Source of the DNA: Marinitoga sp. 38H-ov
GTDB lineage: Bacteria > Thermotogota > Thermotogae > Petrotogales > Petrotogaceae
Assembly: GCF_011057715.1 (NCBI RefSeq)
Contig: NZ_LNGH01000028.1
Coordinates: forward strand, 1-50,760
Direction: 5' to 3'
Length of the DNA: 50,760 nucleotides
Below, one piece after another: positions 1-50,760 of the stretch. Both the position numbers and the translations under genes were made by a program. Under the pieces are notes generated by a model. The model had not been told where the DNA came from, ran no database searches, and saw only the letters and a list, made by a program, of their open reading frames with translations. Numbering within the stretch: the first letter of the stretch is position 1; every line of letters starts with the position of its first letter.

Positions 1-23
1 CTGTCAAACTCAGGAGTTTATAT

Positions 24-100
24 GTGCCCGTAGCTCAATTGGATAGAGCATTGGACTGCGGATCCAAAGGTTGCTGGTTCAAATCCAGTCGGGCACGCCA
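24..100 (+). tRNA. tRNA-Arg (anticodon GCG)
   Basis: Full cloverleaf: acceptor GTGCCCG pairs with CGGGCAC, D-arm GCTC/GAGC, anticodon stem TTGGA/TCCAA around loop CTGCGGA, T-arm with TTCAAAT loop, and an encoded CCA end. The loop gives anticodon GCG, which reads arginine CGC/CGT. Most bacteria use ACG, deaminated to ICG, for this box, so the G34 form is notable. It is followed directly by a hairpin terminator. Confidence 0.95.
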
Positions 101-109
101 AAAAAAAAA

Positions 110-129
110 GGGGCGTTGCCCCTTTTTTT
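110..129 (+). terminator. Bidirectional terminator after tRNA-Arg
   Basis: Stem GGGGC/GCCCC with a 3-nt loop, followed by seven T on the plus strand and preceded by a run of A (T on the minus strand). It can therefore end both the tRNA transcript and the converging minus-strand gene, whose stop codon lies inside the T run. Confidence 0.9.
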
Positions 130-1537
130 ACCAAGAGTATTTATCTTTTAATATTTGCTTTGTTTTTTTAATCAAATCTAAATACTTTATTTTTAGATCG
201 GGTTTTAATAACTCTGAGTTGATTTTTAGAATGCTATTTTCAAAATTTTCTACTACTTCTTTTTCTGAAATTATTTTTTTGCTAAATAAATTTAGAAAAT
301 TATTCATTTCATAATTAGCTAAATTATTATATTCTTCAAGCTTTTTTAATTCTAATTCTTTAAGCATTTTTAATTCAGAGTCAATTTTTCCCATATATTC
401 TTTATTTTTAGGTAGTTTAGAATATATATAATTTATATATTTTATATCTTTCATAATATTTTCGTTGTATATTGTGCTTTCTAAATGATTTTTTTCTTCT
501 ATAATTGTTTCTAAAAATTTTTCATAAGTTTTTTTAGTAACATCATTGAATAAATATTTGACTTCATTATCTTTCTCGTATGTATGATATTTTATCAATA
601 GGTCATTATATTCATTGACCATTTCTATTAATTTAAAACTTTCCGAATTAAAATAATCACTAAATTTATTTAATAAATAAATAAATTCTTTTTTATTTAT
701 TAAATATTCTATTTTATTATATATCTGTTCTTCTTTATATGCATATTCATTTTGTAAATTAATAATACTTTTTTCAAAAGAATTATTAAGTTCATCTAAA
801 TATTTTTTAATTGAAATTTCTAGATTATTAAATTCTTCTTTAAATGGGAAGTTATTATTATTTATATTAGATGATAGTTTTTTATCGATTAATAAAAATT
901 TAAACTCTAAATCATCAAATTTTTTATTAATTTCTTTATTTAAAGAATATAATGAATTTTCAAAATATTTAATTAATGTACTAGAATTATTTGTAGTATT
1001 ATCGGAATAAGTTATATTATTTAAGTTATTCTTTATTAATAATAATTCTGAATATATATTGTTAATACTTTTTTCTATATTGTTTTCGGGTTTGATTTTT
1101 ATATTGCTAGCTATAGATGAAATATCCATTCTTAACTCATCTAATGTTGCTTTAAAATCTTTTAATGAATCTTTATCTATATTCGAAAAAATTTTTTTGT
1201 TTTCTTCTAATTTTATTAAAATGTCTGGGATTTGTCTAGTGTTTGAGTTAATAATATCTAAAATTTGGAAATTGCTATTTAGTTTTTCCAGATTAATGTT
1301 TAACCCTTCTAAATTTGTTACTTTCATTTTAATATCTTCAATATTATTTTTTATAAATAATCTTAAATAATATTGATTAACTAAAAAATAAACTATAGCT
1401 GCTATAATAAAAATATTTAAAAATATAATTAATCTTATTGAGTTTTTATTATCACCCTCGTTTTTGCTTTTTTTAGAAGAAGTTTTAGGAATTTTTATTT
1501 CCAGAGTTTCTTCCTTTTTGAATTCATCATTCATCAT
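128..1537 (-). CDS. Single-pass membrane protein with long coiled coil, unknown function
   Basis: Not recognised. The 469-residue protein has a charged cytoplasmic N-terminus (about 1-34, Lys/Glu/Ser rich), one transmembrane helix (about 35-54), and then about 400 residues rich in Asn, Lys, Glu, Ile and Leu with heptad-like spacing, consistent with an extracytoplasmic coiled coil. A GGAGGA Shine-Dalgarno precedes two tandem ATG codons; the first is used here. The gene stands alone and converges on tRNA-Arg with a shared terminator. The layout recalls anchored structural or envelope-spacer proteins, but no family motif supports a function. It could also be a degenerate chemoreceptor-like sensor, though no methyl-accepting hairpin is present. 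Confidence 0.7.
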
Positions 1538-1785
1538 TTTTATCCTCCTATTTATTTTATCATATGTTTACATAATTAATTATATCATAATTTCGCTAAT
1601 ATATGCATAAAATAAATTAACATTTTTTATTTATATTATGTTATTAAATTTAATTAATAATGATTAAAATAATTTAAAAGTTATTATGAATTAAAATCTA
1701 ATTATTATTACATTTTTTTATTTTATTTAAGTTATTTTTTTTGATATAATTTTTATATAAACTAAAAGCATCAGGAGGGTTACAA
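1538..1785. other. Divergent intergenic region
   Basis: This AT-rich gap lies between divergently transcribed genes. A TATAAT-like element sits near 1745-1750, upstream of the chemoreceptor gene. I see no convincing -35 box, structured RNA or repeat. Confidence 0.4.
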
Positions 1786-4104
1786 ATGGATAGAAATAAA
1801 GTAAATGTAAAGTTCTTTAATTCTTTTGGTTTTAAAATAGGTATTTTGATATTATCATTATCTATTATTCCACTTATAATTATTTCATTAGTAGTTAATT
1901 TTTCTATAAATAAACAAGAGAATTCAATTAAAAATACTATTGAAAAACAAATTATTTCTATACAAAATGATTATAAGGAACAATTTCAAAATTATAATGA
2001 GATTTTAAAATCGGAAATAGATAAATATAATGAGAATCTTTCTGAACAAATACATCTCTTAAATAGCGAAATTAATACAAAATTTGAAGATTTATTTATT
2101 AAGAACTACGATAAAAGTTTATCAACTTTATTATCTATATTTGAAAATAAAATAAAAGAGAATATAGATAATCAAAGAATATTTCTTAACTCGATTTCAA
2201 GAAGTTCAGAAATCAAAGAGAAGTCTGCTTCTGGATCTATATCTATAATAAATAAATATACTTTATTGCAATCATATGCAGAATTAAATGTATTTGATGG
2301 AATTCAATTATGGTTGGTTAATCCTAAACTTTTTACAAAAAAAAGTGCATTTACATTGAAAATAAATGATTCAACGTATAATATTCAAAAAAAAGCTGAA
2401 AGTTATATGCCTGGAAAAGATTTTTTGAAATCACTTGATATAACTAACAATGTTGAAATATATTCAAAAAACATAATATCTAAAAATTTGTCTTATGGTA
2501 TAAGTGAAATTATTTTTGTTGATAAAAAGCCTTATTTTATTTCCGTTGTTCCGGTTTATGATCCAATAGTAACTCAAAAAATAGTAGGCTTATTAGTTGG
2601 TTTAAAGAATTTTGGATATGAGGATATTGTAGAGATTGGTAATTTGATTGATGCATATTTAGTTTTTTATTCTTCTGATGGAAAACCATTATTTGGAAAT
2701 ATTCCTATCTCAAATTTAGAATTTGATTCTTCGAAAATAAATAAATTTATAACTGAAAAATTGCTTAATAAAGATTCGAGAAGTTTTTATACAACATCAC
2801 AGATTTTTCCTTTTATGTATATACAAATATCAAAACCTATTGTAAAAACAGAGACAAATATTGATATAAGTTTAAAAAAGGATTTTACATTACCTAATTT
2901 CAAAACACAAAATATTTCTTTAGATTTAAATATTGATATGAGTGGCGTTATAAAAATAATTATAATAGTTATTTTATTTATAATACTTATCTCGATTATT
3001 ATTTCTTTATATATGGGTAAAAAATTATCTAAAGATTTATACGTTGTTGCTGAAAATCTTGATAATATATCTAAAGGAGATTTAAGAAATATAAAAAAAT
3101 TATCTAGAAAAAAACACGATGAAATAGGTATTATGATGAATAAAATACATAACACAATAGATTTTTTGATTAAATTATTTAAAGATTTAAATGAATATTC
3201 TAATAAATTAAATAATGCATCAAATGAAATAGATAATTCTTCCGAAAAACTAGAAAAAACAAAAAATATAATTAATAATCTTATTGAAAATACCAGAAAT
3301 TTAATAAATGATTTATCTGACTTTTTAATTTCATTAGATAAAAATATTGAAATATTATTTAATAATAGCGATGAAATTAAAGCTGAATCTAATACAATTG
3401 AAAAAACTATAAATAAATTAGGAGAATTTAATAGAACTACTAAAAATGTAACTCTAGAAACTAAAGAAACTACAAACACTATCAATACACTTATAGAAAA
3501 TTTATTTATAAGTTTTAATAAATTTAATGATAAAGTGGAAAATATATTTAATTTTGTTGAAAAAATATCTGATATTGCTAAACAAACAAATTTATTAGCT
3601 TTAAATGCCGCGATAGAAGCTGCAAGAGCTGGAGAATCCGGTAAAGGGTTTGCAGTAGTAGCCGATGAAATTAGAAGTTTATCCGTTGAAACCAATAATA
3701 TTGCTATAGATATTTCAAATCAAATAAAAACAATTGAAAAAGATATGGAGCAATTATTAAATGAAGTTCATTATTCAAAAGAAAATATACATAACTTAGA
3801 TAATATAATGAATAAATTCGAAAATGATATGGATGAAATTAATAATCTTACAATAGAATTGGATAATGTATTTAATATTTTGAAAAAAATTATAGAAGAT
3901 CAAAATGAAATATTAAAAACATTTGAAGAAAAGAAAAACGATATAAATGGATTTTTATTAACTTCAAAAGATAAAATAATAGAATCCACAAACATAATTG
4001 ATAACGAAACAGAAATAATTAACATTCTAATTAGTCAATCAGAAAAATTGCAAGAAACCTCAAATAAATTAACATCTATTATATCCTTTTTTAAATTAGA
4101 TTAA
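1786..4104 (+). CDS. Methyl-accepting chemotaxis protein
   Basis: Transmembrane chemoreceptor of 772 residues. TM1 is at about 16-38, followed by a coiled-coil stretch (about 40-110), an extracytoplasmic sensor region of about 270 residues, and TM2 at about 384-408. Next come a HAMP-like linker and a long helical signalling domain. The conserved hairpin tip for CheA/CheW contact is clear at about 590-630 ([19 protein letters not shown], followed by [12 protein letters not shown]). The start has an AGGAGG Shine-Dalgarno. The ligand cannot be told; the sensor might be of the dCache type, but I see no diagnostic motif. No chemotaxis genes adjoin it, so it is an orphan receptor presumably joining a shared array. 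Asn/Lys-rich composition matches the genome. Confidence 0.92.
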
Positions 4105-4196
4105 TAACGTTTATGATTATTTATTCCTAATTATTGAAAAAAAATGTTTAATATGATATAATTTTCCATATATTTATCTACATTGGGGGTGTTTTT

Positions 4197-5522
4197 ATGG
4201 AGAGGGAAGAGATTTTAAGATTAATTGAATCAGAAAAGGTTAAGTTTATTAGATTGCAAATTACAGATATTAATGGATTATTGAAGAATGTAGAAATTCC
4301 TTGGGATGAATTGAGAAATTCATTTGAAAATGGAACTATGTTTGATGGTTCCTCAATAGAAGGTTTTGTTAGAATTGAAGAATCTGACATGTATTTAAGA
4401 CCAGATCCATCTACCTTTTCTATTTATCCTTGGACTGACAAAGGATACAAATCAGCTAGGTTGATTTGTGATGTTTATAATTCAAATGGGGAACCATTTG
4501 ATGGTGATCCGAGATATAGATTAAAACTTGTATTAAATAGATTGAAAGAGAAGGGGTATTCGGCTTATGTCGGACCTGAACCAGAATTTTTCTTATTACC
4601 AAAAGATGAAAAAACACATAAACCAATTTTAGAATTACTGGACCATGGAGGATATTTTGATTTATTACCTATTGATCATTGCGAAGAAACCAGAAAAGAT
4701 ATTGTATTAGCTTTAGAAGAAATGGGGATTAATGTTGAGGCTTCGCATCATGAAGTTGCTCCGTCTCAACATGAAATAGATTTTACATATGATGAAGCGT
4801 TAAGAACTGCAGATAATATTCAAACCTTTAAATTAGTAGTAAAAACAATAGCTTTGCTTAGAGGGTTGCATGCTACATTTATGCCTAAACCATTTTTTGG
4901 CGAAAATGGTTCTGGAATGCATACGCATTTGAGTTTGTTTAAAAACGGTGAAAATGCTTTTTATGATATTAGTAAAGAATATGAATTGAGTGATGAATTA
5001 AGGTATTTTGTTGGAGGTATTTTGAAACATATAAAAGCTATAACAGCTATTGCTAACCCAACTATAAATAGCTATAAAAGACTTGTTCCTGGATATGAAG
5101 CTCCTGTAAATATTGCATGGTCACCAAGTAATAGAAGTGCTTTAATTAGAGTTCCAGCATCTAGAGGTAAAGGAACTAGAATAGAAGTTAGAAGTCCAGA
5201 TCCTACAGCCAATCCGTATTTATTATTATCAGTGTTATTTGCTTCAGGATTAGAAGGTATAGAAAATAAAATAGAACCACCAGAAGCTATTTCCGCTAAT
5301 ATATATCATATGACACCAGAAGAAAGAGATAAAGTTGGAATAGAACAGTTACCTTCTAATTTAAAAGAAGCAATAGAAGAAATGAAAAAGGATGAATTAA
5401 TAAAAGAAGTTTTAGGAGAACATATATTTAATAAATATATTGAATTAAAAGAAAGAGAATGGAAAGAATTTTCTATTAATATAACTAATTGGGAAATTAA
5501 TAAATATTTATGGATTATGTAA
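4197..5522 (+). CDS. glnA: Glutamine synthetase type I (GSI-alpha)
   Basis: Makes glutamine from glutamate, ammonia and ATP; cytosolic dodecamer in this family. The 441-residue protein carries the signatures DGSSIEGF (50-57), GPEPEFF with metal-binding Glu (126-132), [12 protein letters not shown] (184-195), NGSGMHTH (237-244), [10 protein letters not shown] (287-296) and [14 protein letters not shown] (323-336). The length and the C-terminal [10 protein letters not shown] segment match the GSI-alpha type of Bacillus and Thermotoga. The adenylylated-tyrosine loop of GSI-beta is absent, so feedback inhibition rather than adenylylation is expected. The GGGGGTG Shine-Dalgarno fits the ATG. It stands alone after the chemoreceptor, and the SRP RNA follows on the same strand. 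Confidence 0.97.
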
Positions 5523-5539
5523 CATTTATCTATTATAAT
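5511..5539 (+). promoter_or_regulatory. Possible promoter for SRP RNA
   Basis: TATAAT at 5534-5539 with a weak -35 (TGGATT, 5511-5516) at 17-nt spacing. It overlaps the last codons of glnA and would start transcription near 5546, about 20 nt before the folded SRP RNA. Confidence 0.45.
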
Positions 5540-5565
5540 AATATTGGTTCTAGGGACCTACTTAA

Positions 5566-5662
5566 GGCTGGGTCCCGCGCAACGGGAACCCGCGAACCTG
5601 GTCAGGCCCGGAAGGGAGCAGCCATAAGCGGTACTTCCTGTGTGCCGCGGGGGTGCCCGGCC
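5566..5662 (+). ncRNA. ffs: Bacterial SRP RNA (4.5S-like)
   Basis: RNA core of the signal recognition particle; binds Ffh. The universally conserved apical domain is readable at about 5600-5622 (GGTCAGGCCCGGAAGG followed by GAGCAGCC) with the returning strand GTGTGCCGCGGGGGTG. Ends GGCTGGG (5566-5572) and CCCGGCC (5656-5662) pair to close the hairpin, giving about 97 nt. GC content is far above the surrounding DNA, as expected for RNA genes in an AT-rich thermophile. The true 5' end may lie some 20 nt upstream. Confidence 0.93.
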
Positions 5663-5687
5663 ATCTTTAATTTTAGGGGGATAAAAA

Positions 5688-6341
5688 ATGAAAAAAATAT
5701 TTTTTATGATTTTCATTATTTTTAATATCATCATATATTCTATAAATTTAGGTATATATTCTAAAGGCATATTTTTAGAAATACCAAATAATAATTTGTA
5801 TTTAAAGGTAGGCTATCCTTCATTTGGAATAAACTATAATATTGATAATGAAAAAATTTCATACAATTTAATTACAGATTTTAATCTTAACAATCCTCAA
5901 TTAAATAATTATTTATCGACAAATATAGGAATAGTAGTTGGAAATACAAAAATATATTCAGGGGTATGGAATATTTTTGATGAGTTAAATTCTGTAGATG
6001 CAACGACATCTAATATTGGGAATATGGGGTTTTTTACTGGTATAACTACTGATTTAAATAACATAAAAATAAGTCTTGCTTTAAATTTGAAGGTAATGAA
6101 TTGGATTGAATCAGGTGGGATTGTAACCGGATTTCCAGCTTTCCGAGGTTCTTTTGAAGATGCAGCGTTTTTTTTGGTAGGGTTATCTTATTTCTTGCCT
6201 TTAGATAATAATGAAATAAGATTTTTTATAAATTTTGGTGCTAATTATATAAGTTTTCCAAATGGCATGACATTGTATCAATTTAAGGATAATTACAATT
6301 TTGGCATTTTAATTACTTTGAATGACTTATTTAATAATTGA
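5688..6341 (+). CDS. Small exported protein, unknown
   Basis: Not recognised. The 217-residue protein starts with a signal peptide (MKK, then a hydrophobic run to about residue 20). The rest is rich in alternating hydrophobic/polar strands with Asn, Gly and aromatic residues (for example NIGIVVGNTKIYSG), typical of small outer-membrane beta barrels or periplasmic beta proteins. An AGGGGG Shine-Dalgarno lies immediately downstream of the SRP RNA, so the two may be co-transcribed. The last codons lie about 24 nt before the next start. The barrel assignment is inference from pattern only. Confidence 0.75.
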   Translation: MKKIFFMIFIIFNIIIYSINLGIYSKGIFLEIPNNNLYLKVGYPSFGINYNIDNEKISYNLITDFNLNNPQLNNYLSTNIGIVVGNTKIYSGVWNIFDELNSVDATTSNIGNMGFFTGITTDLNNIKISLALNLKVMNWIESGGIVTGFPAFRGSFEDAAFFLVGLSYFLPLDNNEIRFFINFGANYISFPNGMTLYQFKDNYNFGILITLNDLFNN

Positions 6342-6364
6342 ATTGTTTAAATAGGAGGAATAAA

Positions 6365-7090
6365 ATGAGAGAAAAAAATGAAAAAATTTTTGGACCTGAA
6401 GATTTAAAAGATTTAACTCCGGAAAAAGTTATAGAATTATATGATTTGGAATATAAAGTTGATAAAAAAGAATTTAAAAAAAAGAGCGTAAATAAATTTC
6501 AACATTATTATGTTGAAAATCCAGAAAGCGAATTGACAGTAAAGGCTTTGACGTTGACATTAAAAAATGGCCATACTTATATTTTTAAAGCTCCATCAGG
6601 AGTTTATGGAAAAAAAGAAATAGATAAGGCAACGATGGTGTTGTTGGAAAATATTGAAATTGAAGGGAAAAAAATTCTTGATATAGGTTGTGGCTATGGT
6701 GTTATTGGTATTACATTAAAAAAAGAATATCCTAATATTGATATTTATATGAGTGATATAAATAAAAGAGCAGTAGAATTTACTAAAATTAATGCGAAAG
6801 ATAATAACATTTTTGCAGATATCAGACAAGGTTATTTATTCGAACCATGGGAAAATGAAGAATTTGACCAAATAGTGTCCAATCCACCAATTGTCGCTGG
6901 AAAGAAGGTTTGGATGGAGTTAATTGAAAAATCTTTTAACCATTTAAAAGTTGGTGGTACATTACAATTAGTTGCGTTTCATAATAAAGGTGGAAGTAGA
7001 ATAAAAAATTATATGAAAGAAATTTTTGGAAATGTTGGTGAAGTTGTTAAAAAAGGTGGAATTAGATTATATAAGTCGGTGAAAGTATAA
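6365..7090 (+). CDS. RsmC-like class I SAM-dependent methyltransferase
   Basis: Probable rRNA guanine-N2 methyltransferase of the RsmC/YbxB family, 241 residues from the chosen start. Visible motifs: SAM-binding motif I as KILDIGCGYGVIG (from about residue 102), acidic motif II region YMSDINKRA, and the catalytic SNPPI tetrad typical of exocyclic-amino base methyltransferases. An open frame extends nine codons upstream to a TTG, but an AGGAGGA Shine-Dalgarno eight bases before ATG 6365 decides this start. Its stop overlaps the next ATG by one base (TAATG), so it is translationally coupled to the ECF ATPase genes. Substrate position (such as G1207 of 16S rRNA) is inferred from family. Confidence 0.88.
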   Translation: MREKNEKIFGPEDLKDLTPEKVIELYDLEYKVDKKEFKKKSVNKFQHYYVENPESELTVKALTLTLKNGHTYIFKAPSGVYGKKEIDKATMVLLENIEIEGKKILDIGCGYGVIGITLKKEYPNIDIYMSDINKRAVEFTKINAKDNNIFADIRQGYLFEPWENEEFDQIVSNPPIVAGKKVWMELIEKSFNHLKVGGTLQLVAFHNKGGSRIKNYMKEIFGNVGEVVKKGGIRLYKSVKV

Positions 7091-7869
7091 TGCTAATTGC
7101 TAAAAATATCTTTTTTAATTTTAAAGAAAAGCAAATATTCGAGAATTTAAATATAGAGATAGCCGATAACATTCCTGTTGGTTTAGTTGGATCAAATGGT
7201 AGTGGTAAATCTACCTTATTAAGGATATTATCAGGAATCTTGATGTCTGATAAAGGAGATATTTATTTATATAACAACAAAATTGATTTTCATAATAATG
7301 AGTCATTATTATATTTAAAGAAACATGTAGGATATATTTTTCAAAATCCCGAAAATCAAATTGTAGGAGTTACTGTAGAAGAAGATATTGCCTTTGGATT
7401 AGAAAATTTAGGATTAGATAAATCTGAAATGAAAAAAAGAATTTCTTGGGCTTTAAATGTAACTGATTTATTAGGATTAGAAAAAAAAGATCCCAATACA
7501 TTATCAGGTGGTCAAAAGCAACGATTGGCTATTGCATCGATGATAGCTATGCAGCCTGATTTTATATTAATGGATGAACCAACAACGATGCTTGATCCTG
7601 AAGGTAGAGAAGAAATATATAAAGTTATTAAAAATTTAATTAATATAGGAAAAACTATAATTATAGCTTCTCATCATTCTAAAGATTTAGAATTTGTTGA
7701 AAAAATTATAGCGTTAGAAAAAGGACGTTTGGTTTTTTATGATAAAAAAGATAAATTTTATAATTGGTCTGAAAACAAAAGATTTAACGTAGAAATTCCT
7801 TTTGAAAGAACTGTAAAAAAATTTACTGGAAAGAATTTAAAAGATTTGGAGAGAAGTATATGTCAATAA
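7090..7869 (+). CDS. ecfA1: ECF transporter ATPase component A1
   Basis: ABC ATPase that powers vitamin/micronutrient uptake with EcfT and interchangeable S components. Walker A GSNGSGKST (34-42), Q-loop FQNPENQ (84-90; the NPENQ form is typical of EcfA), signature LSGGQKQR (138-145), Walker B FILMDEPT (157-164) and an H-loop (ASHHS). It overlaps the second ATPase gene by 10 nt, giving the usual EcfA1-EcfA2 pair. No EcfT gene follows, so the transmembrane partner must be encoded elsewhere. The QueT S component at 23.7 kb could be a client. Confidence 0.92.
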   Translation: MLIAKNIFFNFKEKQIFENLNIEIADNIPVGLVGSNGSGKSTLLRILSGILMSDKGDIYLYNNKIDFHNNESLLYLKKHVGYIFQNPENQIVGVTVEEDIAFGLENLGLDKSEMKKRISWALNVTDLLGLEKKDPNTLSGGQKQRLAIASMIAMQPDFILMDEPTTMLDPEGREEIYKVIKNLINIGKTIIIASHHSKDLEFVEKIIALEKGRLVFYDKKDKFYNWSENKRFNVEIPFERTVKKFTGKNLKDLERSICQ

Positions 7870-8660
7870 AAATAAAGAATGTTTCATATACATATGCAGA
7901 AAAGACGCCATTTGAAACAACAGCTCTTAAAAATATAAGTTTGGAAATTGAGGAAGGTAGTTTTTGGGTAATATTAGGAAAAACAGGTTCTGGAAAAACT
8001 ACTTTAATTCAAACATTGAATGGATTGATAATTCCAAAAGATGGTGAAGTTATTGTAGATGATATTATTATCAAAGATAGAAAAGAAGATATAAAAAAAG
8101 TAAGAGAAAAAATAGGAATAGTATTTCAATATCCGGAGAGCCAATTCTTTTTACCAACAGTTTATGAAGAAATTTTGTATGCTCCAAAAAATTTTAATAA
8201 GAATATATCTAAAACCGAATTAATTAATATTTTAAAGTTAGTAGGATTAAATGAATCCTTTTTGAATAGAAATCCATTTTCTCTATCTGGTGGTGAAATG
8301 AGGAAAATAGCTATTGCTTCTGTTTTATCTTATGATCCTAAATATATAATTTTTGATGAACCAACCGTTGGACTTGATTATGAAGGTAGAAGAAAAATAT
8401 GGAATATTATAAAAAATTTAAGAAAAATCGGTAAAACAATAATAATTGTAACTCATTGGATTGATGAATTAATAAGTTTTAAACCAAATGTTCTACATAT
8501 ACATAATAATGAAATTAGTTTCATTGGAAACTTTGATGATTTTATATTATTAGGGGAAGATGAATTGAAGAAAAAAAATATTACTTTTTCTGAAAAACTT
8601 AAGTTATATTATTGTTCATTAAAAAATAATATAAAGTTAGAAAAATTATTTCAATATTGA
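7860..8660 (+). CDS. ecfA2: ECF transporter ATPase component A2
   Basis: Second ATPase of the ECF energising module, 266 residues. Walker A GKTGSGKTT (40-48), Q-loop FQYPESQ (89-95), signature LSGGEMRK (142-149) and Walker B IIFDEPTVGLD (163-173). A Gly-Glu-Met signature variant and the PESQ loop separate it from its partner, as in other EcfA1/A2 heterodimers. A short C-terminal extension of about 40 residues follows the H-loop (THWIDE). The ATG has GGAGAG upstream inside the preceding gene. The operon ends here: the next element is a tRNA promoter. Confidence 0.92.
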   Translation: MSIKIKNVSYTYAEKTPFETTALKNISLEIEEGSFWVILGKTGSGKTTLIQTLNGLIIPKDGEVIVDDIIIKDRKEDIKKVREKIGIVFQYPESQFFLPTVYEEILYAPKNFNKNISKTELINILKLVGLNESFLNRNPFSLSGGEMRKIAIASVLSYDPKYIIFDEPTVGLDYEGRRKIWNIIKNLRKIGKTIIIVTHWIDELISFKPNVLHIHNNEISFIGNFDDFILLGEDELKKKNITFSEKLKLYYCSLKNNIKLEKLFQY

Positions 8661-8672
8661 AAAGAAAATTAG

Positions 8673-8701
8673 TTGACTAAATAGAAAAATAGTGTTATAA
8701 T
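8673..8701 (+). promoter_or_regulatory. Strong sigma-70 promoter for tRNA cluster
   Basis: TTGACT (8673-8678), 17-nt spacer, TATAAT (8696-8701), ending 11 bases before tRNA-Gln. One mismatch to the -35 consensus and none to the -10, as is usual for stable RNA promoters. Confidence 0.88.
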
Positions 8702-8712
8702 ACTACATGTCT

Positions 8713-8786
8713 TGGGAGGTCGTCTAATGGCAGGACTGCGGACTCTGGATCCGCCTATGGAGGTTCGAATCCTCCCCTCCCAGCCA
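8713..8786 (+). tRNA. tRNA-Gln (anticodon CTG)
   Basis: Acceptor TGGGAGG/CCTCCCA, anticodon stem GCGGA/TCCGC with loop CTCTGGA giving CTG, T-arm GGAGG/CCTCC with TTCGAAT, encoded CCA. First of three tRNAs in tandem. Confidence 0.95.
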
Positions 8787-8809
8787 AGAAAGATGAAAAA
8801 CTTAGGTAC

Positions 8810-8885
8810 ACGCCTGTAGCTCAATTGGTAGAGCGGCGGTCTCCAAAATCGCAGGCTGGGGGTTCAAGTCCCTCCGGGCGTGCCA
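8810..8885 (+). tRNA. tRNA-Trp (anticodon CCA)
   Basis: Acceptor ACGCCTG/CGGGCGT, anticodon stem GCGGT/ATCGC around loop CTCCAAA giving CCA, T-loop TTCAAGT, encoded 3' CCA. It lies 23 nt after tRNA-Gln on the same transcript. Confidence 0.95.
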
Positions 8886-8899
8886 TTTTTTTTGATTGT

Positions 8900-8975
8900 G
8901 GGCCATTAGCTCAGTTGGTAGAGCGGCTGACTCTTAATCAGTAGGCCGTGGGTTCGAGTCCCGCATGGCCCACCA
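8900..8975 (+). tRNA. tRNA-Lys (anticodon CTT)
   Basis: Acceptor GGGCCAT/ATGGCCC, anticodon stem GCTGA/TCAGT around loop CTCTTAA giving CTT, T-loop TTCGAGT, encoded CCA. Last of the cluster; the infC leader begins about 20 nt later. Confidence 0.95.
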
Positions 8976-8997
8976 TTTGTTATAAATTGTGTGTAAA

Positions 8998-9099
8998 GTG
9001 GAAGCCACCCAGTAGCTTCCCACCTCGGGTAATAACACCGTCAGGGGTATATATATAAGGGAAATACGTGGGTGGAGTATATTTCTTCACCCACTTTTT
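8998..9099 (+). promoter_or_regulatory. infC operon leader with attenuator-type terminator
   Basis: Two hairpins are visible. The first is GTGGAAGC (8998-9005) with GCTTCCCAC (9015-9023), one bulge. The second is GTGGGTG (9068-9074) with CACCCAC (9088-9094), followed by TTTTT (9095-9099): a terminator 41 nt before the infC start. CCACCCA (9005-9011), in and next to the loop of the first hairpin, is exactly complementary to TGGGTGG (9069-9075) in the terminator's 5' arm, so a competing pairing is possible. L20-controlled attenuation is known for Bacillus infC-rpmI-rplT; a similar control here is inference. The terminator may also simply end the tRNA transcript. Confidence 0.7.
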
Positions 9100-9139
9100 G
9101 TTATTTTAGGCTTAAGCCAGATGAATAGGAGGGATAAGT

Positions 9140-9664
9140 ATTAAAAAATCAAAGGATTCAACACCAAGAAACGAGGAGATTAGAGCAAAAGAATTAAGAG
9201 TTGTATCGTCTTCTGGTGAACAATTGGGTATAATGGAAACGAAAAAAGCATTGAGTTTAGCTCAAGAAGAAGGACTCGATCTAGTTTTAGTATCGCCTAA
9301 TTCCAATCCGCCAGTAGCAAAAATTATGGATTTTGGAAAATATAGATACGAAAAAGAGAAAAGAGAAAAAGAAGCTAAGAAAAAACAAAAAAAGCAAGTT
9401 TTAAAAGAAATGAAATTTAGATTAAGAATCGATGATCATGATTTTAATACTAAAGTGAAAAGGATCAGAGAGTTTTTAGAAGGTGGGAATAAGGTAAGGG
9501 TTGTTGTTATGTTTTTAGGTAGAGATATAATGTTTACTGACAAGGGTAAGGAAATATTAGATAAAGTAATAAAAAACGTTGAAGATATAGCAGATATAAA
9601 CAGAGCGCCTAAAATGGCCGGAAGAGATATGGATATGATATTATCTCCAAAAAATAAAAAATAA
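9140..9664 (+). CDS. infC: Translation initiation factor IF-3 (ATT start)
   Basis: IF-3 binds the 30S subunit and checks the start codon and initiator tRNA. The frame is open well upstream of the first usual start codon. Conserved IF-3 N-terminal residues (RNEEIRAKELRVVS) are encoded before TTG 9224, so translation must begin further up. An AGGAGGG Shine-Dalgarno (9128-9134) lies six bases before ATT at 9140. This gives 174 residues and matches the ATT autoregulatory start known in E. coli infC. The N-domain (to about 80), a Lys-rich linker (KEKREKEAKKKQKK) and the C-domain (MKFRLRIDDHDF to the end) are all present. It heads the infC-rpmI-rplT operon. Confidence 0.93.
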   Translation: MKKSKDSTPRNEEIRAKELRVVSSSGEQLGIMETKKALSLAQEEGLDLVLVSPNSNPPVAKIMDFGKYRYEKEKREKEAKKKQKKQVLKEMKFRLRIDDHDFNTKVKRIREFLEGGNKVRVVVMFLGRDIMFTDKGKEILDKVIKNVEDIADINRAPKMAGRDMDMILSPKNKK

Positions 9665-9680
9665 TAAAGGAGGAAAAAAT

Positions 9681-9869
9681 ATGAAAAGACATTCTGCTTC
9701 AGCAAAAAGGTTTAAAGTAACAGGTTCAGGTAAAATTAGAATGAGAAGATCAAATGTTGGACATAATACAAGAATAAGAGGAAAGAGAAGAATGAAAAGG
9801 TTGCATGAATATAAAGATGTTCCTAAAGGATTGAATGAAAAAGTTGAAAGATTATTAGGATTGAAATAA
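9681..9869 (+). CDS. rpmI: 50S ribosomal protein L35
   Basis: Small basic protein of the large subunit, 62 residues, typical of L35 (about 60-65). Recognised by SASAKRFKVTGSGKI and the RSNVGHNTRIRGKRRMKRL stretch. AAGGAGG precedes the ATG. It sits 16 nt after infC and 28 nt before rplT in the standard operon order. Confidence 0.95.
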   Translation: MKRHSASAKRFKVTGSGKIRMRRSNVGHNTRIRGKRRMKRLHEYKDVPKGLNEKVERLLGLK

Positions 9870-9897
9870 AAATAATAGCCGAAAGGAGAGAATTTAA

Positions 9898-10254
9898 ATG
9901 AGAATAAAAAGAGCTGTTTCTGCAAGAAAGAAAAGAAAAAAATATATAAAAGCTGCTAAAGGTTATAGAGGTGCTCTTAGCAGAAGGTATGTTTTGGCTA
10001 AACAACAATTTTTCAGATCTGGAAAATATGCATATGCTGGAAGAAAACAAAAGAAGAGAGATTTCAGAAGATTATGGATTACAAGAATTAATGCTGCAGC
10101 TAGAAATGAAGGTTTAAAATACAATGAATTAGTACACGGCTTAAAATTAGCAGGTGTTAATATAAATAGAAAAATGTTATCAGAATTAGCTGTAAATGAT
10201 TATGAAGCATTTAAAGAATATGTAAATATTGCAAAAGAAGCATTATCCAAATAA
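9898..10254 (+). CDS. rplT: 50S ribosomal protein L20
   Basis: Assembly-initiating 23S rRNA-binding protein, 118 residues. Conserved N-terminal basic tail (RIKRAVSARKKRKKYIKAAK), then GYRGALSRRYVLAKQQ and the globular C-domain with RDFRRLWITRINAAAR. GAAAGGAGAG precedes the ATG. In Bacillus this protein represses its own operon through the infC leader. The leader at 8998-9099 is the natural candidate target here. Last gene of the operon, closed by a strong terminator. Confidence 0.96.
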   Translation: MRIKRAVSARKKRKKYIKAAKGYRGALSRRYVLAKQQFFRSGKYAYAGRKQKKRDFRRLWITRINAAARNEGLKYNELVHGLKLAGVNINRKMLSELAVNDYEAFKEYVNIAKEALSK

Positions 10255-10284
10255 AAAGAGGCACCTAGAGGTGTCTCTTTTTAT
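10253..10284 (+). terminator. Terminator after rplT, shared with converging gene
   Basis: Stem GAGGCACC/GGTGTCTC with loop TAGA, extended by A/T pairs and flanked by A and T runs on both sides. It serves rplT and the minus-strand gene that stops at 10281. Confidence 0.9.
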
Positions 10285-11090
10285 TTGAAAATATTTATTA
10301 AATATTTATATGATTCATTAACTTTATTAAATATTTCATTTTTAATTGAATTTATGTCAATTATTTTTAAATTAGTTGCTTCGGTTTTCAATACCATTAA
10401 AACAGGTTTTTTTATATTCATATCTGGTATTTTATATGAATTATATAGAATATTATATTTGTTTATAATATAGTTTTTCGCTAATTTTCCAATTTCTATA
10501 GCTAAACTTGTATTATTTATTCCATCTGGAATGTCAAAAACTAAGTGTACCTGATTCAGAGAGTAATAAAAAAATACATTAGGTAAGTACCATCTATTAT
10601 ATGAATTTAAGATAAATTCTAATAAATTTGTATCAATGTTTTTATATAGAGATATATATTTTAAACCTTTTAGTTTTTCTGATAAAAAAAATTTTTTTAT
10701 TAAAGCATCATTTCCTGAAACATAATAACTTGGTATAATAAATGGAGACTGAAATATAGATAATGTATTTTTTATAGAAATATTTTTATTATATTTTATA
10801 GATAAATTATGATAAATATTATTAATTTCATTAATCTCCTTATTATCTTCTATATTTTTTGAATATAATGAGTTCATATATTTAGATGGTTTTTCTGGCA
10901 TTAACGAGATAAAACCTCTACCTTCAAAATCAAAAAAAATATTCAAACTTGGAAATTTATTATTAATATCATATACTGACAATCCAACTAAATGATCATA
11001 TTCATCTGCCAATAGATTCTTTTTGTCTTTAAAAAATTCTAAAGATATTTTTTTTAATTCATTGAGTGAATTTAAATTTATGTCAATCAA
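10281..11090 (-). CDS. Conserved-looking cytosolic protein, unknown
   Basis: Not recognised. About 269 residues, no signal peptide and no transmembrane helix. It begins with an acidic Leu-rich stretch, ends with a basic helix, and has several aromatic-rich strand-like segments in the middle (for example NRWYLPNVFFYYS). The frame extends to GTG 11099, but the Shine-Dalgarno GAGAGG touches that codon. TTG at 11090 stands eight bases downstream of it and is the better start. It forms a pair with the upstream membrane gene, which stops six bases away. Co-transcription suggests a joint role, but I cannot name it. Confidence 0.65.
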   Translation of the reverse strand: MIDINLNSLNELKKISLEFFKDKKNLLADEYDHLVGLSVYDINNKFPSLNIFFDFEGRGFISLMPEKPSKYMNSLYSKNIEDNKEINEINNIYHNLSIKYNKNISIKNTLSIFQSPFIIPSYYVSGNDALIKKFFLSEKLKGLKYISLYKNIDTNLLEFILNSYNRWYLPNVFFYYSLNQVHLVFDIPDGINNTSLAIEIGKLAKNYIINKYNILYNSYKIPDMNIKKPVLMVLKTEATNLKIIDINSIKNEIFNKVNESYKYLINIFK

Positions 11091-11095
11091 AAGAA

Positions 11096-11551
11096 TCACC
11101 TCTCAATAAATATTGTGTTTATCAAATTCAAAAAATCAGTATATAATATTTCTTTTTCATTAGCGGTATATTTAATAGGTTGTATTATTTTGGTTTTATA
11201 AGTTTTTTTAGCGTCAAAAATTATTTTAAAATTTGAATATTCACCAAAATAAAATGCATTACCTTCAAATACTACATAAATATTTTTTTGTTTTTTCATT
11301 ATATACCATTTTGGATTTTCAAAAAAAAGATTAAAATATGGTCCTATTTTTTTATTTGGGAATCCATAAAAAGAACTGTTTTTGACAATATTTATATACT
11401 CTTCATCACTTAGATTTATATCAAATAAATCTTTAAAAACAAAATTATATAAAAATAAAGCGGTTATGATGAAAGTAAATAAAGATGAAATTATAATTAT
11501 TAAAATATATTTTAATTGAATTTTATCTTTAATAACATCACCCCCAATCAT
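11096..11551 (-). CDS. Small single-pass membrane protein, unknown
   Basis: Not recognised. Up to 151 residues: a short basic N-terminus, one transmembrane helix (about 15-37, IIIISSLFTFIITALFLY), then about 110 residues outside. The start is uncertain. ATG 11551 has only a poor Shine-Dalgarno. A good GGGGGTG lies inside the frame and faces only an in-frame ATT five bases further on, which would shorten the protein by six residues. It is divergent from valS and followed by the cytosolic gene at 10281. Confidence 0.6.
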   Translation of the reverse strand: MIGGDVIKDKIQLKYILIIIISSLFTFIITALFLYNFVFKDLFDINLSDEEYINIVKNSSFYGFPNKKIGPYFNLFFENPKWYIMKKQKNIYVVFEGNAFYFGEYSNFKIIFDAKKTYKTKIIQPIKYTANEKEILYTDFLNLINTIFIER

Positions 11552-11580
11552 ATTTTTCTATAAATTTATCAAAAAATCCC

Positions 11581-11609
11581 TTGAATTATTAACATCATTA
11601 AAGTATAAT
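11581..11609 (+). promoter_or_regulatory. Promoter for valS operon
   Basis: TTGAAT (11581-11586), 17-nt spacer, TATAAT (11604-11609), about 35 nt before the valS start. No T-box or other tRNA-sensing leader fits in the short space, so synthetase control by T-box is unlikely. Confidence 0.8.
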
Positions 11610-11643
11610 AGTATTAAAATATAAAATTCAGGAGGTAATATAA

Positions 11644-14262
11644 ATGGATATTGGGAAAAGATATACTCCGAATGAAATTGAAACAAAATGGTATAAAATC
11701 TGGCTTGAAAATGGAAAATTCGAAGCTAAAGGGGAAGGTAACGGTAAATTTTCTATGGTTATTCCTCCTCCAAATATAACAGGAAAAATACACATGGGAC
11801 ATGCATTAAATATATCGTTGCAAGATATAATTACTCGTTTTAACAGAATGCAAGGTAAAGATACATTATGGTTACCTGGGGAAGATCATGCAGGGATTGC
11901 GACTCAACATGTTGTTGAAAAGTTCTTAATGAAAAGTGAAGGTAAAAGAAAAGAAGAATATGGTAGAGAAGAGTTTATTAAAAGAGTGTGGGAATGGGCA
12001 AATGAGTATAGAGAACATATTAAAAAACAAATAATGGCAATAGGAGCCTCTGTAGATTGGTCAAGAGAGAGGTTTACTTTAGATGATGGTTTGAATAAAG
12101 CTGTAAGAAAGGTTTTTGTTGAATTGTATAATGAAGGCTTAATATATAAAGGAAAATATATTGTAAACTGGTGTCCAAGTTGTGGAACAGTTCTTTCGGA
12201 TGAAGAAGTAGAACATAAAGATGAACACGGTGCATTTTATCATATAAAATATCCTATAAAAGGTGAAGATGACTATATTATTATAGCTACAACTAGACCA
12301 GAAACAATGCTTGGAGATACTGCAATAGCTGTTCATCCATCAGATGAAAGATATAGTAATTATGTTGGTAAAGTAGCAATTTTACCATTAGTTGGAAGAG
12401 AAATCCCTATAATTGCAGATAAATATGTAGATCCTTCTTTTGGAACAGGAGCATTAAAAGTTACACCAGCACATGATCCGAATGATTATTTAATGGGACA
12501 AAGACATAATTTAGATACAGTGCAAATAATGGATGAATTTGCTAGAATAAATGAAAATGGTGGTAAATATGTTGGTTTGGATAGGAAAGAAGCTAGAAAG
12601 GCAGTAATAGAGGATTTAGAAAAAGAAGGATATTTAATAAAAATAGAAGAAATGACACATTCTGTTGGACATTGTTATAGATGTGATACTGTAGTTGAAC
12701 CATTTTTGCTCGATCAATGGTTTGTAAAAATGAAACCACTGGCTGAAAAAGCAATAGATGCAGTAGAGAAGTCCGATGTTAAATTTTATCCTGGAAGATG
12801 GAAAAAAGTATATTTAAATTGGATGAATGAAATAAGAGATTGGTGTATATCAAGACAGTTGTGGTGGGGACATAGAATACCAGTATGGTATTGTGATGAT
12901 TGTGGTCATATTAATGTTTCCGAAGAGGATATATATGAATGTAAGAAATGTGGTTCAAAAAATATAAAACAAGATGAAGATGTTTTAGATACATGGTTTA
13001 GTTCTGCGTTATGGCCGTTTTCTACTTTAGGATGGCCAGAAAAAACTGATGATTTAAAAAAATATTATCCAACGGATTTATTAGTTACTGGATTTGATAT
13101 TATATTCTTCTGGGTTGCAAGAATGATTGTAATGGGCGAAAAGTTTATGAATGATAAACCATTCTCTGATGTATATATACATCAATTAGTTAGAGACAAA
13201 CAAGGAAGAAAAATGTCTAAATCTCTTGGTAATGGAATTGATCCTTTAGAAATTATAGAAAAATTTGGTGCTGATCCAATGAGATTTACATTAGCAATAT
13301 TAGCAGCTCAAGGAAGAGATATTAAATTGGATCCACAAGCGTTTGATTCATATTCTAAATTTGCAAATAAAATATGGAATGCTACAAGATTTGTATTATT
13401 AAATATGGATGATTTTAAAAAGATAGAATTAAATCCTGATATGCTTGAATTAGAAGATAAATGGATGTTATCAAGGTTAAACAAAACAATAAAAATAGTT
13501 ACAGAATCTTTATTAGGATATGAATTTAATATAGCAGCAAGAGAATTATACGATTTCTTCTGGAATGAATATTGTGATTGGTATATAGAATCAGTAAAGA
13601 ATAGATTAAAATCTGAAAATAAAATAATTGCCCAAAATGTTTTAGTTAGGGTTTTAGATTCTTCTTTAAGATTATTACATCCATTTATGCCTTTCTTAAC
13701 AGAAGAATTATGGCAAAATATACCTAGAATAACAGAAGAAGAATATTTAATTACTGCAAAATGGCCTGAATATATTGAAGAATATAATTTTGAAAAAGAA
13801 GAATCAGAATTTGAAAAAATAAAAGATTTTATTAGAGGTATAAGGAATGTAAAAGCAGAAGTTAACTTGCCACAAATTACAAAAATAGAAATATCTTTTA
13901 AAGCATTAGAGAATTATGAATGGATAATAGATAATGAAGATTTAATAAAAGAGTTAGCTTTTGTAAATAAAATTGAAAAAGTAACAGAAAAGCCAGCAAA
14001 ATCTGCAACATCTTATGTTGATGATAATATTGAATCATATGTTAAATTAGGTGAATTAATTGATGTTGAATCTGAGAAAGAAAGATTAAATAAAAAGAAA
14101 GAAAAATTAGAAAAAGAGTTTGCAAAATACGATAAAAAACTTAATAATAACAAATTTTTAGAAAATGCTCCAGAAGATGTTATTGAAGAAGTAAAAGAAA
14201 ATCATTTATTAATAAAAAATCAATTAGAAAAATTAATGAAATTAATAGAGGAGTTAGAATAA
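11644..14262 (+). CDS. valS: Valyl-tRNA synthetase
   Basis: Charges tRNA-Val; class I synthetase of 872 residues. The HIGH motif is HMGH (50-53, within PPPNITGKIHMGH) and the KMSKS motif is at 523-527. Zinc-knuckle cysteines appear at 177/180 (CPSCG) and near 417-437 (CDDCG ... CKKCG). The editing domain includes TTRPETMLGDTAIAVHP and GTGALKVTPAHDPNDY. The C-terminal ValS coiled coil (rich in Lys/Glu, about 815-872) is intact. AGGAGG precedes the ATG. First gene of a run with folC and ruvA; folC starts one base after the stop. Confidence 0.97.
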   Translation: MDIGKRYTPNEIETKWYKIWLENGKFEAKGEGNGKFSMVIPPPNITGKIHMGHALNISLQDIITRFNRMQGKDTLWLPGEDHAGIATQHVVEKFLMKSEGKRKEEYGREEFIKRVWEWANEYREHIKKQIMAIGASVDWSRERFTLDDGLNKAVRKVFVELYNEGLIYKGKYIVNWCPSCGTVLSDEEVEHKDEHGAFYHIKYPIKGEDDYIIIATTRPETMLGDTAIAVHPSDERYSNYVGKVAILPLVGREIPIIADKYVDPSFGTGALKVTPAHDPNDYLMGQRHNLDTVQIMDEFARINENGGKYVGLDRKEARKAVIEDLEKEGYLIKIEEMTHSVGHCYRCDTVVEPFLLDQWFVKMKPLAEKAIDAVEKSDVKFYPGRWKKVYLNWMNEIRDWCISRQLWWGHRIPVWYCDDCGHINVSEEDIYECKKCGSKNIKQDEDVLDTWFSSALWPFSTLGWPEKTDDLKKYYPTDLLVTGFDIIFFWVARMIVMGEKFMNDKPFSDVYIHQLVRDKQGRKMSKSLGNGIDPLEIIEKFGADPMRFTLAILAAQGRDIKLDPQAFDSYSKFANKIWNATRFVLLNMDDFKKIELNPDMLELEDKWMLSRLNKTIKIVTESLLGYEFNIAARELYDFFWNEYCDWYIESVKNRLKSENKIIAQNVLVRVLDSSLRLLHPFMPFLTEELWQNIPRITEEEYLITAKWPEYIEEYNFEKEESEFEKIKDFIRGIRNVKAEVNLPQITKIEISFKALENYEWIIDNEDLIKELAFVNKIEKVTEKPAKSATSYVDDNIESYVKLGELIDVESEKERLNKKKEKLEKEFAKYDKKLNNNKFLENAPEDVIEEVKENHLLIKNQLEKLMKLIEELE

Positions 14263-14263
14263 T

Positions 14264-15577
14264 ATGATTTTGAATTTGAAGGAAGCAGTTGAATATATAT
14301 ACGATAGGCGTGGTGGAACTAGAATAAAATATGGATTAGAAAGAATAAATAAATTATGTGAATTATTGGGGAATCCTCAAAAGGATTTCCCAGTTATTCA
14401 TGTAACTGGGACTAATGGAAAAGGGAGTACTTCAAAAGCTATACATGATATATTAAAAGGTCATGGATACAATGTTGGACTTTACATATCTCCACATTTA
14501 ACTAATATAACAGAAAGAATAAAAATAAATTCCATCCCTATAAAAGAACAAGAATTTATTGAGATATTAAATGATATGATAATACATATAGAAAAGATGG
14601 ATTCAAAAAAAGACATGTCTCCGTCATTTTTTGAAATAATAACAGCTTTAGCTTTAAAATATTTTTCAATTAAGAAAGTAGATGTGGTTGTATTAGAAGT
14701 TGGTTTAGGAGGAAGATTAGATGCAACTAATGTAGTAAATTCTGATGTTTCAGTTATAACAACAGTTCAATATGATCATATGAATTTATTAGGAAATACA
14801 TTGGAAGAAATTGCATTTGAAAAATCTGGGATTATTAAAAAAGGAAATAACGTGGTTTTGGGAAATGTTTCAGAATCTGCAAAAAAAATAATATACGACA
14901 AAGCAAATGATGTTGGAGTAAATAAAATATTTGAATTTAATAAAGATTACAATTATAATAACCCTATCTTTTCACTAAATTGGAATTCTATAAATTATAA
15001 AAGTATTTTCAACAATATAGATAACATAATATATAAAGCAAATGGTACTTATCAACCTCATAATGTTTCAACAGCAATAATGGCAGTTGAAGCTTTTTTA
15101 GACAAAAAAGGAATGAAATTAGATGTCGACAATACAAAAAAATCTCTCAAAAATTTTATATGGGAAGGTAGATTTGAACTATTAGAATATAATAATAAAA
15201 GATTTATTTTGGAGGGGGCACACAATATTTCCGGCGCTCTTGCATTAAAAAATTCAATTAAAACTTATTTGAAAAAGTTTAGTAAAGCTGCATTAATTGG
15301 TATTTTAGATGATAAAGATTTTGAAGGTATGGTAAAAATTTTATCTGATGATTTTGATTATATTGTAGTGACGCAAGTTCCTAATAAACGTTCGGAAAAA
15401 CCTGAGGAAGTATATAATTTATTCAAAAAATATTCAAAAAATGTAGTTTTTGAAAAAGATCCTATAGAAGCATTTAAAAAATTATATTCTACTCCATATG
15501 ACTATTATTTTATAACAGGCTCATTATATTTAGTGGGAAAAATTAGAGGATATATGCTTAATCTGGAGGAAATTTAA
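14264..15577 (+). CDS. folC: Folylpolyglutamate synthase / dihydrofolate synthase
   Basis: Adds glutamate to folates (and possibly to dihydropteroate) using ATP; Mur-ligase fold, 437 residues. ATP loop HVTGTNGKGST (46-56), the LEVGLGGRLDATN motif near 145-157 and the C-terminal EGAHN motif are all present. GGAG ten bases upstream is within valS. The stop overlaps the ruvA ATG (TAATG). Pairing with valS is common in bacteria. Whether both FPGS and DHFS activities exist cannot be read from sequence. Confidence 0.94.
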   Translation: MILNLKEAVEYIYDRRGGTRIKYGLERINKLCELLGNPQKDFPVIHVTGTNGKGSTSKAIHDILKGHGYNVGLYISPHLTNITERIKINSIPIKEQEFIEILNDMIIHIEKMDSKKDMSPSFFEIITALALKYFSIKKVDVVVLEVGLGGRLDATNVVNSDVSVITTVQYDHMNLLGNTLEEIAFEKSGIIKKGNNVVLGNVSESAKKIIYDKANDVGVNKIFEFNKDYNYNNPIFSLNWNSINYKSIFNNIDNIIYKANGTYQPHNVSTAIMAVEAFLDKKGMKLDVDNTKKSLKNFIWEGRFELLEYNNKRFILEGAHNISGALALKNSIKTYLKKFSKAALIGILDDKDFEGMVKILSDDFDYIVVTQVPNKRSEKPEEVYNLFKKYSKNVVFEKDPIEAFKKLYSTPYDYYFITGSLYLVGKIRGYMLNLEEI

Positions 15578-16131
15578 TGGTTAGGAAATTAAAAGGTATA
15601 GTGAACAAGTTAAATGAAGATGAAATAATTGTTCAAAGTGGGAATTTCTTTTTTGAAAGTATACCAACTTATAGAATTCTTAAAAATTGTGATGAAGGTA
15701 AAGAATATATTTTTCATACTGTTCTTGATATGAATGAATGGAATATTTCGTTATACTTGTTTTATGATGAATTTGAAAGAGAATTGTTTTTGAATTTGAA
15801 AAAAGTATCAAAATTAGGTGCAAAAAGTGCTTTGAAAATTTTGCAAAGTGATGATGCTGAAAATATAATATCAATGATTTCAGCTAATGATTTAAATGGT
15901 TTATCGAAATTACCAGGAGTTGGAAAGAAAACTGCTGAAAGAATAGCGAATGAATTAAAAGATAAATTTGAAGCGTTTATAGTAGACAGTAGTTCTAAAT
16001 TAAATGATGCTTTAGATGCATTGGAAGCTTTGGGTTTTGAAAGAAATAGATCTTTTAGAATTTTAAAAGAAATGGATATAGAAAATTTATCCTTAGAAAA
16101 TATAATTACACAAGCTTTGAAGAAATTGTGA
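15577..16131 (+). CDS. ruvA: Holliday junction DNA helicase subunit RuvA
   Basis: Binds four-way junctions as a tetramer and loads RuvB. 184 residues, slightly short for the family (190-200). It has an N-terminal OB-like domain (VRKLKGIVNKLNEDEII) and two helix-hairpin-helix units (VSKLGAKSALKILQS, then LSKLPGVGKKTAERIANEL). The small C-terminal domain III ends NIITQALKKL. The ATG overlaps the folC stop by one base, so it is coupled. No ruvB is adjacent. Confidence 0.93.
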   Translation: MVRKLKGIVNKLNEDEIIVQSGNFFFESIPTYRILKNCDEGKEYIFHTVLDMNEWNISLYLFYDEFERELFLNLKKVSKLGAKSALKILQSDDAENIISMISANDLNGLSKLPGVGKKTAERIANELKDKFEAFIVDSSSKLNDALDALEALGFERNRSFRILKEMDIENLSLENIITQALKKL

Positions 16132-16190
16132 TAATATCTTAATTTTAATTAATGAAAATAATGTTAAAATATATTAGTCGGGGGTGTGCA

Positions 16191-17540
16191 ATGAGAGTTT
16201 TAATTTTAGCTGCTGGTATGGGAACTAGAATGAAATCTAAATATCCAAAAGTAATGCATAAATTAATGGGAAAAGAATTATTAAATTGGGTTATAGATAC
16301 TGCAAAAAAATTAAATCCATCAAAAATAGCTGTAGTATTAGGTCATAAAAGTGAAATGGTAGAACAAATACTTACAGAAGATATTGAAATTTATTATCAA
16401 AAAGAGCAATTAGGTACTGGTCATGCTGTTATGTCAGCGAAAGATTTTATAAATAATGAGGATATTTTAATTTTGTATGGAGATACTCCATTAATAACAG
16501 AAGAAACTTTAAATAAATTAGTAAATAAACATATGGAAACAAATGCTGATGCAACAGTTTTAACAACTATTTTGGATAATCCAAAAGGTTATGGTAGAAT
16601 TATAAAGAATGAAAATGGTAAATTAATTGATATTATTGAAGAAGCTGATACAACAGAAGAACAAAGAAATATTAAAGAAATAAATTCTGGTTTTGTTATA
16701 TACAAAGGTGAAAAACTTTTATATGGTTTATCAAAAATTAAGCCTAATAATAATCAAGGGGAATATTATTTAACTGATGTTCCAAAAAATTTAAATTATG
16801 TAGAGACATACGTGTTAGAGGATTTTACAGAAGTATTGGGAATAAATAACAGAGTGCAATTAGCTGAAGCTGAGAAAATAATGAGAAAAAGAACTTTAAA
16901 TAAATTAATGTTAAATGGAGTTACTATTGTAGATCCTGAATCGACATATATTTCTCCTGATGTAGAAATAGGTCAAGACACTATAATTTATCCAATGACA
17001 ATTATTTTTGGAAATACCAGAATAGGTGAAGAATGTGAAATTGGGCCAATGACAAGAATAGTAAATTGTGAAATAGGTGATTTTGTAAAAATAATTAGAT
17101 CTGAATGTGAAGATGCGAAAATAGAAAATAACGTTTCAATTGGGCCATACTCTAGGTTAAGAACAGGTACATATTTAAAAGAAAATGTAAAAATAGGGAA
17201 TTTTGTAGAAACTAAAAAAACAATAATAAATAAAAATTCAAAAGCACAACATTTAACATATTTAGGAGATGCCACTATTGGAGAAGATGTTAATATAGGA
17301 GCGGGAACAATCACGTGTAACTATGATGGAATAAATAAGCATAAAACATATATTGGAAATAGAGTTTTTGTAGGTAGTAATACGGCTTTAGTTGCACCTG
17401 TTGATATACAAGATGATGTATTAATTGGTGCAGGTTCTACAATTACAGAAAATATACCCAAGGGATCATTAGCTTTAGGAAGAGCTAAACAAATAACAAA
17501 AGAGAATTGGGTATATAAAAAGAGGGAGAAAGGAGAGTAA
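16191..17540 (+). CDS. glmU: Bifunctional GlmU: GlcN-1-P acetyltransferase / GlcNAc-1-P uridyltransferase
   Basis: Makes UDP-GlcNAc for peptidoglycan. The N-terminal pyrophosphorylase starts with LAAGMGTRMKSKYPKV and contains YGDTPLI. The C-terminal left-handed beta helix runs from about 250 (VEIGQDTIIYPMT) to the end, with the active-site stretch IGAGTITCNYDG. The frame is open 13 codons further up, but a GGGGGTG Shine-Dalgarno and the family's usual MRVLILAAG start place it at ATG 16191 (449 residues). prs follows after four bases, a common pair because both feed nucleotide-sugar and nucleotide synthesis. Confidence 0.95.
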   Translation: MRVLILAAGMGTRMKSKYPKVMHKLMGKELLNWVIDTAKKLNPSKIAVVLGHKSEMVEQILTEDIEIYYQKEQLGTGHAVMSAKDFINNEDILILYGDTPLITEETLNKLVNKHMETNADATVLTTILDNPKGYGRIIKNENGKLIDIIEEADTTEEQRNIKEINSGFVIYKGEKLLYGLSKIKPNNNQGEYYLTDVPKNLNYVETYVLEDFTEVLGINNRVQLAEAEKIMRKRTLNKLMLNGVTIVDPESTYISPDVEIGQDTIIYPMTIIFGNTRIGEECEIGPMTRIVNCEIGDFVKIIRSECEDAKIENNVSIGPYSRLRTGTYLKENVKIGNFVETKKTIINKNSKAQHLTYLGDATIGEDVNIGAGTITCNYDGINKHKTYIGNRVFVGSNTALVAPVDIQDDVLIGAGSTITENIPKGSLALGRAKQITKENWVYKKREKGE

Positions 17541-17544
17541 AAAA

Positions 17545-18501
17545 ATGCCTTTTTCGATGGCCCATGAAATTAAAATATTTTCTGGTAGTTCAAATCAAAC
17601 ATTAGCTGAAAAAATAGTTCAATATTTAGGAGTTAGATTGAGTGAAGTTGAATTAGAAAGATTTGCAGATGGCGAGGTAAATTTAAGAATTGGTGAAACT
17701 GTTAGAGGATTGGATACATTTATTATTCAATCTACATCAAATCCTGTTAATGATAATTTAATGGAATTGCTTATAATGATTGACGCTTTAAAAAGAGCAT
17801 CTGCTAAATCAATTGCAGTTGTAATTCCATATTTTGGTTATGCTAGGCAGGATAGAAAGGCAAAAGGTAGAGATCCCATATCAGCCAAATTAGTTGCTAA
17901 TTTACTAACAGTTGCTGGAGCTACAAGGGTTGTTACAATAGATTTACACGCTGAACAGATTCAAGGTTTTTTTGATATTCCGGTAGATAATTTAATGGGA
18001 TTCCCTGTATTTGTAAATTATTTTAAAAACGAATGTGAAGAATTTGATCCAGAAAGCTCTGTAGTAGTTTCTCCAGATGTAGGTGGTGTAAAGAGAGCGA
18101 GGAAATTAGCAGAAAAATTGAATTTACCTTTAGCTATTCTTGATAAAAGAAGACCAAAAGATAATGTTGCGGAGATTGTTAATATTATTGGAGAAGTAGA
18201 AGGAAAAACTGCAATTATATTTGATGATATAATTGATACAGGTGGTTCATTGGTTGGAGCTGCAGAAATGTTAAAAGAAAAAGGTGCAAAAAAAGTAATT
18301 GCTTGTGCGACACATGGAGTTCTTTCCAAAAATGCAAAAGAAAAGTTACAAAATTCGGTGATTGAAAAAATATATGTTACAGATACAATATATCATAAAG
18401 ATTTGCCAGATAAATTTACAGTTTTATCAGTAGCTTCATTATTAGGTGAAACAATTGCAAGAATAAAAAATAATTTATCTGTAAGTATATTATTTAAGTG
18501 A
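17545..18501 (+). CDS. prs: Ribose-phosphate pyrophosphokinase
   Basis: Makes PRPP from ribose 5-phosphate and ATP. 318 residues, class I. Visible motifs: FADGEVNLRI, the flexible loop YFGYARQDRK, catalytic TIDLHAEQIQGFF, and the PRPP loop IIFDDIIDTGGSL (about 223-235). AAAGGAGAG precedes the ATG four bases after glmU. A few residues (MPFSMA) precede the usual start near MAHEIKIFSG, so ATG 17557 is an alternative, but the Shine-Dalgarno favours 17545. Confidence 0.95.
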   Translation: MPFSMAHEIKIFSGSSNQTLAEKIVQYLGVRLSEVELERFADGEVNLRIGETVRGLDTFIIQSTSNPVNDNLMELLIMIDALKRASAKSIAVVIPYFGYARQDRKAKGRDPISAKLVANLLTVAGATRVVTIDLHAEQIQGFFDIPVDNLMGFPVFVNYFKNECEEFDPESSVVVSPDVGGVKRARKLAEKLNLPLAILDKRRPKDNVAEIVNIIGEVEGKTAIIFDDIIDTGGSLVGAAEMLKEKGAKKVIACATHGVLSKNAKEKLQNSVIEKIYVTDTIYHKDLPDKFTVLSVASLLGETIARIKNNLSVSILFK

Positions 18502-18532
18502 AAAATAATTTATTTATATAGGAGGGATTCAA

Positions 18533-19147
18533 ATGGCAAAAGCATATCAGTTAAAAGCTATTGAAAGAAAGGAAAATGAAAAAGCGAATCACGTAAAACA
18601 TCAAGGTTTTATACCTGCTGTTGTTTATGGACCAGGATTAGAAGAAGGAAATATACACATAAAAGTTTCTTCTGTTGATACAATATTAATGCTTGAAAAA
18701 ATTGAAGAAACAACTCCAATCCAATTAGTTATTGAAAAAGAAAATGGCGAAAAATATAATGTTACAACGTTTTTAAAAACAATTCAAAGACATAAAGTTA
18801 CAGATAAACCTATTCATGCAGACTTTTATGTTCCATCAGCTGGCCACAAAATGCACTTAAATATTCCTATAGAATTTACTGGAGAAGCAAAAGGTTTATC
18901 AAGAGGCGGAATTTTAGAAGTCCATCATCATGATTTACCAGTTGAAATATTACCAAAAGATATTGTTGAAAAATTTGTTGTAGATATTTCTGGTTTAGAC
19001 ATTAATGATCATTTAACTGTAAAAGATTTAAATATTTCAGAAGATATTGATGTATTAATAGATCCAGAAGAAATTATTGTTGCTATTACTGCGCCTAATG
19101 TTGATACAATAGCTGCTGAATCAGAAGAAGAGGGAGAAGAAGCTTAA
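18533..19147 (+). CDS. rplY: 50S ribosomal protein L25 (CTC/TL5 form)
   Basis: 5S rRNA-binding protein, long general-stress (CTC) form of 204 residues with two domains. N-terminal domain: NHVKHQGFIPAVVYGPG. C-terminal domain: HADFYVP and GGILEVHHHDLPVE, ending in an acidic tail (ESEEEGEEA). AGGAGGG precedes the ATG. It sits between prs and pth, the standard order prs-ctc-pth of Firmicutes and Thermotogota. Confidence 0.94.
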   Translation: MAKAYQLKAIERKENEKANHVKHQGFIPAVVYGPGLEEGNIHIKVSSVDTILMLEKIEETTPIQLVIEKENGEKYNVTTFLKTIQRHKVTDKPIHADFYVPSAGHKMHLNIPIEFTGEAKGLSRGGILEVHHHDLPVEILPKDIVEKFVVDISGLDINDHLTVKDLNISEDIDVLIDPEEIIVAITAPNVDTIAAESEEEGEEA

Positions 19148-19150
19148 TAT

Positions 19151-19726
19151 ATGAAATTAATATTTGGATTAGGAAATCCTGGCCCACGTTATGTTTTTAC
19201 TAAACATAACGTGGGGTTTTTGGTTGTTGATAGATATTATGAAATTAATAAAAATAATTTAAAAAAAATAAGCAGAAAAACTTTTGAAGGATATTTTAAT
19301 GATAATATAATGCTTATTAAGCCTTTAACTTATATGAATTTAAGCGGAAAGGTATTGTATGAATTAAAAAATAAATTCAGAAATCCTGAAGATATAATAG
19401 TAATATATGATGATGTAACCTTAGATATTGGAAAAATTAGAATAAGGCCAAATGGTTCTGCAGGCGGTCATAATGGAATGAAATCAATTATATCTGTTCT
19501 CAAAAGCACAGATTTTCCTAGAATTAGAGTTGGTGTTGGTCCAAAACCTGAATACATGGATTTAGCAGATTATGTTTTAAGTGAATTTTCAAATGAAGAA
19601 TATTATAAAATAAATAAGGTTATTGATAATATTATTCCTGCAATTGATTTAATTGTTGAAGGAAAAATATCTTATGCAATGAATAAGTACAATAACAAAG
19701 ATTTAAGTGGAGATGAAAAAATATGA
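19151..19726 (+). CDS. pth: Peptidyl-tRNA hydrolase
   Basis: Releases tRNA from prematurely dropped peptidyl-tRNA. 191 residues. FGLGNPGPRYVFTKHNVGF holds Asn9 and catalytic His19. YDDVTLDIGKIRIRPNGSAGGHNG carries the conserved Asp and the substrate-binding loop. It starts four bases after rplY. Its last codons overlap the next gene by four bases (ATGA), showing coupling. Confidence 0.95.
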   Translation: MKLIFGLGNPGPRYVFTKHNVGFLVVDRYYEINKNNLKKISRKTFEGYFNDNIMLIKPLTYMNLSGKVLYELKNKFRNPEDIIVIYDDVTLDIGKIRIRPNGSAGGHNGMKSIISVLKSTDFPRIRVGVGPKPEYMDLADYVLSEFSNEEYYKINKVIDNIIPAIDLIVEGKISYAMNKYNNKDLSGDEKI

Positions 19727-20154
19727 AGTGTCAGCTTTGTGGAAAAAAAGAAGCTGAATACATTCAAAAATTTGATAATGACGGCATAGAAACAACTATA
19801 GCATATTGCTATAAATGTGTTAAAGAAATAACTAATTTTCATACTACATATATAAATAAAAAACTTTTGAATTTATATTCAACCAATATATTTTATAGAA
19901 ATAGCTTTTCAATAAAAGAAGAAAATATTGAATTGAAAAGTATTAAGAGTCGTGTTTTTATTGAATTACCAGTACAAGTAAAAAGATTTTTGTTTGTAGA
20001 AGATGAAAATTCAAAATTAAGAGATGCTCAAACTATTATAAAAAGAGGATTAAAATTTTGGGAAAATGAATATGAAAAAGCTAAAAAAGAATTTGATGAA
20101 AAAAAAATGAAAGTTATTGAGGATATTATTAATAGAATAAAAAAGCTAATGTAA
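19723..20154 (+). CDS. Small zinc-knuckle protein, McsA/UvrB-motif-like
   Basis: 143 residues with an N-terminal treble-cleft-type knuckle (CQLCGKKEAEY near 3-13 and YCYKCVKEI near 29-37), a middle region without motifs, and a C-terminal Lys/Glu helix pair (FWENEYEKAKKEFDEKKM) resembling a UVR-type motif. This layout recalls McsA-type activators of protein-arginine kinases, but there is no mcsB beside it. The role is therefore open. It is coupled to pth by a 4-nt overlap and closes the operon before a strong terminator. Confidence 0.7.
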   Translation: MKCQLCGKKEAEYIQKFDNDGIETTIAYCYKCVKEITNFHTTYINKKLLNLYSTNIFYRNSFSIKEENIELKSIKSRVFIELPVQVKRFLFVEDENSKLRDAQTIIKRGLKFWENEYEKAKKEFDEKKMKVIEDIINRIKKLM

Positions 20155-20180
20155 CCGGCAAAATTTGCCGGTATTTTTAT
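20154..20180 (+). terminator. Terminator after pth operon
   Basis: ACCGGCAAAATTTGCCGGT (20154-20172) forms a near-perfect stem, followed by ATTTTTATTT. Ends the glmU-to-zinc-knuckle run. Confidence 0.92.
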
Positions 20181-20212
20181 TTAAAAGTGTTTTTAAATAT
20201 GTTATAATAATT

Positions 20213-20218
20213 CTATAA
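20213..20218 (+). promoter_or_regulatory. -10 box for hppA
   Basis: TATAAT 25 nt upstream of the hppA start; the -35 (TTTTTA at 17-nt spacing) is weak. A promoter is expected here because a terminator lies just upstream. Confidence 0.5.
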
Positions 20219-20242
20219 AGGTAATATGAGGGGAGGATATAA

Positions 20243-22225
20243 ATGCAGTTATTAAATCTAAGTGGTATTATTTTTGGTTTAAGTGGTATTATTTTTACAG
20301 TTTTTCTAACTTTTAAGGTTTTAGAAAATTCTCCAGGAAATGAGAAAATGCAGAAAATTTCTAAAGCAATTCAAGAAGGAGCAAAAGCTTTTTTAATTTC
20401 AGAGTATAAGATATTATATATTATAGTAATTATTATTTTTATATTATTAGGGTTAATTAATGGATGGAATATGTCATTATCATTTTTACTCGGTGCAACT
20501 CTATCCGTAGCATCAGGCTTTTTCGGAATGGGTATTGCAACAAAAGCAAATACTAGAACAGCACAAGGAGCAATTGAATCTTTAAATAAGGGATTAAAAA
20601 TAGCTTTTAATGGTGGTGCTGTTATGGGAATGACAGTAGCATCATTGGGACTTTTTGGTCTAGGTTTAGTATATTATTTAACTAATGGAGATACTATATC
20701 AATGAGTGGTTATGCTATGGGAGCATCTTTAGTTGCACTTTTTGCAAGAGTTGGTGGAGGTATTTTCACTAAAGCAGCTGATGTTGGAGCTGATTTAGTT
20801 GGGAAAACTGAAGCTGGTATTCCTGAAGATGATCCAAGAAATCCAGCTGTAATAGCAGATAATGTTGGTGATAATGTTGGCGATGTTGCTGGTATGGGAG
20901 CTGATTTATATGAATCATTTGTTGGTTCTATTTTTTCTGCATCGGCGTTAGGAATAATTATGTATAGTGAAAAAGGTGCAATTTTCCCATTTCTAGTTGC
21001 TTCTATTGGAATTTTAGCCGCAATGTTAGGTATTATTATATTTAATTATTATTTAAAAACTAAAGATAACGTAGATCCATCTAAAGCTTTACATTTTGGA
21101 ACTTATATAGCAAATGGTTTAACTTTATTAGGAGTACTTATGATATCCTTATTCTTTTTAAGGACAATAAAACCATTTATTGTAATCTTTTTAGGGATGA
21201 TTGTTGGTATGATTATAGGTAATATAACTGAATATTATACAGCCAAAAATCCAATAAAACATTTAGCTCATAGTGCAATTAGTGGAGCTGCTCCGTTATT
21301 AATAAATGGTATGGCAATTGGTATGGAATCAACTGCAATACCAGTTATATTGATCTCTTTTGCTACCATTATATCTTATTATTTCTTAGGTTTATTTGGA
21401 ATCGCGTTGGCAGGAGTAGGGATGTTAGCAACATTGGGAATTACATTAGCAATAGATGCATACGGTCCAATTGCGGATAATTCAGGTGGGATAGCTCAAA
21501 TGGCTGATCTAGAATCATTTGTTAGAGAAAGAACAGATCAATTAGATGCTGTAGGTAATACAACAGCAGCTATAGGAAAAGGCTTTGCAATAGGATCAGC
21601 AGCATTAACAGCTTTGGCTCTTTTTGCATCATATACGCAGGTGACAAATTTATCTATTATAGATTTGTCTAAATCAAATGTGTTTATTGGAGCTTTAATT
21701 GGAGGAATGCTACCATTTTTATTTTCTTCTATGGCAATGAAAGCTGTTGGAGATGCTGCAGAAATAATGGTTCAGGAGGTTAGAAGACAATTTAAAGAAA
21801 TTGTAGGTTTAATGGAGGGGAAAGCAGAACCTGATTATAAAAAGTGTGTTTCTATTGCAACAAAAGGAGCATTAAAAAAGATGGTATTGCCATCGTTATT
21901 AGCAGTTTTTATGCCTATAATAATGTATATAGTATTGGGAAAAGAATCAGTCGCTGGAATGCTGGTTGGAACTACAGTTTCTGGTGTAATGTTAGCTATA
22001 TTTATGGCGAATGCAGGTGGTGCTTGGGATAATGCGAAAAAATATATAGAAGAAGGAAATTTTGGCGGTAAAGGTACGTTTGCTCATAAAGCTGCGGTTA
22101 TAGGAGATACAGTAGGTGATCCTTTTAAAGATACCGCTGGCCCGGCAATAAATATATTGATTAAATTAATGTCTATTATTTCTATTGTTGTAATACCTAT
22201 ATTAATAAAAATATTTGAAAATTAA
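20243..22225 (+). CDS. hppA: Membrane-bound ion-pumping pyrophosphatase, K+-dependent
   Basis: Couples PPi hydrolysis to Na+ or H+ export. 660 residues, about 16 membrane segments. The pyrophosphate site is clear: [13 protein letters not shown] followed by [19 protein letters not shown] and [10 protein letters not shown] (about 177-226). C-terminal acidic motifs include [15 protein letters not shown]. The cation-specifying segment reads [10 protein letters not shown]. Alanine there (Lys in the K+-independent class) marks the K+-dependent type. The Thermotoga maritima relative pumps Na+, so a Na+ pump is likely but not proven. GGGGAGGA precedes the ATG. The next gene is a phosphofructokinase-like protein, an attractive link to PPi metabolism. 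Confidence 0.95.
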
Positions 22226-22245
22226 TTTTTACAAGGGGGTACATT

Positions 22246-23235
22246 ATGAAAAGAATAGCTTTATTAAATGTTGGTGGAGATTGTCCTGGATTAAATAGTG
22301 CAATAAGGGCATTTGTTAGAAAATCAGCGCTAGAAGATATTGAAGTTTTAGGTGTTTATGATGGTTTTAAAGGATTGTTAGAAGATAGAGTTTTTGTAAT
22401 GACAAAAGAGCATGTATCTGGTATTTTAGAAAGAGGTGGAACAATTTTAGGATCATCTAAATATGATCCAACAGAAAATATAGAAGATATGAATAAATTG
22501 AAGGAAAATTTTAAAAAATATCAAATTACTGCTTTTGTAATTATGAGTGGTCATACTGGTACGGGAATAGCATTAAAGTTATCTGATGAAGGAATGCCTT
22601 CAATTGTAATTCCCGCAACGATTGATAATGATTTACCTTGGACAGATTTTAGTATAGGTTTTTTTACAGCTTTAGAAACAGTTACAAAAACATTAGATTC
22701 CTTACATTCCACAGCAAGCGCAGGACATAGGGTTATTGTTGTTGAAGTTGGAGGAGATGAAGCAGGATGGTTAGCGACTTTAGGTGGGTTAACAGGAGGA
22801 GCTGATTATATTATTATTCCTGAAATAGAATTTAATCCAGATAATTTAATTAATAATATCAAAAAAAGATATGAGGAAGGTAAAAAGTTTTCTATTGTAG
22901 TTGTACAAGAAAAATGTAATTTATCGAAATATATATCAACAGAAGGAACACCTTCGGAGATAGTTTCTAAAATAATTAAAGAAAATATTCAAGGTGTAGA
23001 ATGTAGAAACGTTAATTTAGGTTATATGCAAAGAGGTGGAACCCCTGTATCATTTGATAGACTTATAGCAACTATGTTTTCAAATAAAGCTATAGAATAT
23101 ATTAAAAAAGGAAAAGTAAATATAGCATTAGCATTAAAAGGATTTGAAATATATGATGTGCCTTTTTCTCAAGAGTTATTAAAAAATAAAGAAATAGATT
23201 ATAAAATATATGAAATGGCAAAAACCTTTTTCTAA
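22246..23235 (+). CDS. Phosphofructokinase-like protein with altered active site
   Basis: 329 residues of the PfkA fold, running GGDCPGLNSAIR (10-21), SGHTGT (101-106), PATIDND (123-129), HR (161-162), VEVGGD (166-171), QE222 and LGYMQRGG (258-265). Against bacterial PFK numbering, the base Asp127, Asp129, Arg162 and Glu222 are kept. Asp103 (Mg-ATP) is His, Gly104 is Thr, Gly124 is Ala, Met169 is Gly, Arg171 is Asp, and the His of LGH is Tyr. ATP enzymes have Gly104/Gly124 and PPi enzymes Asp104/Lys124; this matches neither. It may use another substrate or act as a regulator. AAGGGGG precedes the ATG, 20 nt after hppA. Confidence 0.85.
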   Translation: MKRIALLNVGGDCPGLNSAIRAFVRKSALEDIEVLGVYDGFKGLLEDRVFVMTKEHVSGILERGGTILGSSKYDPTENIEDMNKLKENFKKYQITAFVIMSGHTGTGIALKLSDEGMPSIVIPATIDNDLPWTDFSIGFFTALETVTKTLDSLHSTASAGHRVIVVEVGGDEAGWLATLGGLTGGADYIIIPEIEFNPDNLINNIKKRYEEGKKFSIVVVQEKCNLSKYISTEGTPSEIVSKIIKENIQGVECRNVNLGYMQRGGTPVSFDRLIATMFSNKAIEYIKKGKVNIALALKGFEIYDVPFSQELLKNKEIDYKIYEMAKTFF

Positions 23236-23242
23236 TGAATAT

Positions 23243-23262
23243 CAGCTCCTATTTAGGAGCTG
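23243..23262. repeat. Palindromic repeat, copy 1
   Basis: CAGCTCCTATTTAGGAGCTG, a perfect hairpin after the PFK-like gene. Its first 17 bases recur at 23686-23702, on the other side of the transposase relic. Confidence 0.75.
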
Positions 23263-23276
23263 CGGATTGCAGACAA

Positions 23277-23308
23277 ATCCCATCCAGTTTTGGATGGGAT
23301 ATTTTTAT
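23277..23308 (+). terminator. Terminator after hppA and PFK-like gene
   Basis: ATCCCATCC (23277-23285) pairs with GGATGGGAT (23292-23300) with a 6-nt loop, followed by ATTTTTATT. Good intrinsic terminator for the plus strand. Confidence 0.88.
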
Positions 23309-23389
23309 TGAATTTAAGAAGGATTTTGATATATTTTTTTAATAAATATATAACATTGAATAAAAAAGATTTTCAATTGTTTTTATTTT

Positions 23390-23640
23390 CTTTCACAGCC
23401 ATATTACCATTTTTGATATTCATGGTTGTATATACCATATACGATTCATTTGTCACTTTTTCGTTACCTCTTAATGTTTTTATTTTAATGTTTTCATTGA
23501 ATGCTTTTTAGCAAATACTCTTTCTATCGTTTCTTTTCTTAATGAATATGTCTTTTTCCATATTATTTATTGTTATCATCAATTGTATTCTCATATCTCC
23601 CTTTCTTGCATTAAACATGTCTCCACCACCAAAAAAGAAA
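23390..23640 (-). pseudogene. Degenerate IS1182-like DDE transposase C-terminal relic
   Basis: Reading the minus strand across frames recovers the characteristic transposase tail. SLRKETIERVFA (23510-23545) is the hallmark block of IS1182-type (DDE_Tnp_1_6) enzymes. A short out-of-phase KKHSM follows. TLRGNEKVTNESYMVYTTMN (23418-23477) corresponds to the 'RGLEKV ... MNLKKL' end block. Stops, frameshifts and missing residues separate the blocks, and the N-terminal catalytic part is absent. An antisense open frame here (23290-23511) is a shadow. The family call rests on remembered motifs, not a search. Confidence 0.7.
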
Positions 23641-23668
23641 ATCCGCTTCTTTTACACCTAGAAGCGGA
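23630..23668 (-). terminator. Minus-strand terminator
   Basis: AGAAGCGGA/TCCGCTTCT stem (23642-23650 with 23660-23668). On the minus strand it is followed by TTTTCTTTTTT. It would end transcripts coming from the queT-like gene. Confidence 0.75.
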
Positions 23669-23685
23669 CTTTGTTAATGATCTGA

Positions 23686-23702
23686 CAGCTCCTATTTAGG
23701 AG
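23686..23702. repeat. Palindromic repeat, copy 2
   Basis: CAGCTCCTATTTAGGAG, identical over 17 bases to the copy at 23243. The two copies bracket the transposase relic, but the sequence is itself a hairpin and could equally be a shared terminator-like element. Confidence 0.7.
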
Positions 23703-23710
23703 ATGTTGAT

Positions 23711-24169
23711 TTATTTTTCAAAAATACCTCTTTTTTCTAAGAAAATTAATAATGGTAATCCTAAAACATAACAAGCTATTAATTCACCTATTCCAATCCA
23801 AAAAACAGTAGGCCAATATGGAACATTTGCTAATGGTGCAACATATGCAGAAACGCCAAAAGCATTTACAATTACTGGTGGCAAAGGAGCTAAAAATTTA
23901 TTAGGCATTTTATAAGTTAAAAATGCTGCTAATAAAGTTAAAGCGCTACCTAAAAAAATATCAATAGCTCCAAAACCTCCAAAGATATTTGCTAGCATTG
24001 CACCAACATACAAAGCTGGAATGAAAATAGGATTAAAAAAAGGTAATACTGTCAATGCTTCAGAAACTCTTACTTGTAGTGGTCCATAGCTAATAGGAGC
24101 TAAAACCACAGTTAATGCAACATATAATGCTGCAACCACACCTGCCAATACTAAGTTTTTTGTTTTCAA
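23711..24169 (-). CDS. queT: QueT-type ECF transporter S component (queuosine precursor uptake)
   Basis: Substrate-binding membrane subunit for preQ0/preQ1-type queuosine precursors, 152 residues with about five or six hydrophobic helices. Family marks: APISYGPLQVRVSEALTVLPFF near the N-terminus, followed by ALYVGAMLANIFGG. A preQ1-I aptamer directly upstream strongly supports the substrate. The frame reaches GTG 24178, but that codon overlaps the Shine-Dalgarno AAGGAGG; TTG at 24169, eight bases downstream, is the proper start. It should work with the EcfA1/A2 ATPases at 7.1-8.7 kb and an EcfT outside the window. Confidence 0.9.
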   Translation of the reverse strand: MKTKNLVLAGVVAALYVALTVVLAPISYGPLQVRVSEALTVLPFFNPIFIPALYVGAMLANIFGGFGAIDIFLGSALTLLAAFLTYKMPNKFLAPLPPVIVNAFGVSAYVAPLANVPYWPTVFWIGIGELIACYVLGLPLLIFLEKRGIFEK

Positions 24170-24177
24170 AAAAAACA

Positions 24178-24213
24178 CCTCCTTGTTTTGTTAAGGCGGG
24201 TGCTGCGACCGCC
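24178..24213 (-). promoter_or_regulatory. preQ1-I riboswitch (translation-type)
   Basis: On the minus strand GGCGG (24213-24209) pairs with CCGCC around the loop TCGCAGCA, followed by TTAACAAAACAAGG (ending at 24181). This matches the class I preQ1 aptamer of Thermoanaerobacter tengcongensis nearly base for base in the loop and the A-rich tail. The AAGG that pairs in the pseudoknot is the start of the Shine-Dalgarno AAGGAGG of queT, so ligand binding should hide it and block translation. A TATAAT lies about 10 nt upstream of the aptamer. Confidence 0.92.
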
Positions 24214-24259
24214 GGACTCAATTATATAAAATATTTATTGTTTTTAAAATAAAATATTG

Positions 24260-24451
24260 TTAAAATAAAGATGTTATAAAAAATAATATTATACCTATTA
24301 TAAAATATATAATGGCTTTTTTATCGCTTTTTTTAATTTTATCTTCATCTTTCATATATCCTTTTCTTGTTTCTTTAACAGTTGAATTAAATAAATAAAT
24401 TCCATTTAAGATAAAAAATACTCCTGAGAAAAAAAATATATTAGCCAGCAT
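24260..24451 (-). CDS. Small two-helix membrane protein
   Basis: Not recognised. 63 residues: a hydrophobic helix (about 3-22), a charged loop (KETRKGYMKDEDKIKKSDKK), and a second helix (about 47-62). GGAGG eight bases before ATG 24451 supports a real gene. It lies between queT and dnaB, divergent from dnaB. Function unknown. Confidence 0.65.
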   Translation of the reverse strand: MLANIFFFSGVFFILNGIYLFNSTVKETRKGYMKDEDKIKKSDKKAIIYFIIGIILFFITSLF

Positions 24452-24470
24452 ATAATAACCTCCAATGCAT

Positions 24471-24498
24471 TTGAATTTTTACAATAAAGTATTATAAT
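24471..24498 (+). promoter_or_regulatory. Promoter for dnaB
   Basis: TTGAAT (24471-24476), 16-nt spacer, TATAAT (24493-24498), about 32 nt before the TTG start. Confidence 0.7.
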
Positions 24499-24530
24499 TA
24501 TACCATAAGGTATAAAAGGAGGTATTAATT

Positions 24531-25928
24531 TTGAATAAAGAAATGTCACCGCCCCATAGTACAGAAGCTGAGGAAGCATTATTAGGAAGTGTATTTTTAG
24601 ATCCACAAATATTACCAGATATTTTAGAAGAAGTAAGATCTAATGATTTTTATAATCAACAACATCAAATAATATTTAGAACAATAGAAGATTTGTTTGA
24701 TAGAGGACTCCCAGTTGACGCTATAACGGTAATGGAAAATCTAAGAAATTCTAATTTATTAGAAAAAGTCGGAGGCGAAGATAAATTAATTTATTTAGCT
24801 GAGGTAGTACCAACTCCTGCTAATGCATTATATTATGCAAAGATAGTAAAAGATAAATCGTTATTGAGAAGTTTAGTTACAGCTAGTACAGAGATAGTTG
24901 AAGCTACTCGAACTATAGGAGAAGCAGAAGAAATATTGGATTTTGCTGAGAAGAAAATTTTTGAAATAGCAGAATCAAGAGCTACAAGAACATATGATTC
25001 AGTTCCAAATATTGTTCATGATGTTTTTGAAAAATTAGACGAATTAAAAAAAAGAGCTTCAATGGAACCAAATGCGCTTGTTACAGGTCTACCAACTGGT
25101 TTTATATCTTTAGATAGATTAACTTCGGGCTTTCATAGATCTGATTTAATTATAATAGCAGCAAGGCCTTCTATGGGGAAAACTGCATTTGCTTTAAATG
25201 TAGCTAGTAATTTGGCTATAAAATATAAAATACCAATAGCAATGTTCAACCTTGAAATGTCGAAAGAACAATTAGTTCAAAGAATTTTATGTGCTGAAGC
25301 TCAAGTAGATTTACAAAAGGTTAGAACTGGTATGCTAAATAATGATGATTGGAATAAACTTGTTAATGCAGCTCATAAATTATCGCAATCTAAAATTGTA
25401 GTTGATGATGAACCGGGATTGGATCCTAGAACTTTAAGGGCTAAAGCTAGAAGGATGAAGAGGGAATATGGAATAGAAGCGATTTTTATAGATTATTTGC
25501 AATTAATGTCTTCTAAAAGTAGAGGATCAGAAAGCAGACAACAGGAAATTTCAGAAATATCAAGATCTTTAAAACTATTAGCAAGAGAACTAAATGTTGT
25601 AATAGTTGCGTTATCTCAATTATCCCGTGCTGTTGAGCAAAGGGAAGATAAAAGGCCTAGACTTAGTGATTTAAGAGAATCTGGTGCAATTGAACAAGAT
25701 GCTGATATGGTAATGTTTTTATATAGAGATGCATATTATAAAAGAAAAAAAGAAAGTGAAAATAACAAAGATAAAAATAATGAGAATTTAATATTAAATC
25801 ATCCACATGAATCTGAGTTGATAATTGGAAAACAAAGAAATGGACCAGTTGGAACTATTAAATTGATGTTTGATCCAAAAGTAACGTTATTTTTTGAAAA
25901 AGATAATATTCATAATGAAAAATATTAG
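24531..25928 (+). CDS. dnaB: Replicative DNA helicase
   Basis: Hexameric helicase that unwinds the replication fork. 465 residues. The N-terminal domain starts PPHSTEAEEALLGS. The RecA-like core has Walker A ARPSMGKTAFALN (near 211-223), IFIDYLQLMS, and QLSRAVEQREDKRPRLSDLRESG ending in the DnaB GAIEQDAD motif. The start is TTG with AAAGGAGG nine bases upstream; no ATG fits better. The frame runs past the beginning of the rnr open frame, but the true rnr start comes after the dnaB stop. Confidence 0.96.
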   Translation: MNKEMSPPHSTEAEEALLGSVFLDPQILPDILEEVRSNDFYNQQHQIIFRTIEDLFDRGLPVDAITVMENLRNSNLLEKVGGEDKLIYLAEVVPTPANALYYAKIVKDKSLLRSLVTASTEIVEATRTIGEAEEILDFAEKKIFEIAESRATRTYDSVPNIVHDVFEKLDELKKRASMEPNALVTGLPTGFISLDRLTSGFHRSDLIIIAARPSMGKTAFALNVASNLAIKYKIPIAMFNLEMSKEQLVQRILCAEAQVDLQKVRTGMLNNDDWNKLVNAAHKLSQSKIVVDDEPGLDPRTLRAKARRMKREYGIEAIFIDYLQLMSSKSRGSESRQQEISEISRSLKLLARELNVVIVALSQLSRAVEQREDKRPRLSDLRESGAIEQDADMVMFLYRDAYYKRKKESENNKDKNNENLILNHPHESELIIGKQRNGPVGTIKLMFDPKVTLFFEKDNIHNEKY

Positions 25929-25938
25929 GAGGAAAAAA

Positions 25939-28149
25939 ATGAAAAAAAATTTTAAGAAAAAAAACATTAAAGAGAAAATAATGAAAATACTTAAAGAAAA
26001 ACCATTATTACAAAAAGAAGTATATGAAAAATTAAAAGCAAAAACTAAAGATGAAAAAAGAGAAATTAGAAAAAATTTATCTGAGTTATTAGATGAAGGT
26101 GTATTGTATAAAAATTCTAAAAATAAATTTTGTATTCCAGGTAAAAATATGAAAATAGGAACTATTGAATTTACTAGAAGAGGAAGTATGGCATTTGTTA
26201 CTACAAAAACTGGTGATGAAATAGCAGTAACTTTAGAAAATATAAAGGATGCAATGCATAAAGATTTAGTTTTAGTTGAGATAATAGGAAATTGGCGAGA
26301 TTTGCCCAAGGGTAAAGTTTTAAAAGTTTTAAAAAGAGGTATGAATAAAGTTGTTGGTATATTTGAACAAAAAAAACTATTTGGTTTTATATTACCCATT
26401 GATCAAAAAATTAACACAGATTTTTATGTATCTCCTGAGAATTTTAATAATGCTAAACCCGGACAAATTGTGGAAGCAGAAATAATCAAATATACACATA
26501 AAAATCCTGAAGTTAGGGTAACGAAAATTATTGGCGACGTTAATGAACCTAAAGTTGATTTACCTATAGTTATAATTAAACATGATTTACCTGAACCTGG
26601 AGTATTTCCAGATAATGTTATGAAAGAAGTTTTGAAAATTCCTAACACTGTACAAGAAAAAGATTTAAAAGGAAGAGAGGATTTTAGAAATGAAATAATA
26701 GTTACTATTGATGGGGATAATGCAAAAGACTTCGATGATGCCGTTCAAGTAAAAAAATTAGAAAATGGAAATTACTTATTAGGTGTTCATATTGCTGATG
26801 TTTCGCATTATGTAAAAGAAAACTCAAACTTAGATAAAGAAGCATTTAAAAGAGGAACTAGTGTTTATTTAATTGATACTGTGATACCAATGCTTCCTCA
26901 TGAATTATCGGATTGGATATGTTCTCTGGTTGAAGGAGAAGATAGGTTAACAATGTCACTCATAATGGAAATAGATAAAGAGGGAGAAGTTATTAATTAT
27001 AATGTATATAATGGCGTAATTAAAAGTAAAAAGAGATTGACATATAATAAAGTGAATAAGTTGTTAAATAATGAAGCAAATGAAGAGTTAGAAAGAGAAA
27101 TTGGCTGGTTGAGACCAAATTTAGAAATAATGAAGGAATTAATGGAGATAATTAGAGAAAATAGGAGAAGAAGAGGAGCAATTTTAGATATAGAAGGTGG
27201 AGAAGTAAAATTTATATTTGATGAAAAAGGAAATATTAAGGATATTATTCCTGTTGAAAGAGGAATTTCTGAGGTTATTATTGAAGAATTTATGATAAAA
27301 GCAAATGAAACAGTAGCTTCAATTTTTGATTCACAAGGATTACCTTTTATATATAGAATTCATGAAGAACCAGATCCTGACATGCTATTACAATTAAAAA
27401 ATTATCTAGAAATAATGGGATTAAAATATAGATTCCCTAAAAATATTCATCCGAAATTATTACAAGATATGTTAGAGCATTTAAAAGATCATCCGTTGAA
27501 AAAAAGTATTCAAAAGCTTCTTGTTAGGTCTTTAAAAAGGGCAGTTTATTCTGATTTAAATGTTGGTCATTTTGGATTAGCCTCTGAAAATTATACGCAT
27601 TTTACATCTCCAATTAGGAGATATCCCGATTTAATAGTTCATAGATTATTAAAAAAATATCTAAAAAATAAAGGAACATTAAGCAACAAAGAAATTGAAA
27701 AATATACAGAGTTGTTACCTGAAATAGCTTCATATTCATCTAAAAGAGAAAGAGTTGCAAATGAGGCTGAATGGGATTTGTCTGATATGAAGAAAGTAGA
27801 GTATATAATGAATCATATGAATGAAACTTTTGAGGTATTTATAACTAATATTACAAAGTTTGGTATGTTCGCTGAAATACCAAATAAATTTATACAAGGT
27901 TTAATTCATGTATCAACTATGGATGATTATTATGTATATAATGAAAAACAAAATGTATTAGTTGGTGAAAAAACAAAGAAAATATATAGGCTTGGAGATA
28001 AATTAAAAGTTAGAGTTAAAAACGCAAATAAGTTAACTGCAGAAATAGATTTTGAAATAGTAGATAAAAATAATAATAAGCTCGAAAAAGAACTGAAAAA
28101 ACAATATCCAAATGCTAAAATTAAATTAAATAACAAAAAAAGAAAATAA
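25939..28149 (+). CDS. rnr: Ribonuclease R
   Basis: Processive 3'-5' exoribonuclease, 736 residues. Basic N-terminal winged-helix region (NIKEKIMKILKEKPLLQKEVYE), cold-shock domains (about 70-220), RNB catalytic domain with TIDGDNAKDFDDAV (metal-binding Asp residues) and TSPIRRYPDL, then an S1 domain (EVFITNITKFGMFAE) and a basic tail. An open frame 15 codons longer overlaps dnaB; AGGAGG before ATG 25939 decides the start. RNase R is typical in bacteria lacking other RNB enzymes. Likely co-transcribed with dnaB, ten bases apart. Confidence 0.95.
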   Translation: MKKNFKKKNIKEKIMKILKEKPLLQKEVYEKLKAKTKDEKREIRKNLSELLDEGVLYKNSKNKFCIPGKNMKIGTIEFTRRGSMAFVTTKTGDEIAVTLENIKDAMHKDLVLVEIIGNWRDLPKGKVLKVLKRGMNKVVGIFEQKKLFGFILPIDQKINTDFYVSPENFNNAKPGQIVEAEIIKYTHKNPEVRVTKIIGDVNEPKVDLPIVIIKHDLPEPGVFPDNVMKEVLKIPNTVQEKDLKGREDFRNEIIVTIDGDNAKDFDDAVQVKKLENGNYLLGVHIADVSHYVKENSNLDKEAFKRGTSVYLIDTVIPMLPHELSDWICSLVEGEDRLTMSLIMEIDKEGEVINYNVYNGVIKSKKRLTYNKVNKLLNNEANEELEREIGWLRPNLEIMKELMEIIRENRRRRGAILDIEGGEVKFIFDEKGNIKDIIPVERGISEVIIEEFMIKANETVASIFDSQGLPFIYRIHEEPDPDMLLQLKNYLEIMGLKYRFPKNIHPKLLQDMLEHLKDHPLKKSIQKLLVRSLKRAVYSDLNVGHFGLASENYTHFTSPIRRYPDLIVHRLLKKYLKNKGTLSNKEIEKYTELLPEIASYSSKRERVANEAEWDLSDMKKVEYIMNHMNETFEVFITNITKFGMFAEIPNKFIQGLIHVSTMDDYYVYNEKQNVLVGEKTKKIYRLGDKLKVRVKNANKLTAEIDFEIVDKNNNKLEKELKKQYPNAKIKLNNKKRK

Positions 28150-28156
28150 AAAAAGA

Positions 28157-28184
28157 GCCGCACGGCATTCGTAACCGATGCGGC
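28157..28184. repeat. GC-rich hairpin downstream of rnr
   Basis: GCCGCA-CGG (28157-28165) pairs with CCG-A-TGCGGC (28175-28184) over a 9-nt loop. On the minus strand it is followed by TCTTTTTTTATTTT, so it reads best as a terminator for a minus-strand transcript. It stands out as a GC island in very AT-rich DNA. Confidence 0.7.
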
Positions 28185-28191
28185 GGCCCCT

Positions 28192-28213
28192 ATACCCCCC
28201 TAGGTATTTTTTT
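28192..28213 (+). terminator. Weak terminator after rnr
   Basis: ATACC/GGTAT stem around a C-rich loop, followed by six T. Only five pairs, so it is a weak call; together with the hairpin at 28157 it may end rnr. Confidence 0.4.
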
Positions 28214-28744
28214 CATTACATATTATACCATAAAAATACAAAAAAGTAACAGATAATAGAACTTGTTCAAAAAAAATTAACAATTAAAAAATAGCCCAGA
28301 AAATGAGAAAATAAAAGTAAGGGGTGTTTTTTTGCGGATATAAAAGATATATATTAGTAAAAGACATAAAAAATAATAAATCATAAAAAAGTATATAGAA
28401 TAAAAAGCTAAGAAAAACAAATAATAATAAGTTATTTTTATCTGTAATACAAGGATTATATAATAATGAAATAGTAACGTCATAAATGATCTGATGCTGT
28501 AAAAGCATTTAAAAAATGGTTAGAATCAAATAAAAAAATGTTATTTTTTATATTGATAGAGTTTTTTAATGTGTCATATGTTGTAAATTTTGATCAATAA
28601 TATAAAGTATATCAAAATATTATGCTCTAATTGGAAAATTCTTTTGACAATTAAAATGTGAATATAATAAAAAACAAGAAATGAATATATTGATATTATA
28701 GAATATTACATAAATTTTTTGAAAGTCAGGATTTAATAATATAA
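28214..28744. other. Long AT-rich intergenic region
   Basis: Apart from the transposase-like fragment at 28370-28560 I see no gene with a Shine-Dalgarno and start. Minus-strand frames (28277-28508) are hydrophobic, low-complexity shadows of AT-rich DNA. TTGACA (28643-28648) and a TATAAT-like box about 16 nt later (TGAATATAATAA) are present in the plus direction, but nothing evident follows. Confidence 0.4.
28370..28560 (+). pseudogene. Possible IS3-family orfB transposase relic
   Basis: In the gap after rnr the plus strand encodes LRKTNNNKLFLSVIQGLYNNEIVTS (28408-28482; key block NNNKLFLS then GLYNNEIV), which resembles the 'KLYLSPIIDLYNGEIISY' catalytic-core strand of IS3/IS150 OrfB. A stop and frameshift follow, and then DAVKAFKKWLESNKK continues in another frame, as the next helix would. 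No intact frame, no DDE triad and no clear ends remain. The call rests on pattern memory. Confidence 0.4.
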
Positions 28745-28763
28745 CCCCAGTAAAGTACTGGGG
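28745..28763 (-). terminator. Hairpin terminating the Fur-family gene
   Basis: CCCCAGTA/TACTGGGG, a perfect 8-bp stem with loop AAG. On the minus strand it is followed by TTATATTATT. It lies about 65 nt after the stop of the regulator gene. Confidence 0.65.
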
Positions 28764-28827
28764 CATGTTGGATAAATCCTTTATTATTTTTTAAAATTGT
28801 ACCATTTTTGGAAATTACATAAATTTT

Positions 28828-29253
28828 TTATTCTTCAGATAAACATTCTTTACAAAATCCTTTTATATATAACTGTTCATCAATAATCTTATTTTCCTGT
28901 TTGATTTTAGGATTAATTATAATATCCTGAACTTCAAAATCAAAAATTTTTCCACAATTAATACATTTAAAATGGCCATGAACATGAGTATTAATATCGA
29001 ATCTTGCTTCATTTTCATCAATAGTTAATACAGAGACTAAACCTTTTGATTGAAAAAGTTTTAATGTATTATATACAGTAGTTTTTGATAATGTTGGAAT
29101 ACTATCAACTAAAGCTTTATATATTGTATCAACATTTGGATGAGTATGGTTTTCTAATAAATATTTATAAATTTGAATCCTTTGCAAAGAAGGAGAAATA
29201 TCATTTTCTCTTAATATTTCACTAATGTTACTTATTTGATTCTTATAATTCAT
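28828..29253 (-). CDS. Fur-family metalloregulator, PerR-like
   Basis: DNA-binding repressor sensing metal or peroxide, 141 residues. Winged helix with SPSLQRIQIYKYLLENHTHPNVDTIYKAL and TLSKTTVYNTLKLFQSKGLV; sensor part with HVHGHFKCINCGKIFDF; second zinc knuckle CKEC at the C-terminus. Two CxxC pairs give the structural Zn site typical of PerR and Zur. The frame extends ten codons further, but AAAGGATG nine bases before ATG 29253 favours the shorter start. It is divergent from the TPR gene; autoregulation at that gap is likely for the family but no clean operator is visible. Confidence 0.9.
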   Translation of the reverse strand: MNYKNQISNISEILRENDISPSLQRIQIYKYLLENHTHPNVDTIYKALVDSIPTLSKTTVYNTLKLFQSKGLVSVLTIDENEARFDINTHVHGHFKCINCGKIFDFEVQDIIINPKIKQENKIIDEQLYIKGFCKECLSEE

Positions 29254-29400
29254 ATAAACACATCCTTTCAAACTTAAATTCATTTTAATTATATATTTAT
29301 TATATACTAATTAATATAAAAATTCAAATTTATTTTATTAATAAATTATTTATGATATAATAATATATGTTTATAAAATATAAATATCGGAGGGGATAGT

Positions 29401-30111
29401 ATGAAAAAAATAATATTATTAATTTTATTAGTATTTGTATCTAATTGGATTTATGCGGAAAATTTTACAAAATTATATAATGAATTTAGAATAATAAATA
29501 GTTATCATAATATTGAAGACATGGAAAAATTATTAAATAAGCTGGAAAAATATACTGATAATGCATCGTTACTTGCTTTATACTGTAATGCTTTAACTGA
29601 ATATGCTAATTGGGGAGTTAAAAATGATGAAAAAGAAAGTATTTATACTAAAGCAGTAGAGATAGGGGAAAAAGCAATAAAATTAGATTCAAATAATGGT
29701 TATGCTCATTATTCTTTAGGAGCAGCTATAGGAAGATTAGCTCAGTATAAAGGAATAGTTTCTAGTTTATTTATGTTAGGAGATTTTGATGAACATATTA
29801 AAATGGCAATAAAGTTAAATCCTAACTTATATACTGCATATATAGCCTTTGGAATGAGATATAGAGATGTTCCTTGGCCTATGAACAATTATAAAAAGTC
29901 TGAAGAATATTTGTTAAAAGCAGCAGATATAGAGCCTGGATATGTTAATGCCTATTATGAATTAGGGGTTTTGTATAAAATGTGGAAAAAATATAACAAA
30001 GCAAAAGAAATGTTTGAAAAGGTCATAAAAATGCCATTACATTCTGATTGGATAGAACAGGGGAAAGAAGCAAAAGAAAATGCAAAAATAGAATTAAATA
30101 ATTTAAAATGA
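29401..30111 (+). CDS. Exported TPR-repeat protein
   Basis: 236 residues with a signal peptide (1-19, cleavage likely after YA). It then has tetratricopeptide-like helix pairs: AVEIGEKAIKLDSNNGYAHYSLG (about 87-109), HIKMAIKLNPNLYTAYIAFG, then SEEYLLKAADIEPGYVNAYYELG. The layout resembles periplasmic TPR proteins of Thermotogota. Partners unknown. GGAGGGG precedes the ATG. It is divergent from the Fur-type gene and closed by a strong terminator shared with the diguanylate cyclase. Confidence 0.8.
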   Translation: MKKIILLILLVFVSNWIYAENFTKLYNEFRIINSYHNIEDMEKLLNKLEKYTDNASLLALYCNALTEYANWGVKNDEKESIYTKAVEIGEKAIKLDSNNGYAHYSLGAAIGRLAQYKGIVSSLFMLGDFDEHIKMAIKLNPNLYTAYIAFGMRYRDVPWPMNNYKKSEEYLLKAADIEPGYVNAYYELGVLYKMWKKYNKAKEMFEKVIKMPLHSDWIEQGKEAKENAKIELNNLK

Positions 30112-30146
30112 CTAACGCTTTCCGTTAGTCATTTTTTATTTTTTTT
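30106..30146. terminator. Bidirectional terminator
   Basis: AAATGACTAACG (30106-30117) pairs with CGTTAGTCATTT (30123-30134), followed by T-rich TTTATTTTTTTTC. It lies between the converging TPR and GGDEF genes. Confidence 0.9.
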
Positions 30147-31568
30147 CATTCTGTATAAATATTTATCAGCTAATTCAAAATAATTTTTTTCTTTAAAGGA
30201 TGAAATTCCATATGAAAAATCAAATCCAGTTTTTTCATTATATATTTTTTTAATTCTTTCAATGATATTTTTAACATTTTTTGAATCGGTTATTATTGCA
30301 AATTCATCTCCACCTAGTCTTATAATATAATCAGTATTTCTTAAATTATTTTTTGCAATATCAACAAATTCTTTTAAAATTTCATCTCCCTTTGAATGTC
30401 CGTATTTATCATTTATTTTTTTCAAATCATTAATATCTATAATGGCAAAATATCCGCTAAATTCATTATTGTCAAAAACATTTCTATTATATGCTCCGGT
30501 GAGTGGATCAAGGATAGCTTTGTCTAAAAGTTTTTTATTTTTTTCAATAAGATTTCTATATTCTAGAACAAGAGAGAAACCAAATCCTAGGCTTGCTGCT
30601 AAAACACCAAAACCAAAAATTAAAGGTTCGTTTATCTTAAATAATAAAATTAATATAGAATGTATAGAAGTAATTGTTAAAAAAGTTACAGGGAACAATA
30701 AATGAATATTTTTAGATTTAAATATCCAGTAAGAGACAATCATTAAATTTATCATTGCTATTAAATTTAAATAATTTGAAAATATTTTTAGATAATAAAA
30801 ATTTGGGGATAATAGTAAAATTAGTGTTGAAAATATAGTAATATAAATCATAATTTTAGATTTTATTTTATTAAAGAAATAATATTCAATTCCAATAAGA
30901 ACTAATATACTACTTATGAAAAATGAAATTAGATATATCTTTCTAAAAATTAATGAAATAAATAAGTTTCCAGTATAAATTTTATTAATCATATCAAACA
31001 TATATATTCCAGCAAATAAAGAGGATAACCCTAAGTATCTAAAATATTTTATATAATTATATTCTGATATAATTAATAAGATTGCTCCTAAAACTATTGT
31101 TGCTCCTATTGATATTAAATATATATTTTCATTAATGAAATTTAATAAAAAAGTCTTTTTTATTGCAGTTAATTTGTCAGTCAAAAAAATTTTTTTATGA
31201 ATTCCAACATCATATAATCCTTTTAATTTTATATTTAATTTATTTTTATCATGCAATAATTTTTTATCAAAAGTAATATAAAAAGATTTATTCCATAAAC
31301 TAGAATACCTATATCCATTTTCATATATTAAGATATTATTTAAATAAACTTTTATTTCATTATATGATAATCTAGGAAAAACAATTGTATTATACATGGT
31401 ATTTTCAAAAATAATTTCAAATTCTTTTTCAGTAGGAGATTTTACTATTTCATAAAAAATAGGAAGGTCTAAAATTTGACCTTTTGGATTATATGCGTAT
31501 TTTATGATTGATAAAATAAAAAGGAAAGAAAAAATAGATAAAGATATAATAAATAATCTTTTTTTCAT
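30129..31568 (-). CDS. Membrane diguanylate cyclase (GGDEF) with extracytoplasmic sensor
   Basis: Makes c-di-GMP. 479 residues: one N-terminal TM helix, an extracytoplasmic beta-rich domain (about 30-165, with YNEIKVYLNNILIYENG), seven or so TM helices (about 175-350), a short coiled coil, and a GGDEF domain opening with DPLTGAYNRN. The active-site GGDEF is intact near residue 418. RNTD five residues before it is the RxxD product-inhibition site. This matches 7TMR-DISM-type receptors. The start ATG 31568, one base after murB, is preferred to the frame's upstream codons because GGTGGTG sits just before it. Last gene of the recN operon. Confidence 0.9.
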   Translation of the reverse strand: MKKRLFIISLSIFSFLFILSIIKYAYNPKGQILDLPIFYEIVKSPTEKEFEIIFENTMYNTIVFPRLSYNEIKVYLNNILIYENGYRYSSLWNKSFYITFDKKLLHDKNKLNIKLKGLYDVGIHKKIFLTDKLTAIKKTFLLNFINENIYLISIGATIVLGAILLIISEYNYIKYFRYLGLSSLFAGIYMFDMINKIYTGNLFISLIFRKIYLISFFISSILVLIGIEYYFFNKIKSKIMIYITIFSTLILLLSPNFYYLKIFSNYLNLIAMINLMIVSYWIFKSKNIHLLFPVTFLTITSIHSILILLFKINEPLIFGFGVLAASLGFGFSLVLEYRNLIEKNKKLLDKAILDPLTGAYNRNVFDNNEFSGYFAIIDINDLKKINDKYGHSKGDEILKEFVDIAKNNLRNTDYIIRLGGDEFAIITDSKNVKNIIERIKKIYNEKTGFDFSYGISSFKEKNYFELADKYLYRMKKNKK

Positions 31569-31569
31569 G

Positions 31570-32481
31570 TCACCACCATATTTCTGGTTCAATTTCTAAA
31601 TCTTCACCATAACTTTCTTTTACTATTTTTTTTACATATTCTGATAATTTTATAACATCTTCAAATTTTGCATTTCCTTTATTGATTATAAATCCTGCAT
31701 GTTTATTAGAAATTTCAGCATCACCGATAGAATACCCTTTAAGTCCTAATTTTTCAATAGTAGTTCCTACATAAAAGTTTGGTCTAGGTCTTTTAAAAAA
31801 ACTTCCAGCGCTAGGATATTCTAAAGGTTGTTTTTCCCATCTTTTTATTGACAAATCTTTCATCTTATTTTCTATTTCTTTTTTATCTTTTTTATTTAAT
31901 TTTATATATGCGCTTAGAGCTATATATTTTCTTTCGTGGAAAATACTTTTCCTATAATTAAAATTTAATAAATCTTTTTCTAAAATATGTGTCTTTTTTT
32001 CTTTAGTATCATAAACTTCAACATTTAAAATAACATCAGAAATTTGTCCTCCATATGCTCCTGCGTTCATAAATAAAGCACCACCTAATGTGCCCGGTAT
32101 TCCAGAAGCAAATTCTAAACCCGATAATGAATTTTCCATAGCTATATATGAAAGTCTTGAAATAGGTATTCCAACTTCGCTATATAAAATATTTTCTTTA
32201 ACGGAATATCCTGTAAGATATTCTGTACTTAAAACAATGAAGTTTAAAGTACTATCATTAATTAATAAATTGGCGCCGCCGCCAATGATTTTAAAATTTA
32301 TATTCTTTTCAATTATATAATTTAAAGTATTTATGAATATATTTTTGGTTTTAGGAATAATATAATATGGTACTATCCCCCCAATTTTAAAAGTTGTATG
32401 CTTTTTCATAGGTTCATTAATTAATATGTTATTGCCTAGAGAATATAAATATTTTAAATCTAAATTCACTTTAACATCCAC
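31570..32481 (-). CDS. murB: UDP-N-acetylenolpyruvoylglucosamine reductase
   Basis: FAD enzyme that reduces UDP-GlcNAc-enolpyruvate to UDP-MurNAc. 303 residues. Visible: HTTFKIGG, IIGGGANLLIND, GLEFASGIPGTLGGALFMNAGAYGG for FAD binding, YRKSIFHE, the catalytic Ser in PSAGSFFKRP, and the C-terminal Glu within EIEPEIWW. It overlaps the upstream HEAT-like gene by 16 nt. A GGAGTGG lies very near ATG 32481; GTG four codons later is an alternative start. Confidence 0.94.
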   Translation of the reverse strand: MDVKVNLDLKYLYSLGNNILINEPMKKHTTFKIGGIVPYYIIPKTKNIFINTLNYIIEKNINFKIIGGGANLLINDSTLNFIVLSTEYLTGYSVKENILYSEVGIPISRLSYIAMENSLSGLEFASGIPGTLGGALFMNAGAYGGQISDVILNVEVYDTKEKKTHILEKDLLNFNYRKSIFHERKYIALSAYIKLNKKDKKEIENKMKDLSIKRWEKQPLEYPSAGSFFKRPRPNFYVGTTIEKLGLKGYSIGDAEISNKHAGFIINKGNAKFEDVIKLSEYVKKIVKESYGEDLEIEPEIWW

Positions 32482-33080
32482 TCCAACATTTCTGATATTT
32501 CATCTCCAGCCGGATGATTTTTTACTTCGTTCATAAGTTCTCTATTTTTAAATAATAGTTTTTGAATAGAGTCTAAAATAAGTGCTTTTTCTGATTTTGA
32601 AATATTTGATATATATTTGTCCAATAGGTATTTTATACTTTTTTTTGTAGGTAATTCCGATATTGCCATAATTGCTAATTCTTGTAAATCGCCAGTATCA
32701 TCTAAAAACGTGGCAAGTATATCAATATATTTTTCATCTTTTGTTAACCTTAAAAGAGCTTCTATAATTAATGGAAAAGCTCTTTCATCGGAATACATAT
32801 TTAGCATACGTTCTAGATATGGGATAATTTCTTTGCATTCTAAATTTGATAGTACATCAATCAAATACAACATTACAACATCATCAAAATAATTCTTTTC
32901 GAATCTTTTTATAAATTCATTAAATAAATATTTTTTTGCATCAGAACCTAAAATATCAATAATATCTGTAATTATTTCATAAGTTTCTGGGTCACTATCT
33001 TCCATTAAGTTTATTAAAACAGGAATTGCATTAACGCCTTTTTCCTCTATTATTCTCTGAATAATATCTTCTCTTTTCAT
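32466..33080 (-). CDS. HEAT-repeat-like helical protein
   Basis: Not matched to a named gene. 204 residues of alpha-alpha repeats: GVNAIPVLINLMEDSDPETYEIITDIIDILG, EIIPYLERMLNMYSDERAFPLIIEALLRL and YIDILATFLDDTGDLQELAIMAISEL each look like HEAT pairs. Soluble, acidic. The ATG overlaps the recN stop (TAATG) and the stop overlaps murB, so it is translationally linked to both. Probably a protein-protein adaptor. Confidence 0.72.
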   Translation of the reverse strand: MKREDIIQRIIEEKGVNAIPVLINLMEDSDPETYEIITDIIDILGSDAKKYLFNEFIKRFEKNYFDDVVMLYLIDVLSNLECKEIIPYLERMLNMYSDERAFPLIIEALLRLTKDEKYIDILATFLDDTGDLQELAIMAISELPTKKSIKYLLDKYISNISKSEKALILDSIQKLLFKNRELMNEVKNHPAGDEISEMLEWMLK

Positions 33081-34687
33081 TATTCCACCTCTCCAAATAC
33101 TATTTCACCATACATTTCTTTTATTTCTTTTAATTTTTCTTCGCCATTTAGTTCTTTTATTCTAGAATAAATTTTATCATTCAATTCATCTTTATAAATT
33201 TTGAAATGCTTATCAGCATAATTTGCTACTTGGGGCATATGAGTAATTACAATTAATTGTTTTGAATTTGAAAATTCACTAAGTTTTTTTCCAATTATAT
33301 CAGCTAATCTTTGTCCAACACCGGAATCTATTTCATCAAATAGCATTGTTTCTACAACATGAGCTTCTCCAAGTGATTTTTCTATAGCTAATATTATTCT
33401 TGATAATTCACCACCAGATGCAATTTTTTCTAAAGGTAAATAATCTGATTGTGGATTTGTTTTTGCTAATAATCTAACATTATATGTTCCATATTTACTA
33501 GGTTCATTTAATTTACTAAATTCAAAAATAATTTCCGCATGTTCCATATTTAATGAGTTTAGCTCATTTTTTATTTTTACCTCTAAATCTTTTAATAGCA
33601 ACTCACCTTTTTTCTTTATTTTTTCTCCTAAATTAAATAATTCTTTTTTCTTTTTTTCAATCAAAGGATTTATTTCATTTATAATTTTTTCCAAATCATA
33701 TAATTCATTTAATTCTGATTTAAACTTTTCTAAATTAATAAAAACATCTTCTAAAGTAGGACCATATTTTCTTTTTAAATTCATAATATCATTAAGTCTG
33801 TTTGATACTTCGTTAAGTCTTTCCGGATCTAAATCTAAGTCATATAACTTTGATTCTAAGTTTCCATATAATTCATTTATCATATCTTGTATAGAAATAG
33901 CAAAATCTAATTCTTTTTCAAAGCCATAATCGGAAATATGGGATATATCATTAACAATCTCGCCGATTAATACATCAATATTTTCGTCGTTATCTTTTAG
34001 AATTGCTAAAGATTTTTCTAATTTAATTTTAATTTCTTCAATATGATTTAATTTTTTATACTCGACTTTTAATTCTTCATCTTCGTTTTCTTTTGGTGAT
34101 ATTCTCTCTATTTCTTCTATTTGAAAATTTAAAATATCAATTTTCCTATATATTTCAGATGAATCAGAAGGAATATTGTTTAATTTTTCTTTTAATTGTA
34201 AATATTCAATATATTTTTTATTATATTCAATAATTAAGTCTTCAAAATTTCTCTTAAATATATTGAAAGCTATAGTATTATGGTACTTTGGATTTCTTAA
34301 TAATACCTGAGAATCTTGAGTATGTACTTCCATTATATACGAACCTATTTTTTCTAAAATATTTTTTGGAACAATTTCTCCATTAATTCTAAATACAGAT
34401 CTTTTTTCATTAAAGTTTACGTTAATAACAATATCATTGTTTTCGATAAAAAGATAATCTCTTAATTCGTTTTTTGTATCATCGGAAATAGTAATATATG
34501 CAGAAATAGAACCATTGTTATTTTTTAAATTTTTTGGAACATTTCCGCTTAAAATAGAAATTAAAGCTTTTATTAACATAGATTTCCCAGCGCCAGATTC
34601 GCCGGTTATAACATTTAATCCTTCAGAAAAATCTATGCTAACATCTTTAAATAATCCAAAGTTTTTTACAGCCAATGAATGTATCAT
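33080..34687 (-). CDS. recN: DNA repair protein RecN
   Basis: SMC-like ATPase of double-strand break repair, 535 residues (typical 550). Walker A GESGAGKSM (29-37), long central coiled coil (about 150-350), ABC signature ASGGELSRI, Walker B MLFDEIDSGVG and a conserved RQLIVITHMPQVA-type segment. GGAGGTG precedes the ATG. Divergent from the PiT transporter gene and first of a minus-strand operon with the HEAT, murB and cyclase genes. Confidence 0.95.
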   Translation of the reverse strand: MIHSLAVKNFGLFKDVSIDFSEGLNVITGESGAGKSMLIKALISILSGNVPKNLKNNNGSISAYITISDDTKNELRDYLFIENNDIVINVNFNEKRSVFRINGEIVPKNILEKIGSYIMEVHTQDSQVLLRNPKYHNTIAFNIFKRNFEDLIIEYNKKYIEYLQLKEKLNNIPSDSSEIYRKIDILNFQIEEIERISPKENEDEELKVEYKKLNHIEEIKIKLEKSLAILKDNDENIDVLIGEIVNDISHISDYGFEKELDFAISIQDMINELYGNLESKLYDLDLDPERLNEVSNRLNDIMNLKRKYGPTLEDVFINLEKFKSELNELYDLEKIINEINPLIEKKKKELFNLGEKIKKKGELLLKDLEVKIKNELNSLNMEHAEIIFEFSKLNEPSKYGTYNVRLLAKTNPQSDYLPLEKIASGGELSRIILAIEKSLGEAHVVETMLFDEIDSGVGQRLADIIGKKLSEFSNSKQLIVITHMPQVANYADKHFKIYKDELNDKIYSRIKELNGEEKLKEIKEMYGEIVFGEVE

Positions 34688-34822
34688 ATGGCACCTCCAG
34701 GATTTTTGTCTAAATATATTTTACCTTATTTTCTTTAAAAATAAAAATTTTTATTTTATATAATAAAAATCAATTATTTTTAATTAAAACAAATAAAATA
34801 ACTATTTCTATATGATGTATAT

Positions 34823-34851
34823 TTGACGAATTGTAATGTTTATGTTATAAT
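34823..34851 (+). promoter_or_regulatory. Promoter for phosphate transporter
   Basis: TTGACG (34823-34828), 17-nt spacer, TATAAT (34846-34851), 31 nt before the start. No Pho-box-like direct repeats recognised. Confidence 0.88.
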
Positions 34852-34882
34852 ATTGAGTCAATATCAATATAGAGGTGGTAAT

Positions 34883-35821
34883 ATGTGGATATACTTAGTT
34901 CCAGCTATGTTTTTTGGATGGTCTTTAGGAGCAAATGATGCTGCGAATATATTTGGTACGGCCGTTTCTAATAAAATAGTAAGGTATAGAACAGCTACAA
35001 TTATTTCGGCGATATTTATATTATTAGGCGCAATATTGGGTGGCGCAAAAGGTATAGAAACAATTAGTAATGTAACAACACAAAGTATGCTTTCTGGTTC
35101 TATTTCAGTATTATCAGCAGCAATCACTATGACTATAATGACTTATATCGGAGTTCCTGTTTCTTCTTCTCAAGCTATAGTTGGTTCTATTATGGCCATA
35201 GGATTAATTGAAGGTGGTGTGAATTGGTCTATTATACTAAAATTAGTTTTAGCTTGGGTAGGGACGCCTATAGGTGGTATGATTTTTGGGTTTATTTCAT
35301 TTAGAATTTTGTCAATTCCATATAATATGATAAAATCAATATATGTAAAGGAAAGAGTAGTTCAAATTGCTACATTGATAATTGGTGCATATGGAGCATA
35401 TTCCTTAGGAGCTAATAATGTAGCTAACATTACAGGTGTTTTTGCAAATACTATAGGTGTTGAGATGGCAGCATTAATTGGTGGGTTGGCAATATCTATA
35501 GGTGTATTAACATATAGTTATAAAGTTATGATGACTGTCGGATCTCAAATAATAGAATTAGATTATTTTTCTGCGTCAATAGCTGTTTTAGGTGAATCAA
35601 TTACTGTTTGGATATACGCATTACTTGGTATTCCTGTATCTACGTCACAAGCTATAGTCGGAGCGGTAATAGGGGCTGGATATGCTAGAGGTTCTAGACT
35701 AACAAATAAAAAAGTATTATTGAAAATTTTAAGTGCATGGATAAATACACCAATATCGGCTGGATTAATTACATCATTTATATATTTCATATTAAAGATA
35801 GTTTTTAAAATAACAATTTAA
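34883..35821 (+). CDS. pit: PiT-family inorganic phosphate transporter
   Basis: Cation-coupled phosphate symporter with about ten TM helices, 312 residues. Two inverted halves carry the PiT signatures: GANDAANIFGTAVSN and GVPVSSSQAIVG in the first, SLGANNVANITGVF and GIPVSTSQAIVGAVIGAG in the second. A 20-codon longer frame exists, but AGAGGTGG before ATG 34883 and the promoter position inside the extension rule it out. The next gene is the family's usual DUF47 partner. Confidence 0.94.
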   Translation: MWIYLVPAMFFGWSLGANDAANIFGTAVSNKIVRYRTATIISAIFILLGAILGGAKGIETISNVTTQSMLSGSISVLSAAITMTIMTYIGVPVSSSQAIVGSIMAIGLIEGGVNWSIILKLVLAWVGTPIGGMIFGFISFRILSIPYNMIKSIYVKERVVQIATLIIGAYGAYSLGANNVANITGVFANTIGVEMAALIGGLAISIGVLTYSYKVMMTVGSQIIELDYFSASIAVLGESITVWIYALLGIPVSTSQAIVGAVIGAGYARGSRLTNKKVLLKILSAWINTPISAGLITSFIYFILKIVFKITI

Positions 35822-35840
35822 GAATTTGTGGGGTGATGAA

Positions 35841-36485
35841 ATGGGTTTATTTTTTGGAAAGAAAGAAAAAATTATTATCGAATTATTTAATAAGCATCTT
35901 GAAGCAGTTGATAATACAATAGAAAAACTTGTTGAATTAATTAAAAATTTGGATAAAGATATGCAAAAAATCAAAGAGTTATCAGAACAAGTTAGAAATG
36001 CTGAAACAGAAGCTGACCATATAAGAAGACAAGCTGAATCTGAAATGTATTCTGGAGCATTTTTGCCTAATTTCAGAGGAGATTTATTGGGTACAATAGA
36101 GGCAATGGATAGAATAGCGAATAAAGCCGAAACTGTTGCGGATGAAATTGAATTACAATCATTAAGAGTACCAAAGGAGATATTAGAAGATTTAAATGAA
36201 TTAATATTAAAATCGCAAGTTACTTATAGAGCGGTTAAGGAAGCAGCAAAAGAGATGTTTGAAGATTTTGAGAAAACAAATGAAATGATATTAAAAACAG
36301 AAAATTATGAACATGAGACTGATATAATAGAAAGAAGTACTATAAGGAAAATTTATTCTTTAGATATTTCGCTTCCTGAAAAAATGCAACTGAAAAAATT
36401 AGTTCATAGAATAGCTGATATTTCAGATACTTCTGAAGATGTCTCTGATAGAATACAAATTATTATATATAAAAGAAAAGTATAA
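35841..36485 (+). CDS. DUF47/PhoU-like accessory protein of PiT transporter
   Basis: Soluble four-helix protein of 214 residues (TIGR00153-type, PhoU-like fold) commonly encoded next to PiT and thought to regulate it. Recognisable stretches: MGLFFGKKEK, EADHIRRQAESEMYSGAFLPNFRGDLL, and a C-terminal RIADISDTSEDVSDRIQI. GGGGTGATG stands just before ATG 35841; the frame's earlier TTG overlaps that Shine-Dalgarno. It starts 19 nt after pit and closes with a terminator. Confidence 0.93.
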   Translation: MGLFFGKKEKIIIELFNKHLEAVDNTIEKLVELIKNLDKDMQKIKELSEQVRNAETEADHIRRQAESEMYSGAFLPNFRGDLLGTIEAMDRIANKAETVADEIELQSLRVPKEILEDLNELILKSQVTYRAVKEAAKEMFEDFEKTNEMILKTENYEHETDIIERSTIRKIYSLDISLPEKMQLKKLVHRIADISDTSEDVSDRIQIIIYKRKV

Positions 36486-36516
36486 TAGCCCCTTTCCGGG
36501 GCTATTATATTATATT
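36484..36516. terminator. Bidirectional terminator
   Basis: AATAGCCCC (36484-36492) pairs with GGGGCTATT (36498-36506), loop TTTCC. Serves the DUF47 gene and the converging lipoprotein gene. Confidence 0.85.
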
Positions 36517-37296
36517 AATAACGACATGATATTCAAAAGATGTATTTTCTTTAGAATTATATATTGTTAATTCTATCAAATATTTGCCAGTTAAATTAAA
36601 AAAACGATAAGGGATATCATATTGTTCATCATAGATATTAAAATTAGAAGTAAATGAGTCATAATTATCTGCAATTCTAATTCTATTCTCCCAATCAAAA
36701 TCTTTATATTCTTCGTTATATCTAAATAAATTTATTTCTGCTCTATCATAATTTAAAAATTCAAAAAAATTACTAAGAGACCATTTAAGTTTTATATTTT
36801 CTCCTTTTGAGAAAGTATAGTTATTTTTAGGATATGTTATTGAGAAGGTATCTTTTGGATAAAATTCCCCCAAATAAAAAATTTCATAGTTTAATAAATT
36901 ATCATTTTTATCATAAATTTCTAATAAATATTTTTTATTTTGAAAATCATTTATATTATATATAAAATATCTTAATTCTTGATGATATTGTTTATCAGAA
37001 TTGTTTTGAATTGAAAATTCTGATATTATTGTTTTATTTATATAATCAATAACAGTAGAATTTTCTGTTATTGAAGAAAATGGAGTACTTTCTATTTTAA
37101 TTTTTATATATTTAGAATTGAAATTATTTGTATAGACATCAAACATAAGAGCTATATGTGGGAATACATCCCCTTTTTCATCAGGGTTAGGTATTCTTGT
37201 AATTCCTTCCACATTAAAATTATAATATTCTTTATTAAATCTACTACAAGAAAAGAATAATAATATTATAAAAATGAAAAGAAATAATTTTCTCAT
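36505..37296 (-). CDS. Lipoprotein, unknown
   Basis: Not recognised. 263 residues with a lipoprotein signal: hydrophobic core then LFFSC (Cys17). The mature part is rich in Tyr, Asn, Phe and looks beta-rich; the middle reads YPKNNYTFSKGENIKLKWSLS, which has the feel of an Ig-like or fibronectin-like strand set. GGGGTG precedes the ATG. It converges with the DUF47 gene and is divergent from flagellin. Confidence 0.75.
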   Translation of the reverse strand: MRKLFLFIFIILLFFSCSRFNKEYYNFNVEGITRIPNPDEKGDVFPHIALMFDVYTNNFNSKYIKIKIESTPFSSITENSTVIDYINKTIISEFSIQNNSDKQYHQELRYFIYNINDFQNKKYLLEIYDKNDNLLNYEIFYLGEFYPKDTFSITYPKNNYTFSKGENIKLKWSLSNFFEFLNYDRAEINLFRYNEEYKDFDWENRIRIADNYDSFTSNFNIYDEQYDIPYRFFNLTGKYLIELTIYNSKENTSFEYHVVINII

Positions 37297-37333
37297 TTTT
37301 ACACCCCTTTTGTTTAGACAATAGATTTTATAT

Positions 37334-37367
37334 AAAGTTCATTAATATTATATAAAAATTGAACTTT
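37334..37367. repeat. Inverted repeat in flagellin upstream region
   Basis: AAAGTTCA (37334-37341) and TGAACTTT (37360-37367), 18 nt apart, in the gap between the lipoprotein and flagellin genes. It may be an operator or an AT-rich hairpin; no protein is implied. Confidence 0.5.
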
Positions 37368-37373
37368 ATTTAT

Positions 37374-37400
37374 TAAATTTAGTCTAAAATAATAGGATAT
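37374..37400 (+). promoter_or_regulatory. Possible sigma-28 flagellar promoter
   Basis: TAAA (37374-37377), 15 nt, TAGGATAT (37393-37400). The consensus is TAAA-N15-GCCGATAA; the -35 and GATA core fit, but the GCC part does not. Spacing and the flagellin context make it plausible. Confidence 0.35.
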
Positions 37401-37420
37401 TATAAAAGGGAGGGAACCCG

Positions 37421-38230
37421 ATGAGAATTGGATTTAATTATTTAAATCAAACTAATAGATTATATAATCTTTCGAATTTATTATTACAAAGGTCTCAACA
37501 ACTTGCTAGTGGTAATAGATTAATAAATTCATCTATTGATCCAGCTGGTTTTACTATTGCTCAAAGATTGAATACTGAATTTAGAACATCGTATCAAGCA
37601 GTGAGAAATATATATGATGGAATAGGAGCTTTAAATGTAGCTGATCAAGGCGTTGCTTCAATTCAAGATACATTAAGTAGAATGAGAGAATTAGCTGTTA
37701 GAGCTTCGAATGATCTATTGCCCGATGAAGCAAAGAATGCTATTCAAGAAGAATTTAATCAATTAAAGCAAGGGATTAATGATGTTGTAAGAGATACACA
37801 ATATAATAATCAACAGCTTTTAAACGGTGAATTTAGTGCACAATTACCTTTAGACATTGAAGGAAATAAATTGAAAGTTGAGATTAATGATTTTAGATCA
37901 GATGCGTTGAATTTAGAAAATATTGATTTAACAACACAAGAAAGTGCAGAAAACGCGTTAGAAATTTTGGATAATGCATTAGAAGAAGTTAATGGTACGA
38001 GAACACAACTAGGTTCGTATATAAATAGATTAGGAGTAGCTGCTGATAATTTATTGAATCAAACAGAAAATGCAGCTGCAAGTGAAAATAGAATTTCAGG
38101 TGCAGATATAGCAAAAACAATGGCTGAATATTTTAAGAATCAAAATCTCATGCAAACAACCTCTATGCTTTTAGGTCAGACTGGTCAATTAAATGCAACA
38201 TCTGTGCTAAATATTTTGCAATCTCCGTGA
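37421..38230 (+). CDS. Flagellin, short form
   Basis: Filament subunit of 269 residues. N-terminal D0/D1 helices: NRLYNLSNLLLQRSQQLASGNRLINSSIDPAG, then IGALNVADQGVASIQDTLSRMRELAVRASND. C-terminal D1/D0: ENRISGADIAKTMAEYFKNQ and the Gln-rich end. Only about 60 residues separate the two conserved parts, so the exposed D2/D3 region is almost missing. AAGGGAGGG precedes the ATG. No flagellar export or chaperone gene adjoins it. One of the few surface-structure genes in the window. Confidence 0.95.
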   Translation: MRIGFNYLNQTNRLYNLSNLLLQRSQQLASGNRLINSSIDPAGFTIAQRLNTEFRTSYQAVRNIYDGIGALNVADQGVASIQDTLSRMRELAVRASNDLLPDEAKNAIQEEFNQLKQGINDVVRDTQYNNQQLLNGEFSAQLPLDIEGNKLKVEINDFRSDALNLENIDLTTQESAENALEILDNALEEVNGTRTQLGSYINRLGVAADNLLNQTENAAASENRISGADIAKTMAEYFKNQNLMQTTSMLLGQTGQLNATSVLNILQSP

Positions 38231-38232
38231 TA

Positions 38233-38264
38233 AAAAGAGGAGTCATTTGACTCCTCTTTTATTG
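38233..38264. terminator. Bidirectional terminator after flagellin
   Basis: AAAAGAGGAGTCA (38233-38245) pairs with TGACTCCTCTTTT (38248-38260), followed by ATTG. Shared with the converging ATPase gene. Confidence 0.9.
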
Positions 38265-40025
38265 TTCATTTATTAATTTTAATAAAGCTTTAGCAGCTAG
38301 CATTGGACCTTCTTCTTCAAAACCTGCAATTCCCAATTGTGTCTTAATTTCGCCTACTTTAACATTTGTTTTTATCATTTGTTCTAAAAATTTATTAGCA
38401 ATAATTTCATGTTTCTCTTTTCTCTGAATAGCTCCAAAAGGATTTGCGAAATAACTATAAGTTAGTCCAACCTCTGAAGTAGTACCTTTTGCCATTCTAG
38501 CTCCTTTGGAAAATACTTCATATGCAATTTTACAATTATCATAAAATACTAAATAATCATTATTTTCAGCTTTAGTGTAGTTATTTGCATATAAGAAATA
38601 ATCTATTTTTGTTGGTCTGATTATTTCTCTGTAATTAGAATACGGAACAATAACTCTAGCATTTGTTTCATTTGGGTTCATAAATATACTTCTATCTATT
38701 GCAGAATAAGCATAACCGGGTTGTAAATCATCAAGTCTTACGAAAGCTCCTGTTTCAGTTCCAAAAGCAACTACATTTCCATTTGCATCAATTTCTAATG
38801 AACCCATATCATCAATTAAAATATTAACTTCAGAAACTTCTTTTGAAAGTCTATTAAGAGCATCAAGGGTTTCAGATTTTCCAGCTCCACTATCGCCCAT
38901 CAACATAACATTAGCTCTTTTTCCATTTCTTAAAACAATTTCTGCTAATGCCCCATGAATTGGAAGATTTCCTTCATCTATTACCTTTAGATTATGATTA
39001 GTTAATATCATCTTTTTCATATAACCAAAATAATCTAATTCATCAGCTCTTCCTAAAAGACTTACATACGTTCCGTCATTTTCCTTATATATAACACCAT
39101 TTTTGTATTCTGGTTTTTCAAAAAATTTATCTTCAAGTCCAAAAAAGTATATTCCATCAGGTTTCTTTTTTTGTACAACACCAAATCCTGTTAATTCAAA
39201 CAAATTAGTTAGTCCTGCAGCCATTGCTAAATATTCCTTATATACATATACTAATAGGTAATTTTTACCAACGTGAATAGGAAAAGCAAACCAATCCTCG
39301 GGATTTTCTAATTCTATTTTATCTAGTATAGGAGAATCAATTACTTTGAATATTCCTTTTCTCTTGTTAGATTTTGTGTAAAAAATTACTGGTGGTTCAA
39401 AAACTACTCCCCATACAAAAGGGGTTTTATATAAACTTTCATTTCCATTTAAAACTTTTTCTTCAAATATAGGATAATCAATAGAAAATCCTACTTGAGC
39501 TCCACTAGGTAATTGTCTTAAAACTTTTAATCTATCATCAGATATGTTAATTAATATTTGTCTATAAAAATTAGTTATTAAACTTTTTAAATCAGTATTA
39601 TTTTTTATTAATATCATTTCTTTATAAATCTTATTAATACCGCTAGAGACAAATTTGCTACGCTGAATCATAAACCTATGTTTATTTCTCCATAAATTAT
39701 ATATACTTTCAACGAATTTAGTAAGTTGTTCTTTTTTATCACTTAATTTTGGAAAGCTATAAAAAGATGATGAATCAATTTCATCAATTTTTTCAGCTGA
39801 CAAAGCAAAAAGCATTTTGATAATTTGATCTATATCATATCGATTTTCAACTTCTACAGCATCTTCATTTTTCAAAAAATTAGAAAAGAATGTAATTAAA
39901 CTTTCTTTTCTTTCTTCTAAGTCGGTTAAATATTCTATAATCAAATTTTTTAATGTATTACTATGTATTATTTGTGCATTTGATAAATAAGATACATTAC
40001 CATTTATTAAAACAGTCCTAGACAT
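38259..40025 (-). CDS. PEPCK/HPr-kinase-like P-loop ATPase, function unknown
   Basis: 588 residues. N-terminal helical part (1-130) without motifs, then a region like the PEP carboxykinase fold. The P-loop is LMGDSGAGKSE (near 374-384), closer to HPr kinase (GESGVGKSE) than to ATP-PEPCK (GLSGTGKTT). It is followed by LIDDMGSLEI with an Asp pair and by ETGAFVRLDDLQPGYAYSAI, which recalls the PEPCK 'GCYAKTIDL' strand. A C-terminal KGARMAKGTTSEVGLTYS segment also resembles PEPCK. It may be a carboxykinase, a protein kinase, or a new member of the superfamily. GGGGGAG precedes the ATG. Confidence 0.75.
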   Translation of the reverse strand: MSRTVLINGNVSYLSNAQIIHSNTLKNLIIEYLTDLEERKESLITFFSNFLKNEDAVEVENRYDIDQIIKMLFALSAEKIDEIDSSSFYSFPKLSDKKEQLTKFVESIYNLWRNKHRFMIQRSKFVSSGINKIYKEMILIKNNTDLKSLITNFYRQILINISDDRLKVLRQLPSGAQVGFSIDYPIFEEKVLNGNESLYKTPFVWGVVFEPPVIFYTKSNKRKGIFKVIDSPILDKIELENPEDWFAFPIHVGKNYLLVYVYKEYLAMAAGLTNLFELTGFGVVQKKKPDGIYFFGLEDKFFEKPEYKNGVIYKENDGTYVSLLGRADELDYFGYMKKMILTNHNLKVIDEGNLPIHGALAEIVLRNGKRANVMLMGDSGAGKSETLDALNRLSKEVSEVNILIDDMGSLEIDANGNVVAFGTETGAFVRLDDLQPGYAYSAIDRSIFMNPNETNARVIVPYSNYREIIRPTKIDYFLYANNYTKAENNDYLVFYDNCKIAYEVFSKGARMAKGTTSEVGLTYSYFANPFGAIQRKEKHEIIANKFLEQMIKTNVKVGEIKTQLGIAGFEEEGPMLAAKALLKLINEQ

Positions 40026-40187
40026 AAAAAACTCCCCCTTTATATTGTATTTTCAAAATAATTATACCACAAAATGAAGAAATGATTTTATAATACCTCT
40101 ATAATAAAAATTACATTATTTTAATTCAAAAGTATAAATTTAAGTGGTAAAATATATAATAAATAATAATATTAGGAGGTAATTAAA

Positions 40188-40565
40188 ATGTTTAAAATAT
40201 TATTAAAAGGTAAAATACATCGTGCATCTGTAACAGAAAAAAATATTAATTATGAGGGTAGTATAACTATCGATGAAGAATTAATGGAATTAGCAGATAT
40301 TGAAGAAAATGAATTGGTTCAAATAGTAGATATAAACAATGGAGCTAGATTTGAAACATATGTAATTAAAGGTCCTAGAGGTTCGAGAATAATAGGTTTA
40401 AATGGAGCTGCAGCCAGAATGGTTGAATTAGGGGATAAAGTAATTATAATGGCATATGGTTTATATTCAAAAGAAGAAAAAAGCAATCCAAAAATTGTAG
40501 TAGTTGATGATGAAAATAATCCAAAATTAGTAAAAAATCATGAAGAACCTAGAACGGAGTGTTAA
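40188..40565 (+). CDS. panD: Aspartate 1-decarboxylase
   Basis: Pyruvoyl enzyme making beta-alanine for pantothenate. 125 residues. The self-cleavage site Gly24-Ser25 lies in YEGSITID, and [18 protein letters not shown] binds substrate. It shows the conserved [12 protein letters not shown] start. AGGAGG precedes the ATG. It is slightly longer than usual because of an acidic tail. The next gene starts three bases after its stop. Confidence 0.95.
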
Positions 40566-40567
40566 TA

Positions 40568-41869
40568 TTGAAAGTTTTAGGGATAATAGTTGAATATAAT
40601 CCTTTTCATAATGGGCATTATTACCATTTGCAAAAAGCAAAGGAATTGGTTAAACCTGATTATATTATAGCGGTAATGAGTGGTAATTTTGTTCAAAGAG
40701 GAGAACCTGCAATACTAGATAAATTTTCTAGAGCTGAAATAGCTTTAAAAAAAGGTATAGATATAGTTTTTGAACTTCCATTCTTATATTCAATTCAAGA
40801 TGCAAATGGTTTTGCATTAGGTTCAGTTGGAGTACTTGATAGAACCAATATAGTTACTGATATTGTTTTTGGAAGTGAATCATCTGATATAGAAACTTTA
40901 GAATTGATATCTGATGTGATTTATAATCAACCGGATGAATATAAATTTTTGCTAAAAAAATATCTAAAAGAAGGGCATTCTTTTCCAAATTCTAGGAAGT
41001 ATGCCCTTCTTGAATATTTTAAAGATAAGATAGATAAGAAAAAAATATTAATAATAGAAAAATCAAATGATATATTAGGATTAGAATATCTAAAAGCTTT
41101 GAAATATTACAATTCTAACATTGTACCTCATACAATAAAGCGTCAAGGATCTGATTATAATGATGAGAATTTTAAAGGTAGTTTTTCTAGTGCTACAGCT
41201 ATAAGAAAATTATGGAAAGAAAAAAAATATGATTTAATGAAAGAATCTGTTCCTAATGAAACATATGAAATAATAACAAGAGAAGAAAAATTAGGTAAAG
41301 CACCTATATTTTTAGAAGATTTTGAAATTTCTCTATTGTCATATTTAAGAACATTAGACAGAGATGATATGAAAAAAATTTTTGGGATTAATGAAGGCTT
41401 AGAACAAAGAATAGTAGAAGGTGCAAAAAAAACAACATCTATAAATGATTTTTATCGATTTGTTAAAGCTAAAAGGTTTACATATACTAGAATAAAAAGA
41501 ACATTATTAAATATATATTTTAAAATAGAAAGTGATTTAATTAATAAAATGAATAAATTCGGACCTCAATATTTAAGGGTTTTAGGTTTTAATAAAAAGG
41601 GACAAGAGTTGTTATCTATTATGAAAAAGAATGTAGATTATCCTATAATAACTACTCCTTCAAATTATATTTCTACAATAAAAAATATTGAAAAAGATAT
41701 TAAAAATAAAAGAAGGAATTGGAAAGTTAATAAGGAGTTGTATTTCAAAAGTATAGAATATGATTTTAAAGCAACAAATGTATATTCTTTATATTATAAA
41801 AATAAAGATTTTGCTAAATATGAACTAGATAAAAAGTTAAAAACTATTATATATAATAGCGAGGTGTAA
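40568..41869 (+). CDS. tmcAL: tRNA(Met) cytidine acetate ligase (TmcAL)
   Basis: Acetylates the wobble cytidine (ac4C34) of elongator tRNA-Met using acetate and ATP; YlbM family. 433 residues. The HxGH nucleotidyltransferase motif is in GIIVEYNPFHNGHYYHL at the N-terminus, followed by AVMSGNFVQRGEPAI, FELPFLYS, and GSDYNDE. TTG at 40568 with CGGAG eight bases upstream is preferred over the GTG 40559 that overlaps it. Located three bases after panD. Confidence 0.9.
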   Translation: MKVLGIIVEYNPFHNGHYYHLQKAKELVKPDYIIAVMSGNFVQRGEPAILDKFSRAEIALKKGIDIVFELPFLYSIQDANGFALGSVGVLDRTNIVTDIVFGSESSDIETLELISDVIYNQPDEYKFLLKKYLKEGHSFPNSRKYALLEYFKDKIDKKKILIIEKSNDILGLEYLKALKYYNSNIVPHTIKRQGSDYNDENFKGSFSSATAIRKLWKEKKYDLMKESVPNETYEIITREEKLGKAPIFLEDFEISLLSYLRTLDRDDMKKIFGINEGLEQRIVEGAKKTTSINDFYRFVKAKRFTYTRIKRTLLNIYFKIESDLINKMNKFGPQYLRVLGFNKKGQELLSIMKKNVDYPIITTPSNYISTIKNIEKDIKNKRRNWKVNKELYFKSIEYDFKATNVYSLYYKNKDFAKYELDKKLKTIIYNSEV

Positions 41870-41871
41870 AC

Positions 41872-43857
41872 GTGAAAAGAATTATAATGAAAAACATTTT
41901 AATATTATTTATTTTAATTATTTCTATAAATATTTTTTCTAGAAAAATTACTTTTTATTATACAAATGAAGCAAAAAGTGTTTCTTTAGTTGGTGATTTT
42001 GGTGTGTATGAAATGAGCAAATCTAATTCTGGTATATGGAAGAAAACTTTAGATCTAGAAGAAGGAGAGTATAAATACTTATTTTTAGTAGATAATAATG
42101 AAGAGATTGATTATAAAAATTTAAATACTATAAATTATAATGGAAAAAATTATTCATTATTAATTGTAAAAGATGAAATAATTATACCCGAAAAAGGTGA
42201 TGGTAAGGTTAATGTAATATTTGAAACAAGTAGAAAATATATTAATCCAGTAAAATATGGAGAAATATATTTATCTATTGAATTAAATAAAAATGATGTT
42301 GAAGATGTTTTTTTTGTTGGTAATGGGAAGATTATAAAAAAAGATATAATTGAATTTGAAAGTACATTATTATATAGATTCCATATTATTACCCCAGCAA
42401 ATATACTAAAATATAAATTTGTTATTAAAGATGGTAATAATATTGAATATCCTGAGAATTATTATTTCGAATTTGATTTTGAGAATCCAATAATAAATTA
42501 TTTAAATGTTCCAGAATGGTCAAAAGGAATTATATATTATCAAATTTTCCCAGAAAGATTTAGAAATGGAAATAAGAAAAATGATCCAAAATATGTAAAT
42601 AATTGGTATGGACCATATGATAGCGCTTCTCTAGGATCAAATGGCTTCTTTGGTGGAGATTTAGAAGGTGTAATTCAATCAATAGATTATTTAAGTGATT
42701 TAGGTATTGAGGCAATATATTTTAATCCTATATTTGAATCTGTATCAAGTCATAAATATGATACAAAAGACTATATGAAGATAGATTCTCATTTTGGAGA
42801 TGAAAAAATATTCGAAAATATGATAAATGAGTTAAAAAGTAAAAATATTAAAATTATTTTAGATGGTGTGTTTAATCATTCTGGTGATGAGTTTTTTGCT
42901 ATGCAAGATATTTTCAGAAATCAAAAAAATTCAAAATATCTTGATTGGTATTATATAAAGAAATTTCCAGTAATAAAATCATCTGATAGTTATGAATCTT
43001 GGTGGGGATATGCTGATTTACCTAAATTAAATTTAGACGACTATAATGTAAGATCTTATATAACACAAGTTTTAGGAAAATGGATGAATTATGGAATAGA
43101 TGGTTGGAGATTAGATGCTGTAGATCAAGTAAAAGATTCGTTTTGGGAAGAGTTTTTCTATCCTGTTGTAAAAGGAATTAACTCAAATACAATAATTAGT
43201 GGTGAATATTGGAGAGATTCTACACATTATTTTAATTATCCTGCATTTGATGTAGTAATGAATTATTTATTTAGAGATGCTACTTTAGGTTACGCGAAAG
43301 GTGGAAGTTCATCTAATTTTATTAAAAATATTTCTTATTTAAATAAATATCCACCACAAATAGTTCATTCGTTATGGAATATGTTAGATAGCCACGATAC
43401 CGCTAGAACCTTAACGGAATTAAATGGAGATATTAATAAGTTAAAGATAGCTGTAGGAATTCAAATGACATTTGTAGGAGCTCCGGTAATATATTATGGT
43501 GATGAAATAGGGTTAGATGGAGAAAAAGATCCTTGGTGTAGAAAACCATTTCCTTGGGATGAAGAATTTTGGAATATGGAAATATATGAATATTATAAAT
43601 CTTTGATAAAATTAAGAAAAGAAAATAAATCATTAAGATATGGAGAATTCGAAGTAATAAAAGCAAAATTGGGGGCATTAGTATATAAAAGATATACAGA
43701 AGAAAATGAAGTAATAGTTATTACTAATTCAAGAAAAATTCCAGTAAAACTGGATATGAAATTAAATGGAAATTATATAGATTATTTTACTGGTGATATA
43801 ATAAATAACATAGAAAAAATTCAAGGATTAAGCATAAAAATATTGATAAGGCAGTGA
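41872..43857 (+). CDS. Exported alpha-amylase family glycosidase (GH13)
   Basis: 661 residues. Signal peptide (1-23), an N-terminal carbohydrate-binding-like beta sandwich (VSLVGDFGVYEM ... EGEYKYLFLVDN, about 35-75), then a GH13 barrel from GIIYYQIFPERFRNG. The triad is complete: nucleophile Asp415 (GWRLDAVD), acid/base Glu445 (SGEYWRD) and Asp509 (LDSHDTAR). The family's DGVFNHSG and GDEIGL regions are present. Likely degrades starch- or pullulan-type sugars (neopullulanase/cyclomaltodextrinase-like); specificity cannot be read. The start is GTG with GAGGTG upstream; ATG five codons later is possible. Confidence 0.93.
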   Translation: MKRIIMKNILILFILIISINIFSRKITFYYTNEAKSVSLVGDFGVYEMSKSNSGIWKKTLDLEEGEYKYLFLVDNNEEIDYKNLNTINYNGKNYSLLIVKDEIIIPEKGDGKVNVIFETSRKYINPVKYGEIYLSIELNKNDVEDVFFVGNGKIIKKDIIEFESTLLYRFHIITPANILKYKFVIKDGNNIEYPENYYFEFDFENPIINYLNVPEWSKGIIYYQIFPERFRNGNKKNDPKYVNNWYGPYDSASLGSNGFFGGDLEGVIQSIDYLSDLGIEAIYFNPIFESVSSHKYDTKDYMKIDSHFGDEKIFENMINELKSKNIKIILDGVFNHSGDEFFAMQDIFRNQKNSKYLDWYYIKKFPVIKSSDSYESWWGYADLPKLNLDDYNVRSYITQVLGKWMNYGIDGWRLDAVDQVKDSFWEEFFYPVVKGINSNTIISGEYWRDSTHYFNYPAFDVVMNYLFRDATLGYAKGGSSSNFIKNISYLNKYPPQIVHSLWNMLDSHDTARTLTELNGDINKLKIAVGIQMTFVGAPVIYYGDEIGLDGEKDPWCRKPFPWDEEFWNMEIYEYYKSLIKLRKENKSLRYGEFEVIKAKLGALVYKRYTEENEVIVITNSRKIPVKLDMKLNGNYIDYFTGDIINNIEKIQGLSIKILIRQ

Positions 43858-43861
43858 TTAT

Positions 43862-46135
43862 ATGTATTATTATGAAATAGCAGTTTTTGGAACATACACA
43901 TATACAACTTTTACTTATTCATATAGTGAAAAATTGGATATAGGGAAGAGGGTATTAGTTGATTTTAGGAATCAACAAAAATTAGGTGTTATTATTTCTG
44001 AAACTTCAAAAAAAGAATATGAAGTAAAAGATATTGAATTAGTAATTGATAATGAACCATTGATTAATAAGCATCATATAGATCTTGTAGAAAAAGCGTC
44101 AAAAAAATTTCTTTCTCCAATTAGTGAAATAGCTAAATTAATATTTCCACCAAATTCTTCGGATAGAATAAGGATAAAAATAATACCAAAATCTCCAATT
44201 TTTGAAAAAGAAATATTTTTAGATGAGTATTATAGAAGCTTTAAAAATAAGAGAGAAGCTAATAAAAAATTAAAAGAGTTGATAAAAAATGAAATTGTTT
44301 CATTAAAAGTTCATTTTAAGAAAGCTATAGAAAAGAAAGATAATATTATTTTATTAAAAAAAGATATTTCTGAAATAATGAATGAAAAACTTTCTTCTTC
44401 TGCTATGAGAGTAATTAATTTTATATTGGGAAATAATAATAAAATAAGAGAAGAAGAATTATATGAAAGAAAAATACTCACACGCTCTTCTACAGTTTTA
44501 AATACGCTGTTAAAAAAAGGAATAATTGAAATTGTAAATGAAAATGATGAGATAGAAGGATTTCCAATTGAATTAACAGATAAACAAAAAGAGTTAAAAG
44601 ATGAAATATTAAATAATAAGAATAATATAGATCTATTATATGGAGTTACAGGAAGTGGGAAAACAGAAATTTTTTTTGATGTTATTGACGAATATTTAGA
44701 TAATAAAAAGGTTATGATTATTGTTCCTGAGATTTCTTTAACTCCACAATTTGTATTTCGGGTAAAAAAACGTTTCCCAAATAAAAACATTGGAGTATAT
44801 CATTCTCATATCAGCAATGTTGAAAGGACAGAAACCTGGTATAAAGCTATTAATGGGGAAATAGATATATTAATAGGAACAAGAAGTTCAATATGGATTC
44901 CAATGAAAAATTTAGGGTTAATAATTATTGATGAAGAACATGACCATTCGTTATATCAATTTGATCAAATATCTTATGATGCTGTAGAAGTAGGCTATTT
45001 AAGATCTGAGATAGAAAATATAAAATTAATTCTATCTTCTGCAACTCCTACCTTAAGGGAAATAAAAAGAGCACATGATGCAGAAATAAATTTTTTAGAA
45101 TTAAAAGAAAGAGTTTTTACAGAAATGCCGGAAATTGAAGTCCTTGATATGAAAGAAGAGGAAAAATTAAGTTGGATTTTCACTAAAAGAACATTAGAGG
45201 AAATAAATAATGTTTTAAAAAGCAACGAAAAAGCTTTAATTTTTTCGCCTACCAAAGGATATGCAAATTATTTAATATGTACAAATTGTGGGAATGTTTT
45301 AAAATGTGAAAATTGTGATGTATCATATAAATATCATAAGTATGAAAATAAATTAAAATGTCATTATTGTGGTGATGAGAAAAAGGTACCAAATTCTTGT
45401 CCGGTTTGTGGAAATCCAGAACTTCAATTAAGGGGTTATGGGACAGAAAGAGTAGTAAATGAATTATTAAAATTTTTTCCAAATAGAAAGATAATAAGAA
45501 TGGATAGGGAAATAATAAAATCTTATAAAGATTTGAACAAATCAATGGAAGAAATAAAAAAAGAAGGTCCGGCAATAATTGTAGGTACGAAAATGATAAC
45601 AAAAGGATTAGATGTTCAAGATATAAAATTAGTTATTATTTTAGATAGCGATAGATATTTGAATTTTCCAGAATATTCTTCGCATGAAAATACAGCATCA
45701 TTATTAATTCAAGTAGCAGGAAGATCAGGAAGGAAAGAAAAAGGAAAAGTTATTATTCAAACTTTTAAATCTGAATTTGAATTTTTCAAACATATAAAAG
45801 AACATGATTTTGATAAAATAATTGATATCGAATTAAATAATAGAAGGAAATATAATTACCCGCCATATTCAGATTTAATAATTTTTTTGTTTTCTAATGC
45901 TAGAGATGATAGTGCTTTAAAAGAAGCTACGAATTTTTATAATTTGTTAATAAAGGAAAATTCAAATTCTGAAATTTTAGAGCCTACAGAACCTTTAATT
46001 CCTAAATTAAGAGGAGAATATAGATATCAAGTTATAGTTAAAGGGAATGTTGATAAAGAAAAACTTTATAATATAATTTCAAAATATAATAAGAAGATGT
46101 ATGTTTATGTTAATCCGCCAACTACAATGTTATAA
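43862..46135 (+). CDS. priA: Primosomal protein N' (PriA helicase)
   Basis: Restarts stalled replication forks. 757 residues. N-terminal DNA-binding domain, Walker A DLLYGVTGSGKTE (near 258-270), DEEH box IIDEEHDHSLYQF, zinc-binding array CTNCGNVLKCENCDVSY ... CHYCG ... CPVCG (about 475-520), and helicase motifs GTKMITKGLD and QVAGRSGR. Length matches the family. The Shine-Dalgarno is weak (AAGGCAGTG). Four bases after the amylase stop, so co-transcribed. Confidence 0.95.
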   Translation: MYYYEIAVFGTYTYTTFTYSYSEKLDIGKRVLVDFRNQQKLGVIISETSKKEYEVKDIELVIDNEPLINKHHIDLVEKASKKFLSPISEIAKLIFPPNSSDRIRIKIIPKSPIFEKEIFLDEYYRSFKNKREANKKLKELIKNEIVSLKVHFKKAIEKKDNIILLKKDISEIMNEKLSSSAMRVINFILGNNNKIREEELYERKILTRSSTVLNTLLKKGIIEIVNENDEIEGFPIELTDKQKELKDEILNNKNNIDLLYGVTGSGKTEIFFDVIDEYLDNKKVMIIVPEISLTPQFVFRVKKRFPNKNIGVYHSHISNVERTETWYKAINGEIDILIGTRSSIWIPMKNLGLIIIDEEHDHSLYQFDQISYDAVEVGYLRSEIENIKLILSSATPTLREIKRAHDAEINFLELKERVFTEMPEIEVLDMKEEEKLSWIFTKRTLEEINNVLKSNEKALIFSPTKGYANYLICTNCGNVLKCENCDVSYKYHKYENKLKCHYCGDEKKVPNSCPVCGNPELQLRGYGTERVVNELLKFFPNRKIIRMDREIIKSYKDLNKSMEEIKKEGPAIIVGTKMITKGLDVQDIKLVIILDSDRYLNFPEYSSHENTASLLIQVAGRSGRKEKGKVIIQTFKSEFEFFKHIKEHDFDKIIDIELNNRRKYNYPPYSDLIIFLFSNARDDSALKEATNFYNLLIKENSNSEILEPTEPLIPKLRGEYRYQVIVKGNVDKEKLYNIISKYNKKMYVYVNPPTTML

Positions 46136-46136
46136 T

Positions 46137-46177
46137 AAATATTGGAATAAAGCATCGCTTTATTCCAATATTTTGAT
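46137..46177. terminator. Long bidirectional terminator after priA
   Basis: AAATATTGGAATAAAGC (46137-46153) pairs with GCTTTATTCCAATATTT (46157-46173), a 17-bp stem with loop ATC. Shared with the minus-strand nuclease gene. Confidence 0.85.
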
Positions 46178-46984
46178 TTCAAATTCTGCTCTTGCAAGTA
46201 TTTCATAAACCCCATTTTCTTTCCAAATTTCACCATAAATCATTATATATTTTTCTTTTAAATCATATAAGTTTAATTTATTAAAAAATGAATTATATTC
46301 ATCTCTTCTAATACTTATATAAAATTTATTACTTTCTGAATAAATTTTATAAAAGGATCCTGAACTTATAACCTTAGAAACTTTAAATTTCACATTTCTT
46401 ATTTTTCCTATATCTTTGTCAGTTAAATTTATATCTTCTATAACTCTATTTGGGTCATCATAGTACTTGAAAATCCCTTTTCTTTCTTCAAATGCTTTTT
46501 TATATGCTTCAATAAAATCACTTTTATGTTTTGAAGTATCTGAATAAAAAAGAGGTCTAGCAAAACCATTTTCTAATATTTCTTTATTAAGAAAATGTAA
46601 TTTTCCATCCTTATCTCTATAATATACATAAGCTAGTAATCTATTATAATTTCCATATTTATTATCATCAAAATCTAAATATACATACCCTTTTTTAAAA
46701 TTTTTTGTGTATATACTATTTCTCGTAAACCAGTAAGCATCTTTTCCGAGTTCTCCTAAAGGTTTATCACCGCTATGCGTTTCAGGCGTATCGATTCCAA
46801 TAAATCTTACAGATAATTGTTCTCCATTATCTTCTATTTTTATAGTGTCACCATCAATAACACTACTAACATAATATAATTTGTCAAAATTAAAATTATT
46901 ACCATTAGGTATTTGTTTGCTACAAGAAGTGATTATTAATAATAAGGATAAAATAAATGTGAATAATATAATTTTTTTATACAT
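46160..46984 (-). CDS. SNase-type nuclease lipoprotein
   Basis: 274 residues. Lipobox IITSC (Cys21). Then a staphylococcal-nuclease domain: VIDGDTIKI (Asp44/46), VRFIGIDTPETH (Arg60, Asp65, Glu68) and YNRLLAYV (Arg115), with the exact spacing of the active-site Asp21, Arg35, Asp40, Glu43 and Arg87 of nuclease. A C-terminal OB-like domain (about 195-274) follows. The protein should cut DNA or RNA outside the cell. It converges with priA, and exported genes follow on the other strand. Confidence 0.92.
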   Translation of the reverse strand: MYKKIILFTFILSLLLIITSCSKQIPNGNNFNFDKLYYVSSVIDGDTIKIEDNGEQLSVRFIGIDTPETHSGDKPLGELGKDAYWFTRNSIYTKNFKKGYVYLDFDDNKYGNYNRLLAYVYYRDKDGKLHFLNKEILENGFARPLFYSDTSKHKSDFIEAYKKAFEERKGIFKYYDDPNRVIEDINLTDKDIGKIRNVKFKVSKVISSGSFYKIYSESNKFYISIRRDEYNSFFNKLNLYDLKEKYIMIYGEIWKENGVYEILARAEFEIKILE

Positions 46985-47084
46985 TGTTACAATACACCTC
47001 CAGTTTTTTTGTGTTATAATGTTATGTTAAAGTCATAAGCATTATATTATACCATAAATTAAATTATTTTTGGGAGGTTTAACT

Positions 47085-48230
47085 ATGAAAAAGAAGATTT
47101 TCTTTACTTTGTTTTTATTAGTTATTATTATGTCATTTGCTGCATTTTCAGGGACAAAGTTTTCTGTTTTAGGTATTTATACTATAAACTTTGATGATCC
47201 AGATAATTATGTGGATGTTTTTCCTATTACATATTTTGATATAGGTTTGACAGAAAATGTCATGTTGAGATTTAATGATTATATTTCACTTGATTCTTCT
47301 GTTTTATCTTATGATTTTAATAATGAGACGTATAAATTTAAACTTCCTAGATATTATTATTTGCAATATAAAATGGGGTATGATCTTTTATTAATGTTTG
47401 GAAAATTCAAATTTAGAGATTATCCATATGATATAAGATCAGATTTTTCATTTAGAATTGGTGGATTTAGAGATGATTTAGGAGATAGTAATTATACATT
47501 AAATCCTATGAATATGGCTATTGGTGGTTATATAAAACCTTTTGGAGAATTTAAGTTTGGTGGAGCTTTTGATTTAGAAAATAAGTCAATTTATGCATAT
47601 GCAGGTTTAGATGATAGATATACAAAATATATGTTTTATTTATCTCAAGATAATGAACATAACAAGTTATCAGCTTCTTTTGCTGGATATAATTCAATTA
47701 AGTTTAATAGAAAACTTATAACTCAATTATATTATGGAGTGGGTTATTCAGTATCTTCTTCAGTAGAAACAATTTCTGAAATTTCAAATAATCTATCTGA
47801 TTTAATTGAAATATTACCTGTTCCAAAAATAAATATTGGAGGAAAAATAAATTATTATCCAGTTTATTTAAAAGGAATAATTTATTACAATATGGATGAA
47901 AATAATAAAAATTTATATTATTTAGATGTTGATGCAGCTACTAATAATCCAACTAACAAAAAATGGTTATATGAAGCCAGAGTTGGTTATTATTTACCAA
48001 AACCATGGACATTGGAGCTATTTTTCCAAGGAAATTCTTTAGATGAAGGAATTTTAACAGATTATGTTACAAATTATGGAATTAAACTAATAGGTGAAGA
48101 TTTTGATTTAATCTTTGCAATGGAAGATATTAATGGTAGGGCAGATGGGAAGCAAAAATTTGTTATAGGTTTTACAACATGGACAGATTTTGTTTTTACT
48201 GAAAGACCATTAAACAATATATTATTTTAA
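47085..48230 (+). CDS. Outer-membrane beta-barrel-like protein
   Basis: Not matched to a named gene. 381 residues; signal peptide about 1-23 (ending FAAFSG). The rest is a series of amphipathic strands rich in Tyr, Phe, Asn and Asp with Gly turns, ending in an aromatic FVFTERPLNNILF. This is the usual look of Thermotogota toga beta-barrel proteins; inference from pattern. ATG 47085 with GGGAGG is chosen over a frame five codons longer. Confidence 0.72.
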   Translation: MKKKIFFTLFLLVIIMSFAAFSGTKFSVLGIYTINFDDPDNYVDVFPITYFDIGLTENVMLRFNDYISLDSSVLSYDFNNETYKFKLPRYYYLQYKMGYDLLLMFGKFKFRDYPYDIRSDFSFRIGGFRDDLGDSNYTLNPMNMAIGGYIKPFGEFKFGGAFDLENKSIYAYAGLDDRYTKYMFYLSQDNEHNKLSASFAGYNSIKFNRKLITQLYYGVGYSVSSSVETISEISNNLSDLIEILPVPKINIGGKINYYPVYLKGIIYYNMDENNKNLYYLDVDAATNNPTNKKWLYEARVGYYLPKPWTLELFFQGNSLDEGILTDYVTNYGIKLIGEDFDLIFAMEDINGRADGKQKFVIGFTTWTDFVFTERPLNNILF

Positions 48231-48246
48231 TTAGGGGGTGTTTTTG

Positions 48247-49632
48247 GTGAAAAAAAGTATTATCTATATTTTGGTAACTTTGATGGCATTATTATTATTA
48301 AGTGGATGTTTACCTAAAGAAAATAAAGGGGATGAATTAGGTAATAATGTTCTTTCTTTGTCTGAGTTAAGAAATAAAATATTAGAAAATAAAGAAATAT
48401 GGAATAATTATGATTCTCATGAAGCAGTTTATGAAATAGAAGGGATAGTTTCTTATCAATATACATCAAATGATGATCCAACAAAAAATTATATTTATAT
48501 AATAGATGAAAATGGTATCGGATTGAAATTAACTTATTTAAAAAAAGAAAATCATGATGGAAAATATAATATTGGCGATAAACTAAAAGTTAGAGGAGTT
48601 CCGTATTATAAATCTTGGGGAGATCCAAATGTTTATGAATTAAGAATGGATATTGATAATTTAGGATCGATTGAAGTTATAGAAGAAAATTATGGAATAC
48701 CTATGGATAAAGCAAAAGAAGTTACCTCAGAATTATCTGGAAATGATTTTGCGAATTTAATCAAATTTACTGGAAAATATACAGGTAGCGATGAATATAA
48801 TAATAAAACATTTAATGTAGATGATTTTAATGTTATTATTGATTCTCATTCTGATTTACCGTTATTAACTCCTAATTCTACATATACAATAAAAGGTATA
48901 GTTGGACAAAGTTATGGTTATAGAGTATTTGTTTCTGAAGATTCTTGGGTTACAGTAGTGGCTACATCTGAAGAGCAAACGCAAGAACCAACAATGGAAG
49001 CATCTACAATAGCAGATATAAAAAATGAAATAAAAGAAAATTATGATCTTAAAACAGACGGATGGGATTCTGGTGATACAACAAAAGTACCTTTGAGAAA
49101 TATAGAAAATGCTATTGTAGTTTTTGATAGTTCTGATTACGGTTATGTTTATGCAATTAGTGATCAAGGAACAGGTATATATGTCAAGGTTGATTCTAAC
49201 GAAAATATTGAACTTTTTGATACTATAAATGCAATGGGAAGACCTTATTATACAGAAAGAGATTCAGAAAATGGAATTTTTGAATATAGATTTAATGCAT
49301 CTAGAGTTGATTATTCTGAATATGCTACAGTAATATCAAACAATTCAAGTATTCCTTGGAATAAAGCTGATCAAATTACCATTAATAATCTTCCTGGAAT
49401 GAATAATTTAGGAAACTTAGTGATGTTTGAAGGAAAATATTTAGGTAAAGATAATTATGGTCACTATACTTTTGACTTAAATAATGATAATACTGCTGAC
49501 GTATATGTTGTAAAGTATTCTTCGATGCCTACAATTACAGAGGGGAATTCTTATGAAATAAAGGGAGTAGTTGGGTATAATTACGGTTTTAAGATTTTTG
49601 TTGGTGATGAAACTTTTGTAACGGAAAAATAA
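48247..49632 (+). CDS. Lipoprotein with duplicated OB-type domains
   Basis: 461 residues. Lipobox LLSGC (Cys21). Two tandem copies of an about 200-residue unit, each with an OB-fold look. Copy 1 is near 40-230 and copy 2 near 250-461. Shared landmarks: LRNKILENK vs IKNEIKENY, RGVPYYKSW vs MGRPYYTER, TGKYTGSDEY vs EGKYLGKDNY, IKGIVGQSYGYRVFV vs IKGVVGYNYGFKIFV. The units recall the OB-like domains of exported nucleases such as YhcR; that link is inferred. GTG 48247 with GGGGG is chosen over a GTG three codons upstream that overlaps the Shine-Dalgarno. Confidence 0.85.
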   Translation: MKKSIIYILVTLMALLLLSGCLPKENKGDELGNNVLSLSELRNKILENKEIWNNYDSHEAVYEIEGIVSYQYTSNDDPTKNYIYIIDENGIGLKLTYLKKENHDGKYNIGDKLKVRGVPYYKSWGDPNVYELRMDIDNLGSIEVIEENYGIPMDKAKEVTSELSGNDFANLIKFTGKYTGSDEYNNKTFNVDDFNVIIDSHSDLPLLTPNSTYTIKGIVGQSYGYRVFVSEDSWVTVVATSEEQTQEPTMEASTIADIKNEIKENYDLKTDGWDSGDTTKVPLRNIENAIVVFDSSDYGYVYAISDQGTGIYVKVDSNENIELFDTINAMGRPYYTERDSENGIFEYRFNASRVDYSEYATVISNNSSIPWNKADQITINNLPGMNNLGNLVMFEGKYLGKDNYGHYTFDLNNDNTADVYVVKYSSMPTITEGNSYEIKGVVGYNYGFKIFVGDETFVTEK

Positions 49633-49636
49633 TATT

Positions 49637-49662
49637 GAAAGCCCTTTTGGGCTTTCTTTTTT
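49637..49662 (+). terminator. Terminator between the two lipoprotein genes
   Basis: GAAAGCCC/GGGCTTTC (49637-49644 and 49649-49656), loop TTTT, followed by TTTTTT. Only 24 nt separate it from the next start, so the next gene must be read through or have its own promoter. Confidence 0.9.
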
Positions 49663-49685
49663 GAAATTATAAACGGAGGTAAAAA

Positions 49686-50582
49686 ATGAAATATAAAATT
49701 ATTATGTTAATTTTAATTGTATTTTTTATATTATCAGGTTGTATTAGACAAAATGAAAATATTATAAATGAAAATATCATGAATGAATTATCAAACAAAA
49801 AAGTTTTATTTGACAATGCACATTCTCAAACTGCAGGTAATGCTGACTGGACAATCCGAGGAGGATTTTCTGACTTTGCTACAGATATAAAAAACACTGG
49901 AGCAAAAGTATATGAATGGGGAAATGATGAAAGCGGTAGTAATCAAAGAGATGATGATGAGCCTATAACTTATGATGTTTTAAAAAAATATGATGTATAT
50001 ATAATTCCTGAACCAAATAAAATTTTTACAAAAGAAGAACAAAATGCTATAATAAAATATATATCAGATGGAGGTAGTGTATTTTTCATAGCAGATCATA
50101 TAGATGCGGATAGAAATAATGATGGATGGGATGCAGTAGAAATATTTAATGGATTTTTAAAAGGGACCCACCAAATAGAAAGCAATAATAGTTATGATGA
50201 TGACTTTGTTGGCAGATTGGGTTTTAGATTTAAAGAAAAATCATATTCTGAAAATCCTATAACTAAAGTAGAAAAACATCTAATAACAGAAGGAGTCAAA
50301 GAAACAGGAGCTTGGGCAGGAACTTCGGAATACATAATAAATGCAGATAAAATCATAAGTATAATAAATTATAATAGAGAATCATGGGGAGCATATGTAA
50401 TTGCTGGTGAATATGGCAAAGGTAAATTTGTAGCAATTGGAGATTCTTCTCCAATTGATGATGGAACAGGAACTTATGGAGATAAATTATACGATGGATA
50501 TAGTTATGGAGATAATAGAAAGCTAATGGTAAATATAATAAAATGGCTAGCATTAGAGAAATATAGTATAAATAGTTACTGA
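49686..50582 (+). CDS. Lipoprotein with GATase-like (DUF4350-type) domain
   Basis: 298 residues; lipobox ILSGC (Cys19). The mature part starts KVLFDNAHSQTAGNADWTIRGGFSDFA, then YDVYIIPEPNKIFTKEE, DGGSVFFIADHIDADRN and GKGKFVAIGDSSPIDDG. This is the Rossmann-like GATase/DUF4350 fold often fused to OB or nuclease domains in other bacteria. No catalytic Cys-His-Glu triad is evident, so it may be a binding module. CGGAGG precedes the ATG. Follows the OB lipoprotein, and both may work on the same substrate. Confidence 0.8.
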   Translation: MKYKIIMLILIVFFILSGCIRQNENIINENIMNELSNKKVLFDNAHSQTAGNADWTIRGGFSDFATDIKNTGAKVYEWGNDESGSNQRDDDEPITYDVLKKYDVYIIPEPNKIFTKEEQNAIIKYISDGGSVFFIADHIDADRNNDGWDAVEIFNGFLKGTHQIESNNSYDDDFVGRLGFRFKEKSYSENPITKVEKHLITEGVKETGAWAGTSEYIINADKIISIINYNRESWGAYVIAGEYGKGKFVAIGDSSPIDDGTGTYGDKLYDGYSYGDNRKLMVNIIKWLALEKYSINSY

Positions 50583-50635
50583 AACCGCCGTTAAATCAAT
50601 TCACTATTAATTAACAAAATTAACGAAGATGTAAG

Positions 50636-50664
50636 TTGACAAAGTGGAGAAAAGGTGGTAATAT
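50636..50664 (+). promoter_or_regulatory. Consensus sigma-70 promoter at right edge
   Basis: TTGACA (50636-50641), exact consensus, 17-nt spacer, TATAAT-type box TAATAT (50659-50664). Predicted start near 50671, at the first base of a GC-rich block. Confidence 0.85.
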
Positions 50665-50670
50665 ATATAC

Positions 50671-50760
50671 TCGGACGCGGGCGAAAGCCAGTGGAAGGAA
50701 AAGCTCCTTGACAAGTGAACAGAGACACCCAGCGGAAGTAAAGAAGAGCGAGGTCGAACT
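50671..50760 (+). ncRNA. GC-rich structured RNA, truncated by window end
   Basis: From the predicted start, 90 bases contain 49 G/C (54 percent) in a genome whose genes are near 28-30 percent, as for the SRP and tRNA genes here. Hairpins: GGC-GAAA-GCC (GNRA tetraloop, 50680-50689) and AAGGA/TCCTT (50696-50710). No start codon with a Shine-Dalgarno and no open protein of note. Identity open: RNase P RNA is unlikely because its GAGGAAAGTCC motif is not in the first 90 bases; tmRNA and rRNA ends do not match. A group II intron or another large RNA is possible. Confidence 0.6.

Follow-up and report, generated by a model that had tools for sequence, protein, structure and literature searches.

A phosphofructokinase homologue with a lost phosphoryl-donor site is strictly paired with a K+-type membrane pyrophosphatase in Thermotogota

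The phosphofructokinase (PFK) paralogue encoded next to a membrane pyrophosphatase gene (hppA) in Marinitoga sp. 38H-ov belongs to a family for which we coined the name PFK-X, found in 49 genomes of related, mostly heat-loving bacteria. The phosphoryl-donor site has been lost, the sugar-phosphate site has been kept and the gene forms a fixed pair with one subtype of pump, here named HppA-X; for these reasons PFK-X is likelier to act together with the pump, as its sensor or partner, than to work in glycolysis. Our preferred reading, held with about even confidence, is a pseudo-PFK, dead in its donor site and still binding sugar phosphate, that works for the K+-type pump encoded beside it, whether as sensor, as regulator or as partner.

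The window, i.e., the whole stretch of DNA that was analysed, comprises 50,760 nucleotides, and the features of the locus are collected in Table 1. The reading frame of PFK-X is intact and starts with ATG, as had been claimed in an earlier note made from the sequence, with a Shine-Dalgarno sequence, AAGGGGG, at 22233-22239, 6 nt upstream of the start codon. Its product belongs to the PFK family, matching the Pfam PFK model over all 277 of 277 positions (2.7e-92, 309.5 bits), and the nearest named record was from M. lauensis at 86% identity. The start codon follows the hppA stop by 20 nt. Terminators flank the pair on both sides, the one of the upstream operon forming the left edge, and hppA and PFK-X therefore look like a single transcription unit. 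The promoter-like element upstream of hppA is a weak candidate, since the shuffled region yields equally many such sites. Two neighbours were recorded in passing. Between pth and the hppA unit, at 19723-20154 (+), lies a gene for a protein of 143 aa that has CxxC pairs, looks McsA-like by eye and gave no Pfam match. Its identity falls to 45-62% in most of the other Marinitoga, against more than 73% for the neighbouring genes. At 23711-24260 (-) there is a gene for a QueT queuosine-precursor transporter (Pfam 7.4e-47) with an untranslated leader, in which no Rfam riboswitch was found at gathering score.

Table 1. Coordinates of features in and around the hppA-PFK-X unit of the window.
Feature	Position	Strand	Basis or remark
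Intrinsic terminator of upstream glmU-prs-rplY-pth operon	20154..20172	+	8-bp stem and T tail; -12.2 kcal/mol, z -3.1
Promoter-like TTTAAA-17-TATAAT, TG preceding second hexamer, 5' of hppA	20180..20208	+	Consensus match only
hppA subtype X, 660-aa membrane pyrophosphatase	20243..22225	+	Pfam H_PPase 9.6e-263, 874 bits
PFK-X, 329 aa, phosphoryl-donor site lost, sugar-phosphate site retained	22246..23235	+	Alignment, Pfam, AlphaFold model
Codons for Gly102-His103-Thr104 replacing GGD(G/D), lost Mg/ATP/PPi donor loop	22549..22557	+	Invariant in 20 Petrotogaceae orthologues
Codons for Ala124-Thr125-Ile126-Asp127-Asn128-Asp129, catalytic-base loop retained; 124 neither Gly nor Lys	22615..22632	+	
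Codons for Gly169-Gly170-Asp171 replacing MGR motif	22750..22758	+	Arg171 invariant in all non-X PFKs aligned
Hairpin directly 3' of PFK-X, terminator-like on minus strand	23243..23262	.	-12.7 kcal/mol, z -5.4
Intrinsic terminator ending hppA-PFK-X unit	23277..23300	+	10-bp stem and T-rich tail; -16.5 kcal/mol, z -4.0

Residues are numbered as in E. coli PfkA (PDB numbering), by alignment, and in this alignment all residue calls of the earlier note were correct. Asp127, Asp129, Arg162 and Glu222 are retained in the window protein, while position 103 is His, 104 is Thr, 124 is Ala, 169-171 read Gly-Gly-Asp, and 249 is Tyr. Three further changes in the donor site had been missed, Arg72 to Lys, Ser105 to Gly and Gly108 to Ile, and among the four PFKs of the genome the window protein is alone in having K72, H103, T104, G105, I108 and D171. 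Two of the positions were rejected as diagnostic: Ala124 is also present in the canonical PfkA of the same genome and in that of another Thermotogota genus, and for proven PPi-PFKs (PMC10339645) Tyr249 is nothing unusual. ATP-dependent PFKs are defined by GGDG (Asp103, Gly104) together with Gly108, and PPi-dependent ones by GGDD (Asp104) and PKTIDxD (Lys124) (PMC12203962); ATP-PFK requires Gly104, which leaves space for the alpha-phosphate, and Gly108 is present in all solved ATP-PFKs (PMC12203962, PMC10339645).

The substitutions are not a peculiarity of one strain, as was found by profile search and phylogeny. Among the 38 genomes of the order that were searched, orthologues at 62-91% identity were found in 20 of 21 Petrotogaceae, the window's genome included, and the substitutions were invariant in all 20; the single Petrotogaceae genome without PFK-X has a completeness of 80%. 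When 103 Thermotogota genomes were searched with a profile, a sister group emerged in 29 genomes of two further families, f8 and f9, the full-length members of which scored 366-397 bits (one was partial), with no other PFK above 257 bits. In a tree with 34 sampled members, which were also the ones aligned (20 Petrotogaceae and 14 f8/f9 proteins), PFK-X was monophyletic with support 100/99, and each sublineage had a bootstrap of 100. Strong purifying selection was seen within Marinitoga, within Petrotoga-type genomes and within a third genus, with dN/dS values of 0.03-0.10 for PFK-X, and hppA and PfkA of the same genomes gave similar values. Together with the intact frames these values indicate that PFK-X is functional and not decaying, and a pseudogene was ruled out. 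Loss of donor-site residues in a clade under purifying selection, as seen in the 34 aligned proteins and in dN/dS, is one of the features by which a pseudoenzyme is recognised. No PFK-X was found in viral contigs, and plasmids held only PFKs with less than 60% identity to PFK-X, about 40% or less among the matches listed. The IMG/VR viral contigs do carry host-type pfkA, several copies being 100% identical to E. coli PfkA, and these are probably host flanks.

The claim that the protein fits neither class, ATP or PPi, was thus correct, and it holds across the whole clade of 34 aligned proteins. In place of GGDG, all 20 Petrotogaceae proteins have Gly-His-Thr-Gly with Ile108, and all 14 f8/f9 proteins have Gly-Arg-X with Ala or Ser at 108. 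The Arg72/Arg171 pair, which contacts the donor phosphate in ATP-PFKs, is missing, with Lys72 and Asp171 in Petrotogaceae and Leu72 and Lys, Arg or Ala171 in f8/f9, where Arg171 is retained in 3 of the 14. The GGDD/PKTIDxD signature of PPi-PFKs is equally absent, as position 104 is Thr, Leu, Ile, Asn or His, and 124 is Ala in 34/34. Since 104 must be Gly, and 108 is Gly in solved ATP-PFKs, use of ATP by PFK-X is unlikely judging from these residues, and we are highly confident that it is not a normal ATP-PFK. Summed over the family, the donor losses are R72K/L, D103H/R, G104T/L/I/N/H, S105G/A and R171D/K/A, with G11N in f8/f9, and nearly all of the lost residues are retained in PfkA, mixed-type paralogues and the E. 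coli PFK.

The two sublineages lost the donor site in two different ways. The f8/f9 proteins lose the same positions as Petrotogaceae with other residues in place (N11, L72, R103, L/I/N/H104, G/A105, A124, K/R/A171, S/D222), while in the acceptor site T125, D127, D129, R162 and R252 are present in 34/34 and R243 in 33/34. The consensus sequences of the sublineages agreed at 3/12 donor positions, 9/11 acceptor positions, and 165/310 positions of the whole protein, and PfkA controls agreed at 8/12, 10/11 and 224/310, respectively. In PFK-X the donor residues are thus conserved below the average of the protein, and the acceptor residues above it. The difference between donor and acceptor agreement in PFK-X gave a Fisher p of 0.012, on few positions, and one sugar contact, E222, is lost in f8/f9. 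Had a working donor pocket been newly gained, both sublineages would be expected to have it, and as this was not so, the comparison argues against a gained donor; a pseudoenzyme is favoured because the donor site was lost in two ways while the sugar-phosphate site was kept. The effector site also retains R21, K/R54, S58, G185, D187 and K/R213 in 34/34 PFK-X, of which K/R54 and S58 are absent from Thermotogota PfkAs, and residue 161 is His in 34/34. In bacterial PFK this residue is a Glu, which displaces Arg162 and lowers the affinity for fructose 6-phosphate (F6P) in the inhibited state (PMC12203962). His161 and the retained effector site would thus fit a sensor role.

A canonical pfkA, for which the earlier note had advised a check, was found elsewhere in the genome and also in other PFK-X genomes, and PFK-X is therefore not the only PFK of the cell. 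The window's genome has three other PFKs, namely PfkA (E103, G104, A124, R72, R171, H249), a mixed-type PFK (D103, D104, K124) and a Thermotogales-type PPi-PFK (N103, D104, K124). All three retain Arg72, Arg171 and Ser or Thr at 105, and R72 and R171 are kept by nearly all other PFKs aligned, PPi-type paralogues included. Some other features of PFK genes were noted in passing. Canonical Thermotogota PfkAs have Glu or Asn for the Mg-binding Asp103, and some have Ala124, with the other key residues of the ATP site intact (e.g., G000:C36:18577-19527); Glu/Asn103 was considered as a PFK-X-like trait and rejected, because the other key donor residues are still present. At G024:C7:430815-431761, in the genome that matches M. 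lauensis, the PfkA gene is broken into two frames at one point, probably by an assembly error. An unusual PFK at G035:C1:960047-961075 has D103, G104 and K124 but Asn72, and formed its own long branch in the tree.

A canonical PfkA alongside PFK-X leaves room for another arrangement, in which PFK-X would be a regulatory subunit co-assembling with PfkA of the same cell, and the link to hppA would be only co-regulation. Eukaryotic PFKs are known to have dead regulatory halves or subunits, a donor-loop loss of this kind is seen when the mammalian C-half is aligned, and the interface residues R162 and R243, which complete the F6P site of the neighbour subunit, are retained in PFK-X. However, the distribution of PFK-X tracks HppA-X and not PfkA, and PfkA-type genes occur as well in Thermotogota that lack PFK-X; we consider this arrangement improbable. 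An affinity of PFK-X itself to the mammalian C-half was found not to be real, since single-domain bacterial PFKs scored 215 bits versus 132 for the C-half.

The annotation models gave a divided picture. The window protein scored 329.8 bits with the NCBI subfamily model PRK03202 (cut-off 253), and three relatives scored 297-306 bits, so that NCBI models would label the PFK-X proteins tested 'ATP-dependent 6-phosphofructokinase'. With the PFKA_ATP equivalog TIGR02482 it reached 267 bits against a cut-off of 371 (relatives 234-244 bits), and PFK-X stayed far under every PPi-PFK cut-off, with all PPi equivalog models failing. The naming by PRK03202 would make PFK-X an ordinary ATP-dependent PFK with tolerated substitutions, if not a decaying duplicate. 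Clearing that one cut-off is in its favour, but the equivalog is failed and R72, D103, G104, S105, G108 and R171 are all lost together, while a decaying duplicate is at odds with the low dN/dS (0.03-0.10) and the intact frames. We regard this as extremely unlikely, and the sequence gives the label no support.

The partnership with the pump is strict. Thermotogota carry several hppA genes, and HppA-X was defined by an identity of 57% or more to the HppA of the window, other near-full-length HppA being about 55% identical or less. PFK-X and HppA-X were found in exactly the same 49 of the 103 Thermotogota genomes (the p value of this co-occurrence takes no account of shared ancestry), and PFK-X was absent from families f2, f7, f10 and f11, which lack HppA-X. 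The two genes are adjacent on the same strand, with hppA upstream, in 48/49 genomes, the exception being G035, where they lie far apart. In most f8/f9 genomes the frames overlap or almost touch (-14 to +6 nt). The surroundings of the pair are rearranged between genera, and Petrotogaceae other than Marinitoga share little else with the window; adjacency across rearranged neighbourhoods and three families is a stronger point than co-occurrence. The earlier note had mentioned the PPi-driven pump 20 nt upstream in passing, and this pump turned out to be the strongest clue (49/49 co-occurrence, 48/49 adjacency). In the pump itself all six motifs, of substrate site and ion gate, the catalytic ones included, were intact in every X-type protein checked, and it carries the K+-dependent signature GNTTAA, plus GADLYES (motif check; alignment with subtype Y). 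Another hppA subtype was also seen in the vicinity of a PFK: G000:C22 holds a mixed-type PFK at 1343-2398 and hppA subtype Y at 10421-12589, and in several Marinitoga genomes a D104/K124 PFK lies about 8-9 kb from subtype Y hppA, near but not adjacent. We find it very probable that the function of PFK-X is tied to HppA-X.

Such a tie could also be chemical. PFK-X might be an active, atypical PPi/Pi phosphotransferase with a donor pocket rebuilt without D104/K124 or Asp103-Mg, for instance one which converts fructose 1,6-bisphosphate (FBP) and Pi to F6P and PPi and so feeds the pump, or one with sedoheptulose 7-phosphate (S7P) chemistry. The strict linkage to a PPi-consuming pump is in line with this, as are the retained D127, D129, T125 and R162, and the PPi-PFK-like Tyr249 (PMC10339645). 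Methylococcus and several symbionts co-encode a PPi-PFK with an H+-PPase, and a route from PPi to proton gradient has been proposed (PMC4287430). Asp103 is moreover not universal, since the Thermotogales-type PPi-PFK has Asn103. Against it, D104 and K124 are both missing, R72 and usually R171 are gone though nearly all other aligned PFKs have them, hardly any donor position is the same in the two sublineages, and the D104/K124 pair is already present in two other PFKs of Marinitoga. We judge it rather unlikely, though it is the main rival reading. A kinase whose phosphoryl donor or whose sugar-phosphate acceptor is an unrelated one, and which has no functional link to PPi, would account for the catalytic base and Asp129 in all members, but it leaves the 49/49 partnership with one hppA subtype unexplained, and here too the donor pocket differs between the sublineages; this seems very improbable to us. 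The earlier note had offered two readings. Of these, the regulatory pseudoenzyme is judged here more likely than a kinase that uses a different donor or substrate, because donor loss differs by sublineage and the sugar site is kept.

Structure prediction with AlphaFold gave a model with pLDDT 82 and pTM 0.82 from a nine-PFK alignment; with two sequences the pLDDT was 40, and it rose to 82 when PFKs from public viral contigs were added. The best structural matches were bacterial ATP-PFKs, with 1pfk at Z 31.6 and rmsd 3.4 over 311 residues. Because the alignment was mostly canonical PFK, the model informs on the fold and not on the fine geometry of the pocket. The fold is confidently predicted to be the intact two-Rossmann fold of the PFK superfamily (PF00365 / IPR035966).

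For the pseudo-PFK the following mechanism is proposed. The donor site would be dead towards both ATP and PPi, the PFK-type composite sites would still bind F6P, FBP or a relative, and an effector-like pocket seems to be retained. With little or no phosphoryl transfer, PFK-X would set the activity, assembly or location of HppA-X by the glycolytic state, acting on the pump directly or forming a small assembly with it. We lean towards the absence of any physiologically relevant phosphoryl transfer by PFK-X. Physical binding to HppA-X is a possibility which falls somewhat short of even, and slightly more tentative is the complete scheme, in which a cytosolic sugar-phosphate-sensing pseudo-PFK gates a PPi-driven, K+-dependent pump and couples glycolytic state directly to PPi energy conservation. 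Several points speak against the preferred reading. Asp127 and Asp129 occur in all members and would not be strictly needed by a pure pseudoenzyme, hence residual activity is possible. The altered donor residues are invariant within Petrotogaceae, and may therefore bind something, and being linked to a PPi pump points to PPi chemistry no less than to regulation. We also counted against it the loss of E222 in f8/f9, the few donor and acceptor positions, and the separated genes of G035.

The pair is a testable case of glycolysis wired to PPi-driven ion pumping. It also points to systematic misannotation, as in about 49 genomes a protein without a recognisable ATP site would receive an ATP-PFK label, and this matters for the metabolic models of Thermotogota that hydrogen and oil-field microbiology relies on. 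Degenerate regulatory halves are known in eukaryotes, so that dead PFKs as such are nothing new; a bacterial one that stands alone and is paired with an ion pump seems to be. The superfamily review of 2025 sorts PFKs by ATP or PPi donor, does not contain the words 'pseudo' and 'inactive', and mentions no bacterial pseudo-PFK (PMC12203962). The open-access literature searched contained no description of a Thermotogota pseudo-PFK or of a PFK with hppA, and none of a regulatory partner protein for membrane pyrophosphatase.

Compared with bacterial PfkA (E. coli, Geobacillus stearothermophilus), PFK-X shares fold, length, the TIDND base loop, the residues R162/R243/R252 for the phosphate of F6P and parts of the effector site, but R72, D103, G104, S105, G108 and R171 are replaced, residue 161 is His, and H249 is changed to Tyr. 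In the eukaryotic PFK C-terminal half and the plant PFP alpha subunit the catalytic site has decayed, and the sugar (bis)phosphate site persists in a sensing role. These share with PFK-X the PFK fold and the decayed catalytic site, but they occur either fused to a catalytic PFK or in an assembly with one, whereas PFK-X is a stand-alone, pump-linked bacterial gene, the product of which retains Asp127. With PPi-PFKs (mixed TIGR02483, Thermotogales NF041103) PFK-X has in common the superfamily, a residue 108 bigger than Gly and, as in several of them, Tyr249; unlike them it is without D104, K124, Arg72 and mostly Arg171. Closest in gene arrangement are the Methylococcus-type operons, where a PFK gene is likewise associated with a membrane PPase (adjacent in 48/49 PFK-X genomes), although PFK-X lacks the PPi-type donor residues. 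The Methylococcus capsulatus PFK was shown to be a PPi enzyme, and for such operons it has been proposed that PPi made by the PFK drives the H+-PPase (PMC4287430). Unlike this pair in M. capsulatus and chemosynthetic symbionts (PMC4287430), PFK-X has no recognisable donor site, and its genome has separate PPi-type PFKs.
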